64,000 nucleotides of DNA from the NCBI RefSeq assembly GCF_021023085.1, contig NZ_PGCK01000012.1:1-64000 (forward strand). The letters are read 5' to 3'. A program made the position numbers and the translations under genes. This DNA comes from Methanooceanicella nereidis (GTDB lineage Archaea > Halobacteriota > Methanocellia > Methanocellales > Methanocellaceae). The notes beneath the pieces are model-generated. The model was not told where the DNA came from. It saw only the letters and a program-made list of their open reading frames with translations, and made no database searches. Numbering within the stretch: position 1 is the stretch's first letter; every line of letters begins with the position of its first letter. Shown here in pieces: positions 1 through 64,000 of the stretch.

Positions 1-190
1 GGAAGGCAAACCCTCAGAGATATAAACACTTTTTAATCCCATAAAAAGAAAAATATCTCAACACAAGAGGAAAACGCCTTCCAACAAAAACACCGAACAA
101 CCACTCACACACCAACGGAACTACTGGTGCCCCGTTGAGCGGTTCGTGGTGAAAACTGGTGGTCCTCGTTCGCCTTTGTGGTGTATCATA
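1..190. repeat. Palindromic intergenic repeat element (left edge truncated)
   Basis: Two imperfect palindromes lie side by side. In the first, GGAAGGC at the window edge pairs with GCCTTCC near 82-88, with further pairing of AGAGATAT against ATATCTCA. In the second, CACCGAACAACCAC near 90-106 pairs with GGTTCGTGGTG near 139-150. The stretch 135-185 (GCGGTTCGTGGTG, then CTCGTTCGCCTTTGTGG) matches the repeat family found at 5202-5688, 22722-22780 and 34311-34553. It sits just past the 3' end of thg1. The left boundary is outside the window. Confidence 0.6.
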
Positions 191-210
191 TTTCATTAAA
201 ATTAAGGCTT

Positions 211-933
211 TTATATTATCTCTTTTAAGAAATCAATGCCTTCTTTTGAGTTGAATATGGGCGGGTCCCATAGCTCATCAAGCTCCGTGCGTATGGCGAT
301 GACCTTTTCTTTTTTGACCGGATCGTAGCCCTCTTTTTCGACTTTCTTCTTATACACAAGTACTCCTTTCCTCTGCCATCCCGGCGTCTCGCCGAGATTA
401 ACACCCCTGCGCCACATCATCTCGTGTATGTCCTCGTATTTCATACCGTGCATCTTCGCAGCCGCATCCTTTTCGTTCACGCCTTCTTTGACCAGGCTAT
501 AGAAACCGTATGACTGCATGTGGTTACGCCATGCCTCTGCCTGCCTGTATTGCAGGTATTCTATCATGTTCTCGGGGTGCATGGGTATCACACGGGCATC
601 GAAGGCGAGCGGCGTGTCGATCTTCAGCGCTATCGTCAGGGCGCTCGAAAGGAAGGAAGGGACCACAGAGTCCAGCTTTTCCAATCTTCCCTCAAAAGGG
701 AGCTCCTTAAATAAAATATTAAACTCATCGGAGAACGTGAACACCCATTCCGGGGAAAGGCCGCTTTCCAGTATCAGCCTTCGCGCCGCCGTCACCATTC
801 CCCTTTCAAATGAAATATCGTAGGGCTTTTCAAAATTAAGTCTTTTAAGGGACTCCTTAAAGTTCCTGCCGTCCGCTCTGATGATAATGGGCGGCACCGT
901 TTTTATGTCCCTGTATATTTCATTTTTCTTCAC
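211..933 (-). CDS. thg1: tRNA(His) guanylyltransferase, archaeal Thg1-like
   Basis: This enzyme adds nucleotides in the 3'-5' direction to the 5' end of tRNA, either making the G-1 of tRNA(His) or repairing truncated tRNA 5' ends. The family's metal-binding carboxylates are visible: RADGRNF at residues 19-25 and FSDEFN at about 67-72. The conserved RQAEAWRNH segment lies near the middle. Length is about 240 aa, usual for the family. I chose the GTG at 933 because GGAG lies eight bases upstream and the protein then begins VKKNEIY, as homologues do; the longer open frame to 1134 would overlap the divergent transporter gene. In archaea with genome-encoded G-1 the enzyme is thought to act mainly in 5' repair; which applies here cannot be read from the window. 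Confidence 0.9.
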   Translation of the reverse strand: MKKNEIYRDIKTVPPIIIRADGRNFKESLKRLNFEKPYDISFERGMVTAARRLILESGLSPEWVFTFSDEFNILFKELPFEGRLEKLDSVVPSFLSSALTIALKIDTPLAFDARVIPMHPENMIEYLQYRQAEAWRNHMQSYGFYSLVKEGVNEKDAAAKMHGMKYEDIHEMMWRRGVNLGETPGWQRKGVLVYKKKVEKEGYDPVKKEKVIAIRTELDELWDPPIFNSKEGIDFLKEII

Positions 934-1006
934 TTTTAATGCTCCGATAGTCAAAGAATATTTAATGGAAAATGATATATTACTAATTTTCCTTTGAAGG
1001 TAACAT

Positions 1007-2248
1007 ATGGCGTCTCGACTGAACGTGTTTATGGGTCTGCGTCTACCGTCATTCGACCGTAGGGTCTGGATATTGTTCCTGGGGACAGCCCTGAACCAGT
1101 TCGGGATGTCCATCGTGATGCCGTTCATATCCATATATCTGTACGTCTATCAGGGTATCCCTGCCAGCTATGTCGGACTGGCCATGTTCACGGCATCTTT
1201 CGTGGGAGCTATGTTCCAGTTCATAGGCGGCGAGATGTGCGACAGGCTAGGGCGCCGTTTCGTGCTCATAGCCGGGCTGGTGACGCTCATTATCAGCTTC
1301 CTGCTGCTCGGATGGGCGGTGAGCGTAAAAGCTCCCTACGCATATTATCTCGTATTTCTCTCGATGACGCGCATGGCTACGGGGCTATTCAGGCCGATAC
1401 CTAATATTATCGCTGCCGATATAGTCCCGTCAGAAAAAAGGCTTGAAGTATTCGGAATACTGAGAATAGCCCTGAACATCGGGTTTGCGACAGGCCCTGT
1501 GGTCGGCGGACTTATGGCCATCATATCCTATTCGTCGATGTTCTACCTGACGGCGGTCACGAGCACGATATACTTGCTCCTTGTAATATTTTTCATCGGC
1601 GATACGAGGACGTGCAAGCCGGCAGGAAAGTTCAGCCTGAGAGACCTGAAGTCTATAAAAAGCGACAGGCCTTTCATGATCTTTTCTGTCATGCTGTTTT
1701 TGGTCGCCATAGTGTATTCGCAGATGTACACGCCTCTTTCCATGTACGCCAAAGATTTCGTGGGGCTGTCTGAGCCCGAGATAGGGATGCTGTTCGCCGT
1801 CAACGGTCTGATGGTTGTCTTCATGCAGTATCCTGTGACATTGATCGCTGACCGGTACCGGCTGACAGTCTCCATGGGTATCGGCGCGCTGCTTTATGGA
1901 CTTGGATTCGGGATCGTATCGATATCCAGCGGTTTCTGGATGCTGGCGGCATGCATATTCGTAGTGACGCTGGGCGAGCTTTTCTTTAGCCCGTCGTCCA
2001 CTAATCTTACTGCTAATTTATCCGCCGGGGATAAACGGGGCCGTTACCTGGGATTTTCCGGGCTTGCCAACAGTATGGGCTTCGCAGTAGGGCCGCTGCT
2101 TGGAGGGGTCCTTCTTGATGTTTTCGCAGGCTCACAGGAATATACGTGGATGATTATCGGGGCGGCGGGAGCACTGTGCACTCTGGGGTTCCTGTCGTTA
2201 AAAAAGCTGGTGCCGCCGGAAAAGAACGATGCGGAGTATTTCGGATGA
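1007..2248 (+). CDS. Major facilitator superfamily transporter
   Basis: A 413-aa protein with about twelve hydrophobic helices in two halves, typical of MFS secondary transporters in the cytoplasmic membrane. The loop between helices 2 and 3 carries GGEMCDRLGRRFVL, a clear form of the MFS signature (G-x3-D-R-x-GRR). The second half has a weaker copy (ADRYRL). The substrate cannot be deduced; the general look is that of drug- or metabolite-efflux MFS proteins. GAAGG lies six bases before ATG 1007. A second in-frame ATG at 1031 is a possible alternative start. It is transcribed divergently from thg1 with about 70 bp between them. Confidence 0.85.
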   Translation: MASRLNVFMGLRLPSFDRRVWILFLGTALNQFGMSIVMPFISIYLYVYQGIPASYVGLAMFTASFVGAMFQFIGGEMCDRLGRRFVLIAGLVTLIISFLLLGWAVSVKAPYAYYLVFLSMTRMATGLFRPIPNIIAADIVPSEKRLEVFGILRIALNIGFATGPVVGGLMAIISYSSMFYLTAVTSTIYLLLVIFFIGDTRTCKPAGKFSLRDLKSIKSDRPFMIFSVMLFLVAIVYSQMYTPLSMYAKDFVGLSEPEIGMLFAVNGLMVVFMQYPVTLIADRYRLTVSMGIGALLYGLGFGIVSISSGFWMLAACIFVVTLGELFFSPSSTNLTANLSAGDKRGRYLGFSGLANSMGFAVGPLLGGVLLDVFAGSQEYTWMIIGAAGALCTLGFLSLKKLVPPEKNDAEYFG

Positions 2249-2320
2249 GATGTTCATAGCATTAGCTATTATCAGAGAGAAATTTTATTTAAAAAATTTA
2301 CTTTATAAGATCCCGGGAGA

Positions 2321-2587
2321 TCATATCTCCTCAGGCTCTTCCTTACCGTATAAAGACACCGACGGTTGCCTTATGATGACGACATCCGCTGCAGCGAGAA
2401 CCCACCTGTAAGGAATTATTACTCCCCTGGTCTCAACGTCAAATATATCCCTGTTTATGTTTACCAGCGCCAGACCGGAGATCTTTCTCTCATTAGACTC
2501 TAACTGGACGTCGTTCACCTTGCCCACGTACTTCCCCTTGTCCGTGTAGACGTTCAGGTCGAATAAAGAGGTTATATCAGCAATCAT
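2321..2587 (-). CDS. PRC-barrel domain protein
   Basis: An 88-aa single-domain protein of the PRC-barrel type: a small beta-barrel found in photosynthetic reaction centre H subunits, in RimM and as stand-alone archaeal proteins. The N-terminal part (ADITSLFDLNVYTDKGKYVGKVNDVQL) and the later IIPYRWVLAAADVVI segment follow the usual archaeal pattern. ATG 2587 is preceded by a strong Shine-Dalgarno (GGAGAGGAG). Such proteins are common in methanogens and their function is unsettled; roles in RNA binding or protein docking are guesses. The gene is monocistronic and faces the MFS gene tail to tail. Confidence 0.8.
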   Translation of the reverse strand: MIADITSLFDLNVYTDKGKYVGKVNDVQLESNERKISGLALVNINRDIFDVETRGVIIPYRWVLAAADVVIIRQPSVSLYGKEEPEEI

Positions 2588-2654
2588 TTAGACTCCTCTC
2601 CCCTACTTATTGTAGTATAATGATATATACTTTGTTAGATAATATTTTCTTTGT

Positions 2655-3758
2655 ATGAAGTCTTCGCTAAAGATTGCGAGCGTGATGGGGATTCCTATCA
2701 AGCTTCACATCACATTTTTACTTATACTTCCTTTGATCGCATACGCATTCGCGACGAATCCCGCTGATTTCGGGTTCAACTACGTTGAGGACACGTTCGT
2801 AAGGTACTCGATGGGAACGATCGCGGCGATATTGCTATTCGCATGTGTGCTCATCCATGAGCTGGGACATTCGTATGTGGCCGTTAAGAATAACATAAAG
2901 ATCAGCGATATCACGCTTTTCCTGTTTGGCGGTGTTTCATCCATGGAGGACATCCCCCGCAATCCGAGGATAGAGATGAAAGTGGCCATCATAGGGCCGA
3001 TCATAAGCATAATCCTCGGGATAGTGTTCGGGTTGTTGTATTACGGGGTCCCGGTATTAAGGGATTACCCGATAGCCAATACGATGGTCTTTCTGATGAC
3101 CTATCTGAACCTGATGCTTGGATTCTTTAACATCCTGCCGGCGTTCCCGATGGACGGCGGCCGTGTCCTTCGCTCTTTCCTGGCGATGAGGATGCCATAC
3201 ATCCAGGCGACGAGATACGCTGTCGGGGCAGGTAAGATATTTGCGTATATGCTCGGGCTTTTCGGCCTGTTGCTGGGATTTGCAGGGATATGGCTTATCA
3301 TCATCGCGTTCTTCATATACATCGCAGCAGGCGAGGAGGAGCGTTCCACTCTGGTATCGATAACTCTCGAAGGTACTAAGGTTAAAGACCTTATGACACG
3401 GGACGTTATGACGGTCGATCCCGATATGTCGGTCGCCGATTGTATCGACTGGATGTTCAAGTATAAACATCTTGGCTATCCTGTCGTAGAGAACGGAAAA
3501 GTTATAGGCATTGTGACGCTGACCGATCTCTCAAAAGTCCCTCTTGATAATCGGATGATCGTCAAGGTCAGGGACGTGATGACCAGAAACGTTATAACCC
3601 TTAAGCCCGATGATGACGCATTCACTGCGCTGCAAAAATTGTCAAAGCATAAGATAGGGCGTCTGGTGGTCATGGAAGGGGACCGGATCGCGGGAATAAT
3701 ATCCCGTACGGACCTGTTACGTTCCCTGGAGATCTCCGAAGTGGCGAAACAAAGCTGA
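2655..3758 (+). CDS. Site-2 protease (M50) with C-terminal CBS pair
   Basis: An intramembrane zinc metalloprotease of the M50/S2P family. The zinc motif HELGH is at residues 68-72 inside a membrane helix. The second conserved motif (NILPAFPMDGGRVLRS, near 160-175) supplies the third metal ligand. About six hydrophobic helices are followed by two CBS domains (about 245-300 and 310-360), which in relatives sense adenine nucleotides. Members cleave membrane-tethered regulators within the bilayer; the substrate here is unknown. A TATA-like box (TGATATATAC, 2621-2630) lies about 25-30 bp upstream of the ATG, so the transcript may be nearly leaderless. Length is normal for archaeal S2P-CBS proteins. 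Confidence 0.9.
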   Translation: MKSSLKIASVMGIPIKLHITFLLILPLIAYAFATNPADFGFNYVEDTFVRYSMGTIAAILLFACVLIHELGHSYVAVKNNIKISDITLFLFGGVSSMEDIPRNPRIEMKVAIIGPIISIILGIVFGLLYYGVPVLRDYPIANTMVFLMTYLNLMLGFFNILPAFPMDGGRVLRSFLAMRMPYIQATRYAVGAGKIFAYMLGLFGLLLGFAGIWLIIIAFFIYIAAGEEERSTLVSITLEGTKVKDLMTRDVMTVDPDMSVADCIDWMFKYKHLGYPVVENGKVIGIVTLTDLSKVPLDNRMIVKVRDVMTRNVITLKPDDDAFTALQKLSKHKIGRLVVMEGDRIAGIISRTDLLRSLEISEVAKQS

Positions 3759-3857
3759 ACGATCGATACATTCAGATCTTCTTTGACCAGAATAGATATA
3801 TTGAAATAATTATATCATATAGAATATTATATTAATCTTTGCCGGTGTGTAACATTG

Positions 3858-5141
3858 ATGGATGAACCAGTCAATCCGCCTGTATCTCCAAACCCCCGTG
3901 AAAACGTGGTATTGATAGGTACAGCGCATGTATCTGAGAAAAGCGTAAAGGAAGTCGAGGAAGCCATCGAAAGATATCGGCCTGACGTGGTCGCTGTAGA
4001 ACTTGATGAGCGGCGTTACCGGGCACTTCTTGAAGGCGACCAGCAGAAAAAAGAGATCCAGGTCAAGGAACTTTTAAAGGGAAATAATCTTTTTATCTTC
4101 ATCATACAGTGGCTTCTGGCTTTCGTCCAGAGAAAGGTCGGCATGGAGACCGGAGTGAAGCCAGGCTCTGAAATGATGGCCGCGATAGAGGCGGCAAAGA
4201 AGAACGGACTTGAGGTCGCCTTAATAGACAGGGATATCGGTATCACTCTCGCCAGGTTCTGGGGAAAGATGACCCTCAGGGAAAAGTTCAGGATGTTCTA
4301 TTCTCTTATTCTGGCATCCCTCGGTATAGGGACCAAGGACGTCGACATCGAAGTGATAACACAGGAGGACGTGGTCGCCGACCTGCTTGAAGAGCTGAGG
4401 AAGTTCACACCCTCGGTCGCAGAGGTTCTGGTAGACGAGAGGGACGCTTACCTGGCACATAATCTTCTCGCGATAGGCAGGACAAAAAGGGTGCTCGGAG
4501 TCGTAGGCGCCGGCCACCGTGAAGGCATACGCAAGTACATGGAGAGGCCGGAAACGATACCTTCCATTCAATCCATAATAGAGGTGCCTAAGAAGCGCGG
4601 CATAAATTTTTTAAAGCTGTTTAGCGCGCTTATAGTCCTGTCCGTAGTTGCTATCTTCGGGCTGCTCATACTTTCCGGCATACCGCTGGAGCAGCTTATA
4701 CTTGCTCTTATAATATTATTTCTGGCCCAGGGAGTTCTATCCGCGTTGTTCGTGGCCATAGTTGGGGGCCATCCCAAATCGATCGCCACCGCGTTCGTTC
4801 TTGCCTGGTACGGGTTCCTGAACCCTGTGCTTGCTGTCGGATGGCTTGCAGGGATCGTAGAAGCCGCAGAAAGGCCGCCCAGCATGAAAGACCTGAATAC
4901 CCTGTTGAGCGACGATGAGGACGAGGGCATCATAGATATGCTAAAAGGTATGTGGGCTAACAATCTGGTCCGGGTCATAATGGTGGCCGCGATGGCGAAC
5001 ATAGGCAGCATGGTGGGCACCGTTGTAGGGGCGGCAATACTCGTGTACTATTTCCACCTGACCGACCCTGTGGGATTACTGCAGGCCGGCGTATCTAACG
5101 GGTACCATGCAATAACATCGTGGCTGGGCACGTTATTTTAA
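3858..5141 (+). CDS. TraB/PrgY family membrane protein
   Basis: A 427-aa protein. The N-terminal TraB domain starts ENVVLIGTAHVSEKSV, with the family's GTAH motif, followed by VVAVELDERRY and, near residue 215, VVGAGHREGI. The C-terminal third holds several hydrophobic helices. The Enterococcus PrgY/TraB protein shuts down pheromone activity and the fold is related to EreA/ChaN-like (TIKI) proteins; the archaeal members have no proven function but may be membrane metallopeptidases. ATG 3858 is preferred to the TTG just before it. The gene ends next to the large repeat array and converges with the regulator gene beyond it. Confidence 0.85.
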   Translation: MDEPVNPPVSPNPRENVVLIGTAHVSEKSVKEVEEAIERYRPDVVAVELDERRYRALLEGDQQKKEIQVKELLKGNNLFIFIIQWLLAFVQRKVGMETGVKPGSEMMAAIEAAKKNGLEVALIDRDIGITLARFWGKMTLREKFRMFYSLILASLGIGTKDVDIEVITQEDVVADLLEELRKFTPSVAEVLVDERDAYLAHNLLAIGRTKRVLGVVGAGHREGIRKYMERPETIPSIQSIIEVPKKRGINFLKLFSALIVLSVVAIFGLLILSGIPLEQLILALIILFLAQGVLSALFVAIVGGHPKSIATAFVLAWYGFLNPVLAVGWLAGIVEAAERPPSMKDLNTLLSDDEDEGIIDMLKGMWANNLVRVIMVAAMANIGSMVGTVVGAAILVYYFHLTDPVGLLQAGVSNGYHAITSWLGTLF

Positions 5142-5201
5142 GTAATGGCAGGGCCTGTAATGCTCTGTCCCTTATATCCCTTATTTTATTCGAATCTCTT
5201 T

Positions 5202-5688
5202 TTCACCACGAAGCGCACGAAGGCGAGTAAGGTACACTAATTTGTTAACCACGAAGCGCACGAAGGCGAGTAAGGTACACTGATTTGTTAACCACGAAGT
5301 GCACGAAGGCGAATAAGGTACACAAAACGTTAACCACGAAGCGCACGAAGGCGAGTAAGGTACACAAAACGTTAACCACGAAGCGCACGAAGGCGAGTAA
5401 GGTACACTATGTTGTTAACCACGAAGTGCACGAAGGCGAATAAGGTACACTAATTTTTTTATATTATAATCTTCTAAGAGAAGTCCTTTGTGTTCCTTGT
5501 TTGCCTTTGTGCGCTTTGTGGTTAGCAGTTTAGTGTTCCTTGTTTGCCTTTGTGCGCTTTGTGGTTAGCAGTTTAGTGTTCCTTGTTTGCCTTTGTGCGC
5601 TTTGTGGTTAGCAGTTTTGTGTTCCTTGTTTGCCTTTGTGCGCTTTGTGGTTGGAAACAGTGTCCTTGGTTGCCTTCGTGTTCTCTTA
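5202..5688. repeat. Palindromic array of ~43-bp repeats (6 forward, 4-5 inverted)
   Basis: Six direct units begin at 5205, 5248, 5291, 5333, 5375 and 5418 (period 42-43 bp). Each starts ACCACGAAG[C/T]GCACGAAGGC and continues GA[G/A]TAAGGTACAC. After an AT-rich centre (about 5451-5485, containing CTTCTAAGAGAAGTCC) come four units in the opposite orientation, with core TGTTCCTTGTTTGCC then TTTGTGCGCTTTGTGG (also 43 bp apart), and a degenerate fifth ending near 5688. The two halves are therefore complementary over roughly 230 bp and could form a very long hairpin or cruciform. There are no unique spacers, so this is not CRISPR. It lies between convergent genes (traB-like and the XRE regulator). 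Confidence 0.85.
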
Positions 5689-5828
5689 ATGATCTCAACG
5701 CTTTTAATACTACACGTAATATAATTGAGTCGCGTGTTGGGCTTTCGAGATAAAAGATGCGATGGTAATACTATACATGTGAAAAAAAATTTAATCGGTA
5801 TGACAGTTAAACCATTTAATATCGGGCA

Positions 5829-6368
5829 TTATTCTCTTACATTTATCGACCGTATCTTTCTCGACGCATTCTCTATCGCATTGACGACACTGGTCGTCGG
5901 CATTATGGTCGATACCGGGATATGCACGATCTTTTCTATGGTATAGCTTACTATCGGCGCGCAGACCAGTGCCTGAGCTCCATCCCTCTCAGCCTTTATG
6001 GCCGCTACGATCGCGTCTTCCATCGTCATGGCAGAATATTCCCTTACGACGATCTTTTTGTTGTCTACGACCATTTCTCTCTCGCTTATACGGTCTAGAA
6101 CGGGACGCGCAGCTATCACCGCTATGAACTTCTCCTTGCTCAAGCCTTCCAGCTGCCTTATTGCGCCGGTTATCTCCCTGAGGGTCTTGAGGTTCGGGTC
6201 CCTGTCGCCGTTCAATATCTTATAAAGGGTGCTTGGCGATATGCCCGAGCGGTCGCCAAATTCGGTAACGCTAAGGCCAAGGTCTTTTTTTATCACTTTA
6301 TCCATGACCTTTCTGAACTCTTCATCCGATTGAAATGCTGCTGTAATAACATCGTCAGCTAAAGTCAT
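5829..6368 (-). CDS. XRE-type HTH transcriptional regulator with small sensor domain
   Basis: A 179-aa protein. Residues about 27-75 form a Cro/C1-type helix-turn-helix (LSVTEFGDRSGISPSTLYKI, then LNGDRDPNLKTLREI). The C-terminal half (about 95-175) ends AQALVCAPIVSYTIEKIVHI then PVSTIMPTTSVVNAIENA. That layout recalls the receptor part of PrpR-type activators, so it may bind a small ligand; this is inference from pattern only. It is divergent from the ABC importer at 6506, and the 137-bp gap holds a direct repeat (6419-6457) that could be its operator. GTG 6371 and ATG 6368 are adjacent in-frame starts; I take the ATG. Confidence 0.8.
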   Translation of the reverse strand: MTLADDVITAAFQSDEEFRKVMDKVIKKDLGLSVTEFGDRSGISPSTLYKILNGDRDPNLKTLREITGAIRQLEGLSKEKFIAVIAARPVLDRISEREMVVDNKKIVVREYSAMTMEDAIVAAIKAERDGAQALVCAPIVSYTIEKIVHIPVSTIMPTTSVVNAIENASRKIRSINVRE

Positions 6369-6418
6369 CACATCAAACCTTATTCCTTATTGTATAATCC
6401 ATTTAGTAATATTAGTAT

Positions 6419-6457
6419 TTTTGTGCTAAACATACGTTTATTTGTGCAAAACGTTTA
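6419..6457. promoter_or_regulatory. Tandem repeat, candidate operator between regulator and ABC operon
   Basis: Two near-identical segments follow one another: TTTGTGCTAAACATACGTTTA and TTTGTGCAAAACGTTTA, sharing TTTGTGC[T/A]AAAC and CGTTTA. They lie in the divergent promoter region of the XRE regulator and the substrate-binding protein, about 50 bp upstream of the latter's ATG. Position and tandem arrangement suggest a regulator-binding site; no binding data. Confidence 0.4.
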
Positions 6458-6505
6458 TGTAAGGTTAACACATTCACTAGCTTTAAAATAAGCGGAAGGC
6501 GAATT

Positions 6506-7558
6506 ATGGCTAATAATGATTTAATCGATCAGATAAGCAGCGGAAAGATCTCCAGAAGGACATTATTAAAGGCCGGGGCTGTAGCAGGCATCGGCCTCGC
6601 CGGCGTTTCGTTCGCAGGATGCACGGATAACGGCGGAAACGCGACCGTTACCCCTACGGGAGCCCCGCTCCAGACAAAAGACCTTGTAAGGGTCGGATAT
6701 TTACCGAGCGACCACGACGCTCCGTTCTTCATCGCGGAGACAAAAGGGTATTTTGACAAGTATGGCATTAATGTCGAAGGGCAAAAGTTCAGTGCCGGTC
6801 CGGATATAATGAAGCAGATATCGGCGGGCAATCTCGACATGGCGGTCGTAGGAGCTCCACCGGTCATATCATACCTGGACAAGGACCCGGCTGCGAGGAT
6901 CATTGCTCCGACACACAGCGAAGGCTCGGGACTTATAGTAAAGAAGGGTCTCGGCATAACGTCTGTCGCAGGCCTTAAGGGCAAGAAGATAGCCATACCC
7001 GGCCCGGGCTCGATACAGGACGTCATGCTCAGGAAGCTGCTGGCCGACAACGGTATCAGCTATGATAAGGACGTGAATGTCGTCACCATCCCTGCAGGCC
7101 AGATGGTCGACACGATGGCAAACGGCAACATCGACGCGGCGATCATATGGGAGCCTTTCGTTACCATGGCCGTCTTAAATGATGTCGGCGAGATACTCTT
7201 ACTGTCAAAGGACATTATGCCCGGACATCCGTGCTGTGTCGTCATAGCATCGAACGAGATGATCCAGAAATATCCGGACTCCGTAAGGGCTTACTTAAAG
7301 GCTCACAAGGATGCCGTTGAGTTCATTAACGCAAATCTCAACGAATCGGCAGCAATAGTCGCCTCAAGCGAATGGCTTAACATCGACCCGGCTATCGAGG
7401 TAGAATCACTGCCGCACATGACCTTCATGTACAAGTTCGACGAGGATTATATCGCAGGTACCGAGAGCTTCGCCAGGGAGCTTAAGAACATGGGCAAGGT
7501 CAACAACGACCTTACCAGGAACGAGCTCTTCGACCTGACGTTCGTGAACGAGCTATAA
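6506..7558 (+). CDS. ABC importer substrate-binding lipoprotein, NitT/TauT (SsuA-like) family
   Basis: A 350-aa periplasm-side binding protein. The N-terminus has a Tat-like signal (ISRRTLLKAGAVAGIG) ending in a lipobox (SFAGC, Cys about 38), so it is probably exported folded and lipid-anchored. The mature part begins VRVGYLPSDHDAPFFIAETK and contains the NMT1/SsuA-type hallmarks (KGYFDKYGINVEG, GNLDMAVVGAPP, then KGKKIAIPGPGS). The family imports nitrate, taurine, sulfonates, thiamine precursors or similar; the ligand is not evident. GGAAGGCG precedes the ATG. It is the first gene of the importer operon with the permease (7636) and ATPase (8416), and is divergent from the XRE regulator. Confidence 0.88.
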   Translation: MANNDLIDQISSGKISRRTLLKAGAVAGIGLAGVSFAGCTDNGGNATVTPTGAPLQTKDLVRVGYLPSDHDAPFFIAETKGYFDKYGINVEGQKFSAGPDIMKQISAGNLDMAVVGAPPVISYLDKDPAARIIAPTHSEGSGLIVKKGLGITSVAGLKGKKIAIPGPGSIQDVMLRKLLADNGISYDKDVNVVTIPAGQMVDTMANGNIDAAIIWEPFVTMAVLNDVGEILLLSKDIMPGHPCCVVIASNEMIQKYPDSVRAYLKAHKDAVEFINANLNESAAIVASSEWLNIDPAIEVESLPHMTFMYKFDEDYIAGTESFARELKNMGKVNNDLTRNELFDLTFVNEL

Positions 7559-7572
7559 ATAAAATAGATCGG

Positions 7573-7598
7573 GGATGGAGTGTTATTTCACTCTATCC
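7573..7598 (+). terminator. Intercistronic hairpin after the binding-protein gene
   Basis: GGATGGAGTG pairs with CACTCTATCC (one G-U pair) around a TTATTT loop. It lies between the binding-protein stop and the permease start. With no strong T-run directly after it, a role as an mRNA-stabilising or attenuating hairpin that keeps binding-protein mRNA in excess is as likely as termination. Confidence 0.45.
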
Positions 7599-7635
7599 AA
7601 CAACTATATTTTCTATCAGTCTTGATTAGATATCC

Positions 7636-8412
7636 ATGCTCCAGATACGTAAACCAATATTACAAATATCGGGTGTCTTATTCGTTATCATACTCTGGGA
7701 GCTTTTAACAAGCGTATTCGGAGTGTTCAAATGGATCTTACTTCCTCCGCCGTCAGACGTGTTCATGACGATGTATAAAATGACCGCCGACGGGGAGCTT
7801 TTCATGCATGCGGGATATAGCCTGATGAGAGTCGTGCTGGGGTTCCTTGCGGCTGCGGCCATTGCAATACCTCTGGGAGTCTCGATGGGCTGGGTCCGGA
7901 GTATATCCTATATAATTGATCCGATCGTCGAAATAATCCGGCCGATACCTCCCATAGCCTGGATAGGGCTGGCGATACTATGGTTCGGCATAGGCCTTCA
8001 GTCCGCGATGTTCCTTGTTTTCATAGGTGCGTTCTTCCCGATACTGCTCAACACCATATCAGGTGTGAGAGGAGTCGAAAAGAGGCTTATAGAGGTGGCC
8101 ATGACTTTCGGAGCTAACGATCTTAACGTGCTGAAAAAAGTCGTATTGCCTGCAGCCTCCCCCAGCATATTCACCGGGATGAGGATCGGCATGGGTATAG
8201 GATGGATGTGCGTCGTCGCGGCCGAAATGATAGCAGTAAAGTTCGGCCTCGGGAACCTTATTATCGAAGCGTCTAATTTCGGGCAGACGGACCGTGTCAT
8301 GGTGGGCATGATAACCATAGGGGTACTGGGATTATTGATCAATTTCCTGTTCCAGTTCGCCGGGAACTACCTGTTCAAATGGCAGCAGGGTATCAACAAT
8401 AACGAGGTGTGA
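7636..8412 (+). CDS. ABC importer permease, SsuC/TauC-like
   Basis: A 258-aa integral membrane permease with about six helices. The conserved cytoplasmic EAA loop is visible as EVAMTFGANDLNVLKKVVLP, where the ATPase docks; the segment ASPSIFTGMRIGMGIGW after it is typical of the nitrate/sulfonate/taurine permease family. No clear Shine-Dalgarno precedes ATG 7636. The following ATPase gene starts three bases after the stop, with GAGGTGTGAT ahead of it, so the two are translationally close. Transports the same unknown substrate as its neighbours. Confidence 0.88.
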   Translation: MLQIRKPILQISGVLFVIILWELLTSVFGVFKWILLPPPSDVFMTMYKMTADGELFMHAGYSLMRVVLGFLAAAAIAIPLGVSMGWVRSISYIIDPIVEIIRPIPPIAWIGLAILWFGIGLQSAMFLVFIGAFFPILLNTISGVRGVEKRLIEVAMTFGANDLNVLKKVVLPAASPSIFTGMRIGMGIGWMCVVAAEMIAVKFGLGNLIIEASNFGQTDRVMVGMITIGVLGLLINFLFQFAGNYLFKWQQGINNNEV

Positions 8413-8415
8413 TCG

Positions 8416-9186
8416 ATGTCGGGCGAGATCAAGATCCAGAACGTCTGTAAGGACTATAGCTCGAACGGCAGCACACTGCGTGCCATCGATAATATCTCGA
8501 TCGATATAAAGGACTCGGAGTTCATTTGCATAGTCGGCCCTTCCGGTTGCGGAAAGTCCACGCTCCTCAGGATGGTCGCAGGGTTAGAGCCCATCTCAAG
8601 CGGGGAGATCCATGTGGCCGGCAAAAAGGTCACGTCGCCGACCCCAAGCATAGGCTTCGTTTTCCAGGAATATACTTTGTTCCCGTGGAGGAACGTCCAG
8701 AAGAATGTCGAGTTCGGTCTGGAGCTTAAAGGCATGCCGCCCGAAGAAAGGTCGGAACGGGCAAAAAAGTATCTGGATATGGTAGGCCTGTCGAAGTTCA
8801 AGGACTCTTATCCTCATCAGCTTTCCGGGGGCATGAAGCAGCGTGCGGCCATAGCCAGGACCCTGGCGGTCGACCCGGATATTCTTCTGATGGACGAGCC
8901 CTTCGGCGCTCTTGATGCACAGACGCGTAATCTGCTGCAGATGCAGTTGCTGGACATCTGGAAAACAGAGCGAATAAAAGTCCTTTTCGTCACGCACAGT
9001 GTGGATGAGGCAGTGTTCCTGGCGGACAGGGTCATAATCATGTCGGCCCGGCCGGGGCGTATAAAGGAGATCATAGATATTGACCTTCCGCGTCCCAGGG
9101 TAAGGACCGAGTCTGATGTGAACCAGCTAAGGAACGTCATTCTGAACTCCCTGTTCGAAGAAGTCCAGAAACTCTCGGAATATTAA
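8416..9186 (+). CDS. ABC importer ATPase, SsuB/TauB-like
   Basis: A 256-aa nucleotide-binding subunit. Walker A is GPSGCGKST (near residue 40), the Q-loop is FVFQEYTLFPWRNV, the ABC signature is LSGGMKQRAAIART, Walker B is ILLMDEPFGALD, and the switch histidine is in VTHSVDEAVFLADR. Length and motif spacing match the nitrate/sulfonate/taurine ATPases. It energises the importer formed with the permease at 7636 and lipoprotein at 6506. It is the last gene of the operon and is followed by a T-rich stretch. Confidence 0.92.
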   Translation: MSGEIKIQNVCKDYSSNGSTLRAIDNISIDIKDSEFICIVGPSGCGKSTLLRMVAGLEPISSGEIHVAGKKVTSPTPSIGFVFQEYTLFPWRNVQKNVEFGLELKGMPPEERSERAKKYLDMVGLSKFKDSYPHQLSGGMKQRAAIARTLAVDPDILLMDEPFGALDAQTRNLLQMQLLDIWKTERIKVLFVTHSVDEAVFLADRVIIMSARPGRIKEIIDIDLPRPRVRTESDVNQLRNVILNSLFEEVQKLSEY

Positions 9187-9228
9187 ACGGTCATAGTTAG
9201 TTCGTTGTGTTCATCGCATTAGGGGCAC

Positions 9229-9242
9229 AGCGGATTTTTTTA
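9229..9242 (+). terminator. T-rich terminator after the ABC operon
   Basis: A run of seven T (CGGATTTTTTTAAC) lies about 45 bp past the ATPase stop, as expected for archaeal termination. The rest of 9187-9541 is AT-rich with no gene that I can support; AGTATAAAT near 9514-9522 is a plausible TATA box for the KaiC-like gene. Confidence 0.4.
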
Positions 9243-9541
9243 ACTTTAGCCTGTTTTTAACCGAACATTTTTGGAGAAAATTTACCGTCTATCAAGCCAG
9301 CGCTATTTTATTACGATCTTCATTAAGCCTCTGCTCAGGAAACTTTATATTAGTAGTCTTATTAATAATATTATCCAATCGTGATATTTCAGGGTGACAT
9401 AATATCCATTTAGGATAATACCATTCTTAAAATAAGTTTAAATCGATGGTCTACAGATAATAAATTATTAATAACTTACCTTGAAAAATTATTTCAAATT
9501 GTAAAAATAATAAAGTATAAATCAGACTGGAAAGATGGGAA

Positions 9542-10303
9542 ATGGAGAAAAGGCTAAGGACCGGCATACCCGGCCTGGATGAAATGACTAAAGGCGGCTT
9601 CATAAGGGGAGATACGATGCTCCTTACAGGCCCTCCGGGTACAGGTAAAACAACTTTTGGGTTACAGTTCCTGTTACAGGGAATACAGGACGGGGAGAAC
9701 GGTGTATTTATCACGATAGAGGAGATGCCTAAAAAAATAATGGAGGATGCCGTTAATTTTGGCTGGGACCTGAAGCGATTACAGGCGGAGAACAAACTGA
9801 GGATATACCAGCTTCAATCGGATATGCTTCAGACCGGCGGGACCCCTATCATGCAATGCCTTGACATTATAAAGGATATTAATGCAAGAAGGATAGTGGT
9901 GGACCCGATATCCCTGTACTCCATGAACATTAACAATCCTAACGAGCTGAGGAGAGAACTTTACGCGTTCGTCAATTACATGAAGGCGAACGATGTCACG
10001 CTTCTGATGACGCATGAGGTGCCGGACATACTTGCCCGGGTGTCAAAAATATCGGATTATGGCGTAGAGTTCATCGTCGACTGTATCATAATGCTTCAGT
10101 ATGTCGAGATGGAGTCCGAGATCAAAAGGTCCATAAACATATTGAAGATGAGGGGTACCGATCACGATAAGGCCATCAGGAAATATGAGATAACAAAGCG
10201 CGGTTTTGAAGTGCTGTCCCGGTTCGAAGGCTATGAAGGTATCATGAGCGGAACGGCGAGAAAGACCGGAGCGCAGGCTTTCATAGAGGCTTTTAAAAAG
10301 TAG
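9542..10303 (+). CDS. KaiC-like RecA-superfamily ATPase
   Basis: A 253-aa single-domain KaiC-family protein. It opens with the family's LRTGIPGLDEMTKGGF and GDTMLLTGPPGTGKTTFGLQ (Walker A). ITIEEMPKKI holds the acidic pair equivalent to KaiC's catalytic glutamates, and RIVVDPISLYSM is Walker B. Cyanobacterial KaiC has two such domains; archaeal single-domain versions are used in signalling and in motility control. It begins a compact cluster with two tiny membrane proteins (10313, 10606) and a CheY-like receiver (11057), suggesting a signalling module at the membrane. Function beyond ATP binding is not known. Confidence 0.88.
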   Translation: MEKRLRTGIPGLDEMTKGGFIRGDTMLLTGPPGTGKTTFGLQFLLQGIQDGENGVFITIEEMPKKIMEDAVNFGWDLKRLQAENKLRIYQLQSDMLQTGGTPIMQCLDIIKDINARRIVVDPISLYSMNINNPNELRRELYAFVNYMKANDVTLLMTHEVPDILARVSKISDYGVEFIVDCIIMLQYVEMESEIKRSINILKMRGTDHDKAIRKYEITKRGFEVLSRFEGYEGIMSGTARKTGAQAFIEAFKK

Positions 10304-10312
10304 TGTGATAAG

Positions 10313-10609
10313 ATGGACCTACCCGGTTTCAACATTGTCCTGATAATACTGACCATCATATGCCTGATAACGATGATGGTCTTTTTATTCTTTATCAGCA
10401 GATTCTATGAGCTTAAGTTCAGGCAATCGACATATTATCTCATATACCTGATGCCGGGGCTGGCCTTCATTGCCCTGTTATTGTTCGCGCTTATTACGGG
10501 AGGCGACATTTTACAGTGGGTCGCGCTCATAACGAACCTCCTTTCGCTGATGGTCCTCTCAACTTTCGGATTTTTACTCTACTCAAAAATGATGGGGGTG
10601 TCCAGGTGA
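10313..10609 (+). CDS. Small membrane protein A of the KaiC cluster
   Basis: A 98-aa protein with three predicted hydrophobic helices (about 8-28, 40-62 and 70-92). There is no recognisable catalytic motif. GTGATAAG stands directly before the ATG, nine bases after the KaiC stop, so it is very likely co-transcribed. Its stop overlaps the start of the next gene (10606). A role as membrane receptor or anchor for the KaiC/CheY-like partners is inferred from context only. Confidence 0.7.
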   Translation: MDLPGFNIVLIILTIICLITMMVFLFFISRFYELKFRQSTYYLIYLMPGLAFIALLLFALITGGDILQWVALITNLLSLMVLSTFGFLLYSKMMGVSR

Positions 10610-10953
10610 TCGAAAACGGCATTCTCGACATATTGAACTGGCTTATCATGTTCGTGTCCCTTATCATAGTGTCCCTCATCTTTAAAGACCTGAGCAAGAG
10701 GCTTGGCGAGGCTCTTCAAATTAAAAAATATTACAGGCTTTTCGATGTTTGTGTGGGGATCATGATACTGGCGATGATCATGATATTCGTAGAATATGCT
10801 TCGGGTTTCGGCAGCATGCAGATACCGGGCATCGAATGGATCGCCCCTGTTTCCAGGATAATGTTCTTCGGGAGCATAGTAGTGGAAGTCGTTGTCATAT
10901 TGAAATACTGGGGCTGGATAATCCCCGAGGTGTTATCATCGTTGAAGAAATAG
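10606..10953 (+). CDS. Small membrane protein B of the KaiC cluster
   Basis: A 115-aa protein with three hydrophobic stretches (about 6-26, 45-65 and 82-105) and a charged first loop (KDLSKRLGEALQIKKYYR). I chose GTG 10606: the previous gene's TGA overlaps it and GGGGGTG lies just upstream, while the longer open frame from 10516 runs through the preceding coding sequence. Similar in size and topology to its neighbour at 10313, so the two may pair in the membrane. Function unknown. Confidence 0.68.
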   Translation: MIENGILDILNWLIMFVSLIIVSLIFKDLSKRLGEALQIKKYYRLFDVCVGIMILAMIMIFVEYASGFGSMQIPGIEWIAPVSRIMFFGSIVVEVVVILKYWGWIIPEVLSSLKK

Positions 10954-11056
10954 CTCTATCAACGATACTTATAACGCTTCGCAATTAACGATTGTCTTTA
11001 ACAAATATACCCAAACTTTATCAAATCGAAAATAAAATAATAATAGGTGAAGGTAG

Positions 11057-11446
11057 ATGGCTAACAAGATCATGGTGGTCGATGATGAGCCCGACGTGGT
11101 GGACCTCGTAAAACTGGTCCTTGAGAGCGACGGGTTCGAAGTCGTCACCGCTTACAGCGGGAAAGAATGTTTAGAAAAGATCGAAAAGGAGATGCCCGAT
11201 CTTGTTCTTCTGGACATAATGATGCCTCAGATGGACGGCTGGGAAGTCTTTAGAAGAATAAAAGCGAATGAGAAGACTACGAACATACCTGTGGCGATGC
11301 TCACCGCGAAGACACAGTCCATTGACAAGATGATAGGTCTCCATGTCGTAAAGGTGGATGATTATATCACCAAGCCTTTCGGAAGATCGGAACTTCTGGA
11401 GCGCGTAAAGAAGATACTGAAAGACAAGGCTCTATTGAAGAAGTGA
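11057..11446 (+). CDS. CheY-like single-domain response regulator
   Basis: A 129-aa receiver domain with no output domain. The acidic pocket is in VVDDEPD, the phospho-acceptor Asp is in LVLLDIMMPQMDGWEVF (near residue 56), the conserved Thr in MLTAKT, and the Lys in ITKPFGRSELLERV. GGTGAAGG precedes ATG 11057. It follows the KaiC-like ATPase and two small membrane proteins in the same orientation after about 100 bp. Stand-alone receivers act by binding partner proteins; its kinase is not adjacent, though a large orphan kinase occurs at 58416. Confidence 0.9.
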   Translation: MANKIMVVDDEPDVVDLVKLVLESDGFEVVTAYSGKECLEKIEKEMPDLVLLDIMMPQMDGWEVFRRIKANEKTTNIPVAMLTAKTQSIDKMIGLHVVKVDDYITKPFGRSELLERVKKILKDKALLKK

Positions 11447-11808
11447 GACCGTCTAAAGGGCATCAGGACCTTGATCCTTCACCGTTGTGGATAAGTAGTC
11501 TCTTCTATGATCTATGAACTATTAACTTCTTATCCATTGATCTTGATAGCTAAAACACTATCAAATTCTTTATCATTGTAACCTCGTCACATTTTATGAT
11601 ATATGGCAAATTAAAATAATTGGTAGACAATTGCTGTATATAAAATCACATATTTTGCTTATTCTTATTATTATACCGCTATAGCGATTAATATGATATA
11701 TTCTTCATTTTTATATTAACAATATTTATATTTAGATATTGATTACCCTATATTGGGTAGTTATACGACTATTAGTTGATTTCCGGGACTTTTTAAATTA
11801 ATGATACC
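11447..11808. other. AT-rich intergenic region, no gene seen
   Basis: About 360 bp without a supportable reading frame or RNA gene. It contains TATA-like AT-rich tracts (for example AATATTTATATTTAG near 11728-11742) that probably serve the downstream transporter gene. No repeat-family member was seen. Confidence 0.5.
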
Positions 11809-14118
11809 GTGCCGGAGCTATCCTTTCATGTGGGGCAGAGAATGGTCAGGATAGAGGAATGTATCGGTCACTTCATTAAGAATAACACTACATTTATCAT
11901 CGCGGCAGCCTTGCTTTTAATTTTCCTGTCCGTCATTTTCGCCGGAAAGATATACATGGCGACGGGGACCGAGACTTTAGTATTTAAAGATTCTCAGATC
12001 TATAAGGATATTGAATATTACAATGATCATTTTCAATCCACTACTTTTTTAATTCTCATAACATCGGACGATGTCCTGGACCCCGAAGTACTCGACGCTA
12101 TGGATAAGCTTGACAGGCAAATACGGAACGATCCTAAAATAGTCGATGTTTCCGGGCTGCATGTCCTTGTCCGGGAAGGAAGCGAAGCATATTACGGTTA
12201 TGATTTCATCCCCCGCAACAAAAACGATATAGAAAAGCTAATATCGCTTTCCTCGTCCAGGATGACCCAGTTCGTAGTGCCTGACAGGCATCATACCGTC
12301 ATGACCGTCGAGCTTTCCAGCGACGTCGAAGAAACTGAATCTGCGGAAGTCCTCGAAAATGTCAAGTCGACGATAGCGTGGTCGCAGATGCCGCCGGGGA
12401 CATCCGCGGTGATCACCGGATCGACGGCTATGATGCTCGAGATACAGAATGAGATGATGACGAGCATGACGATCATGCTTTTTAGCGCGATAATATTCAT
12501 GATCGTCGCGCTTTGGTTCACTTTCGGCCATGCCAGGTGGAGGCTTCTGCCGCTTCCCATCGTCCTTATAGGGGTAATATTTACCGGAGGCGCCATGGGT
12601 TTTACCGGAGTCCCTCTCACGATGGTATCAATGGCCGTTTTCCCCATTCTTATCGGGCTCGGCGTCGAATATGCCATACAGTTCCAGAACCGCCTGATGG
12701 AAGAACTGGGGACCAGCAGCGGCCCTGGCGAGGCTGTCGTGCGTACTATCAAAAATATCGGGCCTCCTGTTTTTTATTCTATGATGACCACATGTCTCGG
12801 GTTTATGGCGATACTATCGTCGCCGATACCGATGATATTCGATTTCGGGCTCATGTGCCTCATAGGCGTAATGGTATGCTTTTTGACAGCACTGTTCCTT
12901 CTTACATCGGTGATCTACATACTGTCATCCTTATCCCGGTATAAAAAGGATAGGAAACAGAAAGAAGCCGCTCCCGGCCCCGTTGAGAACATAATAAGCT
13001 CGATCGCCGAGATAACTACAAAGAACCCCACTGTAGTCGTCTTTGCGATACTGTTGATGATCTCGGGCTACGCTCTTGACAGTAAAACGGGCATCGAGAT
13101 AGACCGTTCGACTTTCGCGCCTCAAGACCTTCCGTCGGTAGTGCTTTTCAGGTCCTATAGCTCGATCATGGGGCAGGAAACGGAAGATGTGACCATACAG
13201 ATCAAGGCCCACGATGTCACCAGCCCTGAGGTGGTCAAATGGCTGAATGATTTTTCCGAATATGAAATGGCCAATAACCCGGAGGTCCTCTCTGTCAGCA
13301 GCATTGCCACCGCGATGTCTGCATATAACGGCGGCACGATCCCGGATACTACAAAGGCTATCAAAGATTCTCTCAATAAAATGCCGGATGACATCAAAAA
13401 GAGGTACGTGGATGAGTATAAGACTACAGGCATTATGAGGATGGTCACAAAGGGCACGACCACTGATAACCGGATAAGCCTTCTTGAGCGTATCGACAGG
13501 GATATTCAATTCAAGCTTCCCCCGGCCGGCATCAGCGCGTCCCTTGGGGGCGAGTCACAAATGACGCTGGTAACTTTCGGCTCTTTGACTACTGACAGGC
13601 TTACAATGACCTTGCTGGGCGCTCTGAGCGTGTTCCTGGGGCTGCTGGTCGTCTACAGGGGCGACATCGTAAAAGCCATCGTTCCCGTACTTGTAGTATT
13701 CATTGTCACCGGCCTTTCTTGCGTCGTCATGTTCCTGCTAAACATGAAATATACTCCTTTATCGGTGACGCTGGGCGCTCTTACTATCGGGATCGGGATC
13801 GACTTCTCAATATTACATATGGAGCGATACTACGAGGAAAAATTAAAAGGACACGGCCCCGAAGAAGCCATGAGGATAGCCACCTCGAAGATAGGTAACG
13901 CGATTTTCTCGTCTGCCAGCACTGTTATCGCAGGTTTCGGCGCGCTTGTTATGTCAGACTTTTCCATACTCAGCAGCTTCGGTATAGTCACCATCATAGA
14001 CTTTTTACTTGCGCTGATAAGCGCTTTCGTAATAATGCCGCCTTTACTTGTCACGCTGGATGTATGGATGTCAAAGAAACGTATCGTCAATCCATTTAAA
14101 GAGGATGTGAGATCATAG
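11809..14118 (+). CDS. MMPL/RND-superfamily exporter (HAE3-like)
   Basis: A 769-aa membrane protein with the duplicated RND layout: one N-terminal helix, a large outside loop, then a five- to six-helix bundle, and the whole repeated. The first sterol-sensing-like bundle is near 215-375 and the second near 610-760; the conserved GLGVEYAIQFQNR and GIGIDFSILHMERYYEE segments hold the proton-relay acidic residues. Archaeal members are thought to export lipids or hydrophobic compounds; the substrate is unknown. The GTG start at 11809 has no strong ribosome site, and ATG 11842 is an alternative that loses 11 residues. The stop overlaps the presumed AUA start of the secreted protein at 14115. Confidence 0.85.
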   Translation: MPELSFHVGQRMVRIEECIGHFIKNNTTFIIAAALLLIFLSVIFAGKIYMATGTETLVFKDSQIYKDIEYYNDHFQSTTFLILITSDDVLDPEVLDAMDKLDRQIRNDPKIVDVSGLHVLVREGSEAYYGYDFIPRNKNDIEKLISLSSSRMTQFVVPDRHHTVMTVELSSDVEETESAEVLENVKSTIAWSQMPPGTSAVITGSTAMMLEIQNEMMTSMTIMLFSAIIFMIVALWFTFGHARWRLLPLPIVLIGVIFTGGAMGFTGVPLTMVSMAVFPILIGLGVEYAIQFQNRLMEELGTSSGPGEAVVRTIKNIGPPVFYSMMTTCLGFMAILSSPIPMIFDFGLMCLIGVMVCFLTALFLLTSVIYILSSLSRYKKDRKQKEAAPGPVENIISSIAEITTKNPTVVVFAILLMISGYALDSKTGIEIDRSTFAPQDLPSVVLFRSYSSIMGQETEDVTIQIKAHDVTSPEVVKWLNDFSEYEMANNPEVLSVSSIATAMSAYNGGTIPDTTKAIKDSLNKMPDDIKKRYVDEYKTTGIMRMVTKGTTTDNRISLLERIDRDIQFKLPPAGISASLGGESQMTLVTFGSLTTDRLTMTLLGALSVFLGLLVVYRGDIVKAIVPVLVVFIVTGLSCVVMFLLNMKYTPLSVTLGALTIGIGIDFSILHMERYYEEKLKGHGPEEAMRIATSKIGNAIFSSASTVIAGFGALVMSDFSILSSFGIVTIIDFLLALISAFVIMPPLLVTLDVWMSKKRIVNPFKEDVRS

Positions 14119-15974
14119 TCCGGGAGAAAAACAAGGCGCTCATACTCTTTTGCCTCTTTATCATATTATTCCCGGATATCTCCGTCTATAGCGCTTCGGG
14201 GCAATATGACGCGCCACAGCAGTCTCCTCCGGGTATCGGCGGAGCTCCCTGTATCGACGTGTCGATACTTGGAAACAGGGAGCTTTATCCGGGACAGACA
14301 GTCACGATAGATGTGACCCTTCAGAACGACGGTTATGTCAGCTATCTCGTGGGATACAGGTCGCCTCCGCCTGACGTGTATTATCCCCCGGTCGATCCGA
14401 TAATACCCGATGATAATAACAAAACTACTCCTACTCCTACTCCTACTCCTACGGTCACGCCTACCCCTTGCCCTTCGGCTTGCGCGAACGATACAAAATG
14501 CTCAAACAATGGATCTGCATGGAGCAACTGCGGGTGCGATTCCCAGCCTCAGCCGTCAGCCAGCCCCTCCTGTGATGACTGTTATGATAAAAACGATACC
14601 GGGAACGCGACAGTCACCCCTTCGCCATCAGTATCACCCTCGCCTTCCCCGTCCCCCAGCCCGTCAGGTTATCCTGACGATTACGGGGGGTATGAGTGCC
14701 CTCCGGTATATGGGGGACTGGGGACACAATGCGGGATACCAAGCGGAATATTCCCTCCGCCTTATGATATTTACGAGTGGAACACCGACTTTAGCGGCCC
14801 CATACTTGCTACTACCGCTTTAGGTATAACATGCGACCTATCCTGTACTGGCATGCCGATGCAGGTCATATCTGATAACCATGTGGTGCTGGGTTCGCTA
14901 CCGTCGGGCTCATGCTCTCTGCCTTTGAGTTTTACGCTGCGGGTAGACAGAAACGCTCCTGCCGGTGTATATGAGCTCCCGATGACAGTCACCTACAAAT
15001 ACATGACTGATAACGCCGCTTACTATTCTGCTTATGGCCAGTTCATGGCTTACAATAACTATGTGGAAGAAGTCGTCACTGTCAACCTTATAGTCGTTGT
15101 CAAGGATATGTTCGACCTTGTCGTTTCTGACATCTGGTCTGATAATATGGTGCCCGGTTCCGAGGGCGTCATAATAATGAAAATAAAGAACATAGGGAGT
15201 CTCGATGTGGATGAATCGGTGGCATACCTGCAGTCATCCACCATCGGCCCGCCCCAGGATATTTCCAATCTTGGTTATGGTCCGCTTTCCTCGCCTGCGA
15301 CAGTAGATCAAAGCATGCTGATCCCTATCCAGAATTCTCAGTTCCTTGGCCGGATGATGGCCGGGGAAGAGAAGATAGTAAAGTTCAAGGTGGGCATATC
15401 GCCGGATGCGGGAGACGGATTATATCCTTTAAGTGTCGTAGTGTCATACGTAGATCCCTGGGGAGTACAAATGTCGTCTAACGTGAGGACTTTTGGAGTA
15501 CCCGTGGAACCCGAGATGATATTTTCCGTGGATGCTGCTCCTATAGAGATTAAATGCGGAAAGAATTGCGTGGCAGATCTCACGCTTTTCAATAACGGGA
15601 CACTTCCGGCTAAAGATGCCATTGTTCGTATGAACGCGCTTGACCCCTTTACGGTCGGTTATGACACGGCATATCTTGGCGATATTGGTCCGGGAGAGAA
15701 CGCCAGTACGAAGTTCAGCATAAAAGTGAAGGACGATGCCGTCCCCAACACCTATTATGTTACGCTGGAAGTGAAATATTACGACTCCAACGATGACCCT
15801 CATGTGACGAGTATCATTCGTAAGCCTGTCGTTGTTGAACCTCCCCCTACTTTGCTGGAGACACTTCTGGAGAACTGGCCTCTGATAGCAGGGCTGGCGA
15901 TTGCGGTGATCCTCGCTCTTGCATACTTTGCCAGAAAACTCCGAAAAAATAATAAGGCCAATGAAGGGAAATAA
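14115..15974 (+). CDS. Secreted, membrane-anchored Pro/Thr/Ser-rich protein with CARDB-like domains; apparent AUA start
   Basis: The first standard start (GTG 14259) would omit a clear signal peptide encoded in the same open frame: positively charged REKNK, hydrophobic ALILFCLFIILF, then a small-residue site (YSASG). No ATG, GTG or TTG lies between the in-frame stop at 14097 and this peptide. ATA 14115 sits three bases after GTGAG and overlaps the transporter's TAG stop (ATAG), so I take it as the start. The exported part has a Pro-Thr/Pro-Ser low-complexity linker (about residues 100-190) with several Cys residues, then two or three beta-rich CARDB/NEW3-like segments, then a C-terminal helix near 585-605 and a basic tail. 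It is probably a surface partner of the MMPL exporter. Confidence 0.72.
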   Translation: MVREKNKALILFCLFIILFPDISVYSASGQYDAPQQSPPGIGGAPCIDVSILGNRELYPGQTVTIDVTLQNDGYVSYLVGYRSPPPDVYYPPVDPIIPDDNNKTTPTPTPTPTVTPTPCPSACANDTKCSNNGSAWSNCGCDSQPQPSASPSCDDCYDKNDTGNATVTPSPSVSPSPSPSPSPSGYPDDYGGYECPPVYGGLGTQCGIPSGIFPPPYDIYEWNTDFSGPILATTALGITCDLSCTGMPMQVISDNHVVLGSLPSGSCSLPLSFTLRVDRNAPAGVYELPMTVTYKYMTDNAAYYSAYGQFMAYNNYVEEVVTVNLIVVVKDMFDLVVSDIWSDNMVPGSEGVIIMKIKNIGSLDVDESVAYLQSSTIGPPQDISNLGYGPLSSPATVDQSMLIPIQNSQFLGRMMAGEEKIVKFKVGISPDAGDGLYPLSVVVSYVDPWGVQMSSNVRTFGVPVEPEMIFSVDAAPIEIKCGKNCVADLTLFNNGTLPAKDAIVRMNALDPFTVGYDTAYLGDIGPGENASTKFSIKVKDDAVPNTYYVTLEVKYYDSNDDPHVTSIIRKPVVVEPPPTLLETLLENWPLIAGLAIAVILALAYFARKLRKNNKANEGK

Positions 15975-16066
15975 AAACCAGGGACTGTCATATGTCTGCC
16001 GTTAAATTGATCATGCGGTGGAATATTGTATTGCCATGATAAAAATAAGGCCTAAATTCAGCGTTT

Positions 16067-16235
16067 CTTAGTGCCGTGTGTCTTTAGTTCGCCGGTTTGT
16101 ATTATCTTTGTCGGACTTGCTGGTATGTGCTGAGATGAAAATACATTACACAAGTGCACAGCCCGAACAACATCATTGTCACACTATCCGACAAAAACCG
16201 TATAACTCATCTACTTTAAGGGACACAGCACTTAG
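16067..16235. mobile_element. Short inverted-repeat element, non-autonomous transposon-like (copy A)
   Basis: About 169 bp bounded by imperfect terminal inverted repeats. The left end is CTTAGTGCCGTGTGTCTTTAG; the right end, read on the other strand, is CTAAGTGCTGTGTCCCTTAAAG. A second internal inverted pair (TTTGTCGGA and TCCGACAAA) lies inside. There is no coding capacity. Its right end (GGGACACAGCACTTAGTT) is nearly identical to that of the element at 53071-53235, which marks them as one family. Confidence 0.5.
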
Positions 16236-16834
16236 TTATTAATTATCATCCAAATTTACTGGTAATAGAGCACGGTGTCAAAATGTCTTTACTCTAAGCG
16301 GCTTTACTATCGCATCCCTGAGGCCTGTTAAACGATCTAATCTTATATGTAGAAAATGATCGTCCACTATTTTGTACCTTTTTATTAGCTACCGTTGTGT
16401 GCCCGGGCCACGGAATGCTAAATAGCGACGTATTCCTCTTTATTTCTTTTTTGTTCATTAATTACATGTTCGTGAGTTTATGAAACTGTTTAAAATATGT
16501 CCATACTGGTGATTTTTTAACGAACATTATCGGCAAAAGCTTAAAATAATTAATATTTTATATAATATATTGGAACAAAAGATCGGGATAGATGGGGGTA
16601 AACCAGAAAGTATTTAGGGATCAGGTGGTAATCGGTCGAAAGCTATATTTTGCAATTATAAATTATATATAGATATAAATTAGATATTAATTGCAATCTT
16701 TAAAAAATTTTGACATCTTTAATATGGCTGTTTCAAGCCGGATTAATTAAAAGTTGATACCAATTATCCAAAAACGCTAAAAGTATTTATCCTATGTAAG
16801 AAATTTAGTCGGTGAAAACAATCGGTGATTATAA
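16236..16834. other. Intergenic region with the lonB promoter
   Basis: About 600 bp with no reading frame I can support. The last part is strongly AT-rich. GTATTTAT at 16783-16790 is a plausible TATA box for lonB, placing transcription start near 16815 and giving a short leader that contains GGTGAT (16824-16829) five bases before the GTG start. Confidence 0.45.
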
Positions 16835-18751
16835 GTGAGTGATGAGACGAAAACGGAAACCGTCAAGCAGGACGACCTGTGCGGTGGCCTTGAGTTCAAC
16901 TCGACAAGCGAGATCGAGGTCCCGACAAAACTTATAGACCAGGTCATCGGGCAGGAACATGCGGTAGAGGTGATAAAAAAAGCTGCCAGTCAGCGCCGCC
17001 ATGTCATGATGATCGGTACTCCGGGTACGGGTAAGTCCATGCTTGCGAAAGCAATGGCAGAGCTATTGCCAAAAGAAGAGCTTCAGGACGTTCTTATCTA
17101 TCATAACCCCGAAGACGCCAACAACCCGAAGGTCAGGGTCGTTCCGGCAGGTAAGGGTAAACAGATCGTGAACGCACATAAGATGGAGGCGCAGAAAAAC
17201 GCTCAGTTAAGAAATCTTATTATCGTACTCGCAATGCTGGGTATACTATTATTCGCATGGGTATATATGCGCGAGCAATTCATGTGGGCCATCATAGCAG
17301 TACTATTATTGTTACTCCTGTTAAGATACGTCACTCCAAAAGAAACGGCGATCACCCCTAAATTACTTGTATCAAATCAAGGAAAGACGACAGCACCCTT
17401 CATTGACGGCACAGGCGCACACGCAGGGGCGCTCCTCGGCGATGTCAGGCATGACCCGTTCCAGTCTGGCGGTCTTGAGACCCCGTCACATGACCGTGTT
17501 GAAGCAGGGGCTATCCATAAGTCGCATAAGGGTGTACTGTTCATCGATGAGATCAACACTCTCAGGATGGAGAGCCAGCAGCATCTGCTCACGGCAGTAC
17601 AGGAAGGCAAGTTCTCCATAACAGGGCAGTCTGAGAGATCTTCGGGCGCGATGGTCAAGACCGACCCGGTACCATGTGACTTTATCATGGTGCTTGCGGG
17701 CAACCTTGATGCAATGGAAGGCATGCACCCCGCGCTGAGAAGCCGTATAAAGGGCTACGGTTACGAGCTGTTCATGGTGGACTCGATGGAAGACAACCTC
17801 GAGAACAGGAAGAAACTCGTAAGGTTCGTGGCGCAGGAGGTCATGAGAGACGGAAAGATCCCTCACTTTGACCGCGGCGCAGTGATGGAGGTCATCCATG
17901 AGGCAAAGCGCAGGGCTGGAAGAAAAGGTCATCTTACGTTAAAGCTGAGAGACCTCGGAGGCCTGGTCAGGGTGGCCGGGGACATCGCCCGCGCAGAGGG
18001 AGCCCAGACGACGACTGAAGACCATGTGTTGAAAGCAAAGAGGATATCCCGCTCCGTAGAGCAGCAGCTTGCGGACAACTACCTGGAGAGAAGGAAGGAT
18101 TACAGGCTCTTCAAGGTAGAGGGAGAGGATGTCGGCCGCGTTAACGGGCTGGCAGTCATCGGAGGCGATTCGGGTATAGTATTACCGATAGTCGCCGAGG
18201 TCACGCCTGCAATGTCAAAGTCGGAAGGCCATGTTTATGCCACCGGTAAGCTTCAGGAGATCGCAAAGGAAGCTGTCCAGAACGTCAGCGCAATAATCAA
18301 GAAATTTACCGGACATGACATAGCCAGTATGGACGTGCACATACAGTTCGTCGGCTCGTATGAAGGCGTAGAGGGCGACAGCGCTTCAGTGTCGATAGCG
18401 ACAGCGGTCATATCCGCGCTATCACAGATCCCTGTCGACCAGAGTGTGGCCATGACAGGCTCGCTTTCAGTCAGGGGCGAAGTGTTGCCGATAGGCGGTG
18501 CTACCTATAAGATAGAGGCGGCAGCGCTGGCAGGCATAAAGACGGTTCTCATACCGAAATCCAACATGGGGGACGTCCTTATCGAAGATGTCTACAAGGA
18601 CCAGATTAAGATCATCCCGGTGACCAACATAGGCGAAGTCCTCGAATATGCGCTTACCGGCAAGACAAAACAGTCTTTTGTTGACAAGATCAAGAACTTT
18701 AGTGTGGATAAAATGGGCCTCGGAATATTCGACAAGGCACTGCCACACTAA
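16835..18751 (+). CDS. lonB: Archaeal Lon protease (LonB), membrane-bound
   Basis: The membrane-anchored ATP-dependent protease of archaea, degrading unfolded and regulatory proteins at the inner face of the membrane. Walker A is GTPGTGKS at residues 61-68. Two membrane helices (about 127-170, LIIVLAMLGILLFAW and IIAVLLLLLLLRYV) are inserted in the AAA+ domain, the hallmark of LonB. Walker B is GVLFIDEIN. The C-terminal protease domain has the catalytic Ser in EGDSAS (residue about 516) and the Lys in GGATYKIEAA (about 559). Length 638 aa is normal. GTG start with GGTGAT five bases upstream. Followed by a T-rich stretch and then tldD. Confidence 0.95.
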   Translation: MSDETKTETVKQDDLCGGLEFNSTSEIEVPTKLIDQVIGQEHAVEVIKKAASQRRHVMMIGTPGTGKSMLAKAMAELLPKEELQDVLIYHNPEDANNPKVRVVPAGKGKQIVNAHKMEAQKNAQLRNLIIVLAMLGILLFAWVYMREQFMWAIIAVLLLLLLLRYVTPKETAITPKLLVSNQGKTTAPFIDGTGAHAGALLGDVRHDPFQSGGLETPSHDRVEAGAIHKSHKGVLFIDEINTLRMESQQHLLTAVQEGKFSITGQSERSSGAMVKTDPVPCDFIMVLAGNLDAMEGMHPALRSRIKGYGYELFMVDSMEDNLENRKKLVRFVAQEVMRDGKIPHFDRGAVMEVIHEAKRRAGRKGHLTLKLRDLGGLVRVAGDIARAEGAQTTTEDHVLKAKRISRSVEQQLADNYLERRKDYRLFKVEGEDVGRVNGLAVIGGDSGIVLPIVAEVTPAMSKSEGHVYATGKLQEIAKEAVQNVSAIIKKFTGHDIASMDVHIQFVGSYEGVEGDSASVSIATAVISALSQIPVDQSVAMTGSLSVRGEVLPIGGATYKIEAAALAGIKTVLIPKSNMGDVLIEDVYKDQIKIIPVTNIGEVLEYALTGKTKQSFVDKIKNFSVDKMGLGIFDKALPH

Positions 18752-18752
18752 A

Positions 18753-18765
18753 TTTTTTATATTTT
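18753..18765 (+). terminator. T-rich terminator after lonB
   Basis: TTTTTTATATTTT begins two bases after the lonB stop and precedes tldD by about 20 bp. It may terminate part of the transcripts or, with TATATTTT, contribute to a promoter for tldD. Confidence 0.35.
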
Positions 18766-18785
18766 AGGACACTATAAGTGATAAC

Positions 18786-20123
18786 ATGCAAGAGTTCTAT
18801 GACATTAGAGAACTCAACGGTTATACCACCACTATTGTGTATGACAACGGAGAGATCGACGAAATTTCCACTCATTATCTATCCGGGGCGGCTGTCAGGG
18901 CCCTCATAGGCGGCTCTTTCGGTTTCACCACGGTGGATGACCTTAACCGGGTGGACGAGGCTATCACTTCTTCTTTATCACTGGCAAGGAGGCTTAACAA
19001 GCTTAACCCCCGGCCAAAGATCGAGCTTGCTCCCAGGCCCGTCATAAAAAAAGAGGTCTATAAGGTAAAAAAGGACCCGATGAACTATAGCCTGGAGGAT
19101 AAGCAGAGCATTCTTCGCTCGATAGAGCAGGCAATTAAGGAAAACGACAGCGGGGACATGATAAAAAGCACCCGCGTCAATTACGTCGAATCTTATTTTC
19201 ACAGTAAATACCGCTCGTCGGAAGGGATGGAGCTAAGCTATGACGTAAGCCGCACCGGCTTTAGCGCCACGGCCGTTGCCAAAGATGGCGGCAACCTGCA
19301 GATGGGCAGGCGCAGTTACTTTAACGTGGGCGGATTTGAGATATTCGACCAGTGCGATCCTGTAAAGCTGGCGAAAGAGTCTACTGCAGAAGCTTTAGAG
19401 CTATTGAAGGCAAAGCCTTCCCCGGCAGGGCGCTATGACGTCATCCTTGATCCGGAGCTTGCCGGCGTATTCATACATGAGGCTGTCGGCCATGCGTCCG
19501 AAGCAGATACCGTCATGGAAGGCGACTCATGCCTTGAGGGTCAGATCGGGAACGTCATCGGCAGCGAGCTTGTGACAGTGCATGATGACCCGACGCTTTT
19601 ACAATATGGCTATTATCCTTACGACAGCGAGGGTATACCGTCCCGGAAGACCACGATAATAGAGAAAGGTGTCATGAAAGCCTATCTGAACTCGAGGGAA
19701 ACGGCACACAGGCTCGGCGGCTTACCCGGAAACGCAAGAGCCGGAGGGCTCGCGAGGCCTGTTGTAAGAATGAGCAATACGTTCATCGATAACGGCGATA
19801 TGACAAAAGAAGAGGTATTCGAAGGCATCGACGGCATTTACCTTAAGGGCTCCCGCGGCGGCCAGGTTAATACGGGCGAGGGAGTTTTCCAGTTTAACGC
19901 CGTGATGGGCTATATCGTAAAGAACGGCGAAATAACGGCGCCCATCAGGGATGTCTCGCTTTCCGGTAATACGCTCAGGACGCTGAAGAGCATAGTCCGT
20001 GTAGGGGACGACCTTAAGTTCCACTCCGGCAGATGCGGAAAGGCAGGACAGGGCGTGTCGGTTGGCGACGGCTCACCGCACATACTCATTAAAGACGCGG
20101 TCGTCGGAGGGTCTTCGGAATGA
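18786..20123 (+). CDS. tldD: TldD-family zinc metalloprotease subunit
   Basis: A 445-aa subunit of the TldD/TldE protease, which in bacteria degrades unstructured peptides and matures microcin B17 and relatives. The zinc motif HEAVGHASEAD (HExxxH) lies at about residues 231-241, so this is the catalytic partner. The C-terminal GGSRGGQVNTGEGVFQF-type segment (present here as KGSRGGQVNTGEGVFQFN) is characteristic. Its stop overlaps the start of tldE (ATGA), showing an operon and probable translational coupling. The natural substrate in archaea is unknown. Confidence 0.92.
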   Translation: MQEFYDIRELNGYTTTIVYDNGEIDEISTHYLSGAAVRALIGGSFGFTTVDDLNRVDEAITSSLSLARRLNKLNPRPKIELAPRPVIKKEVYKVKKDPMNYSLEDKQSILRSIEQAIKENDSGDMIKSTRVNYVESYFHSKYRSSEGMELSYDVSRTGFSATAVAKDGGNLQMGRRSYFNVGGFEIFDQCDPVKLAKESTAEALELLKAKPSPAGRYDVILDPELAGVFIHEAVGHASEADTVMEGDSCLEGQIGNVIGSELVTVHDDPTLLQYGYYPYDSEGIPSRKTTIIEKGVMKAYLNSRETAHRLGGLPGNARAGGLARPVVRMSNTFIDNGDMTKEEVFEGIDGIYLKGSRGGQVNTGEGVFQFNAVMGYIVKNGEITAPIRDVSLSGNTLRTLKSIVRVGDDLKFHSGRCGKAGQGVSVGDGSPHILIKDAVVGGSSE

Positions 20124-21439
20124 TGAACAGGATCAAAAAGCTCGTTAACATGGCCATAGCCCTTGGCGCGTCCGAGGCAGAGGTATACGGCTCTGTCGGC
20201 AGGAACGTCACTGTGGAGACACAGCATGGAGACATCGGCTTCGCAGAGGAAAGCATGTCGGAAGGGCTGGGTATAAGGGTCATAGCGGACGGCGCTATAG
20301 GTTACTCGTCGTCAAACGACCCTGCTAAGTATGAAGAGGCTGTCAGGGCCGCTATAGCATGCGCCAGATCAAGGGGTAAGGACCCCAATCTTAAAGGGCT
20401 CCCGCATCCGCGCCCGTACCGGAACGTGTACGGGATATATGACAGAGAGGTCGACGAGATCAAGCTGGACCGGTGCATGGATATCGCGGCAGGCATGGTC
20501 GAAGAGGCGAAGAAGGACAGGGCAGCTTCAGTTACCTTTGGCAAGTTCTCGAGCATCGTCTCGGAGACGATGATTGTCAACTCAAACGGCGTGGAGGTCG
20601 AGGATAAGGAAACGATGGTCTACGGCTATATCGATGTCATCATTAAAGAAGGGGATAACGTATCCACCGCTTTCGAATATGACGTATCGAGAGCTCTAAA
20701 CCTTGATTTTTCAACTATCGGCTCAAAGGCTTCCGGGCTTGCGAGAAGGTCGCTTAACGCAGAGCCTGTAGAAAGCCATGTCACAGATGTGCTTCTCGGC
20801 CCTTACGCGTTCGCTGATATCATAGAGTCCACACTTTTATTCTCCGTTAATTCGGAGAGCGTCCAGAAGGGAAGATCCGGTCTTGCAGAGAAGATCGGAC
20901 AGAAGATCGCGGCCGAGGGATTGACGATCATAGACGACGGCCTTCTGGAAAGCGGCCTGGGCAGCTCCAGGTCAGACGACGAAGGTACGCCGTCCCAGGA
21001 AACTGTGATCGTTAACGACGGCATACTTGAATCATTCCTTTATGACAACTACACTGCAGGAAAGGAGAACCGGGAATCAACAGGTAACGGCATACGCAAC
21101 TCGTATACGATGACGCCAAAGGTGGGCCCCAGGAATATACGGTTCGAGTACCCCAGGTGTGACGTCATAAACGAGACAGACAAAGGCATCTACGTTAACT
21201 CGATAATCGGTGCGCATACCGCAAACCCGATCACAGGCGACTTCTCCGTCGAGTGCAGGAACGCGTTCACCGTTGAGGGCGGCGCGCTGGGCCGGCCTAT
21301 AAAGTCCATGATGATAAGCGGTAACATATTTGACCTTCTCTCCAGGGTGGACGGGATGAGCAGGGAAGAAAAGGTCATAGGCGCGATAATATCGCCGACC
21401 GTAAAGATAAAGGGCATGCGCATAACTCCCGGAGCATGA
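20120..21439 (+). CDS. tldE: TldE/PmbA-family protease partner subunit
   Basis: A 439-aa homologue of TldE/PmbA, the non-catalytic partner that forms the heterodimeric peptidase with TldD. It lacks the HExxxH zinc site. Typical segments are the N-terminal ALGASEAEVYG, GLGIRVIADGAIGYSSSND, and the C-terminal TGDFSVECRNAFTVEGGALG, all family hallmarks. The ATG overlaps the tldD stop by four bases. The first two codons are ATG ATG with the second also possible. The order tldD-tldE next to lonB groups three proteolysis genes together. Confidence 0.9.
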   Translation: MMNRIKKLVNMAIALGASEAEVYGSVGRNVTVETQHGDIGFAEESMSEGLGIRVIADGAIGYSSSNDPAKYEEAVRAAIACARSRGKDPNLKGLPHPRPYRNVYGIYDREVDEIKLDRCMDIAAGMVEEAKKDRAASVTFGKFSSIVSETMIVNSNGVEVEDKETMVYGYIDVIIKEGDNVSTAFEYDVSRALNLDFSTIGSKASGLARRSLNAEPVESHVTDVLLGPYAFADIIESTLLFSVNSESVQKGRSGLAEKIGQKIAAEGLTIIDDGLLESGLGSSRSDDEGTPSQETVIVNDGILESFLYDNYTAGKENRESTGNGIRNSYTMTPKVGPRNIRFEYPRCDVINETDKGIYVNSIIGAHTANPITGDFSVECRNAFTVEGGALGRPIKSMMISGNIFDLLSRVDGMSREEKVIGAIISPTVKIKGMRITPGA

Positions 21440-21565
21440 TCGTACGAAAGTGTCCCGGGCACATATCCTTATTTTTTTGAAAATAATTTTCTTAAAAATA
21501 AATAGACTCCAACAAATTTAAATCTTGATATAGTCTTCTAAGTATATTGGTAACAGGGTGTTTAT

Positions 21566-22084
21566 ATGAACTATAAAAGTTTGCTCGCATTGCTATCTGT
21601 ATTAATGCTGGTGGCAATCAGTGGATGTACGGAAAGTGAGCAAGGCCCGTCTCCTGCGGCGTCATCTACGCCGGAGCCCACGATCAGCACGACACCAGTC
21701 CCGTCTCAGGGGCCGATAAGCATCGGCGTGATCAAAAGTAATCAGGTCTCGGTTGCAGATGTAAAGGTCGCATATAACCGCGGAAAAGAGCTTCAGGCAG
21801 AGGACTTCTCTATACTGCTTGTAAACAACGGTAATACCCCTGCCAGGAACACAGCGATATCCTTAAAGATCAGCGATGCACAGACTGCGCAATACTACTT
21901 CGGGGATCAGTTCCAGGTGGGCGAGATACCTCCCAATAGCAGTAAATGGGTAAACCTTACTACGATCTCCCATGATTATACTTTCTCGATAATGGTGGAC
22001 ATGGATGTCTACTGGGGAGACAACCTGGAGTTCAAGAACTCGTACAAAAAAGCTATGTCACTGGCGTTTGTCCCATGGACATAA
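21566..22084 (+). CDS. Secreted lipoprotein of unknown function
   Basis: A 172-aa protein with a signal peptide (MNYKSLLALLSVLMLVAISG) and lipobox Cys in SGC near residue 21. A Ser/Thr/Pro-rich linker (about 28-50) leads to a single beta-rich domain of about 115 aa containing LLVNNGNTPARNTAISLKIS, which resembles CARDB/FxLYD-type adhesion or binding modules seen on archaeal surfaces. AGGGTG precedes the ATG. It stands alone between tldE and the flavin-binding protein gene. No enzymatic motif is visible. Confidence 0.75.
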   Translation: MNYKSLLALLSVLMLVAISGCTESEQGPSPAASSTPEPTISTTPVPSQGPISIGVIKSNQVSVADVKVAYNRGKELQAEDFSILLVNNGNTPARNTAISLKISDAQTAQYYFGDQFQVGEIPPNSSKWVNLTTISHDYTFSIMVDMDVYWGDNLEFKNSYKKAMSLAFVPWT

Positions 22085-22222
22085 TTCTTTGATCTTTTTA
22101 TTTTAATGAAGGGGATGTCTAATCTATTTTGCCGATAATAGCCCGCCTTTTTGGTTTTTCCTTCATCTGTTCCTGTTCATATATTTTATATACTAAAACC
22201 GTTTTTTAAGCAAGGACTTACT

Positions 22223-22702
22223 ATGATCGTAAATCCTGAACCTAACAGGCGCCCCATGGATAAGGATGGCATCCGGGATCTTCTTGAAAGGGCTGAGACA
22301 GGCAGGCTGGCGACCATATCTCCGGACGGTACGCCTTACATAGTCCCTGTCCATTTTGTATTTGACGGCGAGCGCATATATTTCCATTGTGCTATGAAAG
22401 GTAAAAAGCTGGAGAATATATTAATAAACCCGTCTGTCTGCTTTGAGGCTGACGAACTGCTGGAGATCTTTATGAACGAAGAGACCCCGTGTTCTAACGA
22501 CACATTTTACAGGAGCGTCATAGCTAAAGGGCTGGCATCCGTCGTGGACGATAATGAAAGGAAGCTTTATGCTCTGGGTTTACTGATGAATAAACATTCA
22601 AAGAGTGACAATACCTATAAATTTCCGATAAGATCTCTTGACGCTACCTGTATTGTAGAGATAACTGTTACAGAGATCAGCGGAAAGAAGCATGAGAGAT
22701 AA
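22223..22702 (+). CDS. Pyridoxamine 5'-phosphate oxidase-related flavin-binding protein
   Basis: A 159-aa split-barrel protein of the PNPOx-like/NimA type. The N-terminal block GRLATISPDGTPYIVPVHFVFDGERIYFHC is the flavin-binding signature of this group, followed by GKKLENILINPSVCFEAD. Such proteins bind FMN, haem or F420 and reduce small molecules or store cofactor; NimA-like members reduce nitroimidazoles. The actual substrate is unknown. I chose ATG 22223 over the longer frame from 22151, because the added residues are hydrophobic and AT-rich and relatives begin close to this Met. It converges with the UPF0210 operon, with a repeat element between them. Confidence 0.82.
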   Translation: MIVNPEPNRRPMDKDGIRDLLERAETGRLATISPDGTPYIVPVHFVFDGERIYFHCAMKGKKLENILINPSVCFEADELLEIFMNEETPCSNDTFYRSVIAKGLASVVDDNERKLYALGLLMNKHSKSDNTYKFPIRSLDATCIVEITVTEISGKKHER

Positions 22703-22721
22703 ATATCGAAGTTATCTTTTT

Positions 22722-22780
22722 AAGCCCTTTGAGCGCTTCGTGGTGGAAACTGGTGTACCTTATTCGCCTTTGTGGTTAGC
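22722..22780. repeat. Single copy of the CGTGGTG repeat family
   Basis: GCGCTTCGTGGTGGAAACTG followed by GTGTACCTTATTCGCCTTTG matches one inverted-orientation unit of the 5202-5688 array and the unit at 135-185. It sits between two convergent genes (ends 22702 and 22878). No partner inverted unit is visible here, so this is a solitary or decayed copy. Confidence 0.6.
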
Positions 22781-22877
22781 TTGATCAATGATCATTCTGA
22801 TAACTCTGGATAAAAGTGATAGCATGCGGAAAAATTTTGTCGCCATATAAAAAAATTTGCTTTAGAAACTAAGCATT

Positions 22878-24245
22878 TCAGTTCCTAAAGCTCTGTATCG
22901 GCGCCGGTATCCTTCCGCCGCGGCGCACGAATTTTGAAGATGAGAACTTGTTCAGGGGCATGACAGGGCTTCCACCCAAAAGGCCTCCGAATTCAACGTA
23001 CTCGCCCTCTTTTCCTGCCGGTATGATACGTACTCCTGTAGTCTTATTGTTCACCATGCCTATTGCACACTCGTCTGCGATGATCGCCGATATTGTCTCA
23101 GGTGCGGTATCACCCGGAACTACGACCATGTCAAGCCCGACAGAGCATACGCTTGTCATGGCCTCCAGCTTGTCGATGTTTATCGCTCCCAGCTTCAAGG
23201 CTTCGACCATTCCGGCGTCCTCGCTGACCGGTATGAAAGCTCCGGACAGTCCGCCAGTGTACGAAGTAGCCATGGCGCCGCCTTTCTTGACCGCGTCTGT
23301 CAATAAAGCCAGAGCTGCAGTCGTGCCGTGAGTGCCGCATCTCTCAAGGCCCATGACCTCAAGGATATTGGCGACCGAATCGCCTTCTGCCGGGGTTGGT
23401 GCCAGCGACAGGTCCACTATGCCGAATTCGACGTTAAGCCTCTGCGCCATCTCTCTGCCGACAAGCTCTCCCATGCGAGTTATCTTGAACGATGTCCTCT
23501 TGATAGTCTCCGCAAGCTCTCCGAGGTCCGCGTCCTCCAGCTGCGTCAATACCGACCGCACGACACCCGGACCGGATATGCCGACGTTGATCACGGTCTC
23601 CGGCTCTCCCGGGCCGTGGAAAGCGCCTGCCATGAACGGGTTGTCAGGCGGGGCGTTTGAGAATACAACAAGCTTGGCACAGCCCAGCGGATCTATTGCC
23701 GCCGTCTTTTTGATCACATGGCCCATCAGGAGTATGGCGTCCATGTTGATGCCACTCTTCGTGGTCGCCACGTTAACCGAGCCGCATACCCTGTCCGTGG
23801 AAGTTAGCGCATATGGTATAGAGTTAATGAGGATGGTGTCACCCATAGTGAAGCCTTTTGAGACGAGCGACGAATATCCTCCGATAAAATCGATCCCAAG
23901 TTTTTTAGCCGATGAATCCAGTGTTTTAGCGACTTTCACCGCTCCGTCTATCGCCTCTTCCTCTTCGGCGTCGGCCAGAGGGGTGTCTATAAGCTGGGCG
24001 ATGGGTGTCACCGAGATGCGCTTATTGACGATAGGGATGCCGAACTTTGCCTCAACGGCTTTTGCCTCCGGGACAAGCTTTTCTGCACGGGTGGTGATCG
24101 TCTCATAAATATTTTCACACATCTTATCGATGTCTTTATCGATGCATCCCCTCAGGTTAATGCCCATCGTCACGGTACGAATATCCAGGTGCTGGGCCTG
24201 GATCATCCGGACCGTCTCAAGTATCTCGTCTATTGAGTATATCAT
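22878..24245 (-). CDS. UPF0210/DUF711 family protein
   Basis: A 455-aa conserved protein of the UPF0210 family, found widely in methanogens and anaerobic bacteria. The start ([20 protein letters not shown] and [11 protein letters not shown]) and the Gly-rich middle ([15 protein letters not shown]) are typical. The family is structurally related to glycyl-radical-type barrels, but no biochemical role is established to my knowledge. It is the third gene of a tight operon: the ACT-domain gene ends six bases upstream, a pairing conserved in many genomes, which suggests that the ACT protein regulates or forms a complex with it. Confidence 0.85.
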
Positions 24246-24251
24246 TCCGGC

Positions 24252-24524
24252 TTACACCCTGTGCATGTACTTGAAAATGTTTTCATGCTGTACGGCGATC
24301 TGGACTCCCTGCTCTCTGCCGACCTCGGCCATCCTGTCCTGGAGCTTTGCCAGGTCGTGGTCGGTTATGTCGGCTATGAGGATCATGGTGAACAGGCCCT
24401 GCACAATGGTCTGGCTTAAGTCCTCGATGTTAACGTCGAGGTCTGCTAGCGCCTTAGTTACGGCTGCTATGATTCCCGGGTGATCTATACCGTTCACGGT
24501 TATAACTGCTCTTTCTTTTTGCAT
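24252..24524 (-). CDS. ACT-domain protein (UPF0237)
   Basis: A 90-aa stand-alone ACT domain: AVITVNGIDHPGIIAAVTKALADLDVNIEDLSQT is the classical beta-alpha-beta ligand-binding start of ACT domains (GcvR-like). Such domains bind amino acids and act by dimerisation. The gene is nearly always directly before a UPF0210 gene, as here (six-base gap), and the methylase gene ends 27 bases upstream, so all three are probably co-transcribed. Ligand unknown. Confidence 0.9.
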   Translation of the reverse strand: MQKERAVITVNGIDHPGIIAAVTKALADLDVNIEDLSQTIVQGLFTMILIADITDHDLAKLQDRMAEVGREQGVQIAVQHENIFKYMHRV

Positions 24525-24551
24525 ACTATCCCCTTGATGATGAAATTAAAG

Positions 24552-25586
24552 CTATTTTTTCGCCAGCGATATGTACCTTGTCAGGCTTTTATGTATGCGC
24601 TGGGCGTGTGTCTCTATCACAATAAATCCCGCTTCTTTTAATAGTTTTTCCATAGGCTCCTTACATATCACTACGGTATACCTTCCCTCTTTAAGCGCGC
24701 GGTACATTTCCCTGAGCGCATTCCTGTAAAACACTTCCAGGGATTCGGCGGCTATAGGTGTGGATACGCCGTATGGGAAGTCGGTGACTATCGCGTCTAC
24801 AGAACCGGTTTTTATCCCCATGTTCAAAGAATCCTCTTTGATGACATGATAGTTCGTCCCGTAGTGCCTGAGGTTTTTCCTGGTGCCGTAGACCATCTTT
24901 TTCTGGATGTCACAGCCCACGACCTTTATGTCATGGCTGATAAGCCCGGCTTCGACAAGCGTTCCTCCGGTGCCGGAGAACGGGTCGAGCATCCATCCTT
25001 CCGTGATGCGGCTCATATTCACTACAGCCCTGGAAATACGGGGCATCAATACGCCGGGCAAGAAAAACGGTTTCTTCAGCGGGGCCCGTTCGTCATACTG
25101 TGCCCTGTCTATCGCTCTTATAAGCCTGCCGAAAATGCAGCGGTCTTCGGTGATCAAAGCCCTGAGCACTGCATCGGGTTGTGTGAGATTCACAGGGTAT
25201 CCCCTGTGCCAGAAAACGGCGCCGAGCTTTCTTTCGAAGTCTGCGGTTATGCTGCCGTAATTCTTGATGCGGTTCACTCTTACGACGAACGTTTCTCCTT
25301 CTTTTAGCTTTATGTCCGCGGTTTGAGCTTCTTTTAAGATATCTTCCGCATCATTCTTGCAGTCGAGGATGATCTCAAGTATGTTATGAGTGAGCGCTAA
25401 ACGGTCCGCGAGGGCATTCACGTCCGAATCCGTATCCATTATAATCACCTGGTCATAGCTTTTTATGATGTCATAATGCCATCCGTAAGCCTCAATGCAT
25501 GCTATGATCTCGCTTTTCGGCAGCGTTTCATGCTCGCCTGAAAGCTCGAATACGAGACGTCTCATCTTACTGTCGTCCATGCTCAT
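24552..25586 (-). CDS. tRNA (guanine-10-N2)-dimethyltransferase, Trm-G10/Trm11 family
   Basis: A 344-aa S-adenosylmethionine-dependent RNA methylase. The N-terminal half (about 1-150) has a THUMP-like RNA-binding region. The C-terminal Rossmann domain carries the SAM-binding motif MLDPFSGTGGTLVEAGL (near 195-212) and the catalytic motif TDFPYG (near 268-273), a variant of the D/N-PPY motif of amino-methylases acting on guanine N2. Archaeal Trm-G10 makes m2G/m2,2G at position 10 of tRNA, stabilising the fold. ATG 25586 and 25580 are both possible starts. It heads the operon with the ACT and UPF0210 genes. Confidence 0.87.
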   Translation of the reverse strand: MSMDDSKMRRLVFELSGEHETLPKSEIIACIEAYGWHYDIIKSYDQVIIMDTDSDVNALADRLALTHNILEIILDCKNDAEDILKEAQTADIKLKEGETFVVRVNRIKNYGSITADFERKLGAVFWHRGYPVNLTQPDAVLRALITEDRCIFGRLIRAIDRAQYDERAPLKKPFFLPGVLMPRISRAVVNMSRITEGWMLDPFSGTGGTLVEAGLISHDIKVVGCDIQKKMVYGTRKNLRHYGTNYHVIKEDSLNMGIKTGSVDAIVTDFPYGVSTPIAAESLEVFYRNALREMYRALKEGRYTVVICKEPMEKLLKEAGFIVIETHAQRIHKSLTRYISLAKK

Positions 25587-25703
25587 TCAATTCCGCTTTA
25601 TTTCCTCCCCTCTAAATACCGTTCTCTAATATTACCTTTTGTATGACAGATAGTATGCTCGCGCAAAAGATTATTACCTGCAAGGGTTTACCACATAAAC
25701 GAT

Positions 25704-26729
25704 ATGGACAGGAGAGCGCCAGGATCCGTAAAATATCTTTCATGGCTATTGATAGGCATGCTCTCCGTTTTCTTCGCGGAGGTCATGTCCGGTTCTTACC
25801 TGTTCCCATACTTTACGGTATGGGGGATCCTGGTGGTAATGCCCTTGTACACGTTGCATACGCTGGTGTTTGCCCATGTGGTGTTCAATTATGGAAAGCC
25901 CCGTCTTTACACACTTTTTCTTGCAGGTGTGATCTTCGGGCTGTACGAAGCATATATCACTAAAGTCCTCTGGAACCCTCCGTGGGGCGCGTCATTATTC
26001 GCGGGCGGCGTGGCGATAATAGAGCTGGCGGTAATAGCTATGTGGTGGCACCCGTTCATGGCCTTTATAGCGCCTTTATTTGTATCTGAGAATGTCCTGT
26101 CAAAGTCGAAAGATATATTCAAAGGGCTTCCTGCAATGGTCCAGAGATTATGTGATACTAAAAAGAAGGTATACATCTTACTGGCTCTGTTTGTCATATT
26201 CTTCGGTCTTGTCCAGAGCGCAAATTCGCCTTCCCCCATTCACTCTCTGGCTTCCGTCATTTTGGGCGGAGGCGCTATCATGGCCCTGTTGTGGATATAC
26301 AGGAGTAAGACCTCCGGGCTTGAATATTCATTAAAAGAGCTTCTTCCTGATAAAAAGGAGTTCGTTGTGCTGCTGGCAGCACTCCTTTTATTTTATGCCA
26401 TGACCGGAATAGTGTTGAGGCCGGAAGCTTTACCCGGTATCGGTCCACAGCTTTTGATACTGTTGATATATGCGGTAATGTTCGCGCTTCTCTATCTTAG
26501 CCTCAAGAAGTCTAAAAAGATCGAACCGGTAAAAACTGTCGGCTTACCCGTCGGCTTCTCATGGAAACTATTAGCCGTACTGACAGTATCCTTCGCTCTC
26601 GTATCTGCTATAGGGAACGTCTTACATATCGGCCTTATCTCAATTTTGCTGGCCTGGCTGTTGTGGGGTATAACAGGCATCATCATGATGATCTTATCCG
26701 CAAGGGATGCGATCGGCAGAGTATCCTGA
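25704..26729 (+). CDS. Polytopic membrane protein, unknown
   Basis: A 341-aa protein with about nine or ten hydrophobic helices over nearly its whole length and a short basic N-terminus. Notable segments are AGVIFGLYEAYITKVLWNPPWG in the middle and ALVSAIGNVLHIGLISILLAWLLWG near the end. I do not recognise a family with confidence; the WNPPWG segment and layout look like an archaeal conserved membrane protein. No signal or catalytic motif is clear. It stands alone, divergent from the methylase operon with about 115 bp between the starts, and is followed by the PUA-domain gene after 46 bp. Confidence 0.7.
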   Translation: MDRRAPGSVKYLSWLLIGMLSVFFAEVMSGSYLFPYFTVWGILVVMPLYTLHTLVFAHVVFNYGKPRLYTLFLAGVIFGLYEAYITKVLWNPPWGASLFAGGVAIIELAVIAMWWHPFMAFIAPLFVSENVLSKSKDIFKGLPAMVQRLCDTKKKVYILLALFVIFFGLVQSANSPSPIHSLASVILGGGAIMALLWIYRSKTSGLEYSLKELLPDKKEFVVLLAALLLFYAMTGIVLRPEALPGIGPQLLILLIYAVMFALLYLSLKKSKKIEPVKTVGLPVGFSWKLLAVLTVSFALVSAIGNVLHIGLISILLAWLLWGITGIIMMILSARDAIGRVS

Positions 26730-26775
26730 ATGCTATCTTCAATAAAAGATATTTACCAGTAGCATATATTAACGG

Positions 26776-27258
26776 ATGATGTTGAAGAGAGTGCGAGTCA
26801 TAGCTGACTACCAGTTCGGAAAAGGCGCAGGAGAAGCCTTATTCCCTGATAACGTTAAGTTCATTTTATCCAGGACCGGCCGCGTAAGGCAGATAATTGA
26901 CGGCGATAAGCGTGTCGCCACCGTAAGGGCAAACGACGGATTTCTGATCCTGAGCACATATGGCGGGCAAAAACTAAAAGAGGTCCTGCCATTCCCGCAA
27001 AAGCGCGTCATCATGAACGACGACGCAGCGCCTTTCGTAGCAAAGGGTAAGACGGCATTCGCAAAGTTCGTTCTTGACTGCGACCCGGAGATCAGGGCGC
27101 TGGAAGAGGTTCTTTTAGTGGATAAAGATGATAATCTGCTTGGGACCGGGCAGGCCCGGCTTTCCGCGCAGGAAATGAAGGACTTTAACAAGGGCACTGC
27201 TGTTATCGTAAGATACGGCGTCAAAGGAAAAGAGATGGGCGAAGAGCCATCTGAATAA
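26776..27258 (+). CDS. PUA-domain RNA-binding protein
   Basis: A 160-aa archaeal protein whose C-terminal half is a PUA domain (PFVAKGKTAFAKFVLDCDPE, then VDKDDNLLGTGQARLSAQEM, with AVIVRYGVKG ending the fold), similar to that of archaeosine tRNA-guanine transglycosylase. The N-terminal half (GKGAGEALFPDNVKFILSRTG, then RVRQIIDGDKRVATVRANDG) matches the pre-PUA domain of the same enzymes, so this is a stand-alone RNA-binding version. It is probably involved in tRNA or rRNA modification. Start could be either of two adjacent ATGs (26776 or 26779). Confidence 0.8.
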   Translation: MMLKRVRVIADYQFGKGAGEALFPDNVKFILSRTGRVRQIIDGDKRVATVRANDGFLILSTYGGQKLKEVLPFPQKRVIMNDDAAPFVAKGKTAFAKFVLDCDPEIRALEEVLLVDKDDNLLGTGQARLSAQEMKDFNKGTAVIVRYGVKGKEMGEEPSE

Positions 27259-27337
27259 TTTTCTTTTTTCTATTTTTGCAGCTTTAATTTGTATCACCTA
27301 TATTTGAGGCTTAGGCCTTAACCGATCTTGAGAGAAG

Positions 27338-27349
27338 CTATATTTAAAT
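27338..27349 (+). promoter_or_regulatory. TATA box for the membrane-bound regulator gene
   Basis: CTATATTTAAAT is a good archaeal TATA box. Transcription start would be near 27370, only about 10 bp before ATG 27379, so the mRNA leader would just hold the GGTGAT ribosome site. Confidence 0.5.
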
Positions 27350-27378
27350 CTCTTCCGTTGCATATGACTGGTGATATA

Positions 27379-29688
27379 ATGAAGAAGCCTATGGTATTCG
27401 AGGGCATCGTTGTCGCGTTAATTATAGTGCTCATGTTCGTCATGTTAGTGGTAGTGATGACGAGTGACCGGGTATCAGTCGAGAAGTGGGGTACGGCCGG
27501 TGATATGCCCATATCGTTCATGTCGCTTGCAGAAGACGGGCTTTATGCTTTTAGTGACAAAAGCGTCAGCTTCCTGGACAGAAACGGCGAAGTCAAATGG
27601 ATCTACACAGTTCCCGAAGGATGGTCATTGATAACCGAAAGGAATGTCATATACAGAAATAGGTATGATTGCGAACTTGAAAAGCCCGTTCCTGTATTTG
27701 ACACGGATAACGGGACGCTTTACCTGTATGCCATAAAAGGTGAAAAGACCCTGGTGGGAGAAAACATCACGCATCCATTATTACCCTATTTTACTTCGGT
27801 AGGAGAGGAGCCTGAACGGTTAAACAAGAAACTCATAGCTCTTGATGTTGATGGTAACTTGATCTGGGAACACGGCATAGAAGAATTTAGAGACCCATTC
27901 GACATCGAGAGAATATTTGTTAAGAACGGCAGGGTATACTTCCATCACTTATATAACGAAACGGTTTTTGACCGTAACGGTTCGGTCATATTCCACATAG
28001 AAGGGGTTTCCGACCCTGTTGCCGTTGATGAGAATGACAATATCTTCCTGATAAAAGGCGAGACACGATACATTTATAGCGACGGCACATGGCAAAATAT
28101 GTCTATAGGGGAAATCTCTCAACCAACGGCTAAGGATTACGCCCTGTATCTTGAATACAAAGTACCTTCCGACGTCATAGAGTCATACGGGCCGGATGGC
28201 AGACTATTATGGGCTAAGGACATCAAGGAATACGTTGAAAAACAGTATCAACCTATAGGGCATATACAAAGGCAGTACGTCAGCGGTAATATAAGAAACA
28301 GGTATGGCAGCATGCCGGTATATGACCATGGCAATGTCTATGTCTTTACCGATCACGGGATCTATGCCCTGAATACTAATGGCACCCTGGAATGGAAGAA
28401 GTCATTTTACCCGCAATACATCTTTTTACTCGATGCTATGCCATTTGATATGGACGGTAATATATACTTTAAAAAATCCTATGACAAAATCAATACTTAC
28501 TATCCTGCTATAGAAATGATATCGTCCGACGGAAAGGAAATCTCTTCTTCCAGACTGTATGTCTCAGATTTAATTACCATGCCAGGAGAAGACGTTGCTT
28601 TTAATAATGATTCCCTGGGGGGCAAAGACGGTATTATCTATCTGGCTAATTATGATTTCACGGATAGCGATGGCAGTGAAGATTTAGTTACTGTAAAGAT
28701 AACTGCATATGACCTTAAGAATGACAGCGTATCGTGGGCTTTCAAAATGCCTGTCTATGGAAAAAAGATCGCCACATTCGATTTTACGACCGGACACGAC
28801 TTATTCTCAAATGATATCTCAAGCGGCCATTTCTGGGAGAAATGCTTCCCTGAAAACGTAACAAAGTTTTGGGCTGTTACAGCGAACGCTATACCCGGCG
28901 ACGATGTAGTCTATATCCATATGAATTCATTATCGGGAGAGTGGCCGCTGGTTCCCGGTAAGTCTGAGATCGCATACTCGACCGGGATGGCTGCGGTCGG
29001 TATGGATGGCAGGATGATATGGTACAGGTCGATAGGATCGCCCCTAGGATATGCTGTTGTGAATAATAGTACGATATACTACAACATGCAAAACGAGGGA
29101 AAAATATTCGCTTCGAGTATTAACCTGGCGGCAGGGGTCACCATTGCCGCTCTTTTTTACGTTTTTATTCGTTTCTTTTTCATAGGCGCTGTTTCACGTG
29201 CCAGGGACAGGCTTGGAAAGAATGAGAACCGTAATCTTATCCTGGATTATATCATAAAGAATCCTGGTTCAACGTTAAGCGATATGTCAAGCGGGCTTAA
29301 CATGAACCTTGGTACGGTTCGTTATCATCTGATGATACTTTCTATCAATCACCGGATAGTTACTCACCGGGCAGATTCAAAATACGTGAGATACTTCAAG
29401 AACTCTGATTCGTATACTGACGAAGAGCAAATGATAGCCTCACTCTTAAAAAGATATAAAATGAAAAAGATACTCGAATTAATAATTAAGCACCCCGGAA
29501 TATCCAATGCAGAGATCTCTCGTGCTATGGATATTTCCGAAAGCGCCGTGAGTAAGTCAATGAAAGTCCTGTATACAAAAGAACTGGTAGCTAAAATGCC
29601 TCTTGAAGGAAATGCTACCTCTTATATTCTAAATGAAAAGTATAAGGAAAAAATATCAAGTATGATAGAAAGCTCAAATAGCGAATAA
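27379..29688 (+). CDS. Membrane-anchored one-component regulator: outside beta-propeller, inside winged helices
   Basis: A 769-aa protein. An N-terminal hydrophobic helix (about 5-30) is followed by about 550 residues of repeated beta segments typical of PQQ-like propellers (for example SVSFLDRNGEVKWIY, KLIALDVDGNLIWEHG, then GIYALNTNGTLEWKK). A second helix (about 592-615, NLAAGVTIAALFYVFIRFFF) leads to a cytoplasmic part with two winged helix-turn-helix domains: ILDYIIKNPGSTLSDMSSGL (about 632-690) and ILELIIKHPGISNAEISRAM (about 705-760). This suggests a sensor of something outside the cell that acts directly on DNA at the membrane. ATG 27379 follows GGTGATATA. It stands alone; target unknown. 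Confidence 0.8.
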   Translation: MKKPMVFEGIVVALIIVLMFVMLVVVMTSDRVSVEKWGTAGDMPISFMSLAEDGLYAFSDKSVSFLDRNGEVKWIYTVPEGWSLITERNVIYRNRYDCELEKPVPVFDTDNGTLYLYAIKGEKTLVGENITHPLLPYFTSVGEEPERLNKKLIALDVDGNLIWEHGIEEFRDPFDIERIFVKNGRVYFHHLYNETVFDRNGSVIFHIEGVSDPVAVDENDNIFLIKGETRYIYSDGTWQNMSIGEISQPTAKDYALYLEYKVPSDVIESYGPDGRLLWAKDIKEYVEKQYQPIGHIQRQYVSGNIRNRYGSMPVYDHGNVYVFTDHGIYALNTNGTLEWKKSFYPQYIFLLDAMPFDMDGNIYFKKSYDKINTYYPAIEMISSDGKEISSSRLYVSDLITMPGEDVAFNNDSLGGKDGIIYLANYDFTDSDGSEDLVTVKITAYDLKNDSVSWAFKMPVYGKKIATFDFTTGHDLFSNDISSGHFWEKCFPENVTKFWAVTANAIPGDDVVYIHMNSLSGEWPLVPGKSEIAYSTGMAAVGMDGRMIWYRSIGSPLGYAVVNNSTIYYNMQNEGKIFASSINLAAGVTIAALFYVFIRFFFIGAVSRARDRLGKNENRNLILDYIIKNPGSTLSDMSSGLNMNLGTVRYHLMILSINHRIVTHRADSKYVRYFKNSDSYTDEEQMIASLLKRYKMKKILELIIKHPGISNAEISRAMDISESAVSKSMKVLYTKELVAKMPLEGNATSYILNEKYKEKISSMIESSNSE

Positions 29689-29725
29689 GGGCATACTATC
29701 GCCAGATTTTTTACTAATTGCAGGA

Positions 29726-30337
29726 TTATCTTCCGTATTTCCCTATCAGTTCCCCGGCCGCCAGCACATGCCTTTCCATCGCGTCCATCACCGATCTCTT
29801 CGAAGCTCCTGATGAAAGGTCCAGCTTCGTGTCAAGCGCATACACCTTGAAGTAATACCTGTGCGGCTTTCCTGCAGGCGGGCACGGTCCACCATAGCCG
29901 ACCTTTCCGAAATCTGTCATTCCGTGTATGGCACCGTTATCGAGCTTTTCTATCTTCGGGACGTTCTCCTGCAGGGATGTCACGTCAGACGGAATGTTAA
30001 ACAGCACCCAGTGAGTGAAGGTACGTCCCGGCGCATCCGGGTCATCGGCTATCAGCACAAAAGACTCAGTCCCTTCGGGGACGCCGCTCCACGAAAGCTG
30101 CGGGGATATGTCTGTGCCGTCACACGTATATTTTTCAGGTATCGTCTCGCCATTCTTAAAGACAGGGCTTGTGATAGTTAAGTTCATTACAGCTTGCTTC
30201 ATGCTCATGTTATCCTGTTCCTCCACCAGATCATTTTGGCCGCCAGGCAAAAATTTCGGCAGCATATAGATGGCCGCCGCTATCAGGATCACAAATATAA
30301 TGGACTTCAATATCTCGTCTCTGTCCAACCTGGTCAC
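29726..30337 (-). CDS. PEBP family (YbhB/YbcL-like) protein, membrane-anchored, copy 1
   Basis: A 203-aa protein of the phosphatidylethanolamine-binding/Raf-kinase-inhibitor-like family. A charged N-terminus and a helix (about 13-30, IIFVILIAAAIYML) anchor it. The PEBP fold follows, with the ligand-site motifs DPDAPGRTFTHWVLFNI and GGPCPPAGKPHRYYFKVYALD. Bacterial YbhB-type members have no settled function; lipid or small-ligand binding is assumed. A close paralogue lies at 31066-31650 in the same orientation, so a tandem duplication is likely, with the long inverted repeat between the copies. Confidence 0.88.
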   Translation of the reverse strand: MTRLDRDEILKSIIFVILIAAAIYMLPKFLPGGQNDLVEEQDNMSMKQAVMNLTITSPVFKNGETIPEKYTCDGTDISPQLSWSGVPEGTESFVLIADDPDAPGRTFTHWVLFNIPSDVTSLQENVPKIEKLDNGAIHGMTDFGKVGYGGPCPPAGKPHRYYFKVYALDTKLDLSSGASKRSVMDAMERHVLAAGELIGKYGR

Positions 30338-30450
30338 CTTGCCGGACTGGCACTTAACGATTTAGATTTAGAGAAAATAATATAACTAAATTATCCGCGC
30401 TTTTCCCATGAATATTTTATTTAGGCCACATAATATGGGCTCTTCGTTGT

Positions 30451-31034
30451 TTTTGAGATATTATTTTAAGGTTAGTACTTTCGGATGGCAGGTAGACACC
30501 TAACCTCACAGAACCACGGAACCACAAAATTTTTTATATGATTTTTTAAGGTCACGAAATCTCAAAGGTTCACTCACAAAAACCACAAATGCTCTAGTAT
30601 CACCGTCAACGCACTAAAGTCTCAAATGCCCGGCTTAATGCTCGAAGTGCTCTAAGTCACCAACGCTAAAACAATGCCCGAACATTCTCCAAAACACAAA
30701 AGTTTAATATCCCGGTTTGTGTACCCCTGATCTATCAACAAGAATAATATCGATCGCTAAACGTCAACGGTGCAGTTAAACTTTAGTGGTTTGGAGAATG
30801 TTCGGGCATTGTTTTAGCGTTGGTGACTTAGAGAGGTTAGTGCGTTGAGCCGAGCGTTAGGGATATTAGAGCATTGACGGTGATACTAGAGCCCTTCGTG
30901 ATTTAGTGAGTAAGATTTTGGGGTCTTTGAGCCCTTAAAAAATCATAAAAAAATTTTTTGTGGTTCTGTGTTTCTGTGAGGTTACGTGTCTGCCTGCCAT
31001 CCGACAGGAACAACCTAAACACATCATCTCAAAG
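30451..31034. repeat. Very long imperfect inverted repeat (~290 bp arms)
   Basis: The outer ends TTTGAGAT (near 30452) and ATCTCAAA (near 31026-31033) pair, and complementarity continues inward: TCGGATGGCAG (30481) with CTGCCATCCGA, AACCTCACAG with CTGTGAGGTT, CTCTAGTATCACCGTCAA with TTGACGGTGATACTAGAG. The innermost arms (about 30650-30705 and 30779-30834) are nearly identical over about 50 bp, including CGCTAAAACAATGCCCGAAC. The loop is about 75 bp. There is no coding capacity. Units such as GAACCACGGAACCACAAAA resemble the ACCACGAAG family at 5202-5688. It lies between the two PEBP paralogues. Confidence 0.88.
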
Positions 31035-31065
31035 CAGATGAATAAAATATGTAAATCAGGTCGTT

Positions 31066-31650
31066 TTACCTGCTATAGGTACCCGTCAGCTCGACATCAT
31101 CGATGACGTGGCCTTTCAGCGCATGCATGACATCGTCTTTAGTCGCTCCCGGCGACAGGTCTAACTTTGTGTCAATAGCATAAAGCCTGAAATAATATTC
31201 GTGCTGCTTTCCCGGAGGCGGGCGGGGCCCGGTATAGCCGATGTCCCCGAAGTCATTTTTTCCCTGGATGGCGCCATTGTCTAATTTGTCCTGCGCAGTG
31301 AAGCTCTCGGGAATACCTCTTGTATCAGGCGGCAGGTTGAATAATACCCAGTGTGTGATAGTGCCGTTGGGAGCATCGGCGTCATCCATGATCATGACAA
31401 GTGACTCGGTCTCTTCAGGAACGCCTTTCCACTTCAACGGCGGCGATATGTCAGAACCCTGGCATGTGTACTGCGGCGGTATCATTTCACCGTTCTGGAA
31501 TGCCGGACTGGTGAAATTTAAGCTTTTCGACCCGGGGTCGTTCGGGATTATCGCCATCCCGTCTGACGATATTTGCTGGCATACGATCACGGTCCCATAA
31601 ACTGCGGCCACCGCGATAATCGCCATGATCAGGGCGGTATCTAATTTCAA
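31066..31650 (-). CDS. PEBP family (YbhB/YbcL-like) protein, membrane-anchored, copy 2
   Basis: A 194-aa paralogue of the protein at 29726. An N-terminal helix (about 5-25, ALIMAIIAVAAVYGTVIVC) is followed by the PEBP fold, with DDADAPNGTITHWVLFNLPP and GYTGPRPPPGKQHEYYFRLYA. Both copies keep the same domain length and the ILKYTCxGxDISP-type entry (here PPQYTCQGSDISPPLKWKGV). The two differ throughout, so the duplication is not recent. Ligand and role unknown. Confidence 0.88.
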   Translation of the reverse strand: MKLDTALIMAIIAVAAVYGTVIVCQQISSDGMAIIPNDPGSKSLNFTSPAFQNGEMIPPQYTCQGSDISPPLKWKGVPEETESLVMIMDDADAPNGTITHWVLFNLPPDTRGIPESFTAQDKLDNGAIQGKNDFGDIGYTGPRPPPGKQHEYYFRLYAIDTKLDLSPGATKDDVMHALKGHVIDDVELTGTYSR

Positions 31651-31898
31651 TAATGTACCTTCTAATATTGTTTTTGGAATTTTATCTATATGTTGTATCG
31701 TGAATTTTTCTTTCGTTTTATTTATGCTTGCTCTGTCTTATCAATAAATAAGGCAGGAATAAATACTTTCAGCATTGATTTGGCAGATAATTTAAAGAAA
31801 ATTCATAATCGATAAAAAATCGGATAACATTGGCAATATTTCATTATTGTGATATAAAGCTTAAATAGGCTTACTTTTACATCTCTTATGGAATGACA

Positions 31899-32063
31899 AT
31901 GAATGGTAAAAGGCTATACGCCTCAAAGATAATGGGTGCGATCAATATCGGGCTTGGGACTGGTAAAAAGATCTCCGCGAGATCAAGGAACATACCCGGT
32001 AAGGCCGGACAGACTGCCTTTAAAAATTATCTATCTGCAAGGCAAAATGGGCTTAAGGCATGA
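31899..32063 (+). CDS. Small basic protein, hypothetical (54 aa)
   Basis: An open frame of 54 codons from ATG 31899 to TGA 32061-32063. The protein starts MNGKRLYASKIMGAINIGLG and is rich in Lys, Arg and Gly with no acidic residues. TTAAATAGGC about 35 bp upstream could be a TATA box. No strong Shine-Dalgarno is seen. It lies alone in a 975-bp gap between the PEBP gene and the RPA operon. It could be a real small basic protein or chance; base composition is more like coding sequence than its AT-rich flanks. Confidence 0.45.
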   Translation: MNGKRLYASKIMGAINIGLGTGKKISARSRNIPGKAGQTAFKNYLSARQNGLKA

Positions 32064-32257
32064 TATGAACCACACCTCCATTAGATTAAAGAACACCTCA
32101 TAGCTTTATCCTCCTCTTATGTTCTCATCATGCCTTGCCAATCTCACTTATATATTGCTTTTAAAGATGTAAAATGTGTTCATCGCTTACTTACTCAAGT
32201 TTAGCGTTTGTGAGAGAAACTATATTTTAACCCTTTCATATGTTGAATGGGGTATTG

Positions 32258-32431
32258 ATGAAAAAGGGCATCCTGTTCGAGACCACCTGGTCGGCTGTCT
32301 CCGTCGATCCAACGCTGCTTGTAGTCAAGCCTCAAGAATTCGACCCATGGAACCCATTATTTATCGCCGTGATACTCTTTGGATTAGTGTGCCTGGCTGT
32401 AGAATATTACGCTCTTAAAAAATGGCTATGA
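32258..32431 (+). CDS. Small single-pass membrane protein, hypothetical (57 aa)
   Basis: From ATG 32258 the protein is 57 aa, with a hydrophilic N-terminal half (KKGILFETTWSAVSVDP) and one membrane helix (PLFIAVILFGLVCLAVEYYA) followed by basic KKWL. A TATA-like CTATATTTTAA lies near 32219-32229 and GGGG just before the start. An in-frame ATG at 32240 would add six residues. A competing overlapping frame (32176-32418) lacks such features. Function unknown. Confidence 0.5.
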   Translation: MKKGILFETTWSAVSVDPTLLVVKPQEFDPWNPLFIAVILFGLVCLAVEYYALKKWL

Positions 32432-32626
32432 TAGTGATATTGTAAGAATGTTGCATTTTTATATCTATGATCTCAAAGCTTTTCTTAAAAAGGCGTTGAG
32501 TTCTTTGAGATGAAAATGCATAATGCTCACATACAACGTAAAGTCCGGCATCGGTACGATCTATTCGACAATGATCTTGAGTCTCAATAAATAAAAGACA
32601 TTAAAAAAGATAAAAAGGAGTCAGCA

Positions 32627-33214
32627 TCACTTAAGGCTCGTGACGCTTATCTCCATAGGCTTTAACGATTTGGCCGCAGTTATGAGCATTTCCTTATACT
32701 CTTCCACGTCCGTATTGTAGTGCTCCGTCGCCATCGCGACATCGCCGTTCTCGCCAGACTTCAGGGCTTTAAGCCTCTCAGCCGTAGCATCTATCGTATC
32801 GGCTACCCAGAGATCTCTTGTAGCCTCGTCGACGGGCAGGATCATCTCGGCCCTGATAGATGTATAGAAGTCCCCTTCCGGGGTTATGTAGACCCTTGGC
32901 TTTCCGATGACCGCGACGAACGAAGGCACGTCGATGTCGGAGAATTGCTGGGCCGCCTCCGGCTGATACTGGCCTGCATACACGACGAATGAACCTGTCG
33001 GGTCCGCCACCCTGCCTCTCCAGTTCTCAGACTCTTCGCCTATGTCGTTCTTTTCTATCAGCGTGCCTACGACAAACACCCTGTTACACTTTGCGCCTGT
33101 AGGCGTAAGCATATATGTCGGGGCATACTGGTCGTCGTTCTCCTTGTATGCCTTGTTGGACGCGTTAAACTCTTTAGCGAACAGGCGCTTTGCGACCTCT
33201 CTTGCCATCGGCAT
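32627..33214 (-). CDS. RPA-associated protein (archaeal RPA small partner)
   Basis: A 195-aa OB-fold protein of the archaeal RPA-associated family (COG3390-type), found directly after the single-stranded DNA-binding protein gene in many euryarchaea. The N-terminus REVAKRLFAKEFNAS and the OB core (NRVFVVGTLIEKNDIGEESE, NWRGRVADPTGSFVVYAGQY) are typical. It is thought to act with RPA in replication and repair. Its ATG follows the RPA stop with no gap, so the two are co-translated. Confidence 0.88.
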   Translation of the reverse strand: MPMAREVAKRLFAKEFNASNKAYKENDDQYAPTYMLTPTGAKCNRVFVVGTLIEKNDIGEESENWRGRVADPTGSFVVYAGQYQPEAAQQFSDIDVPSFVAVIGKPRVYITPEGDFYTSIRAEMILPVDEATRDLWVADTIDATAERLKALKSGENGDVAMATEHYNTDVEEYKEMLITAAKSLKPMEISVTSLK

Positions 33215-34174
33215 TTATATCGCCTCCACTTTCTTGACGATGGAGTCTACGTCTATGTCCCTCTTTGCCGGAGACATCTCTTTGACTATAAGATTGCGGC
33301 TTCCGAGTACCGGCCCTTTTACCGTGTAATACTTTCCAAGCATGATGCGCTTGATCTCGTCAAAGACCACTCCAGGGTCGACTGCGTCCATGGCCATCTT
33401 CTTGGCGGTCTTAACGTCTATGTCAGTCATCTTGTAAGTGATCTCCTGGTTCATGATGATCTCCTGCGCTATGTGGCCGTTATCCAGAATGGCCTTAACG
33501 CGGAGGTCGTATTCGCCTTCCTGTTTACCATGGTCGACGCAAGCGCCTTTAACGAGCGTGCGGTTGCATTCGGGGCATCTCTTAATAAGGCCGCTGCCGT
33601 CCTGTATGTCAACTATGGCTCCTGTGAATGTCGTGTCATTATCCGCCACCTCGACATCCTCCGTCGGCACTACCGAGCTGGTCTTGTTTAACTTAACCGA
33701 GAATCTGCCCTGCCATGAGTCGGTGACTAAATTCTTGAATATGTAGCTCTTGTCTTCCTCCAGCATCGGAAGGTCTGACTTGGTGAAGCTGACGAACTTT
33801 ATAGTCCCTGTATCGTCGCCCAATAGCCCTATCTGTGATATTGACTTGTTATCATTTTCCCATAACTGGACCACTTTAGCCTTAAGGGATACCCACATCC
33901 CGTCTTTGATTATGTCCTTGATCTTGACCGTGGCCGAGTCGCTGCCGGTCTGCGGACGCTGCAGTTTCAAGTCCCTGGTATACTGGTTAAAAACAGTCCT
34001 CTTCGCTTCTTCCTCCGGGACCTTGTACTGGTTTATAAGTGTGTCCAGCTTCGATTCGATCTCCTTCAGGGGCACCTCTGCGCCCATCTCGGAGAACCTG
34101 CTCCTTAATTCCTTTGCTAATTCCTTTACCATTTCCAATTCCTCAAGTCTCCTGTTTATCTCTCTGGGAGACAA
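33215..34174 (-). CDS. rpa: Replication protein A (single-stranded DNA-binding), RPA1-like
   Basis: A 319-aa protein with an N-terminal helical/coiled part (about 1-65) and OB-fold segments (about 70-175 and 180-310). A zinc-binding motif CPECNRTLVKGACVDHGKQ lies near residues 200-218. Archaeal RPA coats single-stranded DNA in replication, repair and recombination. The start appears to be TTG 34174: a TATA box on this strand (34193-34203) puts transcription start almost at that codon, so the mRNA may be leaderless. Operon with the RPA-associated gene. Confidence 0.85.
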   Translation of the reverse strand: MSPREINRRLEELEMVKELAKELRSRFSEMGAEVPLKEIESKLDTLINQYKVPEEEAKRTVFNQYTRDLKLQRPQTGSDSATVKIKDIIKDGMWVSLKAKVVQLWENDNKSISQIGLLGDDTGTIKFVSFTKSDLPMLEEDKSYIFKNLVTDSWQGRFSVKLNKTSSVVPTEDVEVADNDTTFTGAIVDIQDGSGLIKRCPECNRTLVKGACVDHGKQEGEYDLRVKAILDNGHIAQEIIMNQEITYKMTDIDVKTAKKMAMDAVDPGVVFDEIKRIMLGKYYTVKGPVLGSRNLIVKEMSPAKRDIDVDSIVKKVEAI

Positions 34175-34192
34175 TGTACAATATATTTGAAT

Positions 34193-34203
34193 ACTATATA
34201 AAC
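34193..34203 (-). promoter_or_regulatory. TATA box of the RPA operon
   Basis: Read on the minus strand the sequence is GTTTATATAGT, a strong archaeal TATA box. It lies about 20-29 bp before TTG 34174, so the transcript probably starts within a few bases of the start codon. Confidence 0.55.
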
Positions 34204-34310
34204 AAATTTGAAGCGCGGTGAAAGTAATATTTTTAATGTGTATTTCGGATTACATGAATTTATTTTTCATTTTATTGATAATAATGCTTTTAGAATAACA
34301 ATCATTTTTT

Positions 34311-34553
34311 TAACTGCTAAGAGCACTAAGGCAAATAAGGCACACTGGCTTTAACCACAAAGCGCACAAGGGCGAATAAGGTCCACAGATTTTTTTAAGT
34401 ATATGATAAACCTTCTAAAAAAGTCCTTTGTGTAACCTTGAGCCCTTAGAGCGCTTTATGGTGAAAAATGGTGTTCCTTGTTCGCCTTTGTGTGCTTTGT
34501 GGTGAAAAAGCCTGTGCCCTTAGTTGCCTTTGTGAAGGATTTGCGGTGAAAAG
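34311..34553. repeat. Palindromic element of the CGTGGTG family with conserved centre
   Basis: Two left-hand units (CTAAGAGCACTAAGGCAAAT near 34316 and AACCACAAAGCGCACAAGGG near 34352) are followed by an AT-rich centre (about 34388-34425). Three units in the opposite orientation follow (AGAGCGCTTTATGGTGAAAA, TTGTTCGCCTTTGTGTGCTT and TTAGTTGCCTTTGTGAAGGA). The centre (TTTTTTTAAGTATATGATAA, then CTTCTAAAAAAGTCCTTTGT) closely matches the centre of the 5202-5688 array, so the two are versions of one element with different unit numbers. It lies between the divergent RPA operon and the gene at 34655. The flanks of the 480-bp gap hold both promoters. Confidence 0.75.
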
Positions 34554-34654
34554 TAGCGTATTCAAATACCTTTTAGCGTGCAGATGGCTTTTCCGCGTTC
34601 CCGGCAGAGGTATCCTAAAATTATTTATATCTACTATACACAATTACGCGCTTA

Positions 34655-35638
34655 ATGAGCATAAAGTATCAGGCCGGATCGAAAATACAGGCGGTGATAG
34701 ACGCTTTAAAGAAGGAGTATCCTGAAGCGGCGATACAGACACTTAGCCATGACTTCGATTCGTATGACATGATACTTGAGCATGACTCAATGGTGCTCAT
34801 CATCGGCATCAAACTGACGAGAGCGACCTCTAAGACCGTGTTTAAGCTATTACTATATGCAAAGGCTGTCGCTCAAAGATACTCGGGGAAAAAGGTAGTC
34901 ATCAAGCTTTACGCTCCTTCAATATTGCCTGAAGCAGAAACTGCATTAAGGAAGTCAGGCGGGATCTTTCAGAAACTGGGCACTGTGAAGCCTAGAGGCA
35001 AGGCTTCAGATACGGTCAAGATATGCTCTCCCGGATCATGGAAAGTAGTATGCTATTTTATTAAGAACGAAGAGTCCACCATGAACCAGGCATCGGTGAA
35101 TACGGGCGTATCGTACCCATGGGCTCGTGCAGTCATAAAAAAACTGATTGAGCTGGGAGCTTTTGAAGAGAAGGGGAAAAAAGTAAGGCTTGCAAACATC
35201 GATGAGCTTTTTAAGGCCGTCGCATGGGAAAGGCCGATAAGCAGCCTTAAAGGTGTTGAGTTCAAAAGCGCGTTCCATGATGAGCAGGAAGCGCTACGTG
35301 AAATATTTTGCAATATAGAGGGCATAATCCCGCGTTCGGCATGCGCCCTGTATACCGCGGCCGACCTGTATCTCGAGGGCAGGGCAAGCGGAGGGTGCGT
35401 TCAGATGTATGCCGACGAAAATTCCGCCCTTGTCATAAAAAGCATGCTGGGAGAAGGGGACGGCGTCATATTTCAGATATATTATCCTGACCGAGACTTC
35501 GGGGATGAACTTTATTCAATAGACGATATACATGTGGTATCTATGGAGCAGACTATACTAGACCTCGCAGGTCTGGGCATAGCCGGCTCTGATGCTGCAA
35601 AGGTGATGGCCAGGCAATATCGTAATGCCAGCGAATAA
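34655..35638 (+). CDS. AbiEi-like / winged-helix protein, unknown
   Basis: A 327-aa protein. The N-terminal 110 residues look like a small alpha-beta domain, possibly nuclease-like (DSMVLIIGIKLTRATSKTVF, then KVVIKLYAPSILPEAETAL). Residues about 125-190 hold a winged-helix pattern (KVVCYFIKNEESTMNQASVN, then SYPWARAVIKKLIELGAFEE). The C-terminal part ends SMEQTILDLAGLGIAGSDAAKVM, which recalls the tail of type IV antitoxins of the AbiEi kind. No AbiEii-type nucleotidyltransferase toxin is next to it. TATA-like TTATTTATAT near 34620 lies about 30 bp upstream, so the mRNA may be leaderless. Assignment is by pattern only. Confidence 0.55.
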   Translation: MSIKYQAGSKIQAVIDALKKEYPEAAIQTLSHDFDSYDMILEHDSMVLIIGIKLTRATSKTVFKLLLYAKAVAQRYSGKKVVIKLYAPSILPEAETALRKSGGIFQKLGTVKPRGKASDTVKICSPGSWKVVCYFIKNEESTMNQASVNTGVSYPWARAVIKKLIELGAFEEKGKKVRLANIDELFKAVAWERPISSLKGVEFKSAFHDEQEALREIFCNIEGIIPRSACALYTAADLYLEGRASGGCVQMYADENSALVIKSMLGEGDGVIFQIYYPDRDFGDELYSIDDIHVVSMEQTILDLAGLGIAGSDAAKVMARQYRNASE

Positions 35639-35653
35639 AGAATAAAAAAGAGT

Positions 35654-35857
35654 TTAAAACTTAAGCTTTTTAAACTCTTCAATGTCGTATGCGAGCCTGC
35701 CCAGTTCTTCGTCCGTGATCTCCACACGGTTCTTTATAACTCTAAGTTCTGCGTTGAGCTGCTTTATTCTTGCATACATGATGTACATTATGATAAAGCA
35801 TATAACAAAACCAACCGATAGCAGCCCTATGATCAATTCCAGGAACATCTCGTTCAT
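35654..35857 (-). CDS. Small membrane/coiled-coil protein at the end of the MinD operon
   Basis: A 67-aa protein with one N-terminal membrane helix (about 5-27, FLELIIGLLSVGFVICFIIM) followed by a charged, probably coiled-coil tail (ARIKQLNAELRVIKNRVEIT and following). It starts two bases after the MinD stop, so it is almost certainly translated with it. The layout (helix plus coiled coil) suits a membrane anchor or partner for MinD or the roadblock proteins; this is inference. It is the last gene of the minus-strand hydrogenase-roadblock-MinD cluster. Confidence 0.75.
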   Translation of the reverse strand: MNEMFLELIIGLLSVGFVICFIIMYIMYARIKQLNAELRVIKNRVEITDEELGRLAYDIEEFKKLKF

Positions 35858-35859
35858 TA

Positions 35860-36648
35860 TTAAATCCCTCCGAATAACGATCTCGCAAGCCTGTCAATGA
35901 AGCCTTCTTTCTTAGCTGTGCTCGATTCTTCGAGCGACACCTTGGATCCGGTGAGCTTTGCCGCAAGCCTCTTATATGCCAGGGATGCCGGGCTGTCCGG
36001 ATATTTTATTACGACAGGGGTCTTGAACGCTGCCGCTCTTCTGACATGAGCGTCGTCCGGCACTACCTCCAGCACCTTCACGCCCATGATATCACCGATC
36101 TTCTGGCTTGTAAGTTCCGTTTTTTCAGCAGATGCCCTGTTAAGAACGATGCCTCCGACCGTGCCGCCCACCATTTCGGTAAGCACTTTAGTCTTAACCG
36201 CATCGGCCATTGAAGAAAGCTCAGGGTTCACTACCAGTAGCACCTCATCAGCGATCGCCAGCGGGATCACCCCATCCTTACTTATACCTGCCGGCGCATC
36301 GATGAGTATAAAATCAGCTCCCGAGACCAGTTTGCTCATTACGAACTGAAGCCTGTCAGGGTCGGCGTTCTGGAATCCCTGGAGCGATATGCCGCTCGGC
36401 ACGACCTTCAATCCTGTCGGGAGTTCATATATGGCCTGGGAAATATCTGCTTTTCCAGCGAGGACTTCGTGCAGGGTTATCTTACTCCTTTCAAGTCCTA
36501 GTACCAATCCCAGGTTTGCCATTCCGATATCCGCATCTAATATTATGGTCCTATTTCCTAAAAGCGCCAGCGAGGTACCCAGGTTGACCGTCGTCATCGT
36601 CTTACCTGTGCCACCTTTACCGGAGGCGATAGTATATACCTTTGTCAT
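35860..36648 (-). CDS. minD: MinD/ParA-family ATPase with C-terminal membrane-targeting helix
   Basis: A 262-aa deviant Walker ATPase. Residues near 8-16 form KGGTGKT (deviant Walker A), IILDADIGMANLGLVLG follows, and FILIDAPAGIS is Walker B. The C-terminus, KKEGFIDRLARSLFGGI, is an amphipathic helix closely like the membrane-targeting sequence of bacterial MinD. So ATP-dependent membrane cycling is likely. I chose ATG 36648 because AGGGTGA lies five bases upstream; an upstream GTG (36657) would add three residues. It lies in one operon with roadblock proteins and a [NiFe] hydrogenase, pointing to spatial organisation of that set instead of a classical division role. Confidence 0.9.
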   Translation of the reverse strand: MTKVYTIASGKGGTGKTMTTVNLGTSLALLGNRTIILDADIGMANLGLVLGLERSKITLHEVLAGKADISQAIYELPTGLKVVPSGISLQGFQNADPDRLQFVMSKLVSGADFILIDAPAGISKDGVIPLAIADEVLLVVNPELSSMADAVKTKVLTEMVGGTVGGIVLNRASAEKTELTSQKIGDIMGVKVLEVVPDDAHVRRAAAFKTPVVIKYPDSPASLAYKRLAAKLTGSKVSLEESSTAKKEGFIDRLARSLFGGI

Positions 36649-36705
36649 TCCATTCACCCTTTTATGTTCTTATAACCCCACCACGAAATAAATGATCATG
36701 ATTAA

Positions 36706-37578
36706 TTACTTGCTTAGCAGCGCGAGATTTATCATACTTTTAATCTCATGACGCCCATACCTTATATCTTTATTTTTCAATGACTCTATAAATGACCCTA
36801 TCTGGTCTTCTGACGGATAGTCATATTTTTCGAGGAATCTTTCTATCTCCTCAAGGACTTTTTCTCTATCCTTTCTCTTTCTGTCCTCAATCCCTAAATA
36901 TATTTTTTCTAATACAGTATTCTCTTCGAAACAATATCCCTTATTCTTCAAATACCTTGTGAAGTCCATAATATCCAGGCTTGAGGGTTCATTCTGCCGT
37001 TTTATGAAATCGCTTATCTCCATGTCCAGCGTAAGTTCGGCTTTCGGTGCTTCAGGTAGGGGGCTTGCTTCACTTACCGGGATCAAATTTGCCGGCGGCT
37101 CAATATTTACACTGGGCGTCGTATGGGTCACTACGGTCTGCGGTTCATTTTCCTGCGACCTTTCAGGACCCATTTTTCCCATGGCCATACGTATCTTACG
37201 GGCCTCTGTTATGAGGCTCATGATCTCGTCCCCATCCGTTTGCAGGATCCTGGCGAACTTTTCGATGTTAACATCATCAGAGATGTCGGAGGGAATAGAT
37301 GCAGCCTCACTGACGATGCTCATCATATCGTCCATATCTTTCTCCTGCACAATATTGTTTTCATATTTTTCAGATGCTATGCTGAATATTGATGAAGCTT
37401 GATCTTTATCGAATATTTCGTGAAGGAGATCATTTATATTGGCCATATCCGGCTCACCTTCACGGGATATCATCTCAAGGACCCTGCTTTCCCCTCCGGC
37501 ACTCAGATACCGGTTCAATCCGTCCTCCTTTGCGACATCCTTTACCGTTTCCTTCAGTATGACCTCGAAGTTTTTCAA
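36706..37578 (-). CDS. Helical protein of unknown function in the roadblock/MinD cluster
   Basis: A 290-aa hydrophilic, mostly helical protein with a TTG start preceded by GGGGGGT six bases upstream. The N-terminal 140 residues are acidic and helical. A Pro-rich linker (about 145-180, SVNIEPPANLIPVSEASPLP) separates them from a C-terminal helical domain (about 185-290) with repeated YLKNKGYCFEENTVLEKIYL-type and SFIESLKNKDIRYGRHEIKS segments that look like two copies of a 45-residue helical repeat. I do not recognise a family. Its place between the domain proteins and MinD suggests an adaptor. Confidence 0.7.
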   Translation of the reverse strand: MKNFEVILKETVKDVAKEDGLNRYLSAGGESRVLEMISREGEPDMANINDLLHEIFDKDQASSIFSIASEKYENNIVQEKDMDDMMSIVSEAASIPSDISDDVNIEKFARILQTDGDEIMSLITEARKIRMAMGKMGPERSQENEPQTVVTHTTPSVNIEPPANLIPVSEASPLPEAPKAELTLDMEISDFIKRQNEPSSLDIMDFTRYLKNKGYCFEENTVLEKIYLGIEDRKRKDREKVLEEIERFLEKYDYPSEDQIGSFIESLKNKDIRYGRHEIKSMINLALLSK

Positions 37579-37590
37579 TACTATACCCCC

Positions 37591-38625
37591 CTAATGCTTC
37601 TTTTTCCCGCCGTTGATCAGAAGATGCGTCAGTTCCAGCTTTTTTAAGATCTCGTCCACACTGTTGGCGAAATCTTTCTCTACCCTTTTTACCAGCGCAA
37701 CATCGTCATCATAAGTATCGATCTCTATATCGTCCTCGACCACCTTTCTTTCTAATTCCGCGTTTTCCAGTATGGCTTTTGCAGATACGCCTATTGTACG
37801 CCGGCCTTCCGACGCCATGTTATACATGGTTTGCTGTGTCGCCTTATTTTCCGGCACCTGTCCGGAACCTATCAGAATGTCCGGGTACATTCTTAAAACC
37901 GAGTTAATGACATGTTCTTCAATGCGATAGATCTCAAGATCTCCGCCAGCATCGATTATCCGGTCGAATAGCTCACGTCCCCTGTGATGCTCTGAATAAG
38001 CCGCCTCCACATTGCCATTTAATAATATTATATGATATTCCTTGTATCCAGCCCCGTTTTTCTCGAAAAATATGATATGTCCGGCATCTATCCGCCTTTC
38101 ATCCAGATATGACCGCAAGCTCGGTACGCTCTCGGCCTTGATGAACTGGCCCCTTATTTCCGGCATCCCCGCCCTCTTGCCGGGGACTGCCTGTGTATTT
38201 GTTTTTACGGCTTCCTGTCTCTGGTTTTTTACCGCCGGCATCCCATCTCTGGAAATCTCCGTCTTTTGGGATGCAGCCGGCTGGCTCGTTTTTACCGGTA
38301 TCCTGAACTCTTTGCAGGCGTCATTCATGAGCTGGATCTGGCTCTGGTTAAGGCTGCAAAGCTCGATAATAGCGTCTTCGTTCTCCGTGATCTTCGATGT
38401 GAACTCAAGTTCAGGGTCAGGAAGCTCTTTCTTGCCATTGGATCCCATGGATATTACGGGTTTTCCGGAATCGTATACGACCACCCCTTCGAGAATCTCG
38501 CCGGAACCGATGATAGATACCCTGAGGTACCCGTTGAACTTCTCAACGAGAAATGACTCGTTGATATCTTTCAGGGATCTTGGTCCCTTTTCACTATTTA
38601 CCAGTGTTCCACGAGGCAGCCACAT
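37591..38625 (-). CDS. Two-domain archaeal protein (DUF2226-like repeats)
   Basis: A 344-aa protein. The first domain (about 1-115) begins MWLPRGTLVNSEKGPRSLKD and has GEILEGVVVYDSGKPVISMG. After a Lys/Gln-rich linker (about 120-175) a second domain (about 180-280) runs RGQFIKAESVPSLRSYLDER to RMYPDILIG. The same pattern (short beta start, gain-of-glycine strand, and a final R-x-YP-x-x-LI) appears in the N-terminus of the next upstream protein (RTYPESLIK), so the set shares one domain, which I believe matches archaeal DUF2226-type proteins. The C-terminal 60 residues are helical and charged. Function unknown; starts six bases after its neighbour. Confidence 0.7.
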   Translation of the reverse strand: MWLPRGTLVNSEKGPRSLKDINESFLVEKFNGYLRVSIIGSGEILEGVVVYDSGKPVISMGSNGKKELPDPELEFTSKITENEDAIIELCSLNQSQIQLMNDACKEFRIPVKTSQPAASQKTEISRDGMPAVKNQRQEAVKTNTQAVPGKRAGMPEIRGQFIKAESVPSLRSYLDERRIDAGHIIFFEKNGAGYKEYHIILLNGNVEAAYSEHHRGRELFDRIIDAGGDLEIYRIEEHVINSVLRMYPDILIGSGQVPENKATQQTMYNMASEGRRTIGVSAKAILENAELERKVVEDDIEIDTYDDDVALVKRVEKDFANSVDEILKKLELTHLLINGGKKKH

Positions 38626-38631
38626 ACTGTA

Positions 38632-39366
38632 TTACACATCTTTTACGTTCATCTGGGCGTTTTTGATCATAAGCCTGACAAGACCCAGGTTAACGTCCTT
38701 GCCGGCAAGGACGCACAGGAACATATCGCTTATAGGGGCGATTACCACCTTATACTGGGGTGTCTCCAGTATTATCTGATCGGTCTTTCCGAGCTGTAGC
38801 TCCTCAGTGATCTTCATTCCGGCACGCACCATGTCTTCGGTCGCTACGGCTATATGCTCAAAGTCTACGTGGCTTCCATTTTGAAATATCGGAAATCCGT
38901 CGGCCACGAGTGCTGTGGCCGTGACTCCCGGCGCTGAGGAGATATTCGATAACAGCATATCGAAAAGGCCTTCTCCTTTGGCCGAACTCGATTCCCTGGA
39001 CTCTTCCTCCATTATCGACCTTAGTTCCTCGGTCTTTTTCTGGATATCGCTTTTTATCAGAGATTCCGGATAAGTCCTGACGATAAGGTCCACTTCGACA
39101 TCGTTGCAGGAATATATCTCCGAGACAGTGTCGGTCAGCGTCATCATTCGCTCAAGAGCGTTCATCTGGTATAGCTTGATGTTCTGTACGGAGTATGCAG
39201 ATGCCGTTATGTTACCGTCTTCCAGAAGTATGAAACCATCGGACATCCTTGTGCCCTCGGCTTTATACACTTTGATGAAGCCTTTGAAGTCCCGGGAGTA
39301 TTCTCTGATCACCTCCGGGACTGGCTTTTTCGATTCCGCTATAAAATTACCATTCGGAAGCTTCAA
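38632..39366 (-). CDS. DUF2226-like domain fused to roadblock/LC7 domain
   Basis: A 244-aa protein. The N-terminal domain (about 1-105, starting MKLPNGNFIAESKKPVPEVI and ending RTYPESLIK) is the one repeated in the 37591 protein. After a short acidic linker, residues about 132-235 form a roadblock/LC7 fold (SNISSAPGVTATALVADGFP, then AVATEDMVRAGMKITEELQL). Roadblock proteins bind small GTPases as regulators (MglB in bacterial polarity, Ragulator in eukaryotes) or dimerise with each other. No MglA-like GTPase gene is in the window. The start is TTG 39366 with AAAGGAT just before it. Confidence 0.78.
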   Translation of the reverse strand: MKLPNGNFIAESKKPVPEVIREYSRDFKGFIKVYKAEGTRMSDGFILLEDGNITASAYSVQNIKLYQMNALERMMTLTDTVSEIYSCNDVEVDLIVRTYPESLIKSDIQKKTEELRSIMEEESRESSSAKGEGLFDMLLSNISSAPGVTATALVADGFPIFQNGSHVDFEHIAVATEDMVRAGMKITEELQLGKTDQIILETPQYKVVIAPISDMFLCVLAGKDVNLGLVRLMIKNAQMNVKDV

Positions 39367-39391
39367 ATCCTTTACATCCTTGTTTTTTTAA

Positions 39392-39739
39392 TTAAAGGGC
39401 CGCTGTTATCCTATCCTTGTTCTTCTTGACCTCGTATCTGATCCTGCCCAGGTTCGCCCCGGGCTCCGCTACTATGGCCAGGATCTCGTTTTCGGTGACG
39501 AGAGATAACATTATGGGTCCGTTTTGAAGCTCTACAAGCACCTGCTCGAAGTTGCCCTTTCCAAGCTCTATGCCCATTGCTTCGGACGTACCGACACTGG
39601 TTGAAGCCATAGCCCCAAGCGCGTCCACGTCCATGGTTATGTTTGAAACGTGCTCTATTATGAACCCGTCACGCCCCAGGATCGCTGCGGCGCTTACACC
39701 CTCGACCTTGATCAGGTCGCCTAAGATCCTCTTTAACAT
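39392..39739 (-). CDS. Roadblock/LC7 (MglB-like) protein
   Basis: A 115-aa single roadblock/LC7 domain covering the whole protein: ILGDLIKVEGVSAAAILGRD, then DALGAMASTSVGTSEAMGIE, then EILAIVAEPGANLGRIRYEV. That is the five-strand, two-helix pattern of MglB-like proteins. Its ATG overlaps the 3' end of the hydrogenase large-subunit gene by seven bases, which ties the roadblock proteins to the hydrogenase in one transcription unit and probably in translation. It could form homodimers or pair with the roadblock domain of the next protein. Role in regulating or positioning the hydrogenase is a hypothesis. Confidence 0.88.
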   Translation of the reverse strand: MLKRILGDLIKVEGVSAAAILGRDGFIIEHVSNITMDVDALGAMASTSVGTSEAMGIELGKGNFEQVLVELQNGPIMLSLVTENEILAIVAEPGANLGRIRYEVKKNKDRITAAL

Positions 39740-41142
39740 CTTTTAACCTCACGAATGACATTACCCTCATTATCTACTACTCTCAACATAATAGGCATTC
39801 TGCCTATGGCATGAGTGGCACAGGATACGCACGGGTCATATGCCCTGACTACCATCTCTATCCTGTTCAGGACACCCTCGCTGACATCCTCTCCGTGTAT
39901 AAGTTTCCTGGCCGCCTGAAGCACACCTTTGTCTATCGCATCGTTATTATGTCCTGTGGCGACTATAAGGTTAGCCTTTGTGATGAATCCCTGGTCGTTC
40001 ACTGTGTAATCATGTATGAGCGTGCCTCTCGGCGCCTCGACGACTCCCACGGCTTTAGTGTTCTTTACTGCGCCCGTCGCATTCCTGATGTTCTTTTCGC
40101 AGACTGACGAGTCTGCCAGTATCGACAGGGCTTTCTCGCTTATGGCCATGTACTCTATCACCCTCGCGAGATGATAAAGGAAAGGCTGCTGTGCTATGCG
40201 GCCGAACTTTGCCCTGAACTCGCCCAGCATCCTGTCAGCTTCGGGCGTGCCCATGGAATCCACCACGTTGATGCGCGCAAGCGGACCGACCCTGTAAAAC
40301 CCGCTTCCTTTCTTAAGCGACGTAAACTTCATGTACGAGTACGGCTCAGCTCTTTCCACGATATAGCTCGCATAGTCCTTTCCGGGGAACTCGCAGAGCT
40401 GAGCGCCGTCCGCGCCTACCGCCCTTATGTTCCCGTCATACGGGTCAAATTTCCCGTCTTTGGTCAGGCCTATAAAGTCGGATTGCACTATTCCGACATT
40501 ATTGACCAAATCGGAGTACTCTTCAAACTTCGGCAGAACGAAATCCCAGCTCGCTTTAGCGATCTCCACCGAACGCTTTGCAAAGCCTTCCAGCTCGTTC
40601 TTCTTTTCGGGAGATATTGTGAATGACATACCTCCGGGCACGGCAGATACCGGATGGATGGCCTTCCCTCCGACGTCTTCTGTGATCCGCTGCCCTATCT
40701 TGCGCGCCTCTATCGCCATCTTTGCCAGGTCCCGGTTAGCTTTTACCAGGCCTGCGACGTTCCTTAGCGCCGGGTTTGAGTCCGGCCCAAGGATGAAGTC
40801 GGGCATTCCCAGGTAAAACAGGTGCAGGGAATGGGAGCTGATGAGCTGTCCTGCCAGCAGGAGCTCTCTTAGCTTGTGGGCGGTCGCAGTTATCTGGGCC
40901 CCGTATATCTCGTCGACCGCCTTCGCGGAAGCGAGATGGTGGGCCGTCGGACAAATGCCGCAAATGCGGGGCGTTATCCTCGGGGCTTCTTCCACGGCAG
41001 CGCCTTCAAGGAACTTTTCAAAGCCCCTGAGCTCCGTAGCATGGAAATGGGCTCCGGACACCTCCCCTTTGTCGTCCAGGTTTACGGTGACGCTGGCGTG
41101 GCCCTCTATTCTGGTGATAGGTGAGATAGTTAGCTTCTTCAT
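39733..41142 (-). CDS. [NiFe] hydrogenase large subunit, group 3 (Mvh/F420-nonreducing-like)
   Basis: The 469-aa catalytic subunit. The first Ni-Fe ligand motif is RICGICP near residue 60 and the second is DPCVSCATH near 437-445, so all four active-site Cys residues are present. A 26-residue tail after the His suggests maturation by a hydrogenase endopeptidase. The start MKKLTISPITRIEGHASVTV is classical. Resembles MvhA/F420-nonreducing and related cytoplasmic group 3 enzymes. No MvhD-like gene is nearby; instead a ferredoxin and a V4R-like protein precede it. ATG overlaps the small-subunit stop (ATGA). Confidence 0.92.
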   Translation of the reverse strand: MKKLTISPITRIEGHASVTVNLDDKGEVSGAHFHATELRGFEKFLEGAAVEEAPRITPRICGICPTAHHLASAKAVDEIYGAQITATAHKLRELLLAGQLISSHSLHLFYLGMPDFILGPDSNPALRNVAGLVKANRDLAKMAIEARKIGQRITEDVGGKAIHPVSAVPGGMSFTISPEKKNELEGFAKRSVEIAKASWDFVLPKFEEYSDLVNNVGIVQSDFIGLTKDGKFDPYDGNIRAVGADGAQLCEFPGKDYASYIVERAEPYSYMKFTSLKKGSGFYRVGPLARINVVDSMGTPEADRMLGEFRAKFGRIAQQPFLYHLARVIEYMAISEKALSILADSSVCEKNIRNATGAVKNTKAVGVVEAPRGTLIHDYTVNDQGFITKANLIVATGHNNDAIDKGVLQAARKLIHGEDVSEGVLNRIEMVVRAYDPCVSCATHAIGRMPIMLRVVDNEGNVIREVKRC

Positions 41143-42056
41143 AGGTGTCTCTCCTTGATGATGTCTGGTATCTTCGAGACTGACTTGTTCTCCATTATCT
41201 TGCTTCCCATGACGAACGGGTAAATGGTGTGCGGCACATCATAGATCTCTTTCTCGATCTCTTTCTGCGGCAGCTCTGTCAGGTGCTGTATCCTCATGAC
41301 CAGTATATTATACAGGTCTCTGCAGGGCTCTCTCAACACGTCGAGGGACGGCCCGCCGCATCCATGGCACGGTATCCCGTGCTCTGTGCAGACTGCGCCA
41401 CATCTTCCGAACGTCACCGAGCCCAGGCATAAGTAGCCCTGGCCAAGGAGACACTTACCTTCTTCGGGGATGCCTTCGTTCCTTCTTTTGACCTTCCAGT
41501 CCTTTACCTGTCCCATGGTCCTCTTGCATTCCGAACATACGGATTTTTTGGACAGTTCGGGCACGTTCCCGTCCAGCAGCGGGAGCAGTATCTTTCTTAA
41601 AAAGACTTCCTTTGGCGGGCATCCTGTGATATAATAATCGACCTTTATTATGTCGCCTACCGCATACCCTCTGTAGAGCAGGTCAGGCACGTCCTCTTTC
41701 GGTATCTCTTTCTTGGCAAGCGCGGGGTCCGTAAAGACTCCTTCAAGGATCTCGTTCCTGCTGTGTATGATCGAAAGGCCGGATATTCCTCCGAAACAGG
41801 CGCAAGTACCGTAGGCAATGACTATCTTCGCTCGCTGCCTGAGCTTTTTGACCCTTTCCATGTTCTCCTTGTTGCGTATGGCCCCGCCGATGATCGCGAC
41901 GTCGATCTCCTCGGGCGGCTCTTTTACGTCCATCAGAATGGGCGAGTATACCAGTTCTACCTTATCCAGAAGCTCGAGAATGTCCTCGTGAAGGTCCAGG
42001 ATCGACATATGGCATCCGGCACATGATGCCAGTGGTTCCGTTGCTAGCTTTAACAT
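41139..42056 (-). CDS. [NiFe] hydrogenase small subunit, group 3
   Basis: The 305-aa electron-transfer subunit partnering the large subunit at 39733. The proximal cluster ligands are in CAGCHMSILD (near residue 12), GTCACFGG and ITGCPP. More Cys residues occur in CSECKRTMG and in the C-terminal stretch CLGSVTFGRCGAVC, then PCHGCGGP, consistent with further [4Fe-4S] clusters as in MvhG-type subunits. It follows the V4R-like gene after a six-base gap and overlaps the large subunit by four. Electron partner is probably the ferredoxin encoded at 42590. Confidence 0.9.
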   Translation of the reverse strand: MLKLATEPLASCAGCHMSILDLHEDILELLDKVELVYSPILMDVKEPPEEIDVAIIGGAIRNKENMERVKKLRQRAKIVIAYGTCACFGGISGLSIIHSRNEILEGVFTDPALAKKEIPKEDVPDLLYRGYAVGDIIKVDYYITGCPPKEVFLRKILLPLLDGNVPELSKKSVCSECKRTMGQVKDWKVKRRNEGIPEEGKCLLGQGYLCLGSVTFGRCGAVCTEHGIPCHGCGGPSLDVLREPCRDLYNILVMRIQHLTELPQKEIEKEIYDVPHTIYPFVMGSKIMENKSVSKIPDIIKERHL

Positions 42057-42062
42057 CCCGCC

Positions 42063-42590
42063 TCACCTCAATATCAGCTTCTTCAGGCATGTGTTAGGAC
42101 CGACATGGACGATCTCTAATTTGCCTCTTTTTCCAGTTATCTCCTCAACGGCCCCGACCATGTAGCCATATAGGCTCTGGCACAGGGGTCCTTTTTGCGG
42201 CATGCCCTCTCTGCGGAGGGTCTGCCTTACCAGGCAATCCCTGAACACAAGATAAATGAAAGTCTCGCCATTTTCCGTAATGATGTAGCTGTCCTTATCT
42301 TTGGGCTTCCAGAGCTCGAAATTATATTGCCTTCCGAGGATGTCGGATAGCTCCTTCAGGGCTTTCTCCACATTGTCAGTCTTGGGGAAGTATTTAGCAG
42401 TCTCATGACCCATCTTCATTCCTGCCCTGTACACTACGGCGTTAGCGCCGCCCCTGGCGATCTCTTCCAGCGACCTTATGATGGTCGCGTTCAAGACCAT
42501 GATGCCGTGCAAAGCTTCCTCATAGTCCATGATGTTGCCTTCACAGTGCAAAGGCAGCTCTTCCGGCTTTACGACAGATGCCTGGGACAT
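42063..42590 (-). CDS. V4R-like (4-vinyl reductase domain) protein in the hydrogenase operon
   Basis: A 175-aa protein whose C-terminal half fits the V4R domain, a small-ligand sensor/carrier module: RDCLVRQTLRREGMPQKGPL, then CQSLYGYMVGAVEEITGKRG, with a last Cys in GPNTCLKK. It has three conserved-looking Cys residues. ATG 42590 is chosen because AAGGAGGT lies seven bases upstream, one of the strongest ribosome sites in the window. It overlaps the ferredoxin stop by one base. V4R proteins accompany some hydrogenases and metabolic regulators; here it may sense a hydrophobic ligand or take part in assembly. Function not known. Confidence 0.75.
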   Translation of the reverse strand: MSQASVVKPEELPLHCEGNIMDYEEALHGIMVLNATIIRSLEEIARGGANAVVYRAGMKMGHETAKYFPKTDNVEKALKELSDILGRQYNFELWKPKDKDSYIITENGETFIYLVFRDCLVRQTLRREGMPQKGPLCQSLYGYMVGAVEEITGKRGKLEIVHVGPNTCLKKLILR

Positions 42591-42835
42591 TATATGAACC
42601 TCCTTAACATTGAGCATACTTCCAGGTCGACGTAAAGTCTCCTCGATAAGTAGATATCTCTATGCTCGATCGCGTTTGACGGACAGATCTCATGACATGA
42701 TAGGCAGGCCATACAATCCTCCGGATTTATAACAGTTGATACGCCGTCCTTAAGCTCATAGACTTTCATAGGACAGTCATGGACGCATAGCCCGCAGCCT
42801 ATGCAAACCTCTTTATCTATTAATATATTTACCAT
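42590..42835 (-). CDS. 2[4Fe-4S] ferredoxin
   Basis: An 81-aa ferredoxin with two cluster motifs: CIGCGLCVHDCP (residues about 10-21) and CMACLSCHEICP (about 41-52). The C-terminal 25 residues are an extension. ATG 42835 has GAGGT eight bases upstream; a TTG at 42850 would add five residues. It begins the minus-strand hydrogenase-roadblock-MinD operon and is the likely electron carrier for the hydrogenase. Divergent from the group 4 hydrogenase operon. Confidence 0.9.
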   Translation of the reverse strand: MVNILIDKEVCIGCGLCVHDCPMKVYELKDGVSTVINPEDCMACLSCHEICPSNAIEHRDIYLSRRLYVDLEVCSMLRRFI

Positions 42836-43331
42836 CGTCCCGTACCTCAACGCTTTTAGCTAAATACCCCTGATTAGTAAGGAATTATTTTTATGTTACT
42901 TGAATATATACGTATCTCTTATAATCGAAAATATTTTTCCCGGATACCATAAATTATATATAATTTTAGAGCAAACATATGTTAAATTTGGAATAAATAC
43001 CGTTAAAAACATATTATGTCTAATAATTTGACTTTATTTTTGATTCACGCATTTGCCTGTTCAGTTAACGGCTGCTTTCCAAAAGTAATATGCTTGATAG
43101 GCGACACAATAATAAATGATCTCGTTCAGCCTCTGTAAGAAATACGGCTATCGCCAGGTATGGTAAGTGCCCTGCCCGGCGAATGTTCAGGAATAAACAT
43201 TATATATCGCCTGGGTATAGATATAATACCTTTAAAATATGGTAACGCGATGGCATTCTTGTATCAAAAGTGCCATGGAGAAAATATATCGTTCGACAGA
43301 TGAAAATAACAAGGTTAACACTGGGGGAGAA
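42836..43331. promoter_or_regulatory. Divergent promoter region between the two hydrogenase operons
   Basis: About 495 bp with no gene. For the minus strand, CGTATATATTC (read on that strand, 42902-42912) is a plausible TATA box with a leader of about 40 nt. For the plus strand, TATATATC (43201-43208) and GATATAATA (near 43220-43228) are candidates. Directly before the first is an inverted repeat, AATGTT-N8-AACATT (43182-43201), a possible operator. The shared region would allow both hydrogenases to be regulated together. Confidence 0.5.
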
Positions 43332-43778
43332 ATGACTGAAGTGATAGTCCACGACCCCGCATTATGCACTGGCTGCAGGCAATGCATGACGGCGTGTTCT
43401 TTTAAAAATTATAAGACCTATAATTATAGCTTATCGCTCTGTAAAGTGATAGAAGACCCCCGCGGGGGTTTTGTCAGGGTACACTGCCAGCACTGTAAGG
43501 ACCCGATGTGCGTGGCGGCATGCCCGAAAAAGGCGATCACCAAGGATGAGAAAACGGGCTATGTGACGATCGACCAGATGCTGTGCGTCGGCTGCAAGTC
43601 GTGCATGTACGCATGCCCCATATCCATACCACAGATGAGCAAGGGCCTCAAGGTAATGGTCAAATGCGACATGTGCGAAGGGGATCCTGCTTGCTTAAAA
43701 GTATGCTCTGCAAAGGCGATCAAGCTGATGACCAGGGTAGAAGGAACCGGACTGGTCAAGGAGATGGAGAAAAGATGA
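43332..43778 (+). CDS. Four-cluster polyferredoxin (HycB-like)
   Basis: A 148-aa protein with four [4Fe-4S] motifs: CTGCRQCMTACSF, CQHCKDPMCVAACPKKAI, CVGCKSCMYACP and CDMCEGDPACLKVCSAKAI. This is the layout of HycB/HydN/CooF-type electron-transfer subunits. I chose ATG 43332, with GGGGGAG just upstream; the longer frame from 43239 adds a region with no similarity to ferredoxins. It is the first gene of an eight-gene operon with overlapping junctions and would feed electrons to or from the group 4 hydrogenase or the HdrB-like protein. Confidence 0.88.
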   Translation: MTEVIVHDPALCTGCRQCMTACSFKNYKTYNYSLSLCKVIEDPRGGFVRVHCQHCKDPMCVAACPKKAITKDEKTGYVTIDQMLCVGCKSCMYACPISIPQMSKGLKVMVKCDMCEGDPACLKVCSAKAIKLMTRVEGTGLVKEMEKR

Positions 43779-44047
43779 AAGAGCTGTACCCCTGGCGTAA
43801 GCCTGTAAAGATATCGCTTCCGACATCAGTGAAGCCTCAGCTTATAAGGCATTTCAGCATCGGGCTGCTGTATCCTGTTACGGATGAACTTAAGGAAGCG
43901 AGGGAAAAAGCCGGCCTCGACCCGATACCTCCGACGGCTCACAGGTATAAGGAAGGTGCCGAGGACATCAGGAAGATCATCAAGGCGATGGGCGTTGACC
44001 GGAACATAGGGCTCGACCTGGAAAAGATGGAGTATAGGTTCAAATGA
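43775..44047 (+). CDS. Small soluble protein of the group 4 hydrogenase operon, unknown
   Basis: A 90-aa protein with no Cys and no membrane helix, containing KPQLIRHFSIGLLYPVTDEL and ending in a charged helix. The ATG overlaps the ferredoxin stop (ATGA) and its own stop overlaps the HdrB-like start, so it is translated in the same unit. Its position just before an HdrB-like gene recalls HdrC, but it lacks the two ferredoxin clusters of HdrC, so I do not assign it. Probably a structural or adaptor subunit. Confidence 0.7.
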   Translation: MKELYPWRKPVKISLPTSVKPQLIRHFSIGLLYPVTDELKEAREKAGLDPIPPTAHRYKEGAEDIRKIIKAMGVDRNIGLDLEKMEYRFK

Positions 44048-44919
44048 CCGTGAAATATTCACATTTCCTTGGCTGCGTCATGCCTACAAAGATGCCGTGG
44101 GCGGAAGCGGCGATCATGAGGACGCTACCGAAGCTCGGGGTGGATATAGTATATCTGGAGAAGTCCGGATGCTGCCCGAGGGCAGGTGTATGGATATCCG
44201 TCGACCGTAGGGTCTGGCTGACCCTGGCGTCATATAACCTGCTTCAGGCAGAAGAGCAGGGCAGGGATGTCATGGTATCCTGCAACGGCTGCTATGTCAC
44301 GCTTTACGAGGCCAATAAGGTACTTAATGAGGAGCCGGAGACGCTGGAAGAGGTCAACAGGTATCTTGCGGCCGCAGGAAAACATTACGACGCGAACATA
44401 CGCGTCAGGCATTTCCTCGAAGTACTGTACGAGGACGTCGGTATCGACAGGATCAGGAAAGAGAGCAAGAAGCTTAACATCCGCGTCGCCATACACCCCG
44501 GTTGCCATATGAGAATATTCGCGGACGGAAAGCTCGTAAGATACTTTACAGAGCTGATCGAGGCGCTGGGCGTGGAGATAGTGCCGTACGGCCTGGAACA
44601 GATGTGCTGCGGATTACAGTCAAACCTCGCCGACAGGCAGTTCGCGACCTATGAGCGGGCCAAGAAAAAGATGGACGCGATCATGAAGACTGACGCGGAC
44701 GCGCTCGTTCTCGTGTGCGCCGGCTGCTACGACCAGTTCGAAAGAGTGACCAACACGCTCAGAAAGAATGATAATTATGACTTTAACGTGCCAGTGATAC
44801 ATCTGGCGGAGCTCCTTGCCGTGTCCTTCGGCATGAAGCCGGACGAGTTCGGCATGCGCTACATGAGGACAGCGCCTGTGGACGGGCTCATAGAAAAACT
44901 GGAGAAAAGCGTAAAATGA
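44044..44919 (+). CDS. HdrB-like protein with two CCG domains
   Basis: A 291-aa protein of the CCG (cysteine-rich) family to which heterodisulfide reductase subunit B belongs. First CCG domain: LGCVMPTK, SGCCPRAG and SCNGCYVTL. Second: HPGCHMRIF, MCCGLQSN and CAGCYDQF. Both domains keep the C-x(n)-CC-x(n)-CxxC pattern that in HdrB binds noncubane [4Fe-4S] clusters and cleaves the CoM-S-S-CoB disulfide. It lies inside a membrane hydrogenase operon instead of an hdrABC operon. A disulfide or other thiol-linked substrate is plausible, but which one is unknown. Confidence 0.85.
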   Translation: MTVKYSHFLGCVMPTKMPWAEAAIMRTLPKLGVDIVYLEKSGCCPRAGVWISVDRRVWLTLASYNLLQAEEQGRDVMVSCNGCYVTLYEANKVLNEEPETLEEVNRYLAAAGKHYDANIRVRHFLEVLYEDVGIDRIRKESKKLNIRVAIHPGCHMRIFADGKLVRYFTELIEALGVEIVPYGLEQMCCGLQSNLADRQFATYERAKKKMDAIMKTDADALVLVCAGCYDQFERVTNTLRKNDNYDFNVPVIHLAELLAVSFGMKPDEFGMRYMRTAPVDGLIEKLEKSVK

Positions 44920-45185
44920 AACCATATTTCATCATAGCCATATTCATACTGGTCACCAGCGTTATAGGGGTGGTCCTGTCGGAAGAGATGGTCATGCTGT
45001 TCCTGTTCGCAGAGCTAGCTTCGCTCGTGTCTTTCTACATGTTCTTCTCGGTCATCATCCCGTCATTGTTCCCCGAATATAAAAAAGTGGAAGAGAACTT
45101 CAATTGTGGCGCCAACGACCTTTACCTTGATCCGGAGGAGGCCTACGGGCCCAGGACACCTTTCGGAGGTGTGAAAAATAAGTAA
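44916..45185 (+). CDS. Small two-helix membrane subunit (NuoK-like?)
   Basis: An 89-aa protein with two membrane helices (about 4-22 and 29-50); the second contains an in-membrane Glu (LFLFAELASLVSFYMFFSVI), as NuoK/HyfE-type subunits do. A hydrophilic tail of about 35 residues with NCGANDLYLDPEEAYGP follows. The ATG overlaps the HdrB-like stop. The Glu suggests possible involvement in ion translocation, but the protein is shorter than NuoK and I keep the assignment open. The next gene appears to start inside its 3' end. Confidence 0.65.
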   Translation: MKPYFIIAIFILVTSVIGVVLSEEMVMLFLFAELASLVSFYMFFSVIIPSLFPEYKKVEENFNCGANDLYLDPEEAYGPRTPFGGVKNK

Positions 45186-46749
45186 CGATTATGATCTGAC
45201 AGTATGCCGGATATTGCCGTCCGAGGTCATACCGGCGGTAAAAGACCAGCTCTCGAAAGGGGGCAGAATGATATATGCGTCAGGGGTAGACGAGGGTGTC
45301 AACGGCATTAAAGTAGACTATTATTTCGGCTTTGACCATTTGCACAGGGGTAAGCATACCATACTCAGGACGTACCTTGACAGGGAAGACCCCGAGGTCG
45401 AGTCAGTGACGCAGATCACTCCCCAGGCAGACTGGTCGGAAAGGGAATTGATAGAGTTCCTTGGCGTGAAGGCAAAAGGGCACCCGGACCCCAGGCACTT
45501 ATGGCTGCCCTTGAACTGGGAGAAGCTTCGGCTGACGGACGAGGAGAGCAAAGCCGAGGCCGCAAAGTTCAAACAGGAGCCAGTCGACAACATCCTTAAT
45601 CTGCCGGTCACAGTGGTCCCATACGGGCCTTATCATCCTGCGTTCATCGAGAGTAATTACTTTAAGATGGCCGTGGAGGACGAGGTCGTAAAAACCGCGG
45701 ACCTTAAGCTCGGTTTCAATCACCGCAGCGTGATCAAGCTTATGGAAAGGCGAGACTACTATAAGGACGTATACCTCGCGGAGAGGATATGCGGCTTCTG
45801 TAACGCTCATCAGTCCATCACGTTCGCCATGACGGCCGAATGCATAGGCAATGTGGAGATCCCTCCGAGAGCAGGGCTGATCCGAACGCTATTGTTCGAG
45901 CTTGAAAGGATACAGAGCCACCTGCTGGCAATAGGCCTGGTAGGCGACTTGATGGGCTTTAAGACAATGTTCATGCACTGCTTAAGGATCAGGGAAGACA
46001 TCCAGGACTGCCTTGAGCTCATATCGGGACAGCGCGTCACGCACGGGCTGGGCACACTGGGAGGCGTGAGGAGAGACATCACTGCATGCCAGGCTGATTT
46101 TGTGCTTTCGAAAATCAAGGCGGTGAAAAAGTCATCCGACGAGCTATTCGATCAGGTGCTGGCAAACGATGTTCTGCTGACCAGGCTTGAGGGCGTGGGA
46201 AAGCTTTCCCATGACGATGCAATAATGCTGGGCGCAGTCGGGCCCACGGCCAGGGGCAGCAACTGGAAGATAGATGTCAGGAAAAACAGCCCGTATGCAG
46301 CATATGAAAATCTTGACTGGGAGATCATAACGGAGACTGACGGAGACTGCCTGGCAAGGCTCAAAGTGAAGATGAGAGAGGTCCTGATGGCCCTTCATAT
46401 CATAGAGCAGTGCTGTGAAAAGCTTAAGTCGACGTCGGGCAGCATCGTGGCGGCGGTGTCTAAGATGCCGTGCGCGGAGGCGATATCCAAATCAGAGGCT
46501 CCGAGGGGAGAGTTGTTGTACCACGTATCCTCTGACGGCACGAACACACCCGAATATGTGCGTATAAGGACCCCGACGTTCCGCGTGGCACACATTATGC
46601 TAAAGCTGATCCACGGCGTATACGTGGGAGACGTCCCCGCGATAATCGGCTCGATAGACCCATGCTACTCATGCACGGACAGGGTCACGGTCATCAGAGG
46701 GGGAAAGGGCGAATCGGTGGAGATACGTTCGCTGGGAGAGAATAAATGA
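45178..46749 (+). CDS. Group 4 [NiFe] hydrogenase large subunit, fused NuoC-NuoD type (HycE/EchE-like); apparent AUA start
   Basis: About 523 aa. The N-terminal 130 residues form a NuoC/HycE-type domain; the rest is the catalytic subunit. The Ni-Fe ligands are present in RICGFCNAH and DPCYSCTDR, so this is an active-type hydrogenase and not a NuoD-like remnant. The first standard start, TTG 45214, lacks a ribosome site, while the same frame extends upstream to 45175 and ATA 45178 lies six bases after GGAGGTG (45165-45171). From ATA the protein starts ISNDYDLTVCRILPSEV. Overlaps the upstream gene by eight bases and the next gene (46746) by four. Confidence 0.85.
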   Translation: MSNDYDLTVCRILPSEVIPAVKDQLSKGGRMIYASGVDEGVNGIKVDYYFGFDHLHRGKHTILRTYLDREDPEVESVTQITPQADWSERELIEFLGVKAKGHPDPRHLWLPLNWEKLRLTDEESKAEAAKFKQEPVDNILNLPVTVVPYGPYHPAFIESNYFKMAVEDEVVKTADLKLGFNHRSVIKLMERRDYYKDVYLAERICGFCNAHQSITFAMTAECIGNVEIPPRAGLIRTLLFELERIQSHLLAIGLVGDLMGFKTMFMHCLRIREDIQDCLELISGQRVTHGLGTLGGVRRDITACQADFVLSKIKAVKKSSDELFDQVLANDVLLTRLEGVGKLSHDDAIMLGAVGPTARGSNWKIDVRKNSPYAAYENLDWEIITETDGDCLARLKVKMREVLMALHIIEQCCEKLKSTSGSIVAAVSKMPCAEAISKSEAPRGELLYHVSSDGTNTPEYVRIRTPTFRVAHIMLKLIHGVYVGDVPAIIGSIDPCYSCTDRVTVIRGGKGESVEIRSLGENK

Positions 46750-47675
46750 TAGACATCGCATGGATAAATCCGATCATTGCCTTTATCATGGGCATCGTTC
46801 TCTCTTTCAACCTTAGAAAGATATTCGCCAGGGTACAGTCTCGCAGAGGCCCTTTACTGTGGATGCCTAAAAGCTGGTATGGCATCAACCGCAGTAAATT
46901 TCTTCAGCCGCTATATGATATACTTAAGCTATTCAGTAAAAAGACCATAATACCCCATACCGCGACTCCTATGTTCATCATAGCTCCGATAGTCGCCCTT
47001 ATTTGTGCCATACTGGCGACGCTGTTCGTCCCTGTCGCAGGCATCTGCATGGACTACACCTTCAGCCTTGTGGTGCTATTCTACCTGCTGATAGGCGTGA
47101 CTCTCTTCGTCATAGTCGGAGGCACCTCCAGCGCTTCTCTGTTCGCGGCGATAGGCGGTGTCAGGGAAGTGGAGCTGATGCTGGCGAACGAGATACCTTT
47201 CATACTTGGCACGTTCGCGCTGGCGATATCGTATGACACGTTATCGATCAAAGAGATGATGGGCTTTAACCTGCTGACCAATCCCTTTGCTGCGGCAGCA
47301 GTATTCATCGCGATACTGGTCAAGCTGCATATAAAGCCGTTCGACATACCCGAGGCGGACTCCGAGATAGTCGGAGGGCTGACCACCGAGTACAGCGGAA
47401 AGCTGCTCGGGGTGCTTGAGATAATCAAACTGATCATGCTGTTCGTCCTGTCAGCGCTGTTCGTCGACCTGTTCCTGTGGGTACCGTCCACCGGGATCGT
47501 ATCATGGATCATATTCCTGGCGGCGATACTGTTCGTGGGGGCCGTCATAGGCTTTATTCATTCATTGTTCGCCCGCTTCAGGATCGACCAGGCCACATGG
47601 TGGCTGTTCAAGATATCGACAGTTATATCGCTCGTGGCTGTAGGGCTTGCGATCGTCGGGAGGTTCCTGCTATGA
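46746..47675 (+). CDS. Group 4 hydrogenase membrane subunit (NuoH/EchB/HycD-like)
   Basis: A 309-aa membrane protein with about eight helices. Family signatures are RVQSRRGP in the first cytoplasmic loop and FDIPEADSEIVGGLTTEYSG in the central loop, which contacts the hydrogenase module and carries conserved acidic residues near the quinone/proton path of complex I. It anchors the hydrogenase subunits to the membrane. Overlaps both neighbours by four bases. It is the only large membrane subunit in the operon: no NuoL/M/N antiporter-type subunit is encoded. Confidence 0.92.
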   Translation: MIDIAWINPIIAFIMGIVLSFNLRKIFARVQSRRGPLLWMPKSWYGINRSKFLQPLYDILKLFSKKTIIPHTATPMFIIAPIVALICAILATLFVPVAGICMDYTFSLVVLFYLLIGVTLFVIVGGTSSASLFAAIGGVREVELMLANEIPFILGTFALAISYDTLSIKEMMGFNLLTNPFAAAAVFIAILVKLHIKPFDIPEADSEIVGGLTTEYSGKLLGVLEIIKLIMLFVLSALFVDLFLWVPSTGIVSWIIFLAAILFVGAVIGFIHSLFARFRIDQATWWLFKISTVISLVAVGLAIVGRFLL

Positions 47676-48346
47676 AGAACCCTGTCAAAGCGTTTGCAGG
47701 CTTAATCGCCAACTTCTTCCGAAAGCCGGTCACCATCGAGGAGAACTACGGTTTCCTCTCGGACACGTTCAGATGGCTCCCGAGAAGGGACGATGAAAAA
47801 TGCACGGGCTGCGGCGCATGCTATGAGAGATGCTCGAGCGGCGCGACACATATCCACGACGTACAGGAAGAGCGTACCGTGTGCATAGACAGTCTCAACT
47901 GCATATTCTGCGGAAGATGTGCTGACGCATGTCCGGAATCCGCCTTAGAGCTTTCATTCGAGCCAAAGACGGACGATGAAAAGAAGGTCCGTGAAGAGAT
48001 GTTCGACATCGAAGGCGGCGAGTGCCCGCATTCCCTTATACGCCCGAAGGAGAACAAAGAAGCGTCACTGGAGTATCTGCGCAGGATAAGCCTGGCGCAT
48101 GAGCAGGGTGAGGACGGGCCGTGCACGAAGACAATGCTTCCGCTACAGCGCTGCAGCGTGTGCGGAGAGATCATGCCTGAAACGTCGAAGCATCTTGAGA
48201 TAGTGAAAAAGAGGGCGCTGGAGAACCTTCAGCCCGAGACCGCGAAGATCGTCGAGGAGGATATGAAGCTGTATCTTACCGCATGTGTCTCATGCAGGCA
48301 AAAATACAGCCTTATCTGGAACACGCACCCGAGGAAGTACATATGA
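47672..48346 (+). CDS. Group 4 hydrogenase ferredoxin subunit (NuoI/EchF/HycF-like) with extra Cys domain
   Basis: A 224-aa subunit. Two [4Fe-4S] motifs of the NuoI type are present: CTGCGACYERC (near 46-56) and CIFCGRCADACPE (near 76-88). The C-terminal 135 residues are an extension not seen in EchF/HycF, including CSVCGEIMPETSKH and CVSCRQKY, which look like a zinc-ribbon pair. ATG 47672 overlaps the NuoH-like stop (ATGA); the longer frame from 47477 is out of register with the overlap pattern and lies in the previous gene. Transfers electrons between ferredoxin and the small subunit. Confidence 0.88.
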   Translation: MKNPVKAFAGLIANFFRKPVTIEENYGFLSDTFRWLPRRDDEKCTGCGACYERCSSGATHIHDVQEERTVCIDSLNCIFCGRCADACPESALELSFEPKTDDEKKVREEMFDIEGGECPHSLIRPKENKEASLEYLRRISLAHEQGEDGPCTKTMLPLQRCSVCGEIMPETSKHLEIVKKRALENLQPETAKIVEEDMKLYLTACVSCRQKYSLIWNTHPRKYI

Positions 48347-48750
48347 GCGTATTAAAAAAATCCCCGTGGATATACCACGCCCACGCAGGCGGATGTAACG
48401 GCTGCGACATAGAACTGCTGGCATGCATGGGCCCGAGATACGACCTCGAAAGGCTGGGGATCAAGTGGGTGTCTTCTCCGCGTTATGCGGATATATTACT
48501 TGTCACAGGCCCGGTGCCGCTGCACACAAAGCCTTTCCTGGAAAGGGTGTATGCGCAGACCCCCGAGCCAAAGCGAGTCATAGCCATGGGCGCATGCGGA
48601 TGCTCATGCGGTGTTTTTATCGATGACGAAAATTATTCGATAGCAGGCCCGGTAGAGAAGATCATTCCAGTCGATGTGAAAATACCCGGCTGTCCGCCCA
48701 AGCCTGAGGCAATAATCGACGGCATACTAAAAGTGCTGAATAAGATGTGA
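48343..48750 (+). CDS. Group 4 hydrogenase small subunit (NuoB/EchC/HycG-like)
   Basis: A 135-aa subunit that carries the proximal [4Fe-4S] cluster. Ligand Cys residues are in GGCNGCDIELL, GACGCSCG and PGCPPKPEAII, the pattern of NuoB/EchC. ATG 48343 overlaps the upstream stop by four bases. It is the last gene of the operon. The downstream 569 bp are AT-rich and untranslated as far as I can see. Confidence 0.92.
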   Translation: MSVLKKSPWIYHAHAGGCNGCDIELLACMGPRYDLERLGIKWVSSPRYADILLVTGPVPLHTKPFLERVYAQTPEPKRVIAMGACGCSCGVFIDDENYSIAGPVEKIIPVDVKIPGCPPKPEAIIDGILKVLNKM

Positions 48751-49319
48751 TCTTTTCATTTTTTCAAACGTTATGATACCCTTGTTCTCACAAATACTCA
48801 AATTTGCCATATAGGGCTTTATGATTCTACTGCAGGCATTTTTCTATAAATAAAGCCATAGTGCCATTGATATGCTTTTCCTACAATTATGGTGTAATCG
48901 ACAGGCATCGTCCTAAAATATTAAAGAACCAATTTTTCGCTACAAGATCACTTAATATTGCCATACATTCTCCATTAAATGTTTTTATGAACACCGGTTA
49001 AAAAATTATCAAAAGCTATACTTATGGGTACTTATCCATGCATTTTTACTATATTTTAAGCATATTATGGGCCGATATTTACTATTTAAATAATTATTGT
49101 TTTTTTGATAGTTAATACATGGTTTAATTATTAATTTAAAGCTCAAGATTAGCAAATAATAATTATACAGTTATATATTTAGCTTATTTTTACAAAATAA
49201 CCTTAAATTATAGTTATACAACAATAATCGCTATAAACTGGATATATTTCACTAATTATTTTGGTAATCTTAAATTCTATATTTACTATTATTATTATGA
49301 AAGGAGGTATGACCGCAGT
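48751..49319. other. AT-rich intergenic region, promoter of the Phe/Gly-repeat gene
   Basis: About 570 bp, very AT-rich, with no supportable gene or repeat-family copy. TATA-like GGATATATTTC (near 49239-49249) and CTATATTTAC (near 49277-49286) precede a strong ribosome site (AAGGAGGT, 49301-49308). Confidence 0.5.
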
Positions 49320-49562
49320 ATGTTTAAAAAACTTATTGCCTCAGGTGCAGCAGTACTGGCTACGGCCATAACCATGAATCCCGCAGAAGCTTTCTTCTTT
49401 GGGTCCAGGTTCTTTGGCCTCGGGTTCGGCAGCTTCGGGTTCGGTTTCCCGTTCTTCGGTGGGTTCGGTTTCCCGTTCTTCGGTGGGTTCGGTTTCCCGT
49501 TCGGAGGATTAGGGTGCGGAATACCGTTCGGTGGCTGTGGGTTCGGGTTCCCGTTCTGGTAA
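49320..49562 (+). CDS. Secreted Phe/Gly-rich repeat peptide
   Basis: An 80-aa protein with a good signal peptide (MFKKLIASGAAVLATAITMN then PAEA, probable cleavage before FFFG). The mature part is almost only Phe and Gly with some Pro, Leu and Ser: SFGFGFPFFGGFGFPFFGG and similar. Two Cys residues occur near the end. The DNA has a 24-bp tandem repeat (49437-49503). AAGGAGGT (49301-49308) is a strong Shine-Dalgarno, with a slightly long spacing of 11 bases to ATG 49320. It stands alone. Such composition suits a self-assembling or adhesive surface peptide; this is inference. Confidence 0.7.
   Translation: MFKKLIASGAAVLATAITMNPAEAFFFGSRFFGLGFGSFGFGFPFFGGFGFPFFGGFGFPFGGLGCGIPFGGCGFGFPFW
49437..49503 (+). 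repeat. 24-bp tandem repeat inside the Phe/Gly-rich gene
   Basis: GGGTTCGGTTTCCCGTTC followed by TTCGGT occurs at 49437-49460 and 49461-49484 without change, and a third partial copy ends near 49503. Each unit encodes GFGFPFFG. The exact identity suggests recent slippage or strong constraint. Confidence 0.85.
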
Positions 49563-49671
49563 TGGTCCAGAAAACAACCCGCTTATTTTTTTAATAATTT
49601 ATTCTTTTAGCATTTTATAATGACAAATAACCATTAAACGTGAAAATCATCTTAAAATCGGGTCTATTTAC

Positions 49672-50751
49672 ATGAAAGCGGCTGTCGTTACACCGGGTCA
49701 AAAAGACTCGATCAGGGTCATAGATATTGAAACGCCGGGCATAGGGGATGACGAAGTCCTTGTAAAGGTCAGTAGCGTAGGCGTTGACGGGACCGATGAG
49801 GACATTAATGATGGCAAGTACGGTAAACCGCCCGAAGGGTGCGATCATCTTATTATCGGACATGAGGCTGTCGGCGAAGTAGAAAAGACCGGAAATAATG
49901 TAAGATGCCTGGAGCATGGGGACATTGTCGTGCCGATGGTCAGGAGGCCTTGCTGGGAGAATTGCTATAACTGCAGGAACCATCAGCCCGATATGTGCCT
50001 TACTGGCGATTACTTTGAAAGGGGGATAAAGGGCCTGCATGGATTTATGTCCGGTTATTTTTCAGAGTGGCTTGAGTACCTGATCAGGCTACCGCCTGAG
50101 CTGAAAAGTACGGGAGTTCTGCTTGAGCCGCTGAGCGTTGCGGAAAAGGGCATCAGGGAGGCTTTGAGCGTACAGGGGCGCATGCTCTGGAACCCAGGAC
50201 GGGCTCTGGTCCTCGGGGCCGGGTCTCTCGGGTTGCTGGCTACGTTCATCCTGCGTGATATGGGCATCGATACGTATACTGTCGCCACCAGGGACAAAAA
50301 GAGTATTAAGGCGCAGGTAGCCGAACAGTCCGGCGCTAAGTACATAAACGCAAATGAGGAGCCCATTGATACACTGCCCGATAACTATGGTGATTTTGAT
50401 ATTATAATCGAGGCTACGGGTGTGAGCAGGTTAGCATTTCAGTCAATAAGCCTGGTCAACACTAACGGCGTTGTGTGCCTGTTAGGCCTTTATCCTTCCG
50501 GAAAAAAGCATGAGGTATGTACTGACTGTATCGGTATGGACATTGTGATGGGTAACAAGCTGGTTTTCGGATCGGTCAGCAGCAATCGTATCGACTTTGA
50601 GCGTGGCGTTGACCGGCTTATTTCCATAAAAAATAAATGGCCAGGGATGATGGAAAAGATGTTTACCAGGTCCGTAGCGATCGATAATGCTGCGGAAAGC
50701 CTGATAAGGGGCAGCGAGGACATTAAAGTGCTTGTAAACATGCCTGTATGA
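49672..50751 (+). CDS. Zinc-dependent MDR dehydrogenase, glucose 1-dehydrogenase-like
   Basis: A 359-aa medium-chain dehydrogenase/reductase. The catalytic zinc region has [10 protein letters not shown] and GHEAVGEV (His-Glu), with Asp replacing the usual first Cys as in archaeal glucose dehydrogenases. The structural zinc loop is [16 protein letters not shown]. The nucleotide-binding glycine motif is [11 protein letters not shown]. The N-terminus and the [10 protein letters not shown] segment fit archaeal glucose 1-dehydrogenases, which oxidise glucose or related sugars with NAD(P)+. It is next to the debranching-type enzyme, so a joint role in sugar use from stored polysaccharide is possible. 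Substrate not proven. Confidence 0.82.
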
Positions 50752-50903
50752 TGTTATGGATCTTAATCCGTTCAATGCTCATATCATTTTTTAAAAGCAT
50801 TAGAAGGAAACACCTTTCGCATATTAATCTCCAAAATGATATAATCTCAAAACCCAGACTTCCTGTTGTAATCACATTAAAGGCCATTGGGTAGGGGAAT
50901 GTT

Positions 50904-53060
50904 ATGGTCGACAGGAGCAGGATACACCAGTGGCATACTAAATCCAACCGGATCATCGATGCGCTGGTCATTCGTGAAAACAATCTGACATACGTAACGG
51001 CACAGAATGGAGACATACCAATAACGGAGAACCAGGGCTACGGTCTTTATTACAGGGATTGCAGGTTTTTAAGCGGTTATATTCTCAAGATCAACGGCGA
51101 GACGCCTACGGAGATACAGTCCAGCGATGAGAAAGGGTATATGTCTACAACGATGATGACCAATCCCAATTTTATTGACCTGAAGGGAGTCGTGATCGGC
51201 AAGGAGACGATAAGCATCCGCAGGGACGCAATAATACCGGGATGCGTACAGGAGACGATATCCATCGTTAATTTCAATGAGTTCGACGTGCACGTTTCCC
51301 TGACGCTGGAGTTTGACTCGGACTTTGACGATATTTTCACCGTGAGGGGCATATCTGAAAAATCAGGCGGAGAGTTATATCCCATCAAATATGAAAACGG
51401 TCTGCTGCATATCTCATACCATGGACAGGACGGGCATATGCGCAACACAAAGGTCATGTTCAGTCCGGGGCCTGAAGAGGTCGATAATGGCGTATGTACT
51501 TTCTGTCTTGTCCTGAAGCCACATGATGAAAAAAAGATACTCGTATGCATCTCAGTAGAAGATATATCTCCCGGAGAAAGACCCGGAGAATTGCACATTC
51601 ATGATGTGGGTGATGAGCTAAAAAAGATAAGGTCTTCCTACCTGGCCACGATGGAGTGCTGCAGCAATATAATCACCAGTAATAACGTTTTTAACAAAGT
51701 CTTTCTTCGATCCATGGCAGATCTCAGGATGCTTCATATGAGCCTTGAGGAAGATCGATTCCACTCTGCGGGTGTGCCATGGTATGACGCGCTTTTCGGG
51801 AGGGACAGTATCATATCGGCTTTGCAGATACTTCCATTTGAGTCCGGCATGGCGAAAAGCACGTTAAGGCTCCTCGCTGCGTACCAGGGGAAAGATATCT
51901 GCGAATGGAAGGACGAGAGCCCGGGCAAGATACTCCACGAGCTGAGGCTGGGCGAAAAGGCGAATCTTGGGGAGATACCGCATACGCCCTATTATGGCAG
52001 CATAGACTCCACGCCTCTTTTCCTCATACTGCTTGCTGAATACATTAACTGGACCGGTGACATAGAGCTATTCCACAGCCTTAAGGATAACGTCGAGCTT
52101 GCACTGAAATGGATCGATGATTTTACCGACCTGGATGGCAGCGGACTCGTATCTTATGCGGTAAAGTCAAAGTTCGGGCTATATAACCAGGGATGGAAGG
52201 ATTCGAACGACGCAATATTACATTCTGACGGCACGCTTGCGAAGAGCCCGATAGCGCTGGCAGAAGTCCAGGGCTATGTTTACCGGGCAAAACAGTCTAT
52301 GGCGGATCTTTATGAAAGCACGGGCAGTGAAGATATTGCGGCAGGTCTTGTGAAGGATGCAAGAAAGATCAAATCGATCTTCAATGAACGGTTTTGGATG
52401 GGGGATAAGAAGTTTTACGCCCAGGCCATCGACTCCTGCGGGCTTTGCGATGTTATATCCTCTAACCCCGGGCAGGCTCTCTGGAGCGGGATAGTGGACA
52501 CGAACAGGGCAAAATTCATAGCAGACAGGCTATTCGAACCCGATATGTTTTCCGGATGGGGTATACGGACGCTGTCATCCGGCGAGATCAATTATAATCC
52601 GCTGGGCTACCATGTCGGCACCGTTTGGCCGCATGATAATTCAATGATATCAATGGGACTATGCGAGTACGGGTTTTGCGAGGAATCGACGGCGCTGTTC
52701 AGCAGCATGTACGAGGCGGCGGGCTTCTACCCCCGCTACAGGCTGCCGGAACTTTTTGGCGGGTTTTACCGCGAGGAATATGACATGCCTATTAAGTACC
52801 CTGTAGCATGCAGCCCTCAGGCATGGTCATCAGGCACGATACCTTACATGCTTTCGGCTTCTCTGGGCCTCAAAGCGGATGCGATGAATAATAGCCTGAC
52901 GCTTTTAAAGCCTCATCTGCCTCCCTGGCTAAACTACGTGCAGATAAAAGACCTGAAGGTCGGCAAGGCTTCGACGGACCTTGAATTTCAGCGGGTTAAA
53001 GATAACACTCTCGTTAATGTCGTAAAGCGGGGCGATATGGATGTCTATGTCGTATATTGA
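50904..53060 (+). CDS. Glycogen debranching-type enzyme (amylo-alpha-1,6-glucosidase family)
   Basis: A 718-aa protein with an N-terminal beta-rich GDE_N-like domain (about 15-220, starting LTYVTAQNGDIPITENQGYG) and a C-terminal (alpha/alpha)6 barrel (about 260-700). Barrel segments include GVPWYDALFGRDSIISALQI, YNQGWKDSNDAILHSDG and GYHVGTVWPHDNSMISMGLC, with several Asp/Glu residues that may be catalytic (WKDS, WPHD). The family removes alpha-1,6 branches or trims oligosaccharides. In a methanogen it points to glycogen-like storage. AGGGGAATG precedes the ATG. Confidence 0.85.
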   Translation: MVDRSRIHQWHTKSNRIIDALVIRENNLTYVTAQNGDIPITENQGYGLYYRDCRFLSGYILKINGETPTEIQSSDEKGYMSTTMMTNPNFIDLKGVVIGKETISIRRDAIIPGCVQETISIVNFNEFDVHVSLTLEFDSDFDDIFTVRGISEKSGGELYPIKYENGLLHISYHGQDGHMRNTKVMFSPGPEEVDNGVCTFCLVLKPHDEKKILVCISVEDISPGERPGELHIHDVGDELKKIRSSYLATMECCSNIITSNNVFNKVFLRSMADLRMLHMSLEEDRFHSAGVPWYDALFGRDSIISALQILPFESGMAKSTLRLLAAYQGKDICEWKDESPGKILHELRLGEKANLGEIPHTPYYGSIDSTPLFLILLAEYINWTGDIELFHSLKDNVELALKWIDDFTDLDGSGLVSYAVKSKFGLYNQGWKDSNDAILHSDGTLAKSPIALAEVQGYVYRAKQSMADLYESTGSEDIAAGLVKDARKIKSIFNERFWMGDKKFYAQAIDSCGLCDVISSNPGQALWSGIVDTNRAKFIADRLFEPDMFSGWGIRTLSSGEINYNPLGYHVGTVWPHDNSMISMGLCEYGFCEESTALFSSMYEAAGFYPRYRLPELFGGFYREEYDMPIKYPVACSPQAWSSGTIPYMLSASLGLKADAMNNSLTLLKPHLPPWLNYVQIKDLKVGKASTDLEFQRVKDNTLVNVVKRGDMDVYVVY

Positions 53061-53070
53061 TACCCGGTCA

Positions 53071-53235
53071 TTTGTCCTGTGTCCATTAGTGTATATGTCA
53101 TAAGTTCGATGATCTATACGATGATACCGTTTGCCGTTTGTTAGCCTATGCATCACATCAACGTACGGCATTAACACCATCAAATCCGACAATGATCATA
53201 TAAAACGGCGATTTATCGGGACACAGCACTAAGTT
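53071..53235. mobile_element. Short inverted-repeat element, non-autonomous transposon-like (copy B)
   Basis: About 165 bp between the debranching gene and the por promoter. The left end TTTGTCCTGTGTCCAT and the right end, read on the other strand, CTTAGTGCTGTGTCCCGA are imperfect inverted copies. The right end matches that of copy A (16067-16235) at GGGACACAGCACT[T/A]AGTT, and both contain ATCCGACAA. No coding capacity. Confidence 0.45.
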
Positions 53236-53363
53236 TTATCTAAAAATAATCGTCATTTGACGTAGCGTGCTATATATTGACTCATTTAATCAAAATATTT
53301 ATTAATTTTCGTTATTTTTGGCATTACTACTATAATGTGGTTTGAATTTAGTCTAAAACAACT

Positions 53364-53374
53364 TTTATATATAA
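53364..53374 (+). promoter_or_regulatory. TATA box of the por operon
   Basis: TTTATATATAA is a strong archaeal TATA box 140 bp before the porC start. Transcription would begin near 53398, leaving a leader of about 115 nt that is long for an archaeal mRNA and could carry regulation. The short open frame overlapping it (53375-53602) has no supporting features. Confidence 0.55.
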
Positions 53375-53513
53375 ATGATTTTATACAGACTTTTAATGCT
53401 ATGCTGGTTGGTTAGTGTCGATTTTTTAGCCGAATGTTTCACAAGGCTTATTAGGGTTTACTGCTATTCTACATGTAAAATCATTAAGAAATGCGATATA
53501 TGGAGGATAAAAC

Positions 53514-54053
53514 TTGAAGGAAATTCGAATACACGGACGCGGCGGTCAGGGTTCCGTCACCGCGGCAGAGCTGATAGCTGTCGCGGCATTCGAGGACGGT
53601 AAATGGAGCCAGGCCTTCCCTTACTTCGGCACTGAGAGGAGGGGTGCTCCCGTGACTGCGTTCGCAAGAATATCCGATTCACAGATTCGGATAAGAAGCC
53701 AGATCTATCAGCCGGACTATGTTATCGTGCAGGATCCGTCCCTCATACACTCGGTAGATGTGGCGAGCGGCATTAAGGACGACGGGCTCATTTTAATTAA
53801 CTCTGATAAGAAACCATCTGAGATAGGCATCAACACGAAGGCGAAGATCAAGACGATAGACGCGACCTCTCTCGCTCTGGAGGTCATAGGCCTCCCGATA
53901 GTTAACACTGCCTTGCTCGGCGCTTTTGCCGGCGCGACGGGAATGATCAGGCTGGAGTCCGTGAACAAGGCGATCAAGGCCAGATTCCCCGGAAAGGTCG
54001 GAGATAAGAACGTAGAGGCCGTAAAGAGGGCCTTTGAGCTAATGGCTCGCTAG
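53514..54053 (+). CDS. porC: Pyruvate:ferredoxin oxidoreductase gamma subunit
   Basis: A 179-aa gamma subunit of the four-subunit enzyme that interconverts pyruvate plus CoA with acetyl-CoA, CO2 and reduced ferredoxin. The N-terminus [20 protein letters not shown] and [17 protein letters not shown] are clear family signatures. Start TTG 53514 is preceded by GGAGG at about 53502. First gene of porCDAB with tight spacing; in methanogens the enzyme usually works in the biosynthetic direction, making pyruvate. The acceptor could be another 2-oxoacid, but order and sequence fit pyruvate best. Confidence 0.92.
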
Positions 54054-54063
54054 GGTGAGGATC

Positions 54064-54351
54064 ATGGCTGACAATAAACAAAGACTTACTATAGGCCTGG
54101 TGGCAAAGCCCGGCAGCACGCTACAGTACCACACTGGCGGCTGGAGGACATACCGGCCGGTTATTGACCATGAGAAGTGCATAGGCTGCAAGAGATGCGC
54201 AGACTCTTGCATGGAAGGCGCACCGTTCGAATGCGCGCACGACGGCAAAAAGAAAAAGTTCTGTGTAAATTATGATTATTGTAAGGGCTGCGGCGTTTGC
54301 GCCTACGAGTGCCCGGTAGACGCTATTGAAATGGTAGTGGAGGAGAAATAA
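54064..54351 (+). CDS. porD: Pyruvate:ferredoxin oxidoreductase delta (ferredoxin) subunit
   Basis: A 95-aa ferredoxin-type subunit with two [4Fe-4S] motifs: CIGCKRCADSCMEGAPFEC and CKGCGVCAYECP. The first has an unusual ending, with the fourth ligand provided within DSC/EC. The N-terminal PGSTLQYHTGGWRTYRPVI matches PorD proteins. ATG 54064 follows GGTGAGG, and its stop overlaps the start of porA by one base. Passes electrons from the thiamine-pyrophosphate site to ferredoxin. Confidence 0.92.
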   Translation: MADNKQRLTIGLVAKPGSTLQYHTGGWRTYRPVIDHEKCIGCKRCADSCMEGAPFECAHDGKKKKFCVNYDYCKGCGVCAYECPVDAIEMVVEEK

Positions 54352-55550
54352 TGGCAAAGATGGCAGTCATTGAGGGCTCACATGCAATAGCCGAAGCAGC
54401 TAAGGTATGCAGGCCGGCGGTAGTATCAGCTTATCCCATAACCCCGCAGACTCACATCGTCGAGGACATCTCACAGATGATCGCGGACGGGGAGCTAATG
54501 AACTGCGAATACGTTCGTACGGAGAGCGAATTTTCGGCAGCGTCCGTAATACTGGGTGCGGCAGCGGCCGGTACAAGGGTATTCAGCGCAACGTCATCCC
54601 AGGGCGCTGTCCTGATGTACGAGGTGCTCTTCAGTATGGCAGGCATGAGGCTCCCGGGCGTGCTCGCTATGGCGAACAGGTCAGTATCATCACCCTTATC
54701 GATATGGAACGACCACCAGGACGCGATCTCAGCCAGGGATAACGGCTGGATACAGCTCTGGGCCGAGGACAACCAGGAAGCCGCCGACATGATCGTGCAG
54801 GCATTCAAGATCGGGGAAGATCGCAGGATCCTGCTGCCGGTCATGGTCAATCTGGATGGTTTCCTTATTACGCACACATATGAGCCGGTAGAGATTCTCG
54901 ACCAGAATATGGTGGACGAGTTCCTGCCTCCGTATGAGCCGCTATACAAGCTTGACCCGAAAGACCCGGTAACAATGGGTGCACTGGCCCAGCCGGAGTA
55001 TTATACTGAGGCCAGGTACATGATACACTATGCACAGCTCTGTGCAAAAGATGTCATAGAAGAGGTTGCCGAAGAGTTCGGTAAGAAATTCGGCAGGTAT
55101 AAGGGAGGCCTAATCGATACCTACAAGATGGAAGGGGCCGAGGTCGTCCTGATATCAATGGGCTCAGTAATAGGGACCATGAAGGATGCAGTCGATGAGA
55201 TGAGGGCAGAAGGGATCCCGGTCGGCATAGTCAAGATAAGGTCTTACAGGCCGTTCCCGGTAGAGGCCCTTCGCGAAGCGTTGAAGGGTGCCAAAGTCGT
55301 CTGCGTTCTCGATAAGAACATCTCAATGGGCATGGAAGGCGCCGTCTTCACGGACCTTAAAGCGGCACTATACAACGTAAAGGGATCTCCGGACATACTC
55401 GGGTTCATAATAGGGCTCGGAGGCCGTGACATCACTATAACTGACATCAAGAATCTCACGAACAAGGGATTCGCAAAGATGCGCGGCGAGAAGGTATCGG
55501 AGATGGAATGGTATAAACTTGATGTTGATATCCTCCCGGAGGGGATATAA
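54351..55550 (+). CDS. porA: Pyruvate:ferredoxin oxidoreductase alpha subunit
   Basis: A 399-aa alpha subunit forming part of the pyruvate and CoA binding regions. Signatures are AYPITPQTHIVEDISQMIAD, YVRTESEFSAASVILGAAAA, RVFSATSSQGAVLMYEVLF and the C-terminal RSYRPFPVEALREAL. Length is normal. The ATG overlaps the porD stop; porB starts directly after its stop. Confidence 0.94.
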   Translation: MAKMAVIEGSHAIAEAAKVCRPAVVSAYPITPQTHIVEDISQMIADGELMNCEYVRTESEFSAASVILGAAAAGTRVFSATSSQGAVLMYEVLFSMAGMRLPGVLAMANRSVSSPLSIWNDHQDAISARDNGWIQLWAEDNQEAADMIVQAFKIGEDRRILLPVMVNLDGFLITHTYEPVEILDQNMVDEFLPPYEPLYKLDPKDPVTMGALAQPEYYTEARYMIHYAQLCAKDVIEEVAEEFGKKFGRYKGGLIDTYKMEGAEVVLISMGSVIGTMKDAVDEMRAEGIPVGIVKIRSYRPFPVEALREALKGAKVVCVLDKNISMGMEGAVFTDLKAALYNVKGSPDILGFIIGLGGRDITITDIKNLTNKGFAKMRGEKVSEMEWYKLDVDILPEGI

Positions 55551-56474
55551 ATGGCGGCACTAGAAGACCTATTTGCTTCGGGCCACAGGGCATGCGCAGG
55601 CTGCGGCTGCTCGCTTTTCCTTAAGACGCTGCTCAATGTGACCGGCCCCAATGTAATCATTACCGAGGCCACGGGGTGTATGGAGGTCATATCGACGCCT
55701 TACCCTGAAAGCGCATGGAAGGTGCCCTGGATACACTCGCTTTTCGAGAACGCGGCACCTGTAGCAGCCGGCATAGAGGCGGCCCTTAAGGCGACAGGAA
55801 GAAAGAATGATACAAAGGTAATAGCCATTGGCGGTGACGGTGCTACAATAGACATCGGCTTCGGCAACCTGTCAGGCGTGATGGAGAGGGGCCATGATAT
55901 TCTCTACATCTGCTACGACAATGAGGCATACATGAATACCGGCATACAGCGCAGCGGCTCTACGCCATATGACGCGTCCACGACCACGACGCCTGCCGGT
56001 AAAGTATCTTTCGGCAATCAGAGCCAGAAGAAGAACGCTCCCGCAATAATGGCCGCTCACGGCATACCGTATGTGGCTACAACGTCTATGGGATACCCGG
56101 CCGACTTTGCCAAGAAGGTAAGAAAAGCTTTATCCATCGAGGGCCCGAAGTATATACAGGTACATGCCACATGCACGCCCGGATGGGGTATTGACAGCGC
56201 CTTATCCATAGAGATCTTAAGGCTTGCCGTAGAGACTGCAATGTACCCGCTTTACGAGTATGAGAACGGCGAGGTCACCAGCGTCAAGAAGATCAAGGGC
56301 AGGAAACCGGTCCGCGAGTACCTCGAAAAACAGAAGAGGTTTTCACATCTGTTCAAGATGCCTAACGGTGATAAGGAGATCGAAAAGATACAGCAGATCG
56401 CCGACCTTAACGCAAAGCACTTTGGCCTTGACGTGGTGGAAAAGGCTAAACCCAAAGAAGCAAAGGCGGAGTAA
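55551..56474 (+). CDS. porB: Pyruvate:ferredoxin oxidoreductase beta subunit
   Basis: A 307-aa beta subunit that binds thiamine pyrophosphate and one [4Fe-4S] cluster. Cluster Cys residues are in HRACAGCGC near residue 15 and later in TEATGCMEV and ATCTPGWG. The TPP motif is [16 protein letters not shown] with [10 protein letters not shown]. It begins directly after the porA stop. purO follows after four bases. Confidence 0.94.
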
Positions 56475-56478
56475 ACCA

Positions 56479-57084
56479 ATGTATGTAGGAAGGTTCGTTA
56501 TAATCGGGAAAACGAACGGAAAGCTCTGGGCAGGATACAGGGTATCCTCCCGCTCATTTCCGAACCGCTATGCGGTCAGGTCCAATGATATGACGGTCGC
56601 TATAATGCCAAGGGATGTTAAAGACCTGGAGAAAAGCCCGTACATATCATATAATACCATTAAGATCCTGCCGACCGCGGCGGTAGTCACCAACGGGTCC
56701 CATACGGATCCCATTGTTGAAAAGATCGCGATGGGCTATCCCGCGAGGGACGCACTGGCACTGACATTGCTGGCCATGGACTATGAAAAAGATGCTCTTA
56801 ACACTCCACGTATCGCAGCAGTAGTTACCAAAGACTCTGGATTTTTGGGCATCGTGACCAAGGATGGCATCAGCGTTAGTGAATTGCCGCTACAGGATGG
56901 CGATTGCTATATGGTCGCTACCTACGAGAAGACAACGTTTTCTAAGGTGACCCTGGAAGCCACGTCAGCAGACGACCTTGCCAGGAAGATGTACGACCTT
57001 ACCTTTGAGAAGCCGGTATGCTCTGCAGCAGCATACCAGAAAGACGGCGGATTCGAGCTCGGAACTTATAATGGGCCTCAGTGA
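56479..57084 (+). CDS. purO: Archaeal IMP cyclohydrolase PurO
   Basis: A 201-aa archaeal-type IMP cyclohydrolase, which closes the purine ring in the last step of IMP synthesis, replacing bacterial PurH's C-terminal activity. The N-terminus MYVGRFVIIGKTNGKLWAGY and RVSSRSFPNRYAV are close to the conserved start of PurO. The family has an Ntn-hydrolase-like fold and is confined mainly to euryarchaea. ATG 56479 lies four bases past the porB stop, so purO is probably co-transcribed with por genes. Confidence 0.92.
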   Translation: MYVGRFVIIGKTNGKLWAGYRVSSRSFPNRYAVRSNDMTVAIMPRDVKDLEKSPYISYNTIKILPTAAVVTNGSHTDPIVEKIAMGYPARDALALTLLAMDYEKDALNTPRIAAVVTKDSGFLGIVTKDGISVSELPLQDGDCYMVATYEKTTFSKVTLEATSADDLARKMYDLTFEKPVCSAAAYQKDGGFELGTYNGPQ

Positions 57085-57154
57085 AGGTCCATTACTTCTT
57101 TATTTTTAAAATATCCTTAAAGGATAGCTTTCACAAATCACTTTAATGGCTCTT

Positions 57155-57640
57155 TTAATGTTTTAACAGGCTCTGTTCCTTATCGCCATACAATTTATGC
57201 CATAATCTAAAAAGCTCCAGGTTTTCATCCCTCAAAAAATCACCGATGATATTCACGTACATAGCGCTCCTCTTTTTCATTTCCTCGTTCGAGATCTCTA
57301 TTACGTCAAAACCATAATCGATGCCATCCCTTATACGGGCGCCGTGTACGATCTTTGATATACTGGCAAGATAGCATGCGGTGAAGCACATCGTGCACGG
57401 CTCGCAGGTACAGTATATCGTACAACCCGAAAGGTCGGTCGTGCCCAGTCTTTTACAGGCCTCGCGTATAGCATTGATCTCGGCATGGGATGTGATGTCC
57501 GTATCCCTGACTATCATGTTATGTTCGCAGCTTATTATCTTCCCGTCTTTAACGATACATGCCCCGAACGGGTTCTGGCCTTCCATGATGCCTTCTTTAG
57601 CTTTTTCTATGGCGATCCGCATGAAGGACTCGTCATCCAT
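57155..57640 (-). CDS. Nucleoside/base deaminase (CMP/dCMP deaminase fold, guanine deaminase-like)
   Basis: A 161-aa zinc-dependent deaminase. The catalytic HAEINAI (near residue 51) supplies the first zinc ligand and the proton-shuttling Glu; CTCEPCTMC (near 80-88) supplies the other ligands. The C-terminal length and GIDYGFDVIEISNEEMKKRS fit the GuaD-like (bacterial guanine deaminase) subgroup better than TadA, so free purine or nucleoside is the likelier substrate. I prefer ATG 57640 (AAGGTG upstream) to the GTG at 57649. Confidence 0.85.
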   Translation of the reverse strand: MDDESFMRIAIEKAKEGIMEGQNPFGACIVKDGKIISCEHNMIVRDTDITSHAEINAIREACKRLGTTDLSGCTIYCTCEPCTMCFTACYLASISKIVHGARIRDGIDYGFDVIEISNEEMKKRSAMYVNIIGDFLRDENLELFRLWHKLYGDKEQSLLKH

Positions 57641-57758
57641 GAATGACACCTTTAATTAAAAATAATATTTATTTGGATTATTTTAAAATTATTTCAAACA
57701 ATAAATGAAAAAATCACTGGCCCCAGAAGGAGCCGGTTGAATAATAAGCCCATCTTAT

Positions 57759-58184
57759 TTAATTAAAAACTGATATCTTATTTATTAAGTAATACTTATC
57801 ATTCCCTGCCGTGAACATCTCAATCCTGTACTTTTCAAGCACGGAATATGTCTTTCGCGGTGTGCAAACATCATAGGCCTTATCACAGTCCAGCCCGCCG
57901 CAAGCCATGTTTTTACAGCATCTTTCTTCCGGATCTTGAGAGCCGCATTTTTCCAGCTTTTCATTCAGCATTGTCACGACGCCCAGGAACTTGTCTAAAG
58001 CCTCCGGGTTCGAGACCTTCATATCCTTTGACTTGAGTTCTTTGATGGTACGGTCAATGAGTTCCAGTATGGCATAAGAGTTTGTGAGCCTGTTACAGAA
58101 CGATAGCTCGTTATTCTCTATGTAAATTTTTTTTAACCTTTCGTATTGCACTTCGATGCGACTGAATTGCTCCTCACAATCCAT
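57759..58184 (-). CDS. Unknown protein with Cys cluster
   Basis: A 141-aa protein. The N-terminal 75 residues are helical and charged (FSRIEVQYERLKKIYIENNE). The C-terminal third holds a Cys-rich stretch (CGSQDPEERCCKNMACGGLD, then CDKAYDVC) that could bind a metal or form disulfides. ATG 58184 is chosen because AGGGA lies about five bases upstream; the longer frame begins with TTG. It is divergent from the large histidine kinase at 58416. No family recognised. Confidence 0.6.
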   Translation of the reverse strand: MDCEEQFSRIEVQYERLKKIYIENNELSFCNRLTNSYAILELIDRTIKELKSKDMKVSNPEALDKFLGVVTMLNEKLEKCGSQDPEERCCKNMACGGLDCDKAYDVCTPRKTYSVLEKYRIEMFTAGNDKYYLINKISVFN

Positions 58185-58415
58185 AAAATCCCTCAGTTGT
58201 GCGATTAGATACAAATTACAAATACTTTGTCAATAATTGCTGTTTTTAACATTAATTTGTAGCTAAACCATTATTGAACGAGTCTTAATTACCAAATCTT
58301 ATACTGTTATTATATAGCCTGTTACTAACAAAAAGATTGTATAGCAATATCTTTTTAGAGTAAAAAATTAATATAACAACATATATTATATTTTAAAATA
58401 ATTTATTATTAAGTT

Positions 58416-61400
58416 ATGAGTAATGGCGGATATATTAGGCTATATAAACAGTTTGAGGATATATTTGAACACTCCGCAGGACCTGTTTTTATATTCAATG
58501 AACTCGAAGAGCTTGTTTATCATAACCTGAGCGGTAAGTCTCTTCTTGATACATCGGGCAAAATAAAGCCTGTATTTGCTGAGATCATCGATGTTGAAAA
58601 TAAAAGTTTAAAGGAGATAGTTGAAAATTTAAGATCGGGATACATGGCAAATCCAGTAGAAAGCAATGTCATGACACCTACCGGCATTTCTAATTACTAT
58701 ATGGACATATGGCCGGCAAAATATGGCCGCGAGACATTTTACGTATGTTATCTAAATGCAAGCCGGAAAGAATGTCCCGATGTCATTAGCCGTGCCTGTG
58801 AGTCATTTTATAACGAGTCGAGCGACGCGATGCTTATCATAGACTGTGAGAATTACACTTTCATCAATGTAAATAAGCGGGTCGAAGATCTCTGCGGCCA
58901 TCCTTCGGGAGACCTTAAAGGCAAAAGCATGGAATCCCTTTATCCCCCCGATGATACGGAAAAATTAATACAGACGTTCAAGAGGCTCATCGAAAGCGGG
59001 GGATCGGGCAGAGACCGCGTATATATGAAGATCAATAAAGGTAAAGTAAAGCTCGTCGAGATAACCTCAAAGAAGATGTCGTTAAACGGCAGGGATGTCA
59101 TCATTGCGCTGGTGACCGATATCTCCGAGCTGGAGAATGCCGCGGTAATAATAAAGCGAAGGAACAACGAGCTATCGGCGCTTAACGACATCAGCGCGAC
59201 GATCAACAGCACTCTTGACCTTGATGTTGTCCTTGAAAGCTCATTGAACCGGTCATGCGAAGTGACCGGCATGCAGGGCGGATGCATCTATCTGCTGGAT
59301 AAAGATACAGGGAAGTTCACTCCCTCATCCTGCATGAATATGGATATTTCGATACTGTTGCCTATAGATGAGATCGATATGTTAAAATGTATCGATAAAC
59401 CGGCCTTAAGGGGCGGCTCTCCCGTAGTGGTGGATACATCAGAGTATTCCGGGGAGGCTTGCAGATCACTTCTGGAGGCCGGCATAAGAACGGTCATATA
59501 TGTGCCTATCATATTCCAGGGCCAGCTGCTTGGGATCATGAACCTTGCCGAAAAAAGTGTCCGTCACTTTACCGAAGAAGACCTTACGTTCTTTACAAGT
59601 ATCGCGAACACAATAGGGATAGCCATTAACAATGCCCGGTATGTAAAAGATGTCAGTTCCCAGGCAAAGAAGTTTTCATTGTTATTCAAGACGACGGGTA
59701 TACTGACTTCCACGCTGGACCTTGAAGAGGTGCTTGAGCTTTTTGCCAAAAACGCCGCGGAAGTGGCCGGAACGGAGACATGTGCCGTATATTTCCTGGA
59801 TAAAAAAAGAAATCGACTTAATATTAAAGCGGTATACGGGACAGGCCCGGAAGAAGTTGGCGAGCTGCTTGAAAATGCCCTTTTATCCTCGGGGATCATA
59901 TCCGATGTCATTGAAACAAAATCCTCAAAGGTAGTAGAGGACACATCTGCGGATCCGGAGCTATCCCATGTTTTCCTCGATAAATACGATATTCGCTCGT
60001 TCTTATGCACGCCGCTGGTATACCACAAGGATGTCACCGGGGTCATACTACTTTTTACAAGGGGTAAACAACAGGAATTTTCTTCAGGCGCCATCGACGT
60101 CATCGAAAACCTTGCCGACCAGGCTGCACAGGCTATAGAGAACGCAAAGCTTGTGGACGACCTCCGTAAGCGTAACGATGAGCTAAGGCGCGTTTTCGAC
60201 ATTCAGAGAAAAATAACACAGAGCATCAACATCGGGGATACGCTGAATGTCATAGTTGAAAATGTCCCTTACCTGATAAAGCTTCCTTACTGTGTCATAT
60301 TCCTCATAGATGAGGAACATCAGGAGATAACCTCGGTCAAGGCGACAAAAGCGGTTGAAATGAAACATGGCAAGCTAAAGTTCAGGATGGACGAGCTTGT
60401 CGCATCCCGGATCGCCATGGACGAAATGAGGCCGCTGGTGATCGAGAACGCCCGTGATTTCCCTAAGATCGCCCGGCCGATAGTTGATCTTCTCGATATG
60501 AAATCAACAATAATCCTGCCTCTCATAGCCCGTGGGAAGAAGCTTGGCGTAATGTGGCTATACACAGATGAAAAGCCCGTAATATTCGAGGATGAGGATG
60601 TGAGGCGTGCTATAGCGCTATCGGACCAGGCAGCTGTATCCATCGATAACGCCAGGCTGTTCAGAGAACTGTCAAGCGCAAATGACCAGCTTGAGAGCTC
60701 TTACGAAAAACTGAAAGACCTTGATAAAATGAAAATGGAATTCTTCACATTGATATCCCATGAGCTCAGGACACCTTTGACGACGATAAAAGGGTTTACG
60801 GAGCTGCTGCATGATGGTCTCCTCGGCCCTATAAACGAGAAGCAGCGTGATAAGCTGGATAAGATAAAGCATAACGTAGACAAGCTAAGCGATGTTGTGA
60901 CCAGCCTGTCGGATCTTTCAAGCATCACGTCAAAGAAGTATTCCATAACAATGCTCCCGATGGCGCTGGATGAACTTATACGCGAGGTCGTGAGAAGCAT
61001 TTCATTCCTGGTAGAAGAGAAAAAGATCAAACTTTCGGTTGACGTGCCCGTGAACCTCCCGTTGATAAATGCGGACAGGGAAAAGATCCAGCAGGTATTG
61101 CTCAATATAATCAACAACGCGATAAAGTATACGCCTCCCGGGGGAGAGATCGCGATCAAGGCCGAGGACAGGGAGAACGACATCCTTGTCTCGATACGTG
61201 ATACGGGCATTGGGATACCTAAAAGCGATCTTGAGAAGATATTTACCGGATTCTATCATTCCGGATATAAATTATCTTATGAATATAAGGGAATGGGCCT
61301 CGGGCTCGCGCTCTCCAAAGGGATAATCGAGAGCCATGGGGGCAGGATATGGGCGGAAAGCGAGCTCGGAAAGTGGAGCACGTTCTATTTCACCCTGCCG

Positions 61401-61451
61401 AAATATGTGACGCCGATAGAGGAAAAATACCAGCTATCGGAGGCCAGATAA
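58416..61451 (+). CDS. Sensor histidine kinase: PAS-PAS-GAF-GAF-GAF-HisKA-HATPase
   Basis: A 1011-aa cytoplasmic kinase with no membrane helix. Two PAS-like domains (about 10-115 and 125-245) are followed by three GAF domains (about 255-405, 420-575 and 590-740). The phospho-acceptor His is in FFTLISHELRTPLTTIKGF (near 782). The ATP-binding domain shows NIINNAIKYTPPGGEI (N box), IRDTGIGIP (G1) and GMGLGLALSKGIIESHGG (G2). Such kinases sense small molecules, redox state or light. No receiver gene is adjacent; the CheY-like protein at 11057 or another may be its partner. Confidence 0.92.
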   Translation: MSNGGYIRLYKQFEDIFEHSAGPVFIFNELEELVYHNLSGKSLLDTSGKIKPVFAEIIDVENKSLKEIVENLRSGYMANPVESNVMTPTGISNYYMDIWPAKYGRETFYVCYLNASRKECPDVISRACESFYNESSDAMLIIDCENYTFINVNKRVEDLCGHPSGDLKGKSMESLYPPDDTEKLIQTFKRLIESGGSGRDRVYMKINKGKVKLVEITSKKMSLNGRDVIIALVTDISELENAAVIIKRRNNELSALNDISATINSTLDLDVVLESSLNRSCEVTGMQGGCIYLLDKDTGKFTPSSCMNMDISILLPIDEIDMLKCIDKPALRGGSPVVVDTSEYSGEACRSLLEAGIRTVIYVPIIFQGQLLGIMNLAEKSVRHFTEEDLTFFTSIANTIGIAINNARYVKDVSSQAKKFSLLFKTTGILTSTLDLEEVLELFAKNAAEVAGTETCAVYFLDKKRNRLNIKAVYGTGPEEVGELLENALLSSGIISDVIETKSSKVVEDTSADPELSHVFLDKYDIRSFLCTPLVYHKDVTGVILLFTRGKQQEFSSGAIDVIENLADQAAQAIENAKLVDDLRKRNDELRRVFDIQRKITQSINIGDTLNVIVENVPYLIKLPYCVIFLIDEEHQEITSVKATKAVEMKHGKLKFRMDELVASRIAMDEMRPLVIENARDFPKIARPIVDLLDMKSTIILPLIARGKKLGVMWLYTDEKPVIFEDEDVRRAIALSDQAAVSIDNARLFRELSSANDQLESSYEKLKDLDKMKMEFFTLISHELRTPLTTIKGFTELLHDGLLGPINEKQRDKLDKIKHNVDKLSDVVTSLSDLSSITSKKYSITMLPMALDELIREVVRSISFLVEEKKIKLSVDVPVNLPLINADREKIQQVLLNIINNAIKYTPPGGEIAIKAEDRENDILVSIRDTGIGIPKSDLEKIFTGFYHSGYKLSYEYKGMGLGLALSKGIIESHGGRIWAESELGKWSTFYFTLPKYVTPIEEKYQLSEAR

Positions 61452-61565
61452 CCTGTATTATCGTCATTGATATGTTTGAACGTTGTTCATAAGCGCGATC
61501 TATCCGGTCCATATGATACTTTGCAATGCTTAATTTTAATAACTTCCAGGGGTAACATATTTTCG

Positions 61566-62279
61566 ATGGCAGAGCGTTGCACAGTTGATCTTGACCGATA
61601 TAAGGCCGTACTTTTTGACATGGATGGAGTAATCACAAAAACAATGCCGCTGCACTATGAATCCTGGAAGGAGGCATTCGGCATGTATGGCGTGAAAGTG
61701 GAAAAGATCGATGTCTATAAGCGGGAAGGAGAGACATCGACACAGATGGCAAAGGAGATCTCGGATGAAAAGAACGCCGGACTAAGCCCTGAGGAATTGG
61801 ACGCGATACGTGAAGAAAAAGGAAGGCTCTTCAACGAGAGGGCATCAATGCATGCCGAAGCTTTTCCGGGGGTGTCGGATACTCTTAAGATGCTGCGTGA
61901 AAAAGGAGTGAAGCTTGCGCTGGTCACCGGCAGTAGAAAGGATTCCTTAAAGAGCATAATGTCCCGGGTAGGCCTGGAGCACAGCTTTGACGTAATTGTC
62001 ACCGGAGATGATGTCAAGAACGGAAAGCCTAACCCCGAGCCGTTCCAGAAGGCGATGGAAAAGCTGGGGGTGGATAAGAGCCATTGTGTCGTCGTGGAGA
62101 ACGCTCCGCTTGGTATAAAGTCGGCAAAGGCGGCAGGCGTGGACTATGTCATCGCCGTAATGACCTCTCTGGATGAAAGCTACCTGAAGGAAGCTGATGA
62201 CATCATGCCTTCGTTCGCCGACCTGGAAAAATGCCTGGCAAGACGTTATGAAAAACCGAAGCGCATCAGTGAGAATTAA
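61566..62279 (+). CDS. HAD-family phosphatase, beta-phosphoglucomutase-like
   Basis: A 237-aa haloacid dehalogenase-superfamily enzyme of the beta-phosphoglucomutase/phosphoglycolate phosphatase type. The nucleophile motif is LFDMDGVITKTMPLHYESW (near residue 17), the second motif LVTGSRKD, the Lys motif GKPNPEPF, and the acidic motif VVVENAPLGIKSAKAAG. A helical cap domain lies between. It may interconvert beta-glucose 1- and 6-phosphates, fitting the debranching and glucose dehydrogenase genes, or simply act as a phosphatase. ATG 61566 has GGGGT upstream; the frame upstream of it is not supported. Confidence 0.83.
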   Translation: MAERCTVDLDRYKAVLFDMDGVITKTMPLHYESWKEAFGMYGVKVEKIDVYKREGETSTQMAKEISDEKNAGLSPEELDAIREEKGRLFNERASMHAEAFPGVSDTLKMLREKGVKLALVTGSRKDSLKSIMSRVGLEHSFDVIVTGDDVKNGKPNPEPFQKAMEKLGVDKSHCVVVENAPLGIKSAKAAGVDYVIAVMTSLDESYLKEADDIMPSFADLEKCLARRYEKPKRISEN

Positions 62280-62419
62280 GGATTTAATTTTAAATTTTAT
62301 TGCTGTGTCATACAAATTTGCGCGTGATCCGGTATCATGCCCGCGTATAAAAATCAGGGGCTAAAGTTACTCCCCCGCTCATAATAATCTATCATAAAGG
62401 ACAATTACCATATGGGATA

Positions 62420-63997
62420 TTAGAACAGGTTCTTTAGCTCCGGGTATTTTGCCACATATGTCTCCCTGAACTTTTGCGCTTCCTCGCGCTTGTCATCCAT
62501 GTTCATCGTCTGGTACGAATGCCAGAAGGAGAACTTTATACCGATCCAGTATCCGATCTTTTCGGAGTAGGTCATACAAGCGTTGAATAGCTGTAAAGCC
62601 CGGATATAATCTTTTTTATAACTGTACACAAGCCCCATGTTGCCAAGCTGGTTGGCTATCCCTTCGCTGTCATTGATGCGGACGCACATCTTTATCGTCT
62701 TCTTATAATACTCCATGGCCTTACTGTAGTCGCCTTTTATCCGGGACACTATCCCCATATAGTTATTCGAGACAAGCCTGCACTGATGTATGTGCTTTCC
62801 CCTTAGCTTGCCGGCAAGATTTTCCATGGCGTCAAATTCTTCTTCCGCCCGGTACACGTCCCCTAAGTTTACCGCACAGGACCCTATGTTGTTATGTATC
62901 GTGACTAAGTCTATGGGCTCCGTAACGTTTTTTAGCGATACCTCAAAGCTTTCTATAGCTTTTGCATAGTCCTTTTTCTCGAAGTATACGACACCAGTAT
63001 AAAATGAAATAAGCGCCTTCAGCCTGCCGTCCTTAACCAGGCCGGAGCCTTCGGACAGGGATGTTATGGCTTTGTCATAGTCACATTGCTTTATGGAGAT
63101 GCATCCCTGTAGTATCCTGACGTATGCTTTTTTATCCGTATCGGTCGTTCTGGTAAGGGCGTTCTTTGCGTGCAGAGACGCGAGGTCTAGCCTGCTGGTG
63201 AGCAGGTAGTTCAAAGCAAGGATCGCATTATACATATAGAGCAAATGATCGCTGGCGCAGGACGGTCTAAGTGATGCCAGGTAAGATACGAGCTTTTCCG
63301 ACGGGTCTATGTTATAGAGTATTATGCCTATGGACACCATAAGGTCGTCTTTTTGAGGGCTTCTGTCCTTGCTACCCTGCTCTACATTCCTGACTATCCG
63401 GTATAGCCTCATCACCTCTTCGTATTTTTTACGCCTGTCCAAAAACCTTAGATATCCCGGCGCGCCCATCATCTTGTCTATTAGCTCGATCGTCCTGCTC
63501 GCGTCACGATCCGATATCAATTTTATTGCGTTAAAGTGGCTGACGAGATCCGTCATATACTCCGATAGCTCTATCTGGGCCGGCATCTTGGAGATCTCGT
63601 TAAGGTCAAGCTCTCCGAAATCTCTACACGGGAACACACGAAGCTCCATAATGCTGTCGTTAAGGTCATGGACTTCTCTGCCGGCCGTCGAAAAAGTGTC
63701 CATCGTATGCTTTACTATATCATTTAGAGACGAGCTCAGGCTCTCGATCAATTTGTTGAAGCAGCAATCGAAATCCTCAAAATCCGGGACTATTTCCGGC
63801 GACGATCTTTTGTAGGTCTCGTAAAGGTCGGCTTCCAGCGCGACCCTGAAGCTTCTTGTACCTGTCATTGAAAAATCATGGGGCTCATACTTGTCTATTA
63901 CCTCGGATAGCTTTCCTATGTCCCTGTCATTCAAAACGTCTTTAAAGCTTACCTCAATGGACTTTCTGATCAGGGTGCTTATGTCCTCATCGGTCAT
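62420..63997 (-). CDS. Tetratricopeptide-repeat protein, probable signalling/adaptor
   Basis: A 525-aa protein. The N-terminal 180 residues are helical and not recognised. From about residue 270 to the end it contains TPR repeats, for example YTGVVYFEKKDYAKAIESFE, NNYMGIVSRIKGDYSKAMEY and NQLGNMGLVYSYKKDYIRAL. The start ATG at 63997 follows AGG directly, at the edge of the window, so the ribosome site is not visible and the true start could lie beyond. TPR proteins serve as protein-binding scaffolds; the partner is unknown. No helix in the membrane. Confidence 0.75.
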   Translation of the reverse strand: MTDEDISTLIRKSIEVSFKDVLNDRDIGKLSEVIDKYEPHDFSMTGTRSFRVALEADLYETYKRSSPEIVPDFEDFDCCFNKLIESLSSSLNDIVKHTMDTFSTAGREVHDLNDSIMELRVFPCRDFGELDLNEISKMPAQIELSEYMTDLVSHFNAIKLISDRDASRTIELIDKMMGAPGYLRFLDRRKKYEEVMRLYRIVRNVEQGSKDRSPQKDDLMVSIGIILYNIDPSEKLVSYLASLRPSCASDHLLYMYNAILALNYLLTSRLDLASLHAKNALTRTTDTDKKAYVRILQGCISIKQCDYDKAITSLSEGSGLVKDGRLKALISFYTGVVYFEKKDYAKAIESFEVSLKNVTEPIDLVTIHNNIGSCAVNLGDVYRAEEEFDAMENLAGKLRGKHIHQCRLVSNNYMGIVSRIKGDYSKAMEYYKKTIKMCVRINDSEGIANQLGNMGLVYSYKKDYIRALQLFNACMTYSEKIGYWIGIKFSFWHSYQTMNMDDKREEAQKFRETYVAKYPELKNLF

Positions 63998-64000
63998 CCT

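Follow-up and report, generated by a model that had tools for sequence, protein, structure and literature searches.

The window analyzed here is a stretch of 64,000 nucleotides at the start of contig NZ_PGCK01000012.1 of Methanooceanicella nereidis. Ten open reading frames follow one another on its minus strand, from 42835 down to 35654, in the order fdx-v4r-hydS-hydL-rb1-patRb-pat2-helix-minD-ccTM (Table 1). The initial annotation had described them as a ten-gene operon with gaps of 48 bp or less and several overlaps, and this was confirmed, since all the ORFs were present and the junctions ranged from -28 to +48 bases (overlaps are given as negative). The value of -28 belongs to the fdx-v4r junction and refers to the first ATG of v4r, while the better-aligned start at 42590 has one base in common with the fdx stop codon. 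The junctions that follow measured 6 bp (v4r-hydS), -4 bp (hydS-hydL), -7 bp (hydL-rb1, the seven-base overlap that had been reported), 25 bp (rb1-patRb), and 6 bp (patRb-pat2), and those of the distal part 12 bp (pat2-helix), 48 bp (helix-minD, the largest gap), and 2 bp (minD-ccTM). The downstream end of the operon is closed by a plus-strand gene at 34655-35638, and a divergent cluster starts upstream at 43239.

Table 1. Genes of the ten-gene operon and the assignments made for their products.
Gene	Position	Strand	Product and basis of assignment
fdx	42590..42835	-	81-aa 2[4Fe-4S] ferredoxin, first operon gene; two Fer4 motifs
v4r	42063..42590	-	V4R-like protein (predicted TRAPPC3/Bet3, H-NOX superfamily fold); alignment and AF2 model
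hydS	41139..42056	-	[NiFe]-hydrogenase small subunit, MvhG/VhuG-like; Oxidored_q6 1.7e-30, VhuG 243 bits
hydL	39733..41142	-	[NiFe]-hydrogenase large subunit; RICGIC, DPCVSCATH; 25-residue C-terminal extension; VhuA 428 bits
rb1	39392..39739	-	Roadblock/LC7 protein; Robl_LC7 5e-14
patRb	38632..39366	-	DUF2226/PATAN-like N-terminal domain and C-terminal roadblock; Pfam DUF2226, Robl_LC7
pat2	37591..38625	-	Probable two-domain PATAN-like protein; position and blastp; no Pfam match
helix	36706..37578	-	Helical protein; no significant family match
minD	35860..36657	-	Archaeal MinD/FleN-type ATPase; C-terminal amphipathic helix EGFIDRLARSLFGGI; TIGR01969 314 bits
ccTM	35654..35857	-	67-aa single-TM protein with coiled-coil tail, paired with MinD

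The rb1 protein exceeded the Robl_LC7 cut-off, and its profile matched solved roadblock structures and MglB. In the AF2 model of patRb (pLDDT 86.5), the C-terminal half resembled roadblock, Ragulator, and MglB structures. The MinD protein scored well above the archaeal MinD cut-off of TIGR01969 (314 vs. 201.75 bits), and the C-terminal amphipathic helix described for it before is indeed there. A homologue of ccTM stands directly after MinD in Methanomicrobiales too, and fdx is kept in the four family genomes as well as in Methanomicrobiales loci. The "helical adaptor" and "two-domain protein" of the initial annotation exist as ORFs, but neither has a significant family match; the second, pat2, is probably PATAN-like.

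The name "V4R-like" held for the fold but not for the family, because none of the 28 v4r members matched Pfam V4R. A PDB search by sequence gave no match either, and the fold search alone led to V4R. In Foldseek, the AF2 model of moderate quality (pLDDT 71) matched the MopR/PoxR sensor domains, TRAPPC3, H-NOX, and the V4R protein MJ1460, with an E value of 1e-4, a probability of 1.0, and TM scores of 0.5-0.6. A model of this quality suggests that v4r has the V4R/Bet3/H-NOX fold. In the alignment, Cys119, Cys137, His162, and Cys168 were invariant.

The large subunit carries RICGIC and DPCVSCATH, which are the Ni-binding motifs of active hydrogenases. VhuA and VhuG were the best matches of the two subunits, but at 428 bits vs. 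800 and 243 bits vs. 450 they stayed below the equivalog level, with cut-offs that are tuned to one subfamily. In the tree of large subunits, those linked to rb1 came together in a single group, apart from the canonical Mvh that these genomes also carry (support 100/99). The small-subunit tree separated a roadblock-linked clade from Mvh with the same support (100/99), and placed Archaeoglobi L198 and L199 and the Acidobacteriota locus L096, a long branch, on the roadblock side. The best family models for the hydrogenase were those of group 3, and the trees held no group 2 sequences. MvhD and HdrABC were absent from the operon and its relatives and present with the canonical paralogue, which in Methanocella lies separately beside Hdr genes. 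The earlier statement that MvhD is lacking and the Hdr partner missing is thus correct for the operon but not for the genome, which has a second, canonical Mvh (G000:C4). In the Methanoculleus genome G006, the roadblock-linked hydL is the sole Mvh-like large subunit. The methanogen proteins extend 14-43 residues beyond the last hydL motif, while in L198 and L199 the large subunit ends right behind the last His ligand and has no C-terminal peptide. Selenocysteine at an internal TGA was considered for three Archaeoglobi large-subunit matches and rejected, since the sequences of two of them, L198 and L199, show a normal stop after that ligand.

The complete ten-gene synteny was found in all four Methanocellaceae genomes (the window genome and three others), which is beyond chance. 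Relative to the window proteins, identity within the family was highest for v4r (93-96%), followed by rb1 (83-91%), MinD (84-89%), and hydS (82-86%). It was lower for hydL (71-75%) and ccTM (67-77%), and the fastest-evolving proteins of the operon were pat2 (31-33%) and helix (28-32%).

A genome scan with the hydS alignment returned 45 loci, mostly from Methanoculleus, Methanogenium, Methanofollis, and further Methanomicrobiales. Wherever hydS and hydL were intact and the contig ran beyond hydL, rb1 started between -23 and +50 bases after hydL (41/41 informative loci, from Methanocella, Methanoculleus, Methanogenium, Methanofollis, and others), and the clade loci without rb1 all end at contig ends. 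The search for loci used no other query than the small subunit, so the adjacency of rb1 is independent of it. MinD lay in the hydrogenase cluster, on either side of the hydrogenase, at 28 loci, and its C-terminal helix, of the type EGFVDRLARxLFxG, was kept in all of them. In Methanoculleus G006, there is no MinD near the hydrogenase, and a minD-ccTM pair is located elsewhere in the genome. These results extend the proposed link of hydrogenase, roadblock, and MinD beyond the window genome; together with the synteny, the 41 loci rule out that hydrogenase and roadblock genes adjoin in one genome only. Across 394 genomes of the phylum, the hydS profile gave 39 genomes with at least 523 bits, the next best scoring 254. 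Orthologues of rb1 with at least 194 bits occurred in 61 of the 394: of the 39 genomes that carry the hydrogenase, 38 have one, and the other 23 genomes belong to family f11, in which there is no such hydrogenase.

More distant loci resemble the operon in part. Archaeoglobi locus L199 (G007) has, on one strand, v4r-hydS-fdx-hydL, four ORFs, minD, rb1, and a gene for a DUF2226 protein, and in L198 (G049) two V4R-like genes accompany hydS, fdx, hydL, and a divergent rb1. The Acidobacteriota MAG locus L096 encodes a maturation protease, a V4R-like protein, HydS, and HydL (the frame of which is broken in the MAG), and in addition a ferredoxin to which a second V4R-like part is joined, along with a Ras-like GTPase and several roadblock-like proteins. 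The 41 of 41 loci, and the V4R-like and roadblock genes also present in the Archaeoglobi and L096, indicate that the association of hydrogenase and roadblock is well supported and old.

In relatives, among them many Methanomicrobiales with the same rb1, these genes are found next to those of type IV pili. In Methanogenium marinum, one tight run on a single strand reads fdx-v4r-hydS-hydL-rb1-patRb-x210-pilB-pilC1-pilC2, and in its relatives the run likewise continues past patRb into x210, PilB, PilC1, and PilC2, while a gene for an archaeal prepilin peptidase is oriented divergently. All ten loci fetched from family f11 had rb1-patRb-PilB-PilC1-PilC2 and no hydrogenase, and pat-TMlongin-minD, often with ccTM, stood divergently beside this run. 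In 21 of the 23 f11 genomes, rb1 and x210 of the pilus operon share a strand and lie 3.3-6.7 kb apart, and the other two had broken contigs. A double Pfam V4R protein (1e-28) was present at 9 of the 10 f11 loci and at none of the hydrogenase-bearing loci searched. This putative sensor stands where the hydrogenase would be, which suggests that the roadblock-PATAN-MinD set goes with a V4R input. Taken with the Methanogenium loci, it points to pilus genes as a recurrent neighbour and to the hydrogenase as an alternative or added input. On the hydL tree, only about two changes are seen in the linkage of hydrogenase and pilus genes, which argues against many independent events. MinD (arCOG00589) and roadblock (arCOG02603) proteins were tied to archaeal type IV pili before, in a census that makes no mention of hydrogenase (PMC4858521). 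The Methanocella operon itself does not adjoin pilus genes. Among the matches listed, the PilB loci of G000 and G002 had no rb1, patRb, or MinD adjoining, so pilus linkage was rejected as a general explanation for Methanocella itself.

We consider it slightly better than an even chance that the operon encodes a sensory hydrogenase module linked to roadblock proteins, with H2 as the input and, through MinD, pili or other surface machinery as the output. We infer its electron path, signal, protein contacts, and output as follows. H2 would be oxidised at HydL, from where the electrons would travel along the HydS [4Fe-4S] clusters and on to the operon's own 2[4Fe-4S] ferredoxin. Electrons or redox state would then reach the cysteine-bearing V4R-like protein, which may read the redox state, and its own state may be read by rb1, patRb, and the PATAN-like proteins. 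These would act on the membrane-bound MinD and its partner ccTM by setting their activity or position, and MinD in turn would control type IV pili or other surface machinery. Given rb1 at 41 of 41 loci and a MinD with its helix at 28, coupling at the membrane is plausible. For Methanocella, the pilus output is the weakest step, as the operon there stands apart from pilus genes. Two features speak against a sensor: the methanogen HydL retains a C-terminal extension, unlike the classical sensory hydrogenases HupV/HoxC, which are not known to carry a C-terminal peptide, and the operon encodes neither a histidine kinase nor a Ras-like GTPase, with MinD in place of the latter. The wider proposal is that Methanocellales, most sampled Methanomicrobiales families, and some Archaeoglobi have a hitherto undescribed H2-sensing [NiFe] class with its origin in the group 3c stem, whose signal would go by way of V4R-like and roadblock proteins to MinD and so govern type IV pili; this falls a little short of an even chance.

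The initial annotation had suggested that the enzyme is positioned, clustered, or switched at the membrane. In this form, the hydrogenase would be metabolic and feed the ferredoxin, and the roadblock, PATAN, and MinD proteins would tether or cluster it at the membrane or act as its switch, with Drh or Ech perhaps nearby. An operon with a dedicated ferredoxin, and with a MinD that has a TM partner and keeps its amphipathic helix, fits this proposal, as do the fold matches to roadblock proteins that act as Ragulator scaffolds. A divergent group 4 hydrogenase cluster, moreover, adjoins the operon in three of the four family genomes, although the operon of M. paludicola has no Drh adjoining. But the roadblock-MinD set is kept with pilus genes in genomes that have no hydrogenase, so the hydrogenase is not the primary client of the set, and these loci together with the Methanogenium run are better explained by an input to a surface-machinery module than by a positioned metabolic enzyme. 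The membrane coupling of the earlier proposal remains plausible, and a metabolic enzyme held there is rather unlikely. The same pilus clients in the absence of hydrogenase weigh against the reverse direction, in which the hydrogenase is the regulated target and its H2 oxidation would be turned on or off by the roadblock, PATAN, and V4R-like proteins in response to a different signal, for example the redox state, a small molecule, or contact with a surface. V4R domains do bind small molecules in MopR and PoxR, and tight co-conservation suits that direction too, but we regard it as very improbable.

The operon could also encode a group 3c Mvh of the ordinary kind, which would supply HdrABC by way of an MvhD from another locus, with the roadblock genes as passengers of operon history. 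Existing annotations follow this line, since MCP_2492-2493 of M. paludicola, with mvhD 1575 elsewhere (PMC3146512), and Memar_1007-1008 of Methanoculleus marisnigri, where the MvhD Memar_0622 adjoins Hdr (PMC2686161), were assigned as Mvh, an F420-non-reducing hydrogenase serving heterodisulfide reductase. Expression of a 3c enzyme was reported in Methanoculleus, where it was termed bifurcating (PMC11201294). The sole Mvh-like large subunit in genomes such as G006 likewise leaves room for a metabolic role in the supply of HdrABC. However, Methanocella has its separate canonical Mvh beside Hdr genes, the roadblock-linked enzyme is a distinct clade, and its strict linkage to rb1 and V4R-like genes across several families, Archaeoglobi, and one bacterium is unexpected of passengers. 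We therefore hold an ordinary Mvh to be improbable.

Several known systems share features with the sensory module proposed here. The MvhADG-HdrABC complex of group 3c provides the closest homologues of both catalytic subunits, with the same Ni ligands and a VhuG-type [4Fe-4S] small subunit, but the operon enzyme belongs to a separate clade, has no MvhD or Hdr, and is joined to ferredoxin, V4R-like, roadblock, PATAN, and MinD proteins. The group 2b HupUV/HoxBC and the sensory group C [FeFe] hydrogenases resemble the module in the proposed H2 input to a signalling chain, and in the Archaeoglobi members, as in HupV/HoxC, the large subunit finishes at the His ligand and lacks the C-terminal peptide. 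The operon enzyme differs from the group 2b sensors in its relationship to group 3c, in its roadblock and MinD partners in place of a histidine kinase, and in the C-terminal peptide that methanogen members keep. The MglA-MglB and conservon (Cvn) GTPase systems also combine roadblock, an NTPase, and PATAN-type partners in the control of polarity or pili. A Ras-like GTPase occurs likewise in the bacterial L096, whereas the archaeal operons have MinD instead. Asgard roadblock/TRAPPC3 proteins were among the best structure matches, with V4R/TRAPPC3-type and roadblock folds that the operon, in contrast, joins to a redox enzyme. The FleN/MinD and roadblock regulators of archaeal type IV pili (Makarova 2016) are of the same protein classes and share the PilB-PilC adjacency seen in relatives; hydrogenase is not mentioned in their census, and the Methanocella module is not beside pilus genes.

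No paper joining a hydrogenase with roadblock, MinD, or pili was found in the open-access literature. In HydDB, linkage to heterodisulfide reductase is what defines 3c, and the database has entries for sensors of the kinase-linked 2b and chemotactic C2 types. On the basis of these classes and the literature, the module is best filed, pending experiment, as a new variant of hydrogenase-based signalling. The H2 sensor of methanogens was stated in 2011 to be unknown, and the roadblock-linked hydrogenase, which may not be another fuel enzyme, is a concrete candidate for it. Metabolic models that treat this enzyme as an electron-bifurcating Mvh would be called into question. An output to pili or the cell surface would suit organisms living off the H2 of their syntrophic partners, and, if the proposal is true, a methanogen could attach or move according to H2.

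The large subunits of the roadblock-linked [NiFe] hydrogenase in the two Archaeoglobi loci ended in DPCLSC(S/A)(T/S)H followed immediately by a stop, and the C-terminal peptide was absent. An in-frame TGA was considered for both genes and rejected, as TGA is an ordinary stop there. In the Acidobacteriota locus L096, the Ras-like GTPase was flanked by roadblock-like genes and lay immediately after the hydrogenase; this GTPase-roadblock-hydrogenase set may be the bacterial equivalent of the module seen in archaea.

Coordinates of the features described in this section
Feature	Position	Context
Ras-like GTPase	L096:5547-6077	Thermoanaerobaculia (Acidobacteriota) MAG
Hydrogenase large subunit, roadblock-linked	L198:4122-5339; L199:10809-11981	Archaeoglobi
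Double V4R protein, with a PAS-domain response regulator in some loci	L185:11578-13705 and similar f11 loci	adjoins pilus-roadblock locus, hydrogenase-less Methanomicrobiales
Group 4 hydrogenase-like cluster	window 43239-48750	plus strand, divergent from ten-gene operon

A response regulator with a PAS domain also adjoined the pilus-roadblock locus in some f11 loci. In some Methanomicrobiales, the PATAN-like-roadblock protein was enlarged to about 628 aa (L062:12684-14570), with a long low-complexity insert separating its two parts. Roadblock genes were also found outside the operon: a second one in M. paludicola (L171:7780-8145; 60% identity to rb1, the operon's roadblock protein) in a surface-polysaccharide-like region, and a second locus in the window's genome (L157:8214-10506) with a KaiC-like ATPase and a GTPase-like protein. 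In one Methanoculleus genome (L168:6736-9570), minD and the coiled-coil membrane protein gene lay apart from the hydrogenase operon, next to genes for a roadblock protein and a response regulator.

The group 4-like cluster, which encodes a ferredoxin, an HdrB-like CCG protein and NuoCD/H/I/B-like proteins, adjoined the ten-gene operon in three of the four Methanocellaceae genomes, M. paludicola being the exception. It probably encodes the Drh complex reported from Methanocellales.

Follow-up and report, generated by a model that had tools for sequence, protein, structure and literature searches.

A putative disulfide-reducing hydrogenase of Methanocellaceae whose antiporter subunit is probably encoded in trans

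The eight-gene operon at positions 43332-48750 of the window (the whole stretch of 64,000 nucleotides that was analysed) is a further copy of Drh, a putative disulfide-reducing hydrogenase of Methanocellales that is credited to Lyu & Lu 2015 in the citing papers through which we know it (PMC6046458, PMC9723716), and the antiporter that is missing from its gene cluster is probably encoded in trans, beside a hycI-type maturation protease gene with which it is conserved. In M. conradii, Drh is reported to be upregulated during syntrophic growth in coculture (PMC6046458), and it has been grouped with Ehd and Ehe as the HdrB-interacting hydrogenases, the large subunits of which cluster together (PMC9723716). 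Because an ion antiporter is missing, Drh was there regarded as an enzyme that probably builds no ion gradient and that probably reduces CoM-S-S-CoB with H2 without energy conservation. That HdrB is encoded within a group 4 operon and that the antiporter gene is missing are thus both points already made in PMC9723716. New here are the HdrC identity of a small protein of the operon, the probably trans-encoded antiporter with its hycI neighbor, and a second family with a Drh-like complex; a trans-encoded Drh antiporter is not mentioned in the literature that we found, in which Lyu & Lu 2015 is represented by the papers that cite it.

Results

The operon is real and had been read almost entirely correctly in the initial annotation, which was made from the sequence alone. 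All eight genes were recovered at the coordinates given there, on the plus strand, and the near-universal overlaps of four bases were found at six of the seven junctions. The sole exception is the junction between the two-helix membrane protein and the large subunit, the start of which is TTG 45214 or possibly CTG 45193, which aligns with the ATG of the large subunit in M. paludicola (G002). Family searches returned the subunit set that had been named, i.e. a polyferredoxin, HdrB with two CCG domains, fused NuoC and NuoD, NuoH, NuoI, and NuoB. The host genome (G000, 3.19 Mb) contains mcrA and is that of a Methanocellaceae methanogen, and its closest relatives (G001, G002, and G003) belong to the same family. 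As these three genomes carry all eight genes in identical order, at 65-66% identity of the large subunit, the operon is not a chance arrangement, and the expectation of a conserved order elsewhere was borne out. Downstream, at 49320-49562 (+), lies a gene for a Gly/Phe-rich low-complexity protein of 80 residues that has a signal-peptide-like start (MFKKLIASGAAVLATAITMNPAEA) and no family match.

The assignment to Drh rests on several features. Both CxxC Ni-Fe ligand motifs and homologues of NuoB, NuoC, NuoD, NuoH, and NuoI identify a group 4 [NiFe] hydrogenase, an HdrB gene lies within the cluster of this Methanocellales genome, as it does in G001-G003, and the window contains no PF00361 match. 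The published Drh shares the host family, the combination of HdrB with a group 4 hydrogenase, and the lack of an antiporter in the cluster, and it occurs in M. paludicola, whose large subunit is among the Methanocellaceae orthologues with which that of the window groups. Together with the large subunit of G053, a genome of another family, the four Methanocellaceae proteins form one clade of five Drh large subunits, with support of 100/100. When genome_contigs was searched with the large subunit, the only matches were from Acidobacteria (33-41%), and the two that were placed in the tree both fell outside the Drh clade.

The first gene (43332..43778) encodes a HycB/HydN-like polyferredoxin of 148 residues with 17 cysteines and about four [4Fe-4S] sites (Fer4_11, E 4.6e-17), which is conserved in the four Methanocellaceae and in G053. 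The product of the second gene (43775..44047), 90 residues long, had been described as a Cys-free small protein; it indeed has no cysteine, but it is not anonymous, since it is recognized as the C-terminal part of HdrC (TIGR03290, E 3.5e-9; 8rvu_c, E 9.2e-9). It aligns with residues 95-144 of the 144 residues of the TIGR03290 profile, which is the last third of HdrC, and with residues 127-181 of the solved HdrC chain 8rvu_c; its orthologues are 77-83% identical in Methanocellaceae and 49% in G053. Judged by these alignments, HdrC is present in the operon solely as a C-terminal module, and the N-terminal domain with the two [4Fe-4S] clusters is missing. The electron-carrying role of HdrC has presumably passed to the adjoining polyferredoxin. 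An AlphaFold model of the module, built from just four sequences, reached a pLDDT of 52, which is too low to search by fold. The third gene (44044..44919) encodes an HdrB of 291 residues (TIGR03288, E 1.7e-72; 5odc_B, E 2.8e-65), in which both five-cysteine CCG motifs for noncubane clusters are intact: the ten cysteines C11, C43, C44, C80, C83, C154, C188, C189, C225, and C228 are invariant and align with those of regular HdrB and of 5odc_B.

The fourth gene (44916..45185) encodes a membrane protein with two hydrophobic segments and an invariant Glu in helix 2, for which there was no Pfam match. When its profile was compared with 4936 mostly spurious ORFs, antiporters ranked first, every time in the TM4-TM5 region that includes the conserved Glu, and MrpA models (E 3.5e-4) match the protein at the same place, while a profile-profile comparison with antiporters gave a probability of only 9-16%. 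It is possible that the protein descended from the TM4-TM5 hairpin of an antiporter, an idea that stays alive only because the TM4-TM5 position is consistent.

The hydrogenase subunits proper follow. The large subunit (45214..46749) carries a fused NuoC domain (PF00346, E 1.5e-64; PF00329, E 7.6e-18), its best match among solved structures is HycE (7z0s_E, E 2.4e-73), and its Ni-Fe ligands RICGFC and DPCYSC are intact, as had been noted initially; DPCYSCTDR is followed by a tail of 21 residues. The remaining genes encode a NuoH-like membrane subunit of 309 residues (46746..47675; PF00146, E 5.5e-57), a HycF-like NuoI subunit with two [4Fe-4S] motifs and a C-terminal CxxC...CxxC (47672..48346; Fer4_7, E 7.8e-10; NF009053, the formate hydrogenlyase Fe-S subunit, E 8.2e-15), and a NuoB-like small subunit (48343..48750; PF01058, E 2.2e-33; NF005012, 133.8 bits at a cut-off of 116).

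The initial annotation had stated that there is no antiporter subunit, and this is correct for the operon but apparently not for the genome. A NuoL-like subunit encoded elsewhere, which had been named as an observation that would speak against the annotation if the protein co-purified, does exist at the genome level as a co-conserved orphan antiporter beside hycI. Only two PF00361 antiporters were seen in G000, both on contig C3, namely EchA in the ech operon and a stand-alone protein of 479 residues (C3:271811-273250), with the hycI-type maturation protease gene 10 bases downstream. As NuoK/MrpC was not found in G000 and only these two PF00361 proteins were, we saw no Mrp or Nuo/Fpo complex of which the orphan antiporter might be a part. 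The antiporter has orthologues in all four Methanocellaceae (60-70% identity) and a counterpart with 56% identity in G053, the next best protein among 37 other relatives having 36%. Its adjacency to hycI is found in all four Methanocellaceae with gaps of 0-10 bases, within a conserved neighborhood of IlvE, antiporter, hycI, acylphosphatase, and GAPDH. It keeps the TM5 Glu, the TM7 Lys, and the TM12 Lys; in G001, Ser takes the place of the TM8 Lys. In the finished genomes it is encoded tens of kb away from Drh, and in G000 it lies on a contig other than that of Drh.

The protease gene gives an indication of which hydrogenase is concerned. E. coli HycI removes a C-terminal tail such as that of the window's large subunit, and the Methanocellaceae Drh large subunits all carry tails of 17-28 residues, as HycE does, whereas all Ech large subunits checked end exactly at DPCIGC[IF]DR, with nothing to cleave. 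HycI therefore suits Drh and not Ech. The hycI product scored 28.7 bits by direct scan (cut-off 23), although it was not listed by the PF01750 search of the genome; the two proteases that this search listed in G000 are FrhD, encoded in the Frh operon, and a HupD-type protein. With these as the other proteases found, Drh is the most likely client of the hycI gene that adjoins the antiporter gene. In G001, HycI could be shared by a further, Hyf-like enzyme; the group 4 cluster of this enzyme (L124:6144-13590; G001:C1:764-772 kb) contains two antiporters and lies near a molybdopterin oxidoreductase, and its large-subunit ORF is devoid of the DPCxxC motif.

These data have to be weighed against the published view, in which Drh is a membrane-attached, non-coupling H2:CoM-S-S-CoB reductase without an antiporter, so that the orphan would serve Ech or function alone. 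This is what is stated in PMC9723716, the operon is without an antiporter in all four genomes, and Ech is present in the Drh-bearing genomes too. However, Ech already has EchA and does not need HycI, relatives that have an Ech-type large subunit but no Drh, such as G015 and G355, have no orthologue of the orphan antiporter, and the one other Drh lineage also has the antiporter. We regard the published view as unlikely on these grounds.

The other lineage emerged from a sample of 394 genomes of the phylum, in which, at strict thresholds, the same five genomes encode both a full-length large subunit of the Drh type and the orphan antiporter, and none of the other 389 has an antiporter orthologue. 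The naive probability of this co-occurrence is 1e-11, which is not a fair test because the five genomes represent only two independent lineages, the Methanocellaceae and G053. In the same 394 genomes, the HdrC module has one full-length homologue outside Methanocellaceae, again in G053. The Drh-like complex of this 61%-complete MAG is distributed over separate contigs: polyferredoxin, two-helix protein, large subunit, NuoH, NuoI, and NuoB are encoded together on one, the HdrC module and HdrB next to hycI on a second, and the antiporter on a third. These three contigs have a GC content of 0.49-0.52, close to that of stretches of two congeners (0.52-0.53), and the antiporter orthologue is absent from the five congeners of G053 that were searched. 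On G053:C107 (L108:3501-6686), a YcaO-TfuA pair precedes the HdrC-module and HdrB genes; YcaO-TfuA proteins of this type thioamidate McrA in methanogens. Six other genomes have large-subunit matches that score below Drh. The neighborhoods were read for five of them, all except G388, and those of G061, G146, G170, G355, and G284 proved to be common group 4 clusters that include an antiporter and, in the stretch read, neither HdrB nor the HdrC module.

Discussion

Taken together, gene content and conservation lead us to favor, with some reserve, the reading that Drh is a cytochrome-free, ion-translocating H2:CoM-S-S-CoB oxidoreductase that is split over two loci, with the antiporter encoded in trans. 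The operon would supply the cytoplasmic arm, the NuoH subunit, and the small membrane subunit, and the 479-residue antiporter would complete the membrane arm, while the hycI-type protease encoded next to it would mature the large subunit. H2 would be split at the NiFe site, and the electrons would pass via NuoB, NuoI, and the polyferredoxin to HdrB, for which the HdrC-like C-terminal module may be the docking site and which would reduce CoM-S-S-CoB to the two thiols. This exergonic reaction could be coupled to ion translocation through NuoH and the antiporter without cytochromes, as has been proposed for Ehd. Gene content, intact metal ligands, the relationship of the small protein to HdrC, the joint conservation of Drh and the antiporter, and the antiporter-hycI pair are observed; that the antiporter assembles with Drh, which substrate is reduced, in which direction the complex runs, and that it pumps ions are what we infer. 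For the Methanocellaceae as a whole, the fuller version, in which the in trans antiporter of the cytochrome-free ion-pumping oxidoreductase comes with its own protease and the two-helix subunit is perhaps a reduced TM4-TM5 hairpin, appears to us evenly balanced between right and wrong. The coupling of H2 to disulfide reduction at the membrane had already been suggested in the initial annotation; the suggestion fits the HdrB cysteines, the HdrC-like partner, the methanogenic host, and the published Drh proposal, and it is for the last reason not new. HdrD was found in the Methanocellales genomes examined in PMC3146512 and HdrE was not, which leaves room for a cytochrome-free membrane heterodisulfide reductase.

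The complex might also run in the opposite direction, with reduced ferredoxin, or thiols plus ferredoxin, driving H2 formation and HdrB serving as an electron entry. The polyferredoxin and NuoI could take electrons from ferredoxin, and group 4 enzymes such as Ech and Hyc often evolve H2. Disulfide reduction is nevertheless favored by the HdrB/HdrC-like pair and by the fact that Methanocella lives by consuming H2; in addition, the formation of H2 from CoM-SH and CoB-SH is strongly uphill as judged by the redox potentials, and the flavin subunit (HdrA) that a confurcation would need is not encoded, which makes this direction improbable. That HdrB reduces another disulfide or thiol-linked substrate seems similarly improbable: CCG proteins serve many substrates, sequence alone cannot name the one used here, and an unknown disulfide was suggested for Culexarchaeia (PMC9723716), but the best curated matches are the CoB-CoM HdrB and HdrC, and with mcrA the host has the heterodisulfide.

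If Drh is an ion pump, the published statement that it does not conserve energy would be wrong, and an antiporter that is missing from a cluster should not be taken as absence of ion pumping. To our knowledge, the soluble bifurcating HdrABC is the only route of heterodisulfide reduction ascribed to cytochrome-free hydrogenotrophic methanogens. With an antiporter, Drh would provide a second, energy-conserving route of heterodisulfide reduction in Methanocellaceae, which thrive in paddy soil at very low H2. The prediction is directly testable in the cultured species M. paludicola, M. arvoryzae, and M. conradii.

Drh shares traits with several known systems. Ehd of Methanomethylicia and Ehe of Culexarchaeia also combine a group 4 hydrogenase with HdrBC, but by their published description the antiporter gene is part of the cluster, whereas in the genome studied here it lies on another contig; Ehe has SdhA, CdhA, HdrA2B2C2, and GcvH in addition (PMC9723716). 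Hyc, the formate hydrogenlyase (hydrogenase 3), shares the NuoCD fusion, the polyferredoxin, the HycF-like NuoI, and the HycI-type processing tail, but the window operon has an HdrB/HdrC module instead of formate dehydrogenase, and it contains no HycC gene. Ech, which is also present in G000, has homologues of the same NuoB, NuoC, NuoD, NuoH, and NuoI, but it differs in its separate NuoC and NuoD, in the EchA-type antiporter gene within the operon, in the tail-less large subunit, and in forming a separate clade. In M. paludicola, a second Ech-type large subunit (L084:8897-9976; G002:C1:513.9 kb), for which the stretch read contains no adjacent match to NuoB or NuoH, is encoded a few kb from mcrA. 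The soluble MvhADG-HdrABC complex likewise passes electrons from H2 to the heterodisulfide via HdrC and HdrB, but Drh is without HdrA and MvhD, has HdrC as the C-terminal module only, and includes membrane subunits. Upstream of the window operon, at 39733-42850 on the minus strand, lie divergent genes for the A and G subunits of an F420-non-reducing (Vhu/Mvh-type) hydrogenase and a ferredoxin, accompanied by a protein of 184 residues without known family; MvhD was not seen beside them, and similar Vhu/Mvh-type hydrogenase genes adjoin Drh in G001 and G003.
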